From contig JANJTH010000508.1 of the NCBI GenBank assembly GCA_024711205.1, positions 1 through 40,636 on the forward strand: DNA of 40,636 nt, given 5' to 3'. Of this stretch, positions 1 to 40,636 are shown in pieces (position 1 is the first letter of the stretch; every line of letters begins with the position of its first letter). Made by a program: the position numbers and the translations under genes. Origin of the DNA: Planctomycetota bacterium (GTDB lineage Bacteria > Planctomycetota > J058). The notes under the pieces are model-generated. The model was not told the DNA's origin, made no database searches, and saw only the letters and a list, made by a program, of their open reading frames with translations.

Positions 1-1
1 G

Positions 2-127
2 CCGAGCGCCGCGCCGTGGCCTCGCCCGGGCCTCCGCGCGCGCCTCGGGCGCGTCGTGGAGGCGTGGCTCGGGCGGCTCGCCCGCCGGGTGCTCGCCGCC
101 GGCCCCGACCGCGCGCGGGCGGCCTGA
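2..127 (+). CDS. 3' end of an unidentified protein (partial, cut by window start)
   Basis: Frame 2 reads PSAAPWPRPGLRARLGRVVEAWLGRLARRVLAAGPDRARAA then TGA at 125-127; plausible C-terminus but too short to identify. Confidence 0.35.
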   Translation, partial: PSAAPWPRPGLRARLGRVVEAWLGRLARRVLAAGPDRARAA

Positions 128-210
128 AGCGCCGGCGGGCCGCGGGGCCGCGCGCCGTCGAGGGGGCGCGCGTGACCCCTCGATGACCGAGGCTCCGGTA
201 TACCCGGGGC

Positions 211-930
211 ATGAAGACCCGCCGCCGCCGGGGACCCGGCCCCCTCCGCCTCGCGACCGCCGCGCTCGTCCTCGCCAGCGCCGGCTGCTGGGGCGAGACG
301 ATCGTCGACCCGGTCCACGAGATCCCGCCCGAGGAGGCGCTCCTCGTCGTGCCGTTCCGCGAGCCGCACCTGCCCGAGCGCTGGGACTCCCAGCTCGGCA
401 ACGAGCTCGCCCGCGACACGACGACGATCCTCACGCGCGAGGCCGAGTTCCAGGTCCGTCCCTACGAGGACGTGCTCTCGCTCTACCAGGCCGACGACAT
501 AGCCAAGCTCTCGTTCGGGCAGATCGCGGCGCTCTGCCGCGCCGAGTGGCTCCTGATCTGCGACATCGTCAAGTTCGACCTCAAGGACCCGAAGAGCATC
601 AACCTCCAGCAGGCCGAGGCCACCGTGAAGGTCCGCCTGTTCCAGGTCGACCCGCCCGGGCGGAAGCGCGACGCGCGCGAGACGGAGCGCAGCCGGTCCC
701 AGCGCGAGGCGCGCGAGGGCCTCGGCATGTCGACCCTCGTCGACGAGCGCGGCGGGCGGTTCGTCCGCGAGGACACGGTCGAGGCGAAGTTCCCGACCGA
801 CTTCCACAGCCAGTACGGGCAGCTCTTCATGGAGCCCGCCGAGATGGAGCGCGGGCTCGCCGGCGTGATCGCCCGCAAGGTCTCCAAGCTCTACTACCCG
901 CACCCCGAGGAGAAGGTGCCCCGCGAGTAG
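211..930 (+). CDS. Putative lipoprotein of unknown function
   Basis: MKTRRRRGPGPLRLATAALVLASAGCWGE: signal peptide with lipobox (ASAGC); full ORF to TAG at 928-930. Confidence 0.85.
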   Translation: MKTRRRRGPGPLRLATAALVLASAGCWGETIVDPVHEIPPEEALLVVPFREPHLPERWDSQLGNELARDTTTILTREAEFQVRPYEDVLSLYQADDIAKLSFGQIAALCRAEWLLICDIVKFDLKDPKSINLQQAEATVKVRLFQVDPPGRKRDARETERSRSQREAREGLGMSTLVDERGGRFVREDTVEAKFPTDFHSQYGQLFMEPAEMERGLAGVIARKVSKLYYPHPEEKVPRE

Positions 931-958
931 CGCACCTGGCGCGCCGGAGACCCCGCTC

Positions 959-964
959 TACAAT
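959..964 (+). promoter_or_regulatory. Candidate -10 element (TACAAT) upstream of tatA
   Basis: TACAAT is a good sigma70-type -10 match in otherwise GC-rich DNA, about 40 nt before the tatA start. Confidence 0.35.
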
Positions 965-1006
965 GCCGCCGGGCGGTCGGGGCACGGGCCGCGCCGGAGG
1001 CAGTCC

Positions 1007-1249
1007 ATGTCGGTCGCGCTCTCGCCCTCGCTCGCGTTCATCGGTGGGCTCGGCACCTGGGAGCTGCTGATCATCCTGATCATCGCGCTCCTGATCTTCG
1101 GGCGACGCCTGCCCGAGGTCATGCGGGGCCTCGGCCGCAGCGTGACCGAGTTCAAGCGCGGCATGACCGACATCACGGACGAGGCGACGGCGGCCCCGCC
1201 GCCCAAGCAGCCGGCCCCCTCCGAGAAGGACCCGCCCGCGACCGCCTGA
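1007..1249 (+). CDS. tatA: Sec-independent protein translocase TatA/TatE
   Basis: GGLGTWELLIILIIALLIFGRRLPEVMRGLGRSVTEFKRGM: TM helix, FG hinge and amphipathic helix typical of TatA. Confidence 0.93.
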   Translation: MSVALSPSLAFIGGLGTWELLIILIIALLIFGRRLPEVMRGLGRSVTEFKRGMTDITDEATAAPPPKQPAPSEKDPPATA

Positions 1250-1275
1250 GCCGCCGCGGGGCCCCCGCAGGCGGC
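1250..1275. terminator. Hairpin between convergent genes (possible bidirectional terminator)
   Basis: GCCGCC-GCGGGG-C-CCCCGC-A-GGCGGC starts directly after the tatA stop codon; convergent gene stops at 1281. Confidence 0.5.
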
Positions 1276-1280
1276 GCGGC

Positions 1281-3815
1281 CTACCGGACCTGCGCGTCGA
1301 CCACGAGCCGCGCGACGCGGAGCTCCGCGAGCTCCGTGTGGAGGCGCAGGAGGAGCGCGCCGGAGCTCGGGTCGACGAGGTCGGCCGGCGCCGGGTCGAC
1401 GCGGTTCGCGCCCTGCTGGCGCTGGGGACGCGGGAGCGTCAGGCGCCGCATCCCGGTCTCGGGGTCGCGCTCGCCCTCGCGGAGGTCGATCAGGTCGACC
1501 CACTGCCGCGTCCCGAAGTGGTACGCGCGGAGCTGGGCCGGGACCTGCACGAGGTCCGGGACGCAGCGCCAGCGCACCGACAGGCGCTCGAGCGTGGTCG
1601 CGCCCGGGCCGGGGAGGACCGTCGCGAGGTCGACCCAGGCCTCGCCGGTGAACTTCGCGTCGAGGAGGGGGGGCGAGCCGGTCGTCCCGCCGACCGGGAT
1701 CCAGGACGAGTTCGCGTCCGGTCCGCTCGCGAGCACGCGCGGCTCGAGGCCGACCCCGAACCCGGGTCGTCGCTGGGGCAGGGAGAGCTCGACGAGGACG
1801 AGGGCGCGGGCGACGGCGGGCGGCGCCACCCCGTCGATCGCGACGCCGCCGGGGTCGTGGGCGGCCCGCGCGACGAGGAGCGCCCGGGCCGCGCCGGGCC
1901 CGGCCGAGACGCGGGCGAGGCGCCAGCGCAGGGCCGCGAGGAGCCGATCCGCCGCCGAGCCGGAGAACGGGTCGCCCACCGCCACCCCCACCGAGCCGGT
2001 GTAGAGGGCGGGGAAGCCGTTCGCGGCATCCTGGCGCACGAGGGCGCCGGGGAGGCCGAGCCGGGACAGGTCGGCGGTCTCCCGGTCCCAGCCGGTGGGC
2101 CCGGCCGCGAGCTCGATGGCCTGGCCCGGCTCGAGCGCCGAGCCGAGGTCGAGGCAGCCCGCCTCGGTGAGGAGGAGGGGGGTCTCGAGCCGCAGGCCGG
2201 TCCGGTTCCGGACCGCGCCCACGACGCGCGGGCCATCGAGGGCGAGGTCGGCCTCGACGTGGCCGAGGTCCGCGCCCGCGAGCGTGCGGTAGCGGCGGAG
2301 CGCCCACGTCGCGCAGGTCAGGCGCTCGAGGCGCACCGCGGCCTCGTCCTGGCGCACGACGCCCTCGCGGCTCGTGAGGACCTCGGCCAGGACGCCCACG
2401 GCGGCCCCCGCGGGGGCCTCGCCGCCGACCTGCCCCTGCCGGGTCGAGAAGTGCCCGGTCATCGCCTCGACCCGCGCGCCGCCCGGGGCGAGCGGCAGCT
2501 CGATCAGGGCGGCGCGGGCCGCGAGGTCCTCGGTGCCCTTGTAGACCCGCCCGATCCCGTAGAACAGCGACGAGAAGGCGAGCGCGCAGGCGGCGCCGGC
2601 AGGGATCGCGAGCCCGAGGCGGCGCCGCGGCGCGAGGAGGAGGTAGGTCCCCGGCCCCACGAGCAGCACGTAGCCGAGCAGGAGCGGGGCCACGAGGAGC
2701 CCCGACGGCGGCTGGAGCCGGGTGATCGACTCGGACAGGTTGAGGAGGACCTCCTCGAGCGGGGGCGCCTCGAGCGCGACGCTGGGCGGGTGGAGCTCCT
2801 CCCGCGGGAGGCGCAGGAGGCCGCCCGCGAACGCGGGGAGGGCCCGCCAGCCGGCGAGCGGCGCGGCGTCGAGCGGGAACGCGAGGTAGGTGACCTGGCC
2901 GGCGCCGTGCCGCCCCCGGACGACGAGCGGGACGTCGCCCGCGCGCGCGAGGACCTCGGCGCCCGCGGCGGGCGCGGTCCGCTGCACGAGCACCCGCTCC
3001 TCGCCGGGCCAGCCCATCCCGAGCCCGAGCGCGCGCAGCTCGACGAGCGGGAGCTCCTCGGCCCGCGGCCCCGCGGCCCGCGTGACGGGGAGCGCGGCGC
3101 GCAGCGGCTCGGGGAGCTCGCTGCGCGGCGTGTCCGCGACGATCAGGTCCCCGCCGGCCGAGACCCAGCCGAGGAGCGCGGCGAGCTGGTCCGGCGCGAG
3201 GGCGTCGGGGTCGAGGTCCGTGAGGACCACGGCGTCCACCGACTCGTAGCCGGCGAAGTGACGGGGGAGGGCGGGGAGCTGCGCGACGAGCGAGTCGGCC
3301 CGCCACGGCCGCCGAGGGCCCGGGACGAGCGCGGCCCGGGCGAGGCGGGCCGCGGGCTCCGGATCGCGGGAGGTCACGACGAGGACCGCCAGGCGGTCGG
3401 GCTCGAACCCGAGGTCGGGCTGGACCGTGACGGTCGGCCCTTCGTCGGGCTGGAACGCGACGCACAGCGCCCGCTGCGGCTCGTCCTCCTGGCAGTAGTA
3501 GAGGATCGGCTCCGCGCGCCGTGCCCCCGCAGGCAAGGCCACGCGGCGCTCGTAGAACAGGTCCTGGGCGGGGGTCCGGCTGGCCGGGCCGCTCGCGCGG
3601 TAGACCCGGAGGACGCCGCGCACATCGCCGGCGCCCCGGTTCTCGAGGACGACGTGGACGTCGAGGAACCGGCGCGCCTTGCCCCGGAGGCGCGCGCCCG
3701 CGAGCCCGCCGACCTCGAGCAGGACCGGCTGCTCTCCGTCCTGCGCCGCGGCGGGGGGGGCGCCCGCCCAGGCCAGGGCGAGCGCGAGGAGGAGGACGCG
3801 CATGGGCACGGACAT
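1281..3815 (-). CDS. Large exported/membrane protein of unknown function (GATase-like domain, TM segments)
   Basis: MSVPMRVLLLALALAWAGAPPAAAQ signal peptide; DAVVLTDLDPDALAPDQLAALLGWVSAGGDLIVADTP resembles the glutamine-amidotransferase-like regions of BatA-type proteins; TM region GLLVAPLLLGYVLLVGPGTYLLLAP. Upstream part of the 925-aa ORF is treated as noncoding. Confidence 0.8.
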   Translation of the reverse strand: MSVPMRVLLLALALAWAGAPPAAAQDGEQPVLLEVGGLAGARLRGKARRFLDVHVVLENRGAGDVRGVLRVYRASGPASRTPAQDLFYERRVALPAGARRAEPILYYCQEDEPQRALCVAFQPDEGPTVTVQPDLGFEPDRLAVLVVTSRDPEPAARLARAALVPGPRRPWRADSLVAQLPALPRHFAGYESVDAVVLTDLDPDALAPDQLAALLGWVSAGGDLIVADTPRSELPEPLRAALPVTRAAGPRAEELPLVELRALGLGMGWPGEERVLVQRTAPAAGAEVLARAGDVPLVVRGRHGAGQVTYLAFPLDAAPLAGWRALPAFAGGLLRLPREELHPPSVALEAPPLEEVLLNLSESITRLQPPSGLLVAPLLLGYVLLVGPGTYLLLAPRRRLGLAIPAGAACALAFSSLFYGIGRVYKGTEDLAARAALIELPLAPGGARVEAMTGHFSTRQGQVGGEAPAGAAVGVLAEVLTSREGVVRQDEAAVRLERLTCATWALRRYRTLAGADLGHVEADLALDGPRVVGAVRNRTGLRLETPLLLTEAGCLDLGSALEPGQAIELAAGPTGWDRETADLSRLGLPGALVRQDAANGFPALYTGSVGVAVGDPFSGSAADRLLAALRWRLARVSAGPGAARALLVARAAHDPGGVAIDGVAPPAVARALVLVELSLPQRRPGFGVGLEPRVLASGPDANSSWIPVGGTTGSPPLLDAKFTGEAWVDLATVLPGPGATTLERLSVRWRCVPDLVQVPAQLRAYHFGTRQWVDLIDLREGERDPETGMRRLTLPRPQRQQGANRVDPAPADLVDPSSGALLLRLHTELAELRVARLVVDAQVR

Positions 3816-4029
3816 GGCCCAGGGTTGTACCCGCCCGCGGGTCGACCAGCGGGGAGGGGGCCGACGACGGGCGCCGGCAGCAACGTATCTAATGATACAT
3901 ATACATATCCGATGCGCATGAGCGGGCGAGCAATACAGATGGCGCAATCTATCAAGGCAGGTCGGTGTCGCCGGTCCGCGGGTCGGCGCGCCGAGGCCCC
4001 GCGCGCCGCCGATCAGGTAGGCTCCCCGC

Positions 4030-6819
4030 GTGATCGAGGTCCGCTGCGTCTGCGGCAAGCGCTACCCCGTGCCGGACGACAAGGCGGGCAGGAAGCTGCA
4101 GTGCCAGCGCTGCGGCGCCGTGCAGCGGGTCCCGCGCGCCGACGTCGACCTCGAGGGCGCGCCGGTGATCCCGTTCCAGGCCCCCGGCGTGGGCTCGGAC
4201 GACGGAGAGCCGCGGCCCCTCGTGGCCGCCCCGCTCGACCTGCGCGAGCCGGTCCGGCGCTGCGGCGGCTGCGGCTACAGCGACGACGCGCGGCTCGCCG
4301 TGTGCGTGCGCTGCGGGCACGACTTCCGGACCGGGCGCCGCCTCACCCACGCGGCCGAGCGGGTCGAGCTCGAGGGCGGCGGCGCCGCGCGCGACGAGGC
4401 GCGGGTGACGCTCGACGGGCTGGTCGTCCTCGCGCGCCTGTGCCTGACGCCGCTCGGGCTCGCGCTGGGGCCTTGGGTCTCGTGGCGCTCGATCGCGGTC
4501 GAGCGGGCGCTCGGCGCCGAGGAGTCGCCCGAGATCCCGCGCATCCGCGCGCAGGCGCTCGGCGGCTTCCTCCTGTGGTTCGCGGCCCTCAGCCTCGCCG
4601 TGGTCGGCGCGGGCCGCGGGACGCCGCCCGCCGTCCGCGAGGACCACCTGTGCCGCGCCCGGCTCGAGCGCGCGGGCGCCGCGCTCCGCGCCCGCCTGGC
4701 CGCCGCCGGGCGCGTCCCCGCGGAGGGCCAGCGCTGGCCCGACGCGCTGGCCGCCCTCGTCGCCCAGGGCGCGCTTTCGCCCGACGACCTGCGCTGCCCG
4801 CGGGCCGACGGGCTCTACCCGTTCGGCCGGCGCGACGCCGAGCTCCTCGCGGGCGGGCTCGCCCCCGACTACCTGCTCCTGTGGGACCGCGAGGCGCACC
4901 CCGACCCGCAGGGGGGGCTCGTCCTGCGCGGGCTCCGCGCCGACGGGCGCGTGGAGGACTTCGCGCTCCGGAGCGCGCTCGACGTCGCGACGCGCCGGCC
5001 CCCGTATCCGGGCGGGGGCGGGGCAGGGCAGGGGAGCCCCGGCCCGGGGACCGCCCCCGTGACGGCGGGTGGGAGCCCGGCCCCTGCGCGTCCAGGGCCG
5101 CCGGCCGCCGAGGGCGCCGCGCAGGTCGAGGCGTTCCTCGCGCTCGCGGCGGCGATCGACGACACGGACCCCGACTTCTCCCTCGGCGTCACGATCGACG
5201 CCGACGTGTTCACGACCCGGGTGGGGCTCGCCCCGGGCGACCTCCTCCCGGCGCTGCTCGAGCCCACCGCCGCGCCCCTCGTCCGGGTCCAGGCCGCTCG
5301 CGCGCTGGCCCGGGTGGACCTGCCCCGCGACCAGCGCCGCGCGCTGTGCCTCCCCTTGCACGAGGACCCGAGCGGCGAGGTCCGGTTCGGCGCGGCCATG
5401 TGCCTGCGGCGGCTCGGCGAGCCGGCCTGGCTCGACGTGCTCGTGTCGACCCTCGCGGGCAGCGGGACCGAGACCCGCGGCGCCGCGCTGCGCTGGCTCG
5501 GGCGCGAGGCGAGCCAGGGCCCCGCCGAGGCCCGGCGGGTGCTCGCCCTCGCCCGGGACGCCCGGACCCGCCTGGGCCTCGCGCCCGACCAGGTCCCCTT
5601 CCCGCTGCCGGAGCCGGCGCTGGTGCACGCCGCGGCGCTCGTGGGCGACCGGGCCGTCGGGGCCGAGGCGCGGACGGCGCTGATCGGGGCCGGGGAGGCG
5701 GGCCTCCGGGCCGTGGAGGAGCCGCTCCGCGCGCCGGACCGCGAGGCGCGCGGCGGGGCCCTGGCCGTGCTCGCCGCGCTGAGCGCGCTCGGTCGCCTCC
5801 CGGCGGATGCCTACGTCGCCCGGGTCCAGGCCGAGGCCGACCTGGCGCTCCAGGCCGAGGCGATCGCCCCGCTGCTCGCGCCGGACGGCGCGACGCCCCT
5901 GCCGGCGCTCGCCTGGGCGCTCGGGGTCCTCCGGGCGCCCGCCAGCGGGGACCCGCGCCGCGAGGTGGCCCTGGCCGCCCTCGCGCGCGCCGGCCTCCGC
6001 GCCGACGGCCGGGACGCCGACGAGGGGGGCCTCCGGCTGCTCCTCGACGACCTGGCGGAGCCGGGCGACCACGCGGCCGTCCTGCGCGAGCTCGCGGCGC
6101 CGTCCCGCCTGCTCGACGAGCGGATCGAGGCCCGGCTCAAGCAGGCCTGGCGCCGCATGGGCGACGCCAGGCTGCGCCTCGCGCTCGTGCGCCTGCTCGC
6201 CACGCGCCCCCACGAGGCCTCCCAGCGCCTCCTGCTCGACGCCGTGGCCGACCTCGACCCCGAGGTCCGGGCGGAGGCGCTGCGGGGGATCGCGGAGGCC
6301 ACCGCGCTTCGCAGCGACGCCTGGCGACGCGACGCCGGGCGCGCCGTGGCCCAGCGCCTCGCCCGCGAGGACCACGAGCCCGCGCGGCAGCAGCTCCTGG
6401 TCCTCGCGGCCGGCCCCCTCCTGTGCGCCCGGAGCGCCGCGGACGAGCTCCACCGCTGCACGCCGGCCTTCGTGCGCGCCCTGGGGGTGGCGGCCCGCAA
6501 GGACCGGCACGCGCTCCAGGCGCTCCTCCGGCACCCCTCGGAGGCTGGGGCGGCCGAGCTGATCGACCTCCTCGCCACCTGCGAGATCGCGCAGCCGGCC
6601 TTCGTGCTCGAGCACCTGTTCGACCTCACGGGCCTGACCTTCCAGAGCACCGACCCGTCCGCCTGGAGGCAGCGGCTCTCGCCCCTGCCGCAGGTCGTCG
6701 AGCGCCGGTTCGAGGAGCTCGGCCGGCCGCAGATGGAGGCCCTGCGCGCGCGGGCGCGCAAGGCGGAGCAGCGGCTCGAGGCCGCGCGGGCGGCCGAGGC
6801 GGCGGGGCCGCGGCGCTGA
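4030..6819 (+). CDS. Zinc-ribbon, membrane-anchored HEAT-repeat protein
   Basis: N-terminal CVCGKRYPVPDDKAGRKLQCQRCG and CGGCGYSDDARLAVCVRCG; two hydrophobic segments; Pro/Gly-rich linker; repeated LARVDLP/EVRFGAAMCLRRLG-type HEAT units. Confidence 0.88.
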   Translation: MIEVRCVCGKRYPVPDDKAGRKLQCQRCGAVQRVPRADVDLEGAPVIPFQAPGVGSDDGEPRPLVAAPLDLREPVRRCGGCGYSDDARLAVCVRCGHDFRTGRRLTHAAERVELEGGGAARDEARVTLDGLVVLARLCLTPLGLALGPWVSWRSIAVERALGAEESPEIPRIRAQALGGFLLWFAALSLAVVGAGRGTPPAVREDHLCRARLERAGAALRARLAAAGRVPAEGQRWPDALAALVAQGALSPDDLRCPRADGLYPFGRRDAELLAGGLAPDYLLLWDREAHPDPQGGLVLRGLRADGRVEDFALRSALDVATRRPPYPGGGGAGQGSPGPGTAPVTAGGSPAPARPGPPAAEGAAQVEAFLALAAAIDDTDPDFSLGVTIDADVFTTRVGLAPGDLLPALLEPTAAPLVRVQAARALARVDLPRDQRRALCLPLHEDPSGEVRFGAAMCLRRLGEPAWLDVLVSTLAGSGTETRGAALRWLGREASQGPAEARRVLALARDARTRLGLAPDQVPFPLPEPALVHAAALVGDRAVGAEARTALIGAGEAGLRAVEEPLRAPDREARGGALAVLAALSALGRLPADAYVARVQAEADLALQAEAIAPLLAPDGATPLPALAWALGVLRAPASGDPRREVALAALARAGLRADGRDADEGGLRLLLDDLAEPGDHAAVLRELAAPSRLLDERIEARLKQAWRRMGDARLRLALVRLLATRPHEASQRLLLDAVADLDPEVRAEALRGIAEATALRSDAWRRDAGRAVAQRLAREDHEPARQQLLVLAAGPLLCARSAADELHRCTPAFVRALGVAARKDRHALQALLRHPSEAGAAELIDLLATCEIAQPAFVLEHLFDLTGLTFQSTDPSAWRQRLSPLPQVVERRFEELGRPQMEALRARARKAEQRLEAARAAEAAGPRR
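5020..5034 (+). repeat. Recurrent G-rich motif GGGGCAGGGCAGGGG (copy 1)
   Basis: Direct match; context GGGGGCGGGGCAGGGCAGGGG has four G-runs of at least 3. Confidence 0.85.
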
Positions 6820-6909
6820 GCGGCGCGGCACCGCGAGGGGGAGCGGGGCCTGGCCGCCCGGCGCGGGCGGGGGCCAGTTCGCAGACGAGCGCGTCCGTCG
6901 CTGACGGGC

Positions 6910-6923
6910 GGCAGGGCAGGGGA
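6910..6923 (+). repeat. Recurrent G-rich motif GGCAGGGCAGGGGA (copy 2), just upstream of the epimerase start
   Basis: Direct match; 12 nt before ATG at 6936. Confidence 0.85.
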
Positions 6924-6935
6924 GGGGGCGGGCAC

Positions 6936-7355
6936 ATGGCGCGGCGGATCGACCACCTGGGGATCGCGGTCAGGGACCTCGACCGGGCCGAGGCCCTGTT
7001 CGGCGCGCTGCTCGGGCAGGCGCCGGGCCCGCGGGAGCGCGTCGAGAGCGAGGGCGTGGACGTCAGCTTCTTCCGCACGGGCGAGAGCCGGTTCGAGCTC
7101 CTGGCCCCGACCCGGCCCGACAGCCCGATCCAGGCCGCGCTCGACAAGCGCGGCGAGGGGCTCCACCACGTGTGCCTCGCGGTCGACGACATCGACGCGG
7201 AGGTCGCCCGGCTCCGGGCGGCGGGGTTCCAGCTCGTGGGCGAGGCCCCGCGGCCCGGCGCCGGGGGCTGCCGGGTCGCGTTCGTCCACCCGAAGAGCGC
7301 GGGCGGGCTCCTGATCGAGCTGAGCCAGCCGCCGCCGGGCGGCGGCGGGCACTGA
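6936..7355 (+). CDS. mce: Methylmalonyl-CoA epimerase (VOC superfamily)
   Basis: RRIDHLGIAVRDLDRAEALFGALLG...GEGLHHVCLAVDDIDAEVARLRAAG...FVHPKSAGGLLIELSQ is diagnostic. Confidence 0.93.
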   Translation: MARRIDHLGIAVRDLDRAEALFGALLGQAPGPRERVESEGVDVSFFRTGESRFELLAPTRPDSPIQAALDKRGEGLHHVCLAVDDIDAEVARLRAAGFQLVGEAPRPGAGGCRVAFVHPKSAGGLLIELSQPPPGGGGH

Positions 7356-8450
7356 TCAGCCCGGGGCGGCCGGCTGCGTGACCGGGGCCGGCTGGCCCGG
7401 CTGGCCCGGCTGGGGCGCAGGCTTGCGGCCCGCCGACGCGAGGACGACCACGAGCGCGATCGCCGCGAGGACGGCGCCGATGCAGCCCAGGATCTTCGCG
7501 GTCGACCAGGGCCGCTCCCCCTGCACCTCGCCCGTCTGGCCGTTGATCATGAACTTGAACGTCTTGCCCTGGTAGGTGTAGGCCGAGATGAACGCCGGCA
7601 GGAGCATGTGCCGGCTGCGCAGGTTCTCGAACCGCACGTCGACGGACACGTTGCGGACGGTGTCGGCCGCGTGGTCGACCCGGAGCCGCTGCTCGCACTC
7701 GCGCTGCTCCTTCTCCTCGACGCGCTTGCGCCCGAACTCGCGCCAGCTCACCTCCTGGTCGACCTGGTAGCGCTCGGCCTCCCAGCCGGCCAGGAACCCC
7801 GGCGCGTAGGCCTGGCGCTCGGCCATGTTCCAGGGCTCGATCGCCTCGACGAGCTTGCGCTCGACGCCGTGCGAGGCGCACACGAGCACGTCCTCGTGGC
7901 GGCCGGTCCGCCAGCCCGAGCCGGGCTGCCAGCGCGTCTTCTGGACCTTCCGCGTCTGGCCGTCGGGGCCCTTCTCGTCGACGTGGTAGTGCTTGCCCCA
8001 CTCGCCCCGGAAGTAGCTCTTCGTGTCGACGTCGTAGACCCAGAACGGGAGGTAGACCCCGCGGACCTGCCCGGCGGCCGCGCGCTGCTTGAGGTCGCCC
8101 GGGGCGAACCACAGGCCCTCGACCCAGGCGCGGAACAGGGCGCCGGACTTCTCCTTCTGGATCTTGAACGGGACGACGTACTCCGGGGCGACCATGTCGC
8201 TCTGCTTCTCGTCCGGGAGCGCCACGACCTTCGTGGAGCCGCAGTACGGGCACTCCATCGACATCTGGGTCGCGCTGAACACGGTCTGGGCGCCGCAGTT
8301 CTCGCAGTCGAAGGAGTGCGCGTCCTTCGTCCCCCACCCGCGGGCCTGCGTGGCCTGGGGCGCCGCGTTCGCGCTCGGGATCGCGGTCCCGCAGGCGTCG
8401 CAGGCCGTCGCGTTCGCCTGGACCGTGTTTCCGCAGCTCGGGCACTGCAC
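7356..8450 (-). CDS. TFIIB-type zinc-ribbon membrane protein (C-terminal TM anchor)
   Basis: GTG start; MQCPSCGNTVQANATACDACG plus CENCGAQTVFSATQMSMECPYCG zinc ribbons; C-terminal TM IGAVLAAIALVVVLASAG. Confidence 0.88.
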   Translation of the reverse strand: MQCPSCGNTVQANATACDACGTAIPSANAAPQATQARGWGTKDAHSFDCENCGAQTVFSATQMSMECPYCGSTKVVALPDEKQSDMVAPEYVVPFKIQKEKSGALFRAWVEGLWFAPGDLKQRAAAGQVRGVYLPFWVYDVDTKSYFRGEWGKHYHVDEKGPDGQTRKVQKTRWQPGSGWRTGRHEDVLVCASHGVERKLVEAIEPWNMAERQAYAPGFLAGWEAERYQVDQEVSWREFGRKRVEEKEQRECEQRLRVDHAADTVRNVSVDVRFENLRSRHMLLPAFISAYTYQGKTFKFMINGQTGEVQGERPWSTAKILGCIGAVLAAIALVVVLASAGRKPAPQPGQPGQPAPVTQPAAPG

Positions 8451-8477
8451 GGGGCACCTCCTCGGGGAAGGCGCGCC

Positions 8478-8506
8478 AGGCTACCCGGTGCCCGCTCGGT
8501 CGTCAA
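8478..8506 (-). promoter_or_regulatory. Candidate sigma70-type promoter TTGACG-17-TAGCCT
   Basis: Minus-strand TTGACG (8501-8506) and TAGCCT (8478-8483) with 17-bp spacing, 28 nt before the start at 8450. Confidence 0.5.
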
Positions 8507-8658
8507 AGGGCTTATGACGCGCCGAGGGCAACATAATGGACCTTATCGGACGTTGGCTCCGGGACGGGGGGGGCCGAGGACCCAGCCCGACCTGTCCGCG
8601 TGCGTCCTGGAGGCTCCCTGGAGGTCGGGCCCGCGGACCGCGTCCGGGCTGGGCTCGC

Positions 8659-8711
8659 GGGCGGTCGGGCCGGGGCCACCGGCGCGCCGGCCCCGGAGGG
8701 CCCGACCGCCC
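8659..8711. repeat. GC-rich inverted repeat / hairpin (13-bp arms)
   Basis: GGGCGGTCGGGCC (8659-8671) versus GGCCCGACCGCCC (8699-8711); inner arms GGGGCC/GGCCCC. Confidence 0.75.
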
Positions 8712-8846
8712 ACGTCGGTCGACCCCGGCGACGGGGCCTCGCGTCCGAGCCGGGCGGTCGGGCCGGCGCCGCCGGGGCCCGGCCCCGGAGGGCAGGACCG
8801 CCCACGCCGGTCGACCCCGGCGATGGGGTCCCCGCCCCCGCGCCGG
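8661..8846. repeat. Degenerate 93-bp tandem duplication (two copies)
   Basis: Copies at 8661-8753 and 8754-8846 share GCGGTCGGGCCGG...CCCCGGAGGGC...GACCGCCCACG.CGGTCGACCCCGGCGA.GGGG. Confidence 0.8.
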
Positions 8847-9281
8847 GCGAGGGCGCTGGTCGACCGCCCGGGGGCCAGGAGCCTCGCGCGAGGCGACCCC
8901 TTGCCGGCGTCGTTCCCATCCCCGCGAGGCGGTCGCGTGAGGACCTCGCGGGAGCCAGCGCCGTCGGTCGCTACGCGACCTGCACGCGCGCACGAGCGTC
9001 CGGCGAGCCCGGCGCGACGGCCTCACGCTCCCGCGATGGTGGGCGGGGCCTCGCCCACCGCGGCCGCCCGGCGGCCCGGCACACCGGACCGGGCAACGCA
9101 GGGCGGCGCTCGCCTCGCCAGGGCGGGAGGGGCGTCCTGGCGCGCCGCCGGTGAAGGACCGTCGGATCGCCCCCTCGCCCGCACGGACCTCGTGGCGCGC
9201 CCCCCGAGCCTTCCGCCGCCCTGGCCCCCCCGGTCGCGCCCCCGCTGCGGCCCCCCGGGACGTCCGGCCCGAAGCTGCGCA

Positions 9282-9301
9282 GTATACATGGATATGTATA
9301 C
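9282..9301. repeat. AT-rich perfect inverted repeat GTATACAT-GGAT-ATGTATAC
   Basis: 8-bp perfect arms 9282-9289 and 9294-9301, isolated in very GC-rich intergenic DNA. Confidence 0.9.
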
Positions 9302-9482
9302 AGCTTGCAGGATACCAACAACACGCCCTCATCCGGCTCGGCGGGCCGGCCTCGGGGTTCGTCTCGCGCTTCGTCTCGCGAGCCGGGCCGCTGCATGGCT
9401 TCGCCTCGGTTCGTCTCGCCGTGACGCGAACCTGACTCGCCACGGTCGTAAGCCGCGTTGGGCCGGTGAGTCGCATGCTTGG

Positions 9483-9508
9483 CCTGCCGCTCGCTAAGCG
9501 AGGCAGGA
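9483..9508 (+). promoter_or_regulatory. 5'-leader hairpin upstream of the BPI-like lipoprotein gene
   Basis: CCTGCCGCTCGCTAAGCGAGGCAGG: CTCGCT/AGCGAG with outer CCTGC/GCAGG; ATG follows at 9523. Confidence 0.5.
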
Positions 9509-9522
9509 CGGAGACGAGACCC

Positions 9523-11388
9523 ATGACCTCCCCCCTGCCCTGCCCCGCCCGCTGGACCCTGGCCCTCCTGGTGCTCGGCCTGTCCGCGACCGCCGGGGTC
9601 GGCTGCAACAGCAAGCGCGACGGCCAGGGGACGCTCCTCGCGACCGGGACGGGCGCGGCCACGGCCGGGATCACGTCGGGCGCGACGCCGGGCGCGCTCC
9701 CCCCGGGGACGCCGCCGATCGCGGGCATGCCCCAGGCGGCCGCGCTCGACGGGCCGTCGATCGAGATCACGTCGCCCGCGCCCGGCGCCGCCGTGACCGG
9801 GCCGCGCGTGACGGTCGAGGGCGTCGTCACGGACCTGGGGCTCGGGATCGCCGAGGTCCACGTGGCGGGCCGGACGGTGCCGGTCGACGCGAGCGGGGTG
9901 TTCCGGGCCGAGGTGGACGTGACGCCCGGGGTCGAGACCGTCCTCGTCGAGGCCTGGGACACGACGCAGCGCCGCCGGGCCCGCCACGTGAGCGTCGTCG
10001 CGGGCGACCTCGCGGCCGAGGCCGACCTCCTGCCCGGGGCGGCGTCGATCCGCGCCTCGGACGCCGCCCTCGACCTGATCGAGCCCCAGGTCGCCCAGGG
10101 CGTCGAGGCGCAGCGGGCGCAGATCGTCCAGCAGGTCCTCGCGACCCGCCTCGGCAACGACACGAAGATGACCGGGTTCCGGTTCGGCGCGGTCGGCGCG
10201 GACGTCGACGCGATCCAGGGCGGCGCCCGCTTCACGATCTCGATCGCGGACCTGGCCATGGACATCGAGCACAAGGCGAAGATCCTGTTCGTGTTCAACA
10301 CGACGAAGCGCGGGACGATCCGGGCCCAGCGCCTCGACATCGAGGGCACGGCGGCGATCTCGGTCCAGGCCGGCCAGCCGAGCGTCCGCATGATCCAGGT
10401 CGTCGCCCGGACCCAGGGCTTCTCGGTCCCCGACTGGGCGGACGGCGAGGAGGGGAACATCCGGCGCGGGCTCGAGCAGTCGTTCGCCCAGGCCGCGGCG
10501 CCCGCCTTCGACCAGGCCCTCCAGGCGGCCTTCCGCACGACGGCCGGGACCCAGGCCCAGACCGTCGCGGGCAAGCCGGTCCGGGTCGACTGGCGGCTCG
10601 AGCGGCTCGCCTTCGACGACGAGGGCCTGACGGCGGTCCTCGGGGCGAACGTGCAGGCCGACCGGGTCGTCAACGCGAGCGGCCCGACCGGCTCGGTCGC
10701 GCGCCGCCGGGCGCTGCCCACCCTCGCGGGCGGCGGGCAGGCGGGCTCGACGAACGCGGGGCTCGCGCTCGGCGAGGACCTCCTCGCCCGGGCGCTGCAC
10801 GCCGCCTGGCGCGCGGGCGCGATGGACCTCCGCCTCGACGCGGCGGCCGCCCAGCGGCTGGGCGTCCCGGCCCTCGACACGACCGCGCTCCTGCTCCTCG
10901 CGCCGGAGCTCTCCCAGGTGGTGGCGCCGGGCCTGCCGGTCGTCCTCGACGTGAAGGCGACCATGCCGCCCACGCTCACCGTGAACGCGTCCGGGCAGCA
11001 CCGGCTCGCGCTCGGCGGGCTCCGGGTCACGACGCTGGTCCAGGACCCGCAGCAGGGCCTCATCCCGCTCGCCGACGCAGACTGGGCGATCGAGGCCGAC
11101 GTGACCCTGGTGGCCCGGGGCGGCCAGCTCGTGCTCGAGCCGGGCGCGACCCCGCCCGTCTGCCACGTCGACACGGTCGGGGCGGCGGCGCCCGGGACCG
11201 AGACCGTCCTCGACCGCATGGCCCCGGCCCTCGGCGCCCAGCTCCTCCGCGCCGCGCTCGCCGGCCAGGGCGCCCTCACCGCCCCTGCCCTGCCCGGCTT
11301 CACCCTCGACGACCTCCGCCCGAGCGCGGTCGACGGCGCCCTCGTCGTCCTCGGCACGGCGAAGCCCGCGGCGACCCGGGCCCCCTGA
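9523..11388 (+). CDS. Lipoprotein with N-terminal Ig-like domain and BPI/LBP/CETP-like (TULIP) body
   Basis: Lipobox SATAGVGC; Ig-like PSIEITSPAPGAAVTGPRVTVEGVV; C-terminal LLARALHAAWRAGAMDLRLD...LDTTALLLLAPELSQVVAPGLPVVLDVKATMPPTLTVNASGQHRLALGGLRVTTLV follows the BPI C-terminal pattern. Confidence 0.75.
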   Translation: MTSPLPCPARWTLALLVLGLSATAGVGCNSKRDGQGTLLATGTGAATAGITSGATPGALPPGTPPIAGMPQAAALDGPSIEITSPAPGAAVTGPRVTVEGVVTDLGLGIAEVHVAGRTVPVDASGVFRAEVDVTPGVETVLVEAWDTTQRRRARHVSVVAGDLAAEADLLPGAASIRASDAALDLIEPQVAQGVEAQRAQIVQQVLATRLGNDTKMTGFRFGAVGADVDAIQGGARFTISIADLAMDIEHKAKILFVFNTTKRGTIRAQRLDIEGTAAISVQAGQPSVRMIQVVARTQGFSVPDWADGEEGNIRRGLEQSFAQAAAPAFDQALQAAFRTTAGTQAQTVAGKPVRVDWRLERLAFDDEGLTAVLGANVQADRVVNASGPTGSVARRRALPTLAGGGQAGSTNAGLALGEDLLARALHAAWRAGAMDLRLDAAAAQRLGVPALDTTALLLLAPELSQVVAPGLPVVLDVKATMPPTLTVNASGQHRLALGGLRVTTLVQDPQQGLIPLADADWAIEADVTLVARGGQLVLEPGATPPVCHVDTVGAAAPGTETVLDRMAPALGAQLLRAALAGQGALTAPALPGFTLDDLRPSAVDGALVVLGTAKPAATRAP

Positions 11389-11434
11389 GCCGGAGGGTCA
11401 CGGCGGCCGCCAGGCCCCCCCGGGCCTACATACG

Positions 11435-11488
11435 TATAAATACATGCACGTGCGCCTGTGAACGCAGCAGTGTATGCATATATTTATA
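11435..11488. repeat. AT-rich inverted repeat between convergent genes (possible bidirectional terminator)
   Basis: TATAAATACATGCA (11435-11448) versus TGCATATATTTATA (11475-11488), 13/14 complementary; the second arm overlaps the TAA stop of the minus-strand gene. Confidence 0.7.
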
Positions 11489-12713
11489 GATCGACACGAA
11501 GCCCGGCGGTCGCCCACCACTGGTGGAGCCCGTCGCTCCGCCACACGCGGTCGACCCCGACGTCGAGCCGCCAGGGCGCGAGGTCGAGCGTGAGGCCGAG
11601 CCCGACGGCGTGGCTGCGGAACGCGCCCAGGTCGGGGTCCTGCGTCCGCCGGTACGGCAGGGCGCCCTCGCTGAACGCGAAGAACCGGTCGTAGGCGTCC
11701 GCCGCGCGCTGGACGTGATGGCGGTAGAGCACGCGCGCCCGCAGGAGGTCGCGGACGAGCCACTGATGCAGCGCGGGCTCGAGGGTCACGGCCGTGAGCC
11801 CCCAGGAGTCCGCGTAGTAGCGCCCGCCGAGCTCGAGCGCCGTCCCCGTGGGGAGGAGCGCGCGGGCGCGCGCGAACCAGGCCCCGCGCAGGCGGCGCTC
11901 GGGCAGGGCCTCGGGGTGCTCGAACCCGGCGAACCCGCCGACGAGGTACGGGTTGGCCCCGGCGAACGCGGCGGCGACGACGAACGAGTTGAGCGGCGTC
12001 TCGAGCGCGCCCTCCTGCCAGGTGAGCGACGTCCCGGCCTCGCCGTGGAGCCAGGGGGTGAGCGCGCGGTAGTAGGTGAGCTCGAGCGTGCCCGTGCGCC
12101 GCGCGGCGGGGCCCCGGTTGATCCCGTCGTAGCCGATCCGCACGACCGTGTCGAAGAAGCCGCGCCCGGCGATCGTGAGCGCGTCGTTGCCGTCGGCGGA
12201 GGTCAGGGTGACCCGCGCGGAGCCCCCGAACGAGCGGTAGTCGCGCTCGAAGCTCCCGTGCGCGCCGACCCCGAGCTCGACCCCGGGCGCGACCCGCTGG
12301 CGGAGGCCCAGGTCGAGCCCGAAGTAGTAGTCGCCGGAGGCCCCCGACTGGAGCGGGAAGTTGTCGAGCTTCGCGATCGAGGCCGACGTGACGAGGTCGT
12401 GGCTGAGCTGGACGGACCAGCCGGTGTCGGCGTCCGCCTGGTGGTCGAGGAGCAGCACGGGCTCGATCACCGTGAGCGTCTCGTCGGCGAACGGGTTGCC
12501 CCGCGTCCCCCGCCGGTCCTCCTGCGCGTAGTAGCTCGTGCGCGCCGTGACGGTCGTCCGGCCCGGCGCCTCCTCGGCCTCGGGCGCGCGCTCCCCCGCG
12601 TCGGGGCCCGGCGCCTCCTGGGCGCGGGCGGTGCCCGCGAGCGCGAGCGCGAGCGCGAGCGAGAGCGCGGCCAGGGCGGACGTCCTCGCCCCGCGCGGGC
12701 CGGGCGCGGCCAT
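11484..12713 (-). CDS. DUF3570-type outer-membrane beta-barrel protein
   Basis: Signal peptide ending ARAQ; RTTVTARTSYYAQEDRRGTRGNPFADETLTVIEPVLLLDHQ..., alternating strands, terminal GLRVDL. Confidence 0.82.
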   Translation of the reverse strand: MAAPGPRGARTSALAALSLALALALAGTARAQEAPGPDAGERAPEAEEAPGRTTVTARTSYYAQEDRRGTRGNPFADETLTVIEPVLLLDHQADADTGWSVQLSHDLVTSASIAKLDNFPLQSGASGDYYFGLDLGLRQRVAPGVELGVGAHGSFERDYRSFGGSARVTLTSADGNDALTIAGRGFFDTVVRIGYDGINRGPAARRTGTLELTYYRALTPWLHGEAGTSLTWQEGALETPLNSFVVAAAFAGANPYLVGGFAGFEHPEALPERRLRGAWFARARALLPTGTALELGGRYYADSWGLTAVTLEPALHQWLVRDLLRARVLYRHHVQRAADAYDRFFAFSEGALPYRRTQDPDLGAFRSHAVGLGLTLDLAPWRLDVGVDRVWRSDGLHQWWATAGLRVDL

Positions 12714-12997
12714 CAGTAGCACCCGCAGCCGCCGCCGCCGCCGCCCGCGAACCCGCCGGCCGCGCCCTCGCGCGACGTCGTCGCCTTGCGCCGGAAGTGC
12801 CCCTCGGTCGGGCAGCCGCCGAGGTCCATGATCGGGTCGCCGAGCCCGCGTCGCTCGGTGAAGTGGACCGGCGCGCAGCCCGCTCCGGCCGCGCTCGCGA
12901 GCGCGAGCGCGAGGACGGGCCACGAGGGCCGTCGCGGGCCGGCCCCGCGGGCCTCCGCGCGGCCCCGCGACCTCGATGCGATACCCCGAGCGTCCAC
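12713..12997 (-). CDS. DUF4266-type small lipoprotein
   Basis: AGAGCAPVHFTERRGLGDPIMDL...HFRRKATTSREGAAGGFAGGGGGGCGCY; ATGA overlap with the DUF3570 start. Confidence 0.82.
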   Translation of the reverse strand: MDARGIASRSRGRAEARGAGPRRPSWPVLALALASAAGAGCAPVHFTERRGLGDPIMDLGGCPTEGHFRRKATTSREGAAGGFAGGGGGGCGCY

Positions 12998-13006
12998 CTG
13001 GGGCGG

Positions 13007-13015
13007 TGTTATACT
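13007..13015 (+). promoter_or_regulatory. Candidate extended -10 promoter element (TGTTATACT) for the pnt operon
   Basis: TGn-TATACT, 87 nt upstream of the pntAA ATG. Confidence 0.45.
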
Positions 13016-13101
13016 CCGCGCCCTTCGCGGCCGCGACGCGTCGCGCGCCGCCCGCCGCCGGGCCCGCAGGCCCCCCCAACCCGCAGCGAGGTTGCCGCGC
13101 C

Positions 13102-14265
13102 ATGAGCACGATCTTCGTCCCCCGCGAGGTGGCGCCGGACGAGACCCGCGTCGCCGCGACGCCCGAGACGGTCAAGCGCCTGGTCAAGCTCGGCTACGCC
13201 GTGACCGTCGAGGCCGGGGCCGGCGCGCGCAGCGCGATCCCCGACGCCGAGTTCGCGCAGGCGGGCGCCACGCTCGCCGCCGACGGCGCCGAGGCCTGGG
13301 CCAAGGCCGACGTGGTGCTGAAGGTCCAGCCGCCCACGGACGACGAGGTCGACCGCCTCCGCGAGGGGGCCATGCTCATGAGCTTCGTTTGGTCGGTCCA
13401 GACCCCGGCGCTCGCGCGCCGGCTGGCCGCGCGCAAGGCCTCCGTCGTCGCGATGGAGGCGATCCCGCGCATCTCGCGCGCGCAGAAGCTCGACGCGCTC
13501 AGCTCCCAGGCCAACCTGGCCGGCTACAAGGCCGTGCTCCTGGGCGCCAACGCGCTCAAGCGGATCATGCCCATGCTCGTGACGGCCGCCGGCACGATCA
13601 AGCCGGCCCGCGTCGTGATCATGGGCGCCGGCGTCGCGGGGCTCCAGGCGATCGCGACGGCCAAGCGCCTGGGCGCGATCGTCGAGGCGACCGACGTGCG
13701 CCCCGCCGTGAAGGAGCAGGTCGAGAGCCTCGGGGCGAAGTTCATCGAGCCGCCGCAGGACGCCAAGAGCGAGGGCTCGGGCGGCTACGCCAAGGAGCTG
13801 ACGCCCGAGCAGCTCGCGCGCCAGCAGCAGGTCGTGCGCGAGCACCTCGTCGCGGCCGACCTCGTCGTCACGACGGCGCTCGTCCCGGGGCGCAAGGCGC
13901 CCCTCCTCGTGCCCGCGGACGTCGTCGAGGCGATGAAGCCCGGCAGCGTGATCGTCGACCTGGCCGCCTCGCAGGGCGGGAACTGCGCGCTCACGGAGCC
14001 GGGCAAGACGGTCGAGAAGCACGGGGTGACGATCCTGGGCGAGCTCAACGCGCCCGCGCTCGTGCCGACCGACGCCAGCGCCGTCTACGCGCGCAACCTG
14101 CTCGCGCTGCTCCAGGACATGACGAAGAAGGATGCGCCCGGCCAGGTCACGGTCGACCTCAAGGACGAGGTCGTCGACGGGGCGCTGATCATCCACCAGG
14201 GCGAGGTCCGCCACGCGCCGACGCGCGAGGCGATCGAGAAGCTCGCCGCCCCGGTCGCCGGCTGA
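13102..14265 (+). CDS. pntAA: NAD(P) transhydrogenase subunit alpha part 1
   Basis: MSTIFVPREVAPDETRVAATPETVKRLVKLGY...VVIMGAGVAGLQAIATAKRLGAIVEATDVRPAVKEQVESLGAKF. Confidence 0.96.
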   Translation: MSTIFVPREVAPDETRVAATPETVKRLVKLGYAVTVEAGAGARSAIPDAEFAQAGATLAADGAEAWAKADVVLKVQPPTDDEVDRLREGAMLMSFVWSVQTPALARRLAARKASVVAMEAIPRISRAQKLDALSSQANLAGYKAVLLGANALKRIMPMLVTAAGTIKPARVVIMGAGVAGLQAIATAKRLGAIVEATDVRPAVKEQVESLGAKFIEPPQDAKSEGSGGYAKELTPEQLARQQQVVREHLVAADLVVTTALVPGRKAPLLVPADVVEAMKPGSVIVDLAASQGGNCALTEPGKTVEKHGVTILGELNAPALVPTDASAVYARNLLALLQDMTKKDAPGQVTVDLKDEVVDGALIIHQGEVRHAPTREAIEKLAAPVAG

Positions 14266-14317
14266 GCGCCGTGCGGGTCGAGGCTCGGGGGCCGCGCGAG
14301 CGGCGGGAGGACAGGCA

Positions 14318-14611
14318 GTGATCACCGCGCTGACCGTGTTCGTGGTCGCGATCTTCCTGGGGGTCGAGCTGATCAACAAGGTGCCGCCCACCTTGCATAC
14401 GCCCCTCATGTCCGGCGCCAACGCGATCTCCGGGATCACGCTCGTGGGCGCGCTCACGTGCGCCTACAAGCTGGGCGACCACGCGGACCCCACCGTCGCC
14501 AACGTGCTCGGCTGCCTCGCGATCTTCGCGGCGACCGTGAACGTGGTCGGCGGGTTCCTCGTGACCGACCGCATGCTCGGCATGTTCGGCGGCAAGAAGG
14601 GGGGCGAGTAG
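14318..14611 (+). CDS. pntAB: NAD(P) transhydrogenase subunit alpha part 2 (membrane)
   Basis: GTG start; VELINKVPPTLHTPLMSGANAISGITLVGAL is diagnostic. Confidence 0.95.
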   Translation: MITALTVFVVAIFLGVELINKVPPTLHTPLMSGANAISGITLVGALTCAYKLGDHADPTVANVLGCLAIFAATVNVVGGFLVTDRMLGMFGGKKGGE

Positions 14612-14614
14612 CCG

Positions 14615-16162
14615 ATGGCCAACGAGCACCAGGCGCCGCAGGACGCGGCCACGCACACGGCCGTCCCGGCCCACGCGCCGGCGAAGGACCAGACCGCCGC
14701 CGTCAAGGAGGGGATCCAGGTCGCGTACCTGGTCGCGATCGTCCTGTTCGTGATGGCGATCAAGCGGCTCTCGAAGGTCAAGACGGCGCTCGGCGCCAAC
14801 CGGCTCGCCTCGCTCGCGATGCTGATCGCCGTCGCGGGCGCGATCGGCGTCTACTCGCTCTCGAACCCGCTCGACTGGCGCTGGATCGTGGGCGGCGTGG
14901 TCGCGGGCGCGCTCGTGGGCGGGATCGCCGCGCGCGTGGTCCCGATGACCGACATGCCCGAGATGGTCGCCCTGCTCAACGGCTCGGGCGGCTCGGCGTC
15001 GTTCCTCGTGGCGCTCGCCGTGCTCGGCGAGACGACCGGGCAGTGGTCGAAGATGCCGGCCGGGGCGACCCTCGCCGAGGCGCTCTCGATGAACGAGGCG
15101 CTCGGGACCGGCCCGGTCGTGGCCGTCACGCTCCTGCTCTCGATCCTGATCGGCGCCGTGACGCTCACGGGCTCGCTCGTCGCCTACGGGAAGCTCAGCG
15201 GGCGCATGTCGGGCAACGCGATCGTGTTCGGCGGTCAGCACCCGCTCAACTTCGCGCTCGGGCTCCTGACGCTCGGCGCCGCCCTGTGGCTCGGGTTCGG
15301 CAACGTGGCCCCGGAGCACGCCTGGTACTTCGCCGGCGGCGTGACGCTGCTCGCGCTCGTGCTCGGGGTGCTCCTCGTGATCCCGATCGGCGGCGCGGAC
15401 ATGCCCGTCGTGATCTCGCTGCTCAACAGCTACTCGGGCGTCGCGGCGTCGATGACGGGCTTCGTGCTCGCGAACAACCTGCTCATCGTGAGCGGCGCGC
15501 TCGTCGGCGCCTCGGGCCTGATCCTCACGAAGATCATGTGCGACGCGATGAACCGCTCGCTCCTCAACGTCCTCATGGGCGGCTTCGGCATGACGGCGGG
15601 CGCCGCCGGGGGCGAGAAGACCGAGTACAAGAACGTGAAGAGCATGTCGGCCGAGGACCTGGCGCTCATGCTCGACGGCGTGAGCTCGGTGATCTTCATC
15701 CCGGGCTACGGGCTCGCGGTCGCCCAGGCCCAGCACGTGACCCGCGAGCTGGCCGACGTGCTCACGGCGCGCGGCTGCACCGTCCGCTACGCGATCCACC
15801 CGGTCGCCGGGCGCATGCCGGGCCACATGAACGTGCTCCTCGCCGAGGCGAACGTCCCCTACGAGCAGCTCGTCGAGATGGAGCAGATCAACGCGGACTT
15901 CAAGACGACGGACCTCGTGATCGTCCTGGGCGCGAACGACGTCGTGAACCCGCTCGCGCTCACCGACCCGCAGAGCCCGCTCGCCGGCATGCCGATCCTC
16001 CACGCCCACGAGGCGCGGAACGTCGTGGTCGTGAAGCGCTCGCTCGGGGCCGGCTACGCCGGGATCAAGAACACGCTGTTCGAGTACGACAACTGCCACA
16101 TGCTGTTCGACGACGCGAAGCGGGCGCTCCAGACCACGCTCCAGGAGCTCAAGGCCGCGTGA
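14615..16162 (+). CDS. pntB: NAD(P) transhydrogenase subunit beta
   Basis: TDMPEMVALLNGSGGSAS...ADMPVVISLLNSYSGVAASMTGFVL...HVTRELADVLTARGCTVRYAIHPVAGRMPGHMNVLLAEANVPYE. Confidence 0.96.
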   Translation: MANEHQAPQDAATHTAVPAHAPAKDQTAAVKEGIQVAYLVAIVLFVMAIKRLSKVKTALGANRLASLAMLIAVAGAIGVYSLSNPLDWRWIVGGVVAGALVGGIAARVVPMTDMPEMVALLNGSGGSASFLVALAVLGETTGQWSKMPAGATLAEALSMNEALGTGPVVAVTLLLSILIGAVTLTGSLVAYGKLSGRMSGNAIVFGGQHPLNFALGLLTLGAALWLGFGNVAPEHAWYFAGGVTLLALVLGVLLVIPIGGADMPVVISLLNSYSGVAASMTGFVLANNLLIVSGALVGASGLILTKIMCDAMNRSLLNVLMGGFGMTAGAAGGEKTEYKNVKSMSAEDLALMLDGVSSVIFIPGYGLAVAQAQHVTRELADVLTARGCTVRYAIHPVAGRMPGHMNVLLAEANVPYEQLVEMEQINADFKTTDLVIVLGANDVVNPLALTDPQSPLAGMPILHAHEARNVVVVKRSLGAGYAGIKNTLFEYDNCHMLFDDAKRALQTTLQELKAA

Positions 16163-16187
16163 TGGCGCGCCGCGCGGGCCGGTCCGC

Positions 16188-17450
16188 GTGACGCGCAAGG
16201 GCGGGCCCCGGGCGGCGCCCGGGGCCCCGGTCCTGGTCCTGGGCGACCCCGACGAGGCCCGCCGCGAGGAGGTCCTCCGCGGCGGCGCCCTCGTGGTCCG
16301 CTCGCGCCAGGGCCTGCGCGCGGCCGACCGGCTGCTCATCGAGGGCTTGCCCGCCGCGGCGCCCGGGCGCCTGCTGTGCGCGCTCGACCCGGAGGCCGTC
16401 GTCGCGCGGGCGGCGCGCGCCCTGTGGGGGACCGCGGCCGCGGTCACCTGCTGGCACCTCGACGCGCACCAGGCCGCGCGGGCCCGCGCGGCGCTGGCCC
16501 GCGAGGAGGCGCTCGCGGGCGACGGCGCGGTCGAGCTCGTGTGCGGGACCGACCTGCCGGGCGTCACGGCCCCGGGCGAGCCCGAGGCCGCGGCGAGCGC
16601 GCCGTTCGACCTCGTGGCCCTGCCGCTCCCTCGCCAGCAGGAGGCGATCCTCGGGCGCGAGCTCGTCGAGGAGGCCCAGGCCGCCCTGGCGCCTGGCGGG
16701 CGGCTCCTCGCCGCGACCGACGACCGGAAGGGGACCTGGGCGAAGCGCGTCCTGCGCGACGTGACGGGGAACGCGACGGTCGTCGCCGAGGAGCGGCGCG
16801 GTGGCCTGTGCCTGGCGGCGCGGCGCACGAAGGCCCGCGCCGAGGTCCGGGATCACCGCCACGTGCTGCCCGTCACGCTCCGGGGCCGCCCGCTCCGGCT
16901 CGAGAGCCGGCCGGGGGTGTTCGGGCACGCCCGCCTCGACGACGGGACGCGCGCGCTCGCGGAGGCCGTCCAGGTCGCCCCGGGGGAGGTCGTGCTCGAC
17001 CTGGGCTGCGGCTACGGCCCGCTCGGGCTCGCGCTCGCGCCCGAGGTGGCGGAGGGCGGCGGGCGGGTCGTGCTCGTCGACGCGAACGCGCGGGCGGTCG
17101 CGTGCGCGGGCCGCAACGCGGCGGCGAACGGCATCGCGAACGCGACCGCGCTCCTCCGGGCCGACCTCGAGGACCTCGGGCTGACGGGCGCGCCGGAGGG
17201 GCCGGCCGCGGACCTCGTGGTCGCGAACCCGCCCTACTTCTCGAACTGGCGGATCGCCGGGCGGTTCGTCGAGGTCGCGGCCGCGGCGCTCCGCCCGGGC
17301 GGCCGGCTCGTGCTCGTGGCGAAGGCCGCGCGCGAGCACGCGGACCTGCTGACGGCGGCGTTCGAGGACGTGCGGGTCGAGCTGACGCCGCGCGGCCACG
17401 GCCTGATCCAGGGCCGGCGCCGGCGCGAGGGGGCCCAGGTCGGGGCCTGA
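16188..17450 (+). CDS. Class I SAM-dependent methyltransferase, RsmC/RlmG-like
   Basis: GTG start; VLDLGCGYGPLGLALAPE...VVANPPYFSNWRIAGRFVEVAAAALRPGGRLVLVAK: N6/N2-type NPPY motif. Confidence 0.85.
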   Translation: MTRKGGPRAAPGAPVLVLGDPDEARREEVLRGGALVVRSRQGLRAADRLLIEGLPAAAPGRLLCALDPEAVVARAARALWGTAAAVTCWHLDAHQAARARAALAREEALAGDGAVELVCGTDLPGVTAPGEPEAAASAPFDLVALPLPRQQEAILGRELVEEAQAALAPGGRLLAATDDRKGTWAKRVLRDVTGNATVVAEERRGGLCLAARRTKARAEVRDHRHVLPVTLRGRPLRLESRPGVFGHARLDDGTRALAEAVQVAPGEVVLDLGCGYGPLGLALAPEVAEGGGRVVLVDANARAVACAGRNAAANGIANATALLRADLEDLGLTGAPEGPAADLVVANPPYFSNWRIAGRFVEVAAAALRPGGRLVLVAKAAREHADLLTAAFEDVRVELTPRGHGLIQGRRRREGAQVGA

Positions 17451-17462
17451 CGCCGGACCTCA

Positions 17463-17625
17463 GAGCCCTTGAAGAAGTCCTCGGCGAAGGCCTGCGCGAA
17501 GCCAGCGGCGTCGCCAGCGAGGCGGGAGCAACTCGAGCATTCCTGGAGGGACTGTGAGTTGCGACCAACGAAGCAGGCGGCGTCGATGGCGAGCGCGGCC
17601 GAGCCGGCGACTTCTTCAAGGGCTC
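17463..17625. mobile_element. MITE-like non-autonomous element (163 bp), perfect 17-bp TIRs, TCA target duplication
   Basis: GAGCCCTTGAAGAAGTC at 17463-17479 and its reverse complement GACTTCTTCAAGGGCTC at 17609-17625; TCA at 17460-17462 and 17626-17628. Confidence 0.78.
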
Positions 17626-17986
17626 TCAGCCCGGCCGGCCCGCGGCGGGGAGCGGGTCGACCCAGCGCGGGGCCACGCGCGCCCAGCCGCGGGCCGCGGG
17701 GTCGGCCGGCGCGAGGTAGCTCCAGGCCGCGCACGTAGAGCGTCGGGACCTCCTCGAACCGGTCGAGCGCCGCGAGGGCGGCCGTGTCCGCGAGCGTCAC
17801 GAGCTCGCCGTCCACGTGGGCGCCGGGCGCGGGCCAGGCCCACGGCAGGCGCCCGTCGGTCCAGAGCCCCAGGTCGAGCCCGCGCGCGGGGACGCGCCCA
17901 CGCGCGTACGGGGCGAGGACGTGCGCGTTGCGCTGGCCCGCCTGGAGCGTCCCGTAGACGAACAGCCGCGGCCCCGGGTCGCTCAC
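17626..17986 (-). pseudogene. Gamma-glutamylcyclotransferase (GGCT/YtfP)-like gene with frame disruption
   Basis: GTG start; RLFVYGTLQAGQRNAHVLAPYARG...ALDRFEEVPTLYVRGL, then a different frame continues AAWSYLAPADPAARGWARVAPRWVDPLPAAGRPG* with TGA at 17628-17626. Span of 361 nt is not divisible by 3. Confidence 0.65.
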
Positions 17987-18068
17987 GGGGCGGGCGGTCC
18001 CGGCCGGCGCCCGCCGGCCGGGGCCTTCGCCCGGCTCCCGCCGGCCGGGGCGCACGGGCCGCGCGAGG

Positions 18069-19577
18069 TCACTTGCGCTTGCGGCCGCCGCGGGCGTCGA
18101 GCGACCGCTCGAGGTGGTCGGCCACCGCCTCGAGGACCTGCAGGCGCGCGACGCGCTTGTCGTTGCCCGCGACGAGCGTCCAGGGCGCGCCCGGCGTGCT
18201 CGTGCGCACGACCATCTCGTGGACGGCCTGCGCGTAGGCGGGCCACTTCTCGCGGTTGCGCCAGTCCTCGGCCGTGATCTTGTGCGCCTTCCAGGCCGTC
18301 TTCTCCCGCTCGCGGAACCGGCGGAGCTGCTCGCGCTTGTCGATGTGCAGCCAGACCTTGGTCAGCGCGATCCCGTGCTCCGTGAGCTGGGCCTCGAAGT
18401 CGTTGATCTCGGCGTAGGCCCGCGACCAGTCGGCCTCGGGCGCGAAGCCCTCGACGCGCTCGACGAGCACGCGCCCGTACCAGGAGCGGTCGTAGATCGC
18501 CCAGTTGCCGGCCCGCGGGAGGTGCCGCCAGAAGCGCCACAGGTAGTGCTGGGCGCGCTCCTCGTCGGTCGGGGCGGCGATCGGGACGACGCGGAACAGC
18601 CGCGCGTCGAGCGCGGACGTGAGCCGCCGGATCGCCCCGCCCTTCCCCGCCGCGTCCCAGCCCTCGAACAGGACCAGGCTCGAGACGCCGCGCCCGTGGG
18701 CCATCCAGGCCAGCTCGAACACGCGGCGCTGCAGCGCGTCCAGCCGGCGCCGGTAGTCGTCGTCCTCGACGCGCGCGGCGAGGTCCACCCGGTCGAGGAC
18801 GGTCTGCCCGCGCTCGGCCCGGATCGGCGGGGCCGGGGCGGGCGCCGGCGGCTTGACCGCCGGCTTCGGCCCCGCGAGCCGGCGCTCGAGCGCCTCGCAG
18901 AGGATCGTGGCCGCCGTGAAGTCCCGGTAGCGCCGGTCCTCGGCCTCGACCACGTGCCACGGGGCGTGGGGCGCGTCCGTCCGCTGGATCGCCCGCTCGG
19001 ACACGCCGCGGAACACATCGGTCCGCTTCGCGTAGCGCCGGGCGAGCGGCGTGACCTTCCAGGTCGACTTCGTGGCCTTGCGCGGGTGCCCGGCCAGCTT
19101 CTTCTGGGTCTTGCGCGACAGGTGGAACCACAGCTTGACGATCAGCGCCCCGTCCGCGACCAGCATGGCCTCGGTCGCCGTGATCCGCGCCATGGCGCGC
19201 TCGAAGGCGTCCTCGTCGATCCGCTCGTAGACGTGGTCGACGATCGGGCGCGTGTACCACGACCCGAAGAACACCCCGATCGTCCCCCGGGGCGGGTGCT
19301 CGCGCCAGAACCGCCAGGCCGCCGGGCGCTCGCGCATCTCGTCGGTCTCGTCGAAGAACGAGACGGTCCGCAGGCCGCGCGCGTCGAGCCACTCGTGGAG
19401 GCGATTGACGACCTCGCTCTTCCCGGCCCCCTCGACGCCCGAGACGATCACGAACACCGGGAACGAGGCCGCGCGGAGCTGGCGCTGCAGCTCGAGCAGC
19501 TTCGTCTGGAGCGCCGGCACCGCGGCGTCGTACTCGGCCTTCGACATCGACCGGCCCAGCTCGGCGGCTTCGAACAT
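18069..19577 (-). CDS. pap: Polyphosphate:AMP phosphotransferase (two-domain PPK2 family)
   Basis: Two PPK2 domains: VIVSGVEGAGKSEVVNRLHEWLDARG...FFGSWYTRPI and LVLFEGWDAAGKGGAIRRLTSALD...WAIYDRSWYGRVLVERVEG. Confidence 0.93.
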   Translation of the reverse strand: MFEAAELGRSMSKAEYDAAVPALQTKLLELQRQLRAASFPVFVIVSGVEGAGKSEVVNRLHEWLDARGLRTVSFFDETDEMRERPAAWRFWREHPPRGTIGVFFGSWYTRPIVDHVYERIDEDAFERAMARITATEAMLVADGALIVKLWFHLSRKTQKKLAGHPRKATKSTWKVTPLARRYAKRTDVFRGVSERAIQRTDAPHAPWHVVEAEDRRYRDFTAATILCEALERRLAGPKPAVKPPAPAPAPPIRAERGQTVLDRVDLAARVEDDDYRRRLDALQRRVFELAWMAHGRGVSSLVLFEGWDAAGKGGAIRRLTSALDARLFRVVPIAAPTDEERAQHYLWRFWRHLPRAGNWAIYDRSWYGRVLVERVEGFAPEADWSRAYAEINDFEAQLTEHGIALTKVWLHIDKREQLRRFREREKTAWKAHKITAEDWRNREKWPAYAQAVHEMVVRTSTPGAPWTLVAGNDKRVARLQVLEAVADHLERSLDARGGRKRK

Positions 19578-19753
19578 GCTCCCCCCCTCGGCTCCCCGCG
19601 CAGCATACGCCGGGCCGGGCGGCCCGCGCCCGAGGCCTCGATGCGCCGAGTCGCGCGCGGGACAGGGCGCCGGGCGGGTCCCGCGCGCGAGACACCGAGG
19701 CCCCCTCCTGGCTCCGGTTGCGGCGGGGCACGCGTCGTGCTGGGCTGGAGGCG

Positions 19754-20398
19754 ATGCAAGGACTCGCCTGCCCGCCCTGCCCTGCCCCGCCCCGCGCGCG
19801 CCGGCGCCACCTCGCGCTCGCCGGGGCGCTGGCCCTCCTCGGCTGCCCCGCCCAGCCGCCTGGCGCGGCCCCGCCCGCCTCGGCCCCGCAGGCCTGGCGC
19901 CCGATCGACCCGGCCGCGACCCGGGACCACGCCCCGGCGGCGGCTCGCGCCGAGGCCGCCCGCGACGCGCTGACCGGCGCGCTCTCGACGCGCCTTCAGG
20001 CCGCACTGGCCGAGGGCGGCCCGGTCGCGGCGATCGGGGTGTGCCAGGACGAGGCGCCCCGCATCGCGGCGGAGGTCGCGGCCGCCCAGGGCGTCGCGAT
20101 CGGTCGGACCGCGGCGCGCCTGCGCAACCCCGGGAACGCGCCGCCGCCCTGGGCCGCGGCCGAGGTCGCGCGCGGGCGCGAGGAGCCCTGGCTCGCGGTC
20201 GCCCCCGACGGACGGCTCGCGGCGCTCTATCCCCTGCGGACCGCCCCCCTCTGCGTGACGTGCCACGGGCCGGCAGACGGCCTCGCCCCCGCCGTGCGCG
20301 AGGCCCTCGCGGCGCGCTACCCTCGGGACGCCGCGACCGGGTTCGCCCCGGGCGACCTGCGCGGCTGGGTGTGGGTCGAGGTCCCGCGCGCGCCGTAG
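19754..20398 (+). CDS. Tll0287-like/DUF3365 c-type heme lipoprotein
   Basis: Lipobox ALLGC; AAIGVCQDEAPRIAAEVAAAQGVAIGRTAARLRNPGNAPPPW; CVTCHG heme motif; YPRDAATGFAPGDLRGWVWVEV. Confidence 0.88.
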   Translation: MQGLACPPCPAPPRARRRHLALAGALALLGCPAQPPGAAPPASAPQAWRPIDPAATRDHAPAAARAEAARDALTGALSTRLQAALAEGGPVAAIGVCQDEAPRIAAEVAAAQGVAIGRTAARLRNPGNAPPPWAAAEVARGREEPWLAVAPDGRLAALYPLRTAPLCVTCHGPADGLAPAVREALAARYPRDAATGFAPGDLRGWVWVEVPRAP

Positions 20399-20439
20399 CC
20401 CGCCTGCGCGGGCCGCGGCGCCGGCCGGAGGAGGCGCTC

Positions 20440-20775
20440 ATGGGCTGCGTGCTGCTGGTGACGGCCGAGGGGATCGGGCGGGGCGACGACGACCTGGGGC
20501 GTCGCCTCATGCCGACGTTCCTGACCAAGGCCCCCGCGGGCCTGGGCGAGCTCACGGCCGTCGCGCTGATGAACGGCGGGGTCCTCCTCGCGGCCGAGGG
20601 CGCCCCGGCGCTGCAGGCCCTCGGGGCGCTCGAGGAGCGCGGGGTCGAGGTCGTCGCCTGCGGGACCTGCGTCGACGCGCTCGGGGTCCGCGAGCGGGTC
20701 CGGGTCGGCCGCATCGGGTCCATGGACGAGGTCCTGGCCCTGCTCGGGCGCGCGACGAAGGTCGTGACCCTGTAG
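20440..20775 (+). CDS. DsrE-family protein similar to the C-terminal domain of YedF (selenium metabolism)
   Basis: FLTKAPAGLGELTAVALMNGGVLLAAEGAPALQALGALEERGVEVVACGTCVDALGVRERVRVGRIGSMDEVLALLGRATKVVTL. Confidence 0.88.
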   Translation: MGCVLLVTAEGIGRGDDDLGRRLMPTFLTKAPAGLGELTAVALMNGGVLLAAEGAPALQALGALEERGVEVVACGTCVDALGVRERVRVGRIGSMDEVLALLGRATKVVTL

Positions 20776-20832
20776 AGCGCGTGGCCCCGCCCCCGTAACA
20801 TGCCTCGGGCCGCCAGGCGGCGAGGAGGGGCC

Positions 20833-22167
20833 GTGACGCTCGAGCAGCCGACCCACGTCGTCGCGATCTTCGGGGGCGCCTGCTCCGGATCCGTCGCGGC
20901 CGAAGCGCTCGCCGAGCGGGGCTGCCAGGTCATCGTCTTCGAGCAGAACGACCGCCCCTACGGGAAGATCGAGGACGGGCTGCCGCGCTGGCACGACAAG
21001 CAGCGCAGCATGGAGTACGGGAAGATCGACGAGCGGCTACGCCGCCCCGGCGTCACGTTCGTCCCGCGCACCCGCCTCGGGCGCGACCTCGACTTCGCGG
21101 ACGTGGCGACCCGCTGGGGCTTCAGCGCGGTCGTGCTCGCCAACGGCGCCTGGAAGGACCGCCCGCTCGAGGTGGCCGGCGCCGACGAGGCCGAGGGCCG
21201 CGGCCTGATCTACCAGAACCCGTTCATCCACTGGTTCAACCACAAGGACGAGCCCGGCTGGAGCGGCCCGCGCTTCGAGGTCGAGGACGGGGCGGTCGTC
21301 GTGGGCGGGGGCCTCGCCTCGATCGACGTGATCAAGGTCCTCCAGCTCGAGCTCTACGCGCGGGCGCTGCGCGCGCGCGGGCACGAGGTCGACGTCGTCG
21401 CGATGGAGCACGAGGGGATCCCGAAGGCGCTCGCGGCCCTCGGGGTCGACCCGGCGGCGCTCGGCGTGCGCGGGGCGACGCTGGTCTACCGGCGGCGGAT
21501 CGACGACATGCCGCTCTCGCCGGGCGCGCCGGCCGGCGCGACGGACGCGCAGAAGGCCAAGGTCGGGGTCGTCCGCCAGAAGCTGCTCGGCAAGGCGCAG
21601 GAGCGGTTCCTGTTCCACGTGCGCCCGCTGACCCTCCCGCGCCGGCTCGTGCTCGAGGGGGGCCGCGTCACGGGCCTCGAGGTGAGCTCCACGGAGGTCG
21701 TCGGGCGCGACGTCCGGCCGGTCGCCGGCAGCGAGGAGGTCCTCGCGACCACGCAGGTCCACAGCTCGATCGGGAGCATCCCGGAGCCGATCCCCGGGGT
21801 CGAGATGCAGGGCGTCTACTACCGCTTCACCGACGAGGCCACCGGGGCCTACGGGCCGCTCGAGGGCGTGTTCGGCGCCGGGAACGTCGTGACCGGCCAG
21901 GGCAACATCAAGGCGTCGCTCGACCACGGCAAGCAGGTCGCGGCGCACCTCCTCGAGCGGGTGCTCGCGCCCACGGGCGACCCCGTGGCGCGGGGCGAGG
22001 CCGCGGGGGCGGCCCTCGCCGCGGCCGTCGCCGGTCACGTCGCGACCCGCGCGCCCCTCGCCGCGGCCGCCGCCGAGGCGCTCCTGGCGCGCGCGCGCGC
22101 CCGGCAGGCCGAGGTGGGCTACGCGGGCTACGACGCCTGGATCGCCCGGCACGCCCCGGGCGCGTGA
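20833..22167 (+). CDS. FAD/NAD(P)-binding oxidoreductase, ferredoxin-NADP reductase/GltD-like
   Basis: GTG start after GAGGAGGGG; IFGGACSGSVAAEALAERGCQVIVFEQ; GAVVVGGGLASIDVIKVLQLE; VFGAGNVVTGQGNIKASLDHGKQVAAHL. Confidence 0.85.
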   Translation: MTLEQPTHVVAIFGGACSGSVAAEALAERGCQVIVFEQNDRPYGKIEDGLPRWHDKQRSMEYGKIDERLRRPGVTFVPRTRLGRDLDFADVATRWGFSAVVLANGAWKDRPLEVAGADEAEGRGLIYQNPFIHWFNHKDEPGWSGPRFEVEDGAVVVGGGLASIDVIKVLQLELYARALRARGHEVDVVAMEHEGIPKALAALGVDPAALGVRGATLVYRRRIDDMPLSPGAPAGATDAQKAKVGVVRQKLLGKAQERFLFHVRPLTLPRRLVLEGGRVTGLEVSSTEVVGRDVRPVAGSEEVLATTQVHSSIGSIPEPIPGVEMQGVYYRFTDEATGAYGPLEGVFGAGNVVTGQGNIKASLDHGKQVAAHLLERVLAPTGDPVARGEAAGAALAAAVAGHVATRAPLAAAAAEALLARARARQAEVGYAGYDAWIARHAPGA

Positions 22168-22297
22168 CCTCTCGCGCCGCGCGAGCCCGGGCCGGGGCCC
22201 CGGGCCGGGCCGTCCGCCCGCCCGTCCCCTGGGGCCCCCGTGAGCGGGCGGCTCGACGCGGGCCCCCCCTTTGCCGGCGGCTCGGCGCGGGGCCCAC

Positions 22298-24349
22298 GTG
22301 AGCGGGCGCCTCGGGGTGCTCGGCCTCGTCGCGCTCGGGGCCTTCGCGCTGCTCGCGTGGGTCGCGGCCGTCACGGCCCACCTCGAGAAGCGCCAGGCCG
22401 TGCGGCTCGAGGCCGAGCGGGATCGGCGCGCGCGGCGGCTCGAGGAGGCGGCGACGGGCCTCGGGCGCCTCGCGGAGCGCGCGCGCGCGCTCGGCCGCGG
22501 GCTCGCGGACGGGGCGCCGCTGCGGGTCCTGCTCGAGGAGGGCGCGGGGCCGGCCCGCCGCGCGGGCGCGTTCGCCGAGCTCGACCGCGAGCTGGCCCGG
22601 GTGGCGGCCGACCCCGCGGTCGCGGCGATCGCGGTCGAGACGGCCGCCGGCGAGCCGCTCGCCGGGTACGACGCCCGACCGGGGCGCGCGGGCAGCCTGC
22701 GGCGCGCCGTCGCCGCGGTCCAGGCGGGCGCGCGGTCGCACCAGCCGGGGGCGACCCCGCTCGCCGTGGAGGCCGACGCGGCCGGCGGCGAGGCGGCGCT
22801 CGCGTTCGCCTTCGACGTTCCGGCCGGCGCGGGCGCCGTCGTCGTCCTGGCCGTCGACGCGCGCGACGCGCTCCGCGCGTGCGCCGAGGCCGCGGCGGGC
22901 GGGGCCTGGGCGATCGTCGACGGCGAGGGGCGCGCGCTCGCGCCCACGGGCGCGGCGCTCCCGGAGGTCCCGGGGGACCTCGTGGCGCGAGGCGGGGCCC
23001 GGGCCGCGCCGCCGGACGCGATCGTGGCCGCCTACCGGGCCGGCTCGAGCGGCCTGGCGCTCCGGGCGCGCCTCCCCGCCGGGTCGGCCGAGGAGGTCGC
23101 GCGCGAGGTCCGCGAGTCGCTCGCCCTCCTCGGGGCCGCGCTCGTCCCGGTCGCGCTGCTCGGGCTGGGCGCGCTCCGCCTCACGCTCGTCCAGCGCACG
23201 CTCCGCGAGAGCGAGCGCCACGAGCGCTTCCTGCAGGCCGTGTTCGACGCGCTCGGCGACGTCCTGCTCGTCGTCGACGCCGAGCTGCGCGTGAGCCACG
23301 CCAACCGGGCCGCCTCCCAGCGCCTCGGGCCGGGCGCGGTGGGGCTGCCCTACGACGCGGTGGCGGAGCGCCGGGGCGCCGTCGGCCCGCAGCTCGAGGC
23401 GGTCGTCGACGTCCTCCGCGAGGGCGCCCCGCGCCGCGGCGAGCGCGTCGAGCGCGACGCGACCGTCTGGCAGGTCGCGCACTTCCCCATCCTCGGGCCC
23501 GACGGCGCCGCGCAGGGCGTGGTCGAGGTCGCGCGCGACGTGACCGCGACGCGCCGCCTCGAGCAGCAGCTCGTGCAGAGCGAGAAGCTGTCCATGCTCG
23601 GCGAGATGGCGGCCGGGATCGCCCACGAGATCAACAACCCCGTGGGCGTCGTGAGCATGTACGCGCAGCTCCTCGGCGAGGAGCTGCGCGAGTCGCTCGG
23701 GCCCGAGGCGGCCGCGCTCGAGCAGGTCAAGACGATCGAGGAGCACGCGGCGACCGTGGCCGAGATCGTGCGCAACCTCCTGCAGTTCTCCCGCAAGAGC
23801 GAGGGGCGGCGGCAGGCCTTCGACGTGCGCCGCGCGGTCGAGCGGGCGCTCGCGATCGTCGAGCACCAGCGCATGCTCCGCGACGTCGCGCTCGAGCGGC
23901 ACCTCGAGGTCGAGCCGCCCCCCGAGGTCGTGGGCGACGAGGGGCAGCTCGCGCAGGTCGTCCTGAACCTGCTCGTGAACGCCTGCCACGCGCTCGACGG
24001 GCAGGGACGGCTCGAGGTCGCCGTGACCCGCGCAGGCCCCGACGACCCGCCGCCGCCCGGGCGCGTGTTCGGCGAGCCGCGGGGGGGGGCCCGGCGGATC
24101 CGGATCACGGTGCGCGACACGGGCAAGGGGATCGACCCGGCGCACCTGGACCGGATCTTCGAGCCGTTCTTCACGACGAAGGAGGTCGGCGTGGGGACGG
24201 GGCTCGGGCTCTCGGTCAGCTTCGGGATCATCCGCGACCACGAGGGCTGCATCGCGGTCGACACGGCCGTGGGGCGCGGGACGACGTTCACGCTCGACCT
24301 GCCGGCGTCGCCCGGGGAGGGGCCCCGGCCCGCGGGCGTCAGCGCTTGA
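22298..24349 (+). CDS. Membrane sensor histidine kinase with PAS domain
   Basis: Two TM segments, PAS-like region, HEINNPVGVVSMYAQLL H-box, N-box LLVNACHAL, RDTGKGIDPAHLDRIFEPFFTTK, GTGLGLSVSFGI. Confidence 0.93.
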   Translation: MSGRLGVLGLVALGAFALLAWVAAVTAHLEKRQAVRLEAERDRRARRLEEAATGLGRLAERARALGRGLADGAPLRVLLEEGAGPARRAGAFAELDRELARVAADPAVAAIAVETAAGEPLAGYDARPGRAGSLRRAVAAVQAGARSHQPGATPLAVEADAAGGEAALAFAFDVPAGAGAVVVLAVDARDALRACAEAAAGGAWAIVDGEGRALAPTGAALPEVPGDLVARGGARAAPPDAIVAAYRAGSSGLALRARLPAGSAEEVAREVRESLALLGAALVPVALLGLGALRLTLVQRTLRESERHERFLQAVFDALGDVLLVVDAELRVSHANRAASQRLGPGAVGLPYDAVAERRGAVGPQLEAVVDVLREGAPRRGERVERDATVWQVAHFPILGPDGAAQGVVEVARDVTATRRLEQQLVQSEKLSMLGEMAAGIAHEINNPVGVVSMYAQLLGEELRESLGPEAAALEQVKTIEEHAATVAEIVRNLLQFSRKSEGRRQAFDVRRAVERALAIVEHQRMLRDVALERHLEVEPPPEVVGDEGQLAQVVLNLLVNACHALDGQGRLEVAVTRAGPDDPPPPGRVFGEPRGGARRIRITVRDTGKGIDPAHLDRIFEPFFTTKEVGVGTGLGLSVSFGIIRDHEGCIAVDTAVGRGTTFTLDLPASPGEGPRPAGVSA

Positions 24350-25043
24350 GGACGGCCCGGATCCTGGCCTTGAGCTCGTCCGAGGTCCAGGCGGGCAGGA
24401 CGTCGCGGAGGAACGCGGCCTCCTCCGCATCGTCCGTGCGCGACACGCCCCGCCGGAGGTCGGCCTTCGCGGCCGCGTAGGCCGCCGGGGGGAGCGCCGC
24501 GAGCGCGGCCAGGCGCTCGCGGGCCTGGGCCTCCGCGGCGACCTCGTCGGGCGCGAGCGCATCGAGGACGCCCAGCGCGAGGGCGGCCTCCGGGTCGTGG
24601 AGGGCCGCGCCGAGCACGAGCCGGTCGAGGGCCGGCGCCTGGTGGCGGAGGATCCGCAGGAGGCGGCCGGGGAAGCGCAGCCCCAGCGCGACCTCGTTGA
24701 GCCCGAGCCGGGCGCGCGGGGCCCGGACGCCGACGCGCGCGTCGCAGCAGAGCGCGAGCACGCAGCCGCCGGCGATCGCGTGGCCGTTGACGAGCGCGAC
24801 CGTGGGGCCCGGGTGGTCGAACAGCGCGGCGGCGAGGTCCCCGAGCAGCCGGAGGAAGCGCTCCATGCCGGGGCCGTCGAGCGAGAGGACCTCCTTCAGG
24901 TCGAGCCCGGCCGAGAAGGCGTCGCCGTGCCCGCGGAGGAGGACCGGCGCGCCCCGGGCCGCCTCGAGCTGCCGGAGGACCGACGTCATGAGCGGCGTGC
25001 CGAGCGCGTTCTTGCCCGGCCCCTCGAGGCGGATCTCGATCAT
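24339..25043 (-). CDS. Enoyl-CoA hydratase/isomerase family protein
   Basis: LLRGHGDAFSAGLDLKEVLSLDG...VALVNGHAIAGGCVLALCCDARV. Confidence 0.9.
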   Translation of the reverse strand: MIEIRLEGPGKNALGTPLMTSVLRQLEAARGAPVLLRGHGDAFSAGLDLKEVLSLDGPGMERFLRLLGDLAAALFDHPGPTVALVNGHAIAGGCVLALCCDARVGVRAPRARLGLNEVALGLRFPGRLLRILRHQAPALDRLVLGAALHDPEAALALGVLDALAPDEVAAEAQARERLAALAALPPAAYAAAKADLRRGVSRTDDAEEAAFLRDVLPAWTSDELKARIRAVLKR

Positions 25044-25311
25044 CGGCGGCCCTCCGTGGGGGCGGATCTTCGCGAAGGCCAGGCCCGGGCGCCAGGCCGG
25101 CCCCGGGCGGCCCCCCCGGGCCCTGCCCTGCCCCCCTGTGGCTCGATGCCGCATCGGCCGCCCCCCTTCCCGAAACCACCTCGCGCACGAGCGCCCCCCC
25201 GGCGGTCGGCGCCGCGCCAGGTCCTTGCGGGCCCCGCCCGGCTCGCGCGACGGGGCCGCCCGGCCCGCTTGGCAGGGCGTGTGCGTTCACCGCGCGCCGG
25301 AGGGTCGGCAC

Positions 25312-27078
25312 ATGGTGCATCGTCTTCGGAGGGGCGTCTCGGGCCTCGGGCCCCTGGTCGGGGTCGTCGCCGTCGCCGTCGCTGCGGGCTGCGGGGGCTC
25401 GAGCGGCAAGCAGAGCAAGCGGGCCCTCGCCGCCACGGGGACGACCACGGGGGCGGCGACGTCGGCCACCTCGTCGACGTCGCCGACCGGCGGCGCCGGG
25501 AGCGCGCCGGCCACGTCGAGCACGACCGCCGCCCCCGGCGTGGTCTCGCCCGGCACGATCCCGGCCGGCGGGACCGCTGGCAGCACCCCGCCGGGCGGCG
25601 CGGGACCGCTCCCGGCGCCCGGCCCCACGTCGGGCACCACGGGCACGGGCACCACGGGCACGGGCACCACGGGCACGGGCACCACGGGCACGGGCACCAC
25701 GGGCACGGGCACGACCGGCACGGGCACCACGGGCACGGGCACGACCGGCACCGGCACCACGGGCACCGGCACCGGCTCGACGGGCGCCTCGCCCGCGCCG
25801 GGCTCGGCGCCGCTCGTCGTCGTGGCGGAGCCGAACGTGGCGACGACGACGGGGATCCACGGCGAGGCGGCGGTGCTCCGGCTCGCCCTGGCCGCCGGCG
25901 GGAGCGCCCCGGTCGAGGTCCACGCGCTCACGGTCACGGCCTACGGCTCGATCATCGAGCCGCGGTACCTGGGCGCCCTGCGGCTCGTCGGCGACGACGA
26001 CCGCGACGGGCGGATCGGCCCGGGCGAGCCGACCCTGGGCCAGCTCGCGGCGCCCGCGTTCACGCGCAACGACGGCCCGGCGACGCTCTCGCTCTCGCCG
26101 CCGCTCGTGCTCGCCCCGGGCCAGACCCGTCACGTCCTCGTCGCGGCCGAGGTCCTGGGGTCGGCCACCGGGGCCCTGACGGCGCTCCCCGGCCGGACGG
26201 TCGCCCTGCGCCTCGCGGCGGCCGCCGACGTCGACGCGCGCGTCCAGGGCGGCGGCGCCCTCGCGGCGCAGGGCGCCTTTCCGCTCCAGGGCTCGCTCGA
26301 CATCGTGATCGCCACGCACCTCCTGATCTCCGAGGTCGTCGTCGGCGCCGGCGAGTTCATCGAGCTCTACAACCCGACCGGGGCGGACATCGACCTCTCG
26401 AACGTCTACCTGAGCGACTACGCCGACGGCGCCGAGGGCTGGTGGCGCCTCCCCTCGGGCAACGGCTTCCGGCCGGGCACCTTCTCCGGGGACTTCCTCG
26501 TCCGCTTCCCCGCGGGGGCCACGGTCCAGGCCGGCCAGGTCGTGATCGTCGCGCTGAACGGCGACGACTACGAGACGCAGTTCTCGCTCCGCCCCGACTA
26601 CTCGCTCACCGGCAACCCCTGGAACGCGAACGAGCGGATGCTGTTCCCCGACACGTCGAACCCGCCCCAGTGGCGCGACCGCGCGCCGCTGTTCTTCACG
26701 GGCAGCCTGCGCGACGCGGGCGAGGTCGTGTGCGCGTTCACCTGGGACGGCCAGTCGGACCTCGTGCGGGACCTCGACCTCGTGTTCTACGGCTCCAGCT
26801 CGGGCAGCAACGCGCCCGTCGACCGCCAGCAGCACGCGCAGGACGGACCCGACGCCGACTCGACGCCCACGCCCTACCTCCCCGACACGCCCGCCGCCCA
26901 GCAAGCGGCCGCGCCGACGCGGAGCGCCTGGAGCGGCCCGGTCTCGATCCGCCGCGTCGACTTCAGCGAGGCCGGCGAGCGCGCCACCCACGGCAACGGC
27001 GTGGGCGGGCACGACGAGTCGAGCGAGCCCTGGCACCTGACGTTCCAGCTCGACCAGCCGAGCCCGGGCCAGCCGTAG
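25312..27078 (+). CDS. Lipoprotein with Thr/Gly repeat linker and lamin-tail (LTD)-like domain
   Basis: VAVAVAAGCGGSS lipobox; TTGTG repeats; LLISEVVVGAGEFIELYNPTGADIDLSNVYLSDYADG is an LTD-like signature. Confidence 0.88.
   Translation: MVHRLRRGVSGLGPLVGVVAVAVAAGCGGSSGKQSKRALAATGTTTGAATSATSSTSPTGGAGSAPATSSTTAAPGVVSPGTIPAGGTAGSTPPGGAGPLPAPGPTSGTTGTGTTGTGTTGTGTTGTGTTGTGTTGTGTTGTGTTGTGTTGTGTGSTGASPAPGSAPLVVVAEPNVATTTGIHGEAAVLRLALAAGGSAPVEVHALTVTAYGSIIEPRYLGALRLVGDDDRDGRIGPGEPTLGQLAAPAFTRNDGPATLSLSPPLVLAPGQTRHVLVAAEVLGSATGALTALPGRTVALRLAAAADVDARVQGGGALAAQGAFPLQGSLDIVIATHLLISEVVVGAGEFIELYNPTGADIDLSNVYLSDYADGAEGWWRLPSGNGFRPGTFSGDFLVRFPAGATVQAGQVVIVALNGDDYETQFSLRPDYSLTGNPWNANERMLFPDTSNPPQWRDRAPLFFTGSLRDAGEVVCAFTWDGQSDLVRDLDLVFYGSSSGSNAPVDRQQHAQDGPDADSTPTPYLPDTPAAQQAAAPTRSAWSGPVSIRRVDFSEAGERATHGNGVGGHDESSEPWHLTFQLDQPSPGQP
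25636..25770 (+). repeat. 15-bp in-frame tandem repeat, 9 units (TTGTG)
   Basis: ACCACGGGCACGGGC repeated from 25636; units 6, 8 and 9 have synonymous changes. Confidence 0.95.
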
Positions 27079-27231
27079 ACGAACGGGCGCCCGGAGGCCC
27101 GACGGGCGACGCCGCCACGCCCCCGCTCGCGCGCGTCGCGGGTCGCTCTGCGCGGTCCCTCCGCGGACGTTCGGGTCGCCCCCGCCTCACGAGCGACGCC
27201 ACCCTCCTCGCGGAGGCCCCCGGCCGGGCCG

Positions 27232-28266
27232 CTAGTCGACCTGGACGCGCGGGCCCGGCCCGGCCGCGAGCACCTCGCCCACCCGACGCGGCGCCACGCC
27301 CTCCTCGCGGCACGCCGCGAGGAAGGCGTCGGTCGCCGCCGGGTCGACGGCCGCGAGGAGGCCGCCCGAGGTCTGGGGGTCGCAGAGCACCCGCCGGGCG
27401 CGCTCGGACAGCGGGCCCACCTGCTCGCCGTAGCTGGCCCAGTTGCGGTCGGTCCCGCCAGGGAAGCAGTCCTGCGCCAGGTAGTCGTCGAGGCCCGGCA
27501 GCTCGGGGACCTCGGCGGCGACGACCCGCGCCCGCACGCCGCTCGCCTCGCACAAGCTCGCGAGGTGCCCGAGCAGCCCGAACCCGGTCACGTCGGTCAG
27601 CGCGGTCACCCCCGGGATCGGCCCGAGGCGCGCGCCGACCCGGTTCAGCGTGGTCATGGCCGCCAGGGCCAGCCCGCGATGCTCCGGGCGGAGGAGCTTG
27701 CGCTTCTCGGCCGTGGTCAGGATCCCCACGCCGAGCGGCTTCGTGAGCCACAGCGCGCCGCCCGGGGCCGCGGCGTCGTTGCGCTTGAGGTGCGCGAGCC
27801 GGACGCGCCCCGTGACCGCGAGCCCGAAGATCGGCTCGGGCGCGTCGATCGAGTGGCCCCCAGCGAGCGGGATCCCCGCGTCGGCGCACGCACGGCGGGC
27901 CCCCTCGACGACGCGCCCGGCGACCTCGGCCGGGAGGTCGTCCACGGGCCAGCCCAGGATCGCGACCGCGAGCAGCGGCGTGCCGGCCATCGCGTAGACG
28001 TCGCTGATCGCGTTCGTGGCCGCGACGCGCCCGAAGTCGACCGGGTCGTCGACGATCGGCATGAAGAAGTCGGTCGTGCTGATCACGCCGGTCCCGTCGC
28101 CCAGGTCGAGCACGGCGGCGTCGTCCCGCGTCTCGTGCCCCACGATCAGGCGCGGGTCGTGCGGCCCCTTCGCGACGCCCGCGAGGATCTCGCGCAGGAC
28201 GCGCGGGGAGAGCTTGCACCCGCACCCGGCCCCGTGGCTGTGCTCGGTCAGGCGGACGTCGGTCAC
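27232..28266 (-). CDS. selD: Selenide, water dikinase (Cys form)
   Basis: GTG start; [79 protein letters not shown]. Confidence 0.96.
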
Positions 28267-28544
28267 GGGGACTCCTCGGGCGCGCGGGCGGGCTCGTGGG
28301 GCCAGGCCGGCCAGGCGGGTCTGCCCGCGGCCTCCTGCGCGGCGGGCGGCCAGGGGCAGTGCCGGCAGCCCTTCGCGCAGCAGGCGCCCTGCCGGCGCAG
28401 GTAGACGGAGCTCAGGACGAACTTGCCCGTGTCGGGGTCGAGGTAGCCGTCGTCGCGGCGCCGGCAGGCGTCCGCGTGGAGCGCGAGCGCGGCGGGGCCC
28501 GGCGGCGGCGGGGGCGGCGAGGTCGTCGGGCGGCGGCGCCACAT
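28263..28544 (-). CDS. DUF5522-like small Cys-rich protein
   Basis: [46 protein letters not shown] overlap with selD start. Confidence 0.82.
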
Positions 28545-28610
28545 GCGCGCAGTCTACGACCGAGCGGGACCGGCGGGCGCCGGCCCTCGGCGGCCCGCTC
28601 GGCGGGCCCC

Positions 28611-29657
28611 TCAGCGGGCGAGGCTCGCCGCGTCGATCACGAACCGGAACTTCACGTCGCCGCGGACCATCCGCTCGTAGGCCCGGTCGACGTCCTGGAC
28701 CGCGATCACCTCGACGTCCGCGCCGATCCCGCGCGGGACGCAGAAGTCGAGCATCTCCTGCGTCTCGGCGATCCCGCCGATGAGCGAGCCGGCGAGCGTC
28801 CGCCGGCGCAGGATGAGCGGGAACGCGCCCACCTCGAGCGGCCGCTCGGGCGCGCCCACGAGGACCATCGCGCCGTCGAGCCGGAGCAGGGACAGGAGCG
28901 GGTTCGGGTCGTGCGGCGCCGAGACCGTGTCGAGCACGAAGTCGAACCGCCCCGCGTGCGCCTCGAGCGCGCCGTCCTCGCGGCTCGCGATGAACCCGTG
29001 CGCGCCCAGGCGCCGCGCGTCGGCCTCCTTGCTCCGCGAGGTGCTCACGACCGTGACCTCGGCCCCGAACGCCGCCGCGAGCTTCACGCCCATGTGCCCG
29101 AGGCCGCCCAGGCCCACGACCGCGACCCGCTGCCCGGGGCCCACGTGCCAGCGCTTGAGCGGCGAGTAGGTCGTGATCCCCGCGCACAGGAGCGGGGCGA
29201 CCCGCTCGAGCGGGAGGCCCGCGGGCACGCGCAGCGTGTAGGCCTCGTCGACGACGATCCGCTCGGCGTAGCCGCCGAAGGTCGGGGTCTTCTGGTCGCG
29301 CTCCGTCCCGTTGTAGGTGAGCGCGAGGTGCCCGTCGCAGTACTGCTCGAGGCCGCGCGCGCAGCTCCCGCACGTCCGGCACGAGTCGACGAAGCAGCCC
29401 ACGCCGGCCAGGTCGCCCGGCGCGAACCGGGTCACCTCGGGGCCCACGCGCGCGACCCGCCCCACGATCTCGTGGCCCGGGACCATGGGGAACATGGCCT
29501 CGCCCCACTCCGCCCGGACCTGGTGCAGGTCCGAGTGGCAGATCCCGCAGTACAGGACCTCGAGCTCGACGTCCTTCGGGCCCGGCGCGCGGCGCTCGAG
29601 CGTGAACGGCGTGAGGGCCGCCCCGGCGGACAGGGCGGCGTAGGCGCGGACGGGCAT
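28611..29657 (-). CDS. NAD(P)-dependent zinc alcohol dehydrogenase (YahK/CAD-like)
   Basis: [17 protein letters not shown]...[14 protein letters not shown]...[15 protein letters not shown]...[37 protein letters not shown]. Confidence 0.94.
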
Positions 29658-29859
29658 CGGTCCTCCTCGTGCCTCCGGCCAGCGCGCGCGCTCGATCGGC
29701 GCGCCCGCGCGGCCTGGGCGCGGGATCATCGGCGCCGGGTCGCCGCGCGACAACCGCGGGCGGCGCGCGGCGTTGCCCGGCGGAGACCTGCGCCCGAGAA
29801 TCCCGGCGCCGCGAGGCGGAGGCCACGCTCCCCTGCCCTGCCCCGGCCCAGGAGGCCCC

Positions 29860-30435
29860 GTGCTCCCCGCCCCCGACCGCGACCGCCTGCTCGACCTCGT
29901 CGTCGCGACCGTGCACCGCGGCACGGTCACCCTCGCCTCGGGCGCGACGAGCGACTTCTACCTCGACGGGCGCCTCGTCGCGCTCACCCCCGAGGGCTCG
30001 CACCTGCTCGCCCGGGCCACGCTCGAGCTCGCCCGTCGGTTGGGCGCGACCGCCCTGGCCGGACCGACGACGGGCGCCTGCCCGCTCGTCTCGGCCGCGG
30101 GCGCGCTGGCGTGGGAGCGCGGGGTCGCGCTCCGGCTCGCGTACGTGCGCGCGCAGGCCAAGGGCCACGGGCTCCAGAAGGCCGTCGAGGGCCCGCCGCT
30201 CACGAAGGACGACCGCGTGCTCGTCGTCGACGACGTCCTCACCTCGGGCGGCTCGCTCCTCGCCGCGATCGACCGCCTCCGCGCGGCGACCGGGGCGACC
30301 GTGCTGGGCGCGCTCGTGCTCGTCGACCGCCAGGCCGGCGGGCGCGCGGCGCTCGCCGCGCGGGGCGTCGACCTGCACGCGGTGTTCACGCGAGCGGAGG
30401 TCGAGGGGCGGATGAAGTTGGATGCTGGGGGGTGA
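29860..30435 (+). CDS. pyrE: Orotate phosphoribosyltransferase
   Basis: GTG start after [69 protein letters not shown]. Confidence 0.93.
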
Positions 30436-30477
30436 GGAGGAGGAGGAGGAGGAGGAGGGAAGAAGGAAGAGGGAGGG
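30434..30477 (+). repeat. 44-nt uninterrupted purine tract including (GAG/GGA)n
   Basis: GAGGAGGAGGAGGAGGAGGAGGAGGGAAGAAGGAAGAGGGAGGG beginning in the pyrE stop codon. Confidence 0.95.
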
Positions 30478-30576
30478 CAAGGGCAAGGGCAAGGGAAGAC
30501 GGGTGGAGCGCCCGCGACGGTGCAGGCTGCTTGGTCGAGGGAGGCGAGGCGGTCGCGAGACCGCGGAAACGGGAAC

Positions 30577-30621
30577 GGGTCGGAGCTCCGCGGGGTGCGG
30601 GCGGGTCGGAGCTCCGCGGGG
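30577..30621. repeat. 26-bp-period direct repeat containing a 10-bp palindrome
   Basis: GGGTCGGAGCTCCGCGGGG at 30577-30595 and 30603-30621; CGGAGCTCCG is self-complementary. Confidence 0.9.
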
Positions 30622-30678
30622 GGCGGGCGCCCGTGGCAGGCGCGCCGACGCACGGCCCTGGCGCCCCCGAACCCTACA

Positions 30679-30721
30679 TGAATGCGCGGGGGAGGCCCGC
30701 AGGGCCTCCCCCGCGCATTCA
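30679..30721. terminator. Perfect 20-bp stem, 3-nt loop hairpin between convergent genes
   Basis: TGAATGCGCGGGGGAGGCCC-GCA-GGGCCTCCCCCGCGCATTCA; the outer end is the TGA stop of the minus-strand gene; no U-tract. Confidence 0.75.
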
Positions 30722-33196
30722 CAGCATGCGGTTCACCTTGCGGCCGATCCACTCGACGAGGATCAGCCCGAAGAAGAGCGCGAACACCCACGGCTTGTCC
30801 CACAGCTCGGTCTCGGTCTTGCCGATCCGGACCTGCGCGCGCCGGGGCTGGACCTCGTCGGGGATCGCATCGAGCCCGTCGAGCCGGAGGAACTTCCCGC
30901 CCGAGGCCTCGGCCACCCGCTCGAGGCCCTCCTGGTCCATCCGCGGGTCCTGGAGCTCGAGCCGCGGCAGGCGGACCTCGAACACCCTGGAGGCCGCGTC
31001 GCTCTGCGCGCCCTCGGCGCCGGGGTCGATCCGCGCCCGGTACGGGCCGACCTGGACCGGCTTGTAGGTCCCCACGTAGCGCCCCGCCCGCTCCGTCGGC
31101 TTGAGCACGAGCGTCTGCTGCGAGCCGTCGGGGGCCTCGAGCTGGACCTCCTGCCCGGGGTCGTCGGGCCGCTTCTCGCGGTCCCGGACCTCGGCGTGGA
31201 GCTGCACCTCCTCGCCCAGGTCGTACTGCGTCTTGTCGGTCGAGACGAAGAACCGCTTCGCGCGCGAGAAGCTCTGCAGCGAGAGGAAGCGGAGGATCTG
31301 GCCGAAGAACCGGTACTGGTACTTGTCGCCCACGGACGGGCGCCAGCGCCAGGTCTCGTCGAACCCGACCCAGAACGACGTGCCCGCCCCGTAGCGGTGC
31401 CAGGCCGCGACCGGGAACGGGCCGTGCTGGTTCTTGTCGCGCGGGTGCACCGCGAGCACCTGCGCCTGCGGCTTGGCCCGCTCGACCTGGACGTACCAGT
31501 AGAGGTCGGGGAGCTGCGCGTCCCACAGCGCCCGGCTGACCTCCTCCGCCGGCTCGAGCCGCATGAGCGGCGAGTCGTAGCCGTCGCGCGTGAGCCGCGG
31601 CCGCCACGGGCGCGAGAAGTCCATGCCTCGCCCCGCGTTCGGGTCGATCACGACGGGGAGGACGTCCTCGAGCGGCGTCCCGACCCACGCGCGCGGGGCG
31701 GACTGCTCGCCGGAGATCATGAGGAGCCCGCCGCCGCGCTCGCGCACGAGCTCCCGGAGGGCGTCGAGCGCGCCGGGCCCGAACACGGGCTCCCCGCGCC
31801 GATCGCGCGCCTCGGGGCTCACGTCGCCCAGGACGACGACGTGGTACTTGAGCAGCTCGTCGGGCGGCGGGAGGCGCCGGAGCGCCGGCACGTGCGGGCT
31901 CGACTCCTGCACGAACTCCGGGTCGGCCGAGGCGAGGAGGACCTGCACCTCCATGTGGCTGTCGCGGACGAGCGCGTTCTTGAGGTAGCGGTACTCCCAG
32001 CGCGGGTAGCCCTCGATGTAGAGGACGCGGAGCTTCTCGTCGATCACCCGGATGCGCCGCATGACCCGGTTGTTGTCCGCGGTCAGCTCGTCGGGGTCCG
32101 GGTCGACCCGGGCCTCGAGCGTGTACTCGCCCGCCCGCGGGAGCTTGGCCTGGAACTCGACGTCCCGGTCGGGCTGCTCCCCGCCCACGGTCACGAGCGC
32201 CTCGTGGAGCGGCTGGTCGTCGAGCGTGATCCGGACCCGGACCTCGCGCGCCTCGGGGTAGCCCTGCGCGCGCACGAGCACGGCGCCGCTCATCACGTCG
32301 CCCGCGAGGCTCACGTCGGGGGCGCGGAAGTCGTCGAGCGCGAGGTCGCGCGGCGGCTCGGGGTCCCCCACGCCGACCGCGTAGATCGGGACGTCCTTGC
32401 GCTTGAACCGGCCTGCCACGGCCTCGGCGGAGACGCTCCCGGCGTTGCTCCGCCCGTCGGTGAGGAGCACGAGCGCGGCCACGCGCTCGCTGCGCAGGTC
32501 GGTCAGGATCCGCTGCAGGGCGTCGCCGAGCGCGGTCGCCTGGCCCTCCGCCGCCGTCCCCTCGAGGGCGGCGAGCGCGGCGGCCACCTGGTCCGGGCCG
32601 TCGGCGGCGTCGGCCGGGACCGCCGCGGCCCCGGCGGCCGGCGCCGCGTCGAGCCGATCGACCTCGGCCAGCCGCTTGCGCGTGGAGTCGAAGGTGAACA
32701 GGCGCACCCGGTTCTTCCGGGCGAACCGGCGGAGCAGCTCGCCCCCGTCCTTGCGGAGCGCGAGCTTCACGCGCGCCAGGCGGTCGAGCTCGCGCAGGCG
32801 CTCGACGCTCACGCCGAGGGCCTTCGCCGTCGCGTCCCGGACGCCCTCGTCGCGCTCCCGGTCGAGGAAGCCCATGGACCGGGACGTGTCGACCACGACG
32901 ACGACCTGCCCGTCCTTCACGTCGAGGGTCTCGGTCGACTCGAGCGGCCGGAACAGGATCCCCACGGCCACGATGATCACGAGCGCCCGGACGACCGCGA
33001 GGGGGACCCGCAGCCAGGGCCGCTCGCCGCGCGGCTCGAGCAGGTAGCAGACCCCCGCGGCCGCGAACACGAGCGCGAGGATCAGGAACACCTGCCACGG
33101 CTCGGGCGCCTGGTCCCAGCGCCGGACCTGCACGACGTCGCCGGCGGCGAGGAGGTGCGCGAACGTGCCCGCCATGGCCCCCACCCCCGCGCTCAC
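30719..33196 (-). CDS. VWA-domain membrane protein with GATase1-like region
   Basis: TM segments, [18 protein letters not shown] motif, [36 protein letters not shown]-terminal TM. Confidence 0.9.
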
Positions 33197-35649
33197 TGCC
33201 GCCGCCGCCCGAACCAGGCCGCGAGGACGCTCTCGAGCGCGAGGAGCGCGATCAGCGCCGCCATGACCTCGCGCCAGTACTCGCGGCTGCTCACGGCGCC
33301 GCCGTCGTTCGCGATGGACTCCCGCGCCAGCTCGTGACGCACCGGCCGCACCGGCACCGAGAGCGCGCCCTGGAGCTCCTCCGCCGTGAAGCGCGCGAGG
33401 TCACCCTCGGCCGGGTCGAGCACGACCGCGAAGTACTCGGCCTCGACCCGCCCGCCGGGCCCGCCCTCGCGCGTGATCGCGTAGAGGCCCGAGCGCTCGA
33501 CGCCCGCGGGGTCGGGGATCGAGGCCGGCTCGCCGCCGGGCGGCGCACCAGGCGCCGTGGGCCCCGCAGGCTCGTCGGCCCCGGCCGGGGGCCGCTCGCC
33601 GCCGCCGCGGTCGGGCGGGAAGGTCAGGCGGTAGGTGTCGGTCCCGTCGACGCGCTCGAGCTGCACGCTCTCGCGCACCCCGTCCGGCGCCTCGACCTCG
33701 ACCTTGGCCGCGTACTCCTCCTGGCGGAGCAGGCGCTCGTAGCGCCCGCCCACCGGCAGGTTGACGGCGGGGCGCGCGCGCTGGGTCAGGTCGAGCACGT
33801 ACTGGCGCCAGAACGGCAGGTAGAACCCGTCGAACGCGACGCTGTTCTCCCAGGCCGAGTCGATCGTCGTCGTCCACACCCCGAGCCGGCCGCGACCCCA
33901 CGCGCGCTCGAGCAGGAGCGGCGGCGCGCCGAGCGCGTCCTCGCCGGAGGGGGTGGCCCCGCCCAGCGCGTCGTCCTTCGAGCGCGCGACGAGCCGCAGC
34001 GGCACCGTGACGCCGGGCGCGGCGGGCCCCATGCCCCAGTAGCCGAAGACGGTCGGGCGCTTCAGGTGCGAGAGCATGTCGGGCGGCGCGAACAGCGCGG
34101 CCGTCGGGTGCTCGGGCCCGGTGAGCGCGATCGCCCAGGCGGGCGCGTCCCGGTCGGCCTGCGCCTGCGCCGTCGTCCCGCCGCGCGCGCCGAGGAGCTC
34201 CGCCGGGAGCGGCCCCGCGCCGTCGCGCCAGAGCAGCGCGTTCCAGGCCGCGGCGTCGGTCATGGGGCCGAGCGTGCACACGACGACGCCCCCCTCGCGC
34301 ACGTAGGCCTCGAGCGCCGCGACCGCGGCCTCCGACGGCGCCCCCACGTTCGCGAGGACCACCACGTCGTAGTCCGCGAGGCGCCGATCCTGGAGCTGAT
34401 GCTCCGCCGTCACCTCCGGCCGGAGCAGCCCGTGGCCGTCGCGCGTCGTCGCCTCGCTGAGGGCCAGGACCTCGAACAGGAAGTCCGTCTCGCTCTCCCA
34501 CCGGACGCGGCTCGGCTCGCCGTCGACGAGCAGGATCCGGACGCTCGGGCGCACGTCGAGCACGAGCGTCCGCCGGTTGTCGAGCACGAGCCCGTCGCTC
34601 TTGACGACGACCTCGACCCGATGCGGGCCGGGCTCCTCGAACACGTAGCGGAGCGCCTCCGGGGCGCGCTCCTCGCCGGCCGGCACGGACAGCGACACGA
34701 CCTTCTGCGGGTCGCCCGCGCCGTCGACGAAGTACTCGACGCTCAGGTCGTCGATGTCGACCGCCCCGTAGTTGCGGATCGCGACCTCGACGTGGCAGGG
34801 CAGGTCCTGCCCCACGACCGGCTCCGCGCTGGCGAGCCGTGTGACCGTGACGTTCCGCGCCTCCTCGGCCCCGCAGTCGACGAGCACGAGCGAGGCCCCG
34901 AGCCGCTCGAGGTCCTTCGCCGCGCGCGCCGTCGCCGGGTTGAGCGGCGCGCCGGACGGGTCGAGGAACCCGCGCCGCTGCGCGTCGGTCAGCAGGAACA
35001 CCGTCTTCTTGAGCGGCGGGGTCCCCTCGGGCGGCGGCGAGCCGTCCGGGAGGAGGTCGAAGCGATCGAGCAGCCGGGGCAGCTCGAGGAACAGCTCGTC
35101 GAGGTCCGTGCTCCGCTCGCCGCGCGCGAGCTCGGGCGCGTCGTCGAGGTCCTGGAGCAGCTCGGCCCGGGCCGCGTCGTCGAGCTGGCGCGGGCGGGCG
35201 TGGAGCGCCCGCGGGGCCTCGTCGAAGGCGACGACCATGACGCGGTCGCCCGCCTCGAGGCCCGCGACGATGTCCTTCGCGGCGCGCCGGGCGCGCGCGA
35301 ACGCCGTCTCCTCCTCCTCCGAGCCGAGCTGGTAGCTCATGGACCAGGAGGTGTCGAGCGCGAGCACGACGTTGCGCCGCACGTCGTCCTTCGTCTCGAC
35401 CCGCGCCGCCGAGCGCGGGCGCGCGAGCGCGAGCGCGAGGAGGAGCAGTACGAGGCAGCGGATGATGAGCAGGAGCAGGTTCTCGACCCGGAGCCGGCGC
35501 TGCTGCTTCTTGAGCGCCCGCTCGAGGAACTTGAGCGCCGCCCACTCGATCGTCCGGTAGCGGAAGCGGGTGAGCAGGAACAGGACGATCGGGGCCGCGA
35601 TCGTGAGCCCGCCGAGGAGGAGCGCCGGATTCGCGAAGAACGTGCCCAC
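33193..35649 (-). CDS. BatA-type (aerotolerance regulator N-terminal) VWA membrane protein
   Basis: MGTFFANPALLLGGLTIAAPIVLFLLTRFRYRTIEWAALKFLERALKKQQRR; VVLALDTSWSMSY; ATGA overlap with the next gene. Confidence 0.92.
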   Translation of the reverse strand: MGTFFANPALLLGGLTIAAPIVLFLLTRFRYRTIEWAALKFLERALKKQQRRLRVENLLLLIIRCLVLLLLALALARPRSAARVETKDDVRRNVVLALDTSWSMSYQLGSEEEETAFARARRAAKDIVAGLEAGDRVMVVAFDEAPRALHARPRQLDDAARAELLQDLDDAPELARGERSTDLDELFLELPRLLDRFDLLPDGSPPPEGTPPLKKTVFLLTDAQRRGFLDPSGAPLNPATARAAKDLERLGASLVLVDCGAEEARNVTVTRLASAEPVVGQDLPCHVEVAIRNYGAVDIDDLSVEYFVDGAGDPQKVVSLSVPAGEERAPEALRYVFEEPGPHRVEVVVKSDGLVLDNRRTLVLDVRPSVRILLVDGEPSRVRWESETDFLFEVLALSEATTRDGHGLLRPEVTAEHQLQDRRLADYDVVVLANVGAPSEAAVAALEAYVREGGVVVCTLGPMTDAAAWNALLWRDGAGPLPAELLGARGGTTAQAQADRDAPAWAIALTGPEHPTAALFAPPDMLSHLKRPTVFGYWGMGPAAPGVTVPLRLVARSKDDALGGATPSGEDALGAPPLLLERAWGRGRLGVWTTTIDSAWENSVAFDGFYLPFWRQYVLDLTQRARPAVNLPVGGRYERLLRQEEYAAKVEVEAPDGVRESVQLERVDGTDTYRLTFPPDRGGGERPPAGADEPAGPTAPGAPPGGEPASIPDPAGVERSGLYAITREGGPGGRVEAEYFAVVLDPAEGDLARFTAEELQGALSVPVRPVRHELARESIANDGGAVSSREYWREVMAALIALLALESVLAAWFGRRRQ

Positions 35650-35659
35650 GCGCGCCCCG

Positions 35660-36573
35660 TCAGGTCCGCTTCATGCCCGAGCGCGTCGCCAGGTAGCTGG
35701 TCAGCGCGACATCGAGCGGGGTCGAGGTGTCGATCGGCACGTAGTCCACGCGGTCCTGCCGGCAGCCGTGGCGCAGCTCGCTCACGTACTGCTCGAGCTC
35801 CTCGAGGTAGGCCTGCCGCAGCGCGCCCGCATCGCAGATCAGCTCGCCCAGCGCCTCGAGCCCGCGGAAGCGGGTCATGCTCTGGAAGGGGAAGCGCCGC
35901 TCCGCCGGGTCGAGCACGTGGAACACGATCACCTCGTGCCGCCGGTGCCGGAAGTGCCGCAGCCCGCTCAGGACGGCCGCCGGGTCGTCGAGGAGGTCGC
36001 TGATGATGACGACGAGCCCCTTGCGCCGCACGCGCTCCGCCATGGCGTGCAGCACGGGCCCGAGGCTCGTCCGCTCGCGCGGCGTGATCTGGGTCAGCGC
36101 GTCGATGACCAGGTTGCGGTGCGAGGCGCTCGAGGCGGGCGGGACGAAGGTCCGCACCTGGTCGTCGAACGTCACGAGCCCGACCGAGTCGCGCTGGCGC
36201 AGGATCAGGTAGGTGAGCGAGGCGGCCAGGTAGCAGGCGTAGTCGAGCTTCGAGGGCAGGTCGTCCTGCGAGCGGAAGCGCATCGACTCGGACCCGTCCA
36301 CGAGGATCGTGGCCGTGAGGTTCGTCTCCTCCTCGTACTGCTTGATGTAGTAGCGGTCCGAGCGGCCGTAGACCTTCCAGTCGATGTGCTTGATGTCGTC
36401 GCCGGGGACGTACTCGCGGTACTCCGCGAACTCGACCGAGAACCCGTGGTAGGGGCTGCGGTGGAGCCCCGTCACGAACCCCTCGACCACGAGCCGCGCG
36501 ATGATGTCGAGGCGCGAGATCTTGGTGAGGGTCTTCGGGTCGAGGTAGCGCGTCTCCCGGCGCGTCGTGGCCA

Positions 36574-36574
<1 letters not shown>
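35660..36574 (-). CDS. DUF58 domain protein (VWA-like)
   Basis: GLHRSPYHGFSVEFAEYREYVPGDDIKHIDWKVYGRSDRYYIKQYEEETNLTATILVDGSESMRF. Confidence 0.95.
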
Positions 36575-37611
<1,037 letters not shown>

Positions 37612-37649
37612 CTCGCCCTCGCTCGCGCGCCGCCCTGGCGCGGGCCGGG

Positions 37650-37678
37650 AGTCTACCCGGCCCTCACGGAACCGTAAA
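37650..37678 (-). promoter_or_regulatory. Candidate sigma70-type promoter TTTACG-17-TAGACT for the moxR operon
   Basis: Minus-strand TTTACG (37673-37678) and TAGACT (37650-37655), 17-bp spacer, 38 nt before the moxR start. Confidence 0.5.
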
Positions 37679-37843
37679 GCAAGCGCGGGCCGAGGTTGTC
37701 GCCCGACGCACGCGCTCCGGCCGCGACGGCGCCGCCGGACGCCGCCTTTGGCATCTCCTTGGCTGCCGCAGGGCCCGGGGGACGTCACCCCGGCCGCGCC
37801 GGAGCGCCACGCGGGCCCCATCGCCGGCCCGCCGCGCACGCGC

Positions 37844-38860
37844 TCAGTCCGGCCCCGGCGTCGCGGCCTGCTCGACCGCGGCGACGACGGCCCGCGCGAG
37901 GTCCTCCTGCGCCGTCGGGAGGAGTTGCGCCGCGAGCTCGGCCCAGTCCTCCTCGTCGAGGCAGTGAGGGACGCGCAGGAAGCCGACGACGAACCACGAG
38001 CGCGTGACGCCGGGGCCGAACGCGGCGACATCGGCGCGGGTGCGGACGACGACGCGGCCCTCGCGCTCGGCGCCCGCCCCGCCGTCGACGAGGCGCCAGC
38101 GCGCGCGCTGCTCGAGCGCGTAGACCTCGCTCGCGATGCACCAGTTGGGCGGGTCGACCGCCGGGAAGATCGCGAGCGCGCACACGACGAGCGTCGCGAT
38201 CTTGACCGGGAGCCACCCGTTGTGGCGCTCGAGCACGAGGTCGGCCCCGTCCAGCGTGACCTCGAGCCGCCAGCGCGGGGGCGGCGAGGAGGTCGGCCCC
38301 GCCGGCCCGTCGGGAGGCGCCTCCGCGCTGGCCGGGCCGAGGCCGCCGCGCTCGGCGAGGAGCCCGACCGTCCGCGCGCGGAGCGCCGCGAGGTCGGCAT
38401 GGGGCCGGTAGGGCGGGCTGAACGGGGCCCGGAGGCGCGTCCCGCCGCAGCCTCGGCAAGGACCACGCGGCCAGCCGGCGCGGCCCAGGCCCGAGGCGCC
38501 CGTCCCGAGCACGACGGGCGCCTCCACGCTCGCGCCGCAGGCGGCGCACTCGAGGGCCCTGTGGGGCGAGACGTCGTCGGTCGCGAGCACGACCTCGCGC
38601 GCGGCGCTCGCCGTGTAGTCGGTGACCCACGGCCCGACGAGCACGCCGCCCTCGCCCGGGGCGGGCGGCGGCGGGAGCGGCGCGGGCTCGGGCGTGGAAG
38701 CGCAGCCGGCGAGCCCGAGCGCGAGCGCGAGCGCGAGGGCGCGAGGCGCACGACCGGGGCCGCGGCGCGCACGTGCGGACGGCGCGGACGGATGCGCGCT
38801 GGCCTCGGCCGTGCGTCGGAGGGGCCCCTGCGCCGCCGCTCGCGGGCTCGTCGGTCGCAC
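37844..38860 (-). CDS. Putative lipoprotein of unknown function with CxxC pairs
   Basis: [15 protein letters not shown] lipobox; ECAACG...CRGCGG; no recognised family. Start codon uncertain. Confidence 0.75.
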
Positions 38861-38948
38861 GGGCTATGCTCCTCGGGGCACGGTCTGGCGCGCGCGCGGT
38901 AGCCTACCGCACGCGTCCGCGGGGGCCGGCGGGGGGGAGGACGAGGGC

Positions 38949-40636
38949 TTGGAGCTGTCCGACCTGACCCCGGCGCAGCGCGAGGCGGTGACGACCACCG
39001 AGGGGCCGCTCCTCGTGCTCGCGGGCGCCGGCTCGGGCAAGACGCGCGTGATCACGCGCCGCGTGGCGCACCTGATCGAGCGCGGGACGCCGCCGCAGGC
39101 CGTGCTCGCGATCACGTTCACGAACAAGGCCGCGGGCGAGATGCGCCGGCGGATCGAGCGGCTCTCGGGGGGCGCCCGCGTCGAGGCCTCGACGTTCCAC
39201 GCGTTCTGCGCGCGGCTCCTGCGCCGCTTCGCGCCCGCGATCGACCGCCGGCGCGACTTCACGATCCTCGACGACTCCGACCAGCTCGCGGCGGCGCGCG
39301 AGGCGCTCGTCGAGACCGGGACCGACCCGAAGCTCTACGGCGCGAACAAGGTCCTCCACGCGATCGAGCGCGCGAAGGACCGCCTCGAGTCGCCGGCCGA
39401 CCTCGAGGCCGCGGCCGAGACGACCTTCGAGAAGGTCGTCGCGCGCGCCTACGCGCACTACGAGGACCTGCTCCGCCAGAGCAACGCGATGGACTTCGGC
39501 GACCTGCTCGCGCGCGCGGTCGAGGTCCTGCGCGTCGACGCGATCCGCGAGGACCTGGCGCGCCGCTACCGCTACCTGCTCATCGACGAGTACCAGGACA
39601 CGAACCACGCCCAGTACCTCGTCGCGAAGCTGCTCGCGCAGGAGCACCGGAACATCTGCGCGACCGGCGACCCGAACCAGTCGATCTACGGCTGGCGCGG
39701 CGCCGACATAGGCAACATCCTCAGCTTCGAGCGCGACTGGCCCGAGGCGCGGATCGTGAAGCTCGAGCGCAACTTCCGCTCGACGCGCACGATCCTGCGC
39801 GCCGCGAACGGCGTCATCGCGCGCAACACGGAGCGGCGCGACGTCGAGCTCACGACCGAGGACGGCGAGGGGCCGCCGCTCGAGCTGCGCGTGCTGCCCA
39901 ACGAGCACGAGGAGGGGCGCTGGGTCGCGCGCCAGGTCGAGGAGGCGCTCCACGCGGGGGTCCCGCGCGACGAGGTCGCGGTCTTCTACCGGACAAACGC
40001 CCTCTCGCGCTCGATCGAGGTCGCGCTGCTCGAGCGGGGCGTGCCCTACGAGGTCGTGGGCGCGACGGCCTTCTACCAGCGCAAGGAGGTCAAGGACGTC
40101 CTCGCCTACCTGCGGCTCGCGACGAACCCGCACGACGACCTCGCGGTCGCCCGGGTCGCGAACGTGCCGCCGCGCGGGGTCGGCAAGACGACGCTCGCGA
40201 AGGTCAAGGAGGCGGCGACGCGCGCGCGCACGACGCTCCTCGAGGCGGCGCGCGCGCTCGCGCAGGGCGGCGAGGTGCGGGGGCGCGGGCGCGAGGGCCT
40301 GGCCGAGCTCGTCCGCACGCTCGACGGGATCGCGGCGGCGACGGCGGACGAGCGGCGCGTCGAGGAGGTCCTGCGCACGATCCTCGCCGCGACGGGCTAC
40401 CGCGAGTACCTCGTGCGCGAGTTCCCCGACGACCAGGAGGACCGCCTCCTCAACCTCGAGGCGCTCCTCGCGGGCGCCCACGACTTCGACGCGCACCAGG
40501 CCGAACGAGAGGCCTCGGGCGGCGAGGCCGCGCGACCGGGGCGCGCGGGCGCGCTCGCCCTGCTCGCGACCGCGCGCGGCGCGGCCCACCGCGGACGCGA
40601 GCAGGCCCCGCCTGGCGGGAGCGCGCCGCCCGCCCC
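38949..40636 (+). CDS. UvrD/PcrA-family ATP-dependent DNA helicase (3' truncated by window)
   Basis: TTG start after [104 protein letters not shown]. Absent from the supplied ORF track. Confidence 0.93.

Follow-up and report, generated by a model that had tools for sequence, protein, structure and literature searches.

Background

TULIP proteins transport lipids between membranes. For BPI, LBP and CETP, lipid binding is established and is shared with other TULIPs (PMC5507252). A forward-strand gene in a 40,636-nucleotide stretch of planctomycetal DNA (hereafter the window) raises the question whether a bacterial lipoprotein can be a relative of such proteins over its two barrels and, if so, what it might do in the bacterial envelope. 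The window is contig C689 of a Planctomycetota MAG, a 6.8 Mb draft that is 86% complete with 3.6% contamination.

That bacteria have BPI-like proteins is already known from two papers. Levine 2019 (PMC6791001) proposed DUF4403 (PF14356) as a bacterial full-length BPI-like pseudodimer, on a match to BPI of 63% HHsearch probability over the N-terminal half, weaker than that of the family studied here; together with earlier work, the same paper counts YceB and others among the bacterial TULIPs. In a clustering of predicted structures by Barrio-Hernandez et al. 2023 (PMC10584675), human BPI falls together with bacterial proteins (A0A2D5ZNG0, TM-score 0.81), and a figure legend lists a Planctomycetes bacterium. 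Like the window family, these proteins are bacterial and resemble human BPI in predicted structure; theirs is a passing mention, however, and the passages in question give no account of a family or its anchor, of domain layout or paralogs, or of homology at the level of sequence. An original prediction, made from the DNA letters, had assigned the protein to the BPI/LBP type, which stands, and had described such proteins as mostly known from eukaryotes; the bacterial ones of PMC6791001 and PMC10584675 qualify this. In the literature searched we found no description of the lipoprotein family, its sequence-level link to BPI and LBP, its paralogs or its fusion to an EEP domain; the family appears to be undescribed, as do its lipid anchor and the fusions that join it to a possible lipid-cutting enzyme.

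Structure of the gene and its product

The forward-strand reading frame is open from 9436 to 11388 and, from the ATG at 9523 to the stop at 11388, encodes 621 residues. Its GC contents at the three codon positions (0.77, 0.55 and 0.99) are as in a real gene, in a window of 76.5% GC, and the frame 9523-11388 is a real and intact gene. The product comprises, in this order, a signal peptide, a lipobox cysteine, a linker, one Ig-like domain and about 450 residues of two TULIP barrels:

9523..9603 (+): signal peptide, residues 1-27, ending in the lipobox SATAGVG (from sequence; lipoprotein signal in nearly all core-family members)
9604..9606 (+): predicted lipid-modified cysteine C28 (from sequence; column invariant in alignment A1)
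9607..9753 (+): disordered linker, residues 29-77 (AF2 pLDDT <50 over residues 1-74)
9754..10008 (+): Ig-like domain Glucodextran_B, residues 78-162 (Pfam 3e-9, above gathering cut-off; pLDDT >88)
10030..10557 (+): N-terminal TULIP barrel, residues ~170-345, with long closing helix 304-338 (AF2; Foldseek to BPI; BPI/LBP profile alignment)
10558..10749 (+): central strands connecting both barrels, residues 346-409 (AF2 strands 351-365 and 368-379)
10750..11277 (+): C-terminal TULIP barrel, residues ~410-585, with the family motif (D/E/Q)DxxNRxxHAAWRxG (AF2; near-invariant positions)
11278..11376 (+): C-terminal return strands into the central sheet, residues 586-618 (AF2; aligned with the BPI C terminus)

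The lipobox (SATAGVGC, with C28) and the Ig-like domain had both been read from the sequence beforehand and both are present, the latter as a Glucodextran_B match over residues 78-159 that overlaps with Big_7. The residue after C28 is Asn, as against the Asp that serves as inner-membrane retention signal in E. coli. In the C-terminal barrel, near-invariant positions are D419, 422, A427, W429 and G432, of which 422 is Asn in relatives and Ala in the window protein.

In the AlphaFold2 model (mean pLDDT 81.2, pTM 0.77; input alignment of 18 family members), two alpha/beta TULIP repeats, closed by the long helices 304-338 and 559-582, come after the Ig domain, and both barrels lie in one chain with a central sheet between them. 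The model's top Foldseek matches in the PDB are BPI (1bp1, 2.6e-23; 1ewf, 1.9e-22), LBP (3.3e-19) and CETP (9.7e-19), aligned over 484 columns for 1bp1 and nearly 500 for all of them, which bears out, by the kind of structural comparison suggested in the original prediction, the two-barrel resemblance proposed there. The superposition with a TM-score of 0.64 by target length has a high rmsd (6.9 A), which probably reflects a differing angle between the barrels. A separate model of a distant family branch likewise has BPI as its top match (4.9e-22), with takeout and JHBP among the weaker ones. Among the viral structures searched, matches were limited to the Ig domain or to unrelated beta proteins.

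Relationship to BPI and LBP

Taken singly, the window protein reveals little of this relationship. Its ~450 residues after the Ig domain are recognised by no Pfam model, single-sequence searches (Pfam, PDB, BLASTP) returned no BPI match, neither PF01273 nor PF02886 matched at E up to 10, and pairwise comparison with BPI by BLASTP gave no more than a non-significant match in an unrelated stretch (E = 0.07). Even a profile of its own clade alone has no similarity to BPI by sequence. The resemblance becomes significant only through the family profile and the fold, and the link therefore depends on the wider family.

Within that family, PF02886 is matched by 10 of the 18 aligned members (best 7.5e-10), and a paralog from the same genome, on contig C467, matches it at 0.0035. 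A profile of the 18 full-length members finds BPI at 1.7e-10 and LBP at 3.6e-9, and one of 29 TULIP regions finds LBP at 2.5e-21 and BPI at 1.3e-18, colinearly, over both barrels of BPI and most of both in LBP; as a yardstick, a single-sequence phmmer search with BPI reaches CETP at 5.8e-21. The Pfam comparison that the original prediction had put forward holds in this form for the family and fails for the window protein alone. Of the two outcomes that were to refute that prediction, a structure lacking two TULIP barrels and a lack of profile matches to BPI or TULIP families, neither occurred. With the window's own clade omitted, the profile still matches BPI (5.9e-17) and LBP (8.6e-20) and picks up the window protein (1.4e-47, residues 168-598), and shuffled and reversed control targets score no higher than 6.5 bits. 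The link that leads from the window protein through its family to BPI and LBP is therefore sound. For the profile of 29 TULIP regions, hhalign gave 97.5%.

The alignment of family members with BPI and LBP has 15% identity over 408 positions. In it, LLARALHAAWRAGAMDLRLD pairs with a BPI segment of 21 residues, the series LDTT, PELSQVV and PPTLTVNASG with LTTK, PEVAKKF and a segment of 10 residues, and PALPGFTLDDLRPSAVDGALVVLGTAK with a BPI segment of 27 residues. The C-terminal BPI motifs named in the original prediction are found in register. On these sequence comparisons, the window protein's family is homologous to BPI and LBP.

Like human BPI and LBP (PF01273 + PF02886; 1bp1, 1ewf, 4m4d), the window protein has two TULIP barrels per chain with the same topology in the same order, a colinear profile match and a similar GxPLP motif at the C terminus. 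Unlike them, it is a bacterial lipoprotein with an Ig domain and a linker, and its family has no conserved disulfide, an N-terminal barrel that is not cationic and ~15% identity. CETP (2obd) shares the two-barrel fold but is not matched in sequence by the family profile (E = 19). DUF4403 is also a bacterial pseudodimeric full-length TULIP proposed to resemble BPI. We rejected membership in it, as the window protein has no PF14356 match at E up to 10 and its genome has none in a search without a responding positive control; among 18 family members, a single one shows any match to this model (0.027). YceB/DUF1439 (3l6i) and P47/OrfX2/OrfX3 have the bacterial TULIP fold with weaker Foldseek matches and no sequence match from the family; YceB, unlike the window protein, is a single barrel, and P47/OrfX lie in neurotoxin gene clusters. 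These earlier bacterial candidates (YceB, DUF4403, P47) are tied to BPI by weak profile scores or by fold only. For the present family, ordinary profile statistics establish the tie to BPI and LBP across almost the whole length, so that the origin of the eukaryotic BPI/LBP/CETP branch can be tested with alignments and trees.

Occurrence and diversity of the family

Matches to the window protein were found in 13 of 39 related genomes, and all six sampled members of the same taxonomic family carry full-length homologs of the same layout. With a profile of the TULIP pair, members were detected in 36 of the 392 genomes sampled across the phylum (25 of 267 genera, 17 family-level groups), several of which are fragmented MAGs; one assembly with a member consists of just two contigs. 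The window's genome itself holds four. Core members are lipoproteins with one Ig domain, nearly all with a lipobox; members of other branches are ~800 residues long, most of them lack a recognisable lipobox, and their N-terminal part is unannotated. The closest named relatives are from Planctomycetota MAGs. Beyond the phylum, sampling consists of one motif scan ([FLA][LAI]NR[IA]x[HY]AAW); of the seven loci that it confirmed, six are titled Planctomycetota and one is unclassified. A scan of genome contigs with the single protein confirmed no locus, and no relative was found in the plasmids and phages searched.

One group of paralogs carries an Exo_endo_phos domain (PF03372, above the Pfam cut-off) N-terminal to the Glucodextran_B domain and the BPI-like pair, an EEP-Ig-TULIP fusion kept in three genomes of the family:

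G000:C64 (L107:2563-5757): EEP-Ig-TULIP fusion paralog (Pfam)
G002:C242 (L105:4368-9803): EEP-Ig-TULIP fusion paralog (Pfam)
G005:C79 (L106:3415-6888): EEP-Ig-TULIP fusion paralog (Pfam)

These paralogs conserve WNLGKGEH, LLCLAEV, GDTN and DHGALAVKV, motifs which we take to be typical of the Exo_endo_phos fold. The Exo_endo_phos family includes sphingomyelinases and phosphoinositide phosphatases, and also nucleases. From their sequence, the motifs look catalytic; the fused domain is possibly a lipid phosphodiesterase, and its fusion to the TULIP module suggests lipid processing.

Evolutionary origin

Could the resemblance to BPI be convergent, the barrels being structural and devoid of a lipid groove? 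The 15% identity and the missing sequence match of the window's clade would fit such a reading, but convergence would not be expected to yield profile E-values of 1e-18 to 1e-21 across both barrels while shuffled controls stay clean, and we regard it as very improbable. Just as improbable is a recent transfer of a BPI/LBP gene from a eukaryote to Planctomycetota, an idea that owes its appeal to the fact that BPI-type pseudodimers are best known in eukaryotes. In a tree to which BPI, LBP and CETP were added, bacterial and eukaryotic sequences lie on opposite sides of a 100/100 branch, although the eukaryotic sample of three sequences cannot settle direction; the bacterial members stand apart as a deep group of their own. 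The spread among them is about as deep as the BPI-CETP split, which, together with the 100/100 split, argues against recent transfer from animals. The members are moreover diverse, span 17 family-level groups of the phylum and have bacterial lipoboxes, Glucodextran_B domains and ordinary bacterial neighbours. Recent transfer is accordingly rejected on the tree with its three eukaryotic sequences.

A more tentative proposal, which we hold possible rather than likely, is that the planctomycetal family is a prokaryotic source of the eukaryotic BPI/LBP/CETP two-barrel proteins, or arose together with them. If so, the fusion of TULIP barrels would be older than eukaryotes, and the LPS binders of innate immunity would be a repurposed bacterial envelope lipid carrier.

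Putative role in the cell envelope

The genomes concerned carry markers of a diderm envelope: among the window's genome and 11 relatives, LpxC occurs in 11 of 12, and MlaD (MCE) and Omp85 in all 12. LptD was detected by Pfam in one of the 12, and the LPS export route looks divergent or missing.

Judging from domain content and homology, the window protein is quite probably a lipid-anchored envelope protein whose BPI/LBP-type TULIP pair acts as a tethered lipid carrier or presenter, as the anchor, linker and Ig domain suggest. The protein would be exported, its signal peptide is predicted to be cut before C28, and the acyl chains would tether it, probably to the outer membrane, with linker and Ig domain keeping the barrels off the membrane. 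The hydrophobic grooves of the barrels may then take up the acyl chains of an envelope lipid or some other hydrophobic molecule, and ferry it over the aqueous gap or hand it over to a partner. Different lipids are probably served by the paralogs of the same genome, one of which carries an EEP-fold phosphodiesterase domain, a fusion that would fit presentation of a lipid substrate to the enzyme.

Two other functions deserve consideration. The protein could bind LPS and kill as BPI does, inserting into the LPS of rival Gram-negative cells or of its own outer membrane; BPI and LBP are its closest structures, and lipid A may be made, given LpxC in its genome and relatives. BPI's affinity for LPS, however, depends on a strongly basic N-terminal barrel, with a net charge of +14 (residues 4-230) against -1 in the window protein, and the whole family is neutral to acidic. 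BPI also has a conserved N-barrel disulfide, Cys135-Cys175; the family has no conserved cysteine. For these reasons BPI-style killing is unlikely and the suggestion of LPS binding made originally loses its footing; the protein is, besides, tethered rather than secreted free, and no immunity or effector context lies nearby, so that we give this function little credence. Scavenging of exogenous lipids or hydrophobic nutrients by a surface lipoprotein is less remote, if still on the unlikely side: an Ig domain on a long linker would suit surface display, and TULIPs such as takeout and JHBP bind and carry small hydrophobic molecules, but no uptake transporter is consistently adjacent to the gene. 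The tethered carrier or presenter is the reading that we prefer, although the lack of a conserved operon, the single LptD match in 12 genomes and the failure of the window's clade alone to match BPI by sequence count against it. Lipid traffic in the unusual envelope of Planctomycetota is little known, and the several paralogs of a genome, among them one joined to a possible lipid phosphodiesterase, offer testable genes.

Genomic surroundings

The gene is solitary: its neighbours are a zinc-ribbon gene and, in convergent orientation, a DUF3570 gene (11484-13187, minus strand, 1.1e-13) that probably encodes an outer-membrane beta-barrel, and no conserved operon that would name a pathway surrounds it. 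The rest of the contig carries ordinary bacterial genes (e.g. transhydrogenase subunits, BatA/DUF58 proteins, a UvrD helicase). Genes upstream are common to the window and one relative (G002), which speaks for vertical inheritance and not for function. The window has just three AT-rich islands (3876-3925, 9280-9325 and 11457-11508), two of which flank the BPI-like gene, and the upstream one contains an inverted repeat, a possible promoter or operator:

9282..9301 (+): perfect inverted repeat GTATACAT-GGAT-ATGTATAC, in the AT-rich island upstream of the gene (none expected by chance)

Elsewhere, RND/MMPL genes with sterol-sensing-type domains (L071:2073-4499 and L076:12176-15064) adjoin BPI-like genes in two genomes, at the loci G003:C85 and G007:C13. 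As a link to lipid export these neighbours were rejected: two were seen in 14 flanks against ~0.5 expected (a rough estimate), and with RND genes as frequent as they are in these genomes (up to 45 domain matches per genome), the adjacency is close to what chance would give. In G005, a gene for a SIR2-domain protein (L067:7484-9229, minus strand) directly adjoins the BPI-like ortholog, and a relative occupies the same place in G002. Finally, the UvrD helicase gene (38619-40636; compare L074) is interrupted by the contig end, and in G005 the ortholog of this helicase gene is found close to the other BPI-like paralog, which suggests that contigs C689 and C827 may adjoin and that the two paralogs may be linked.
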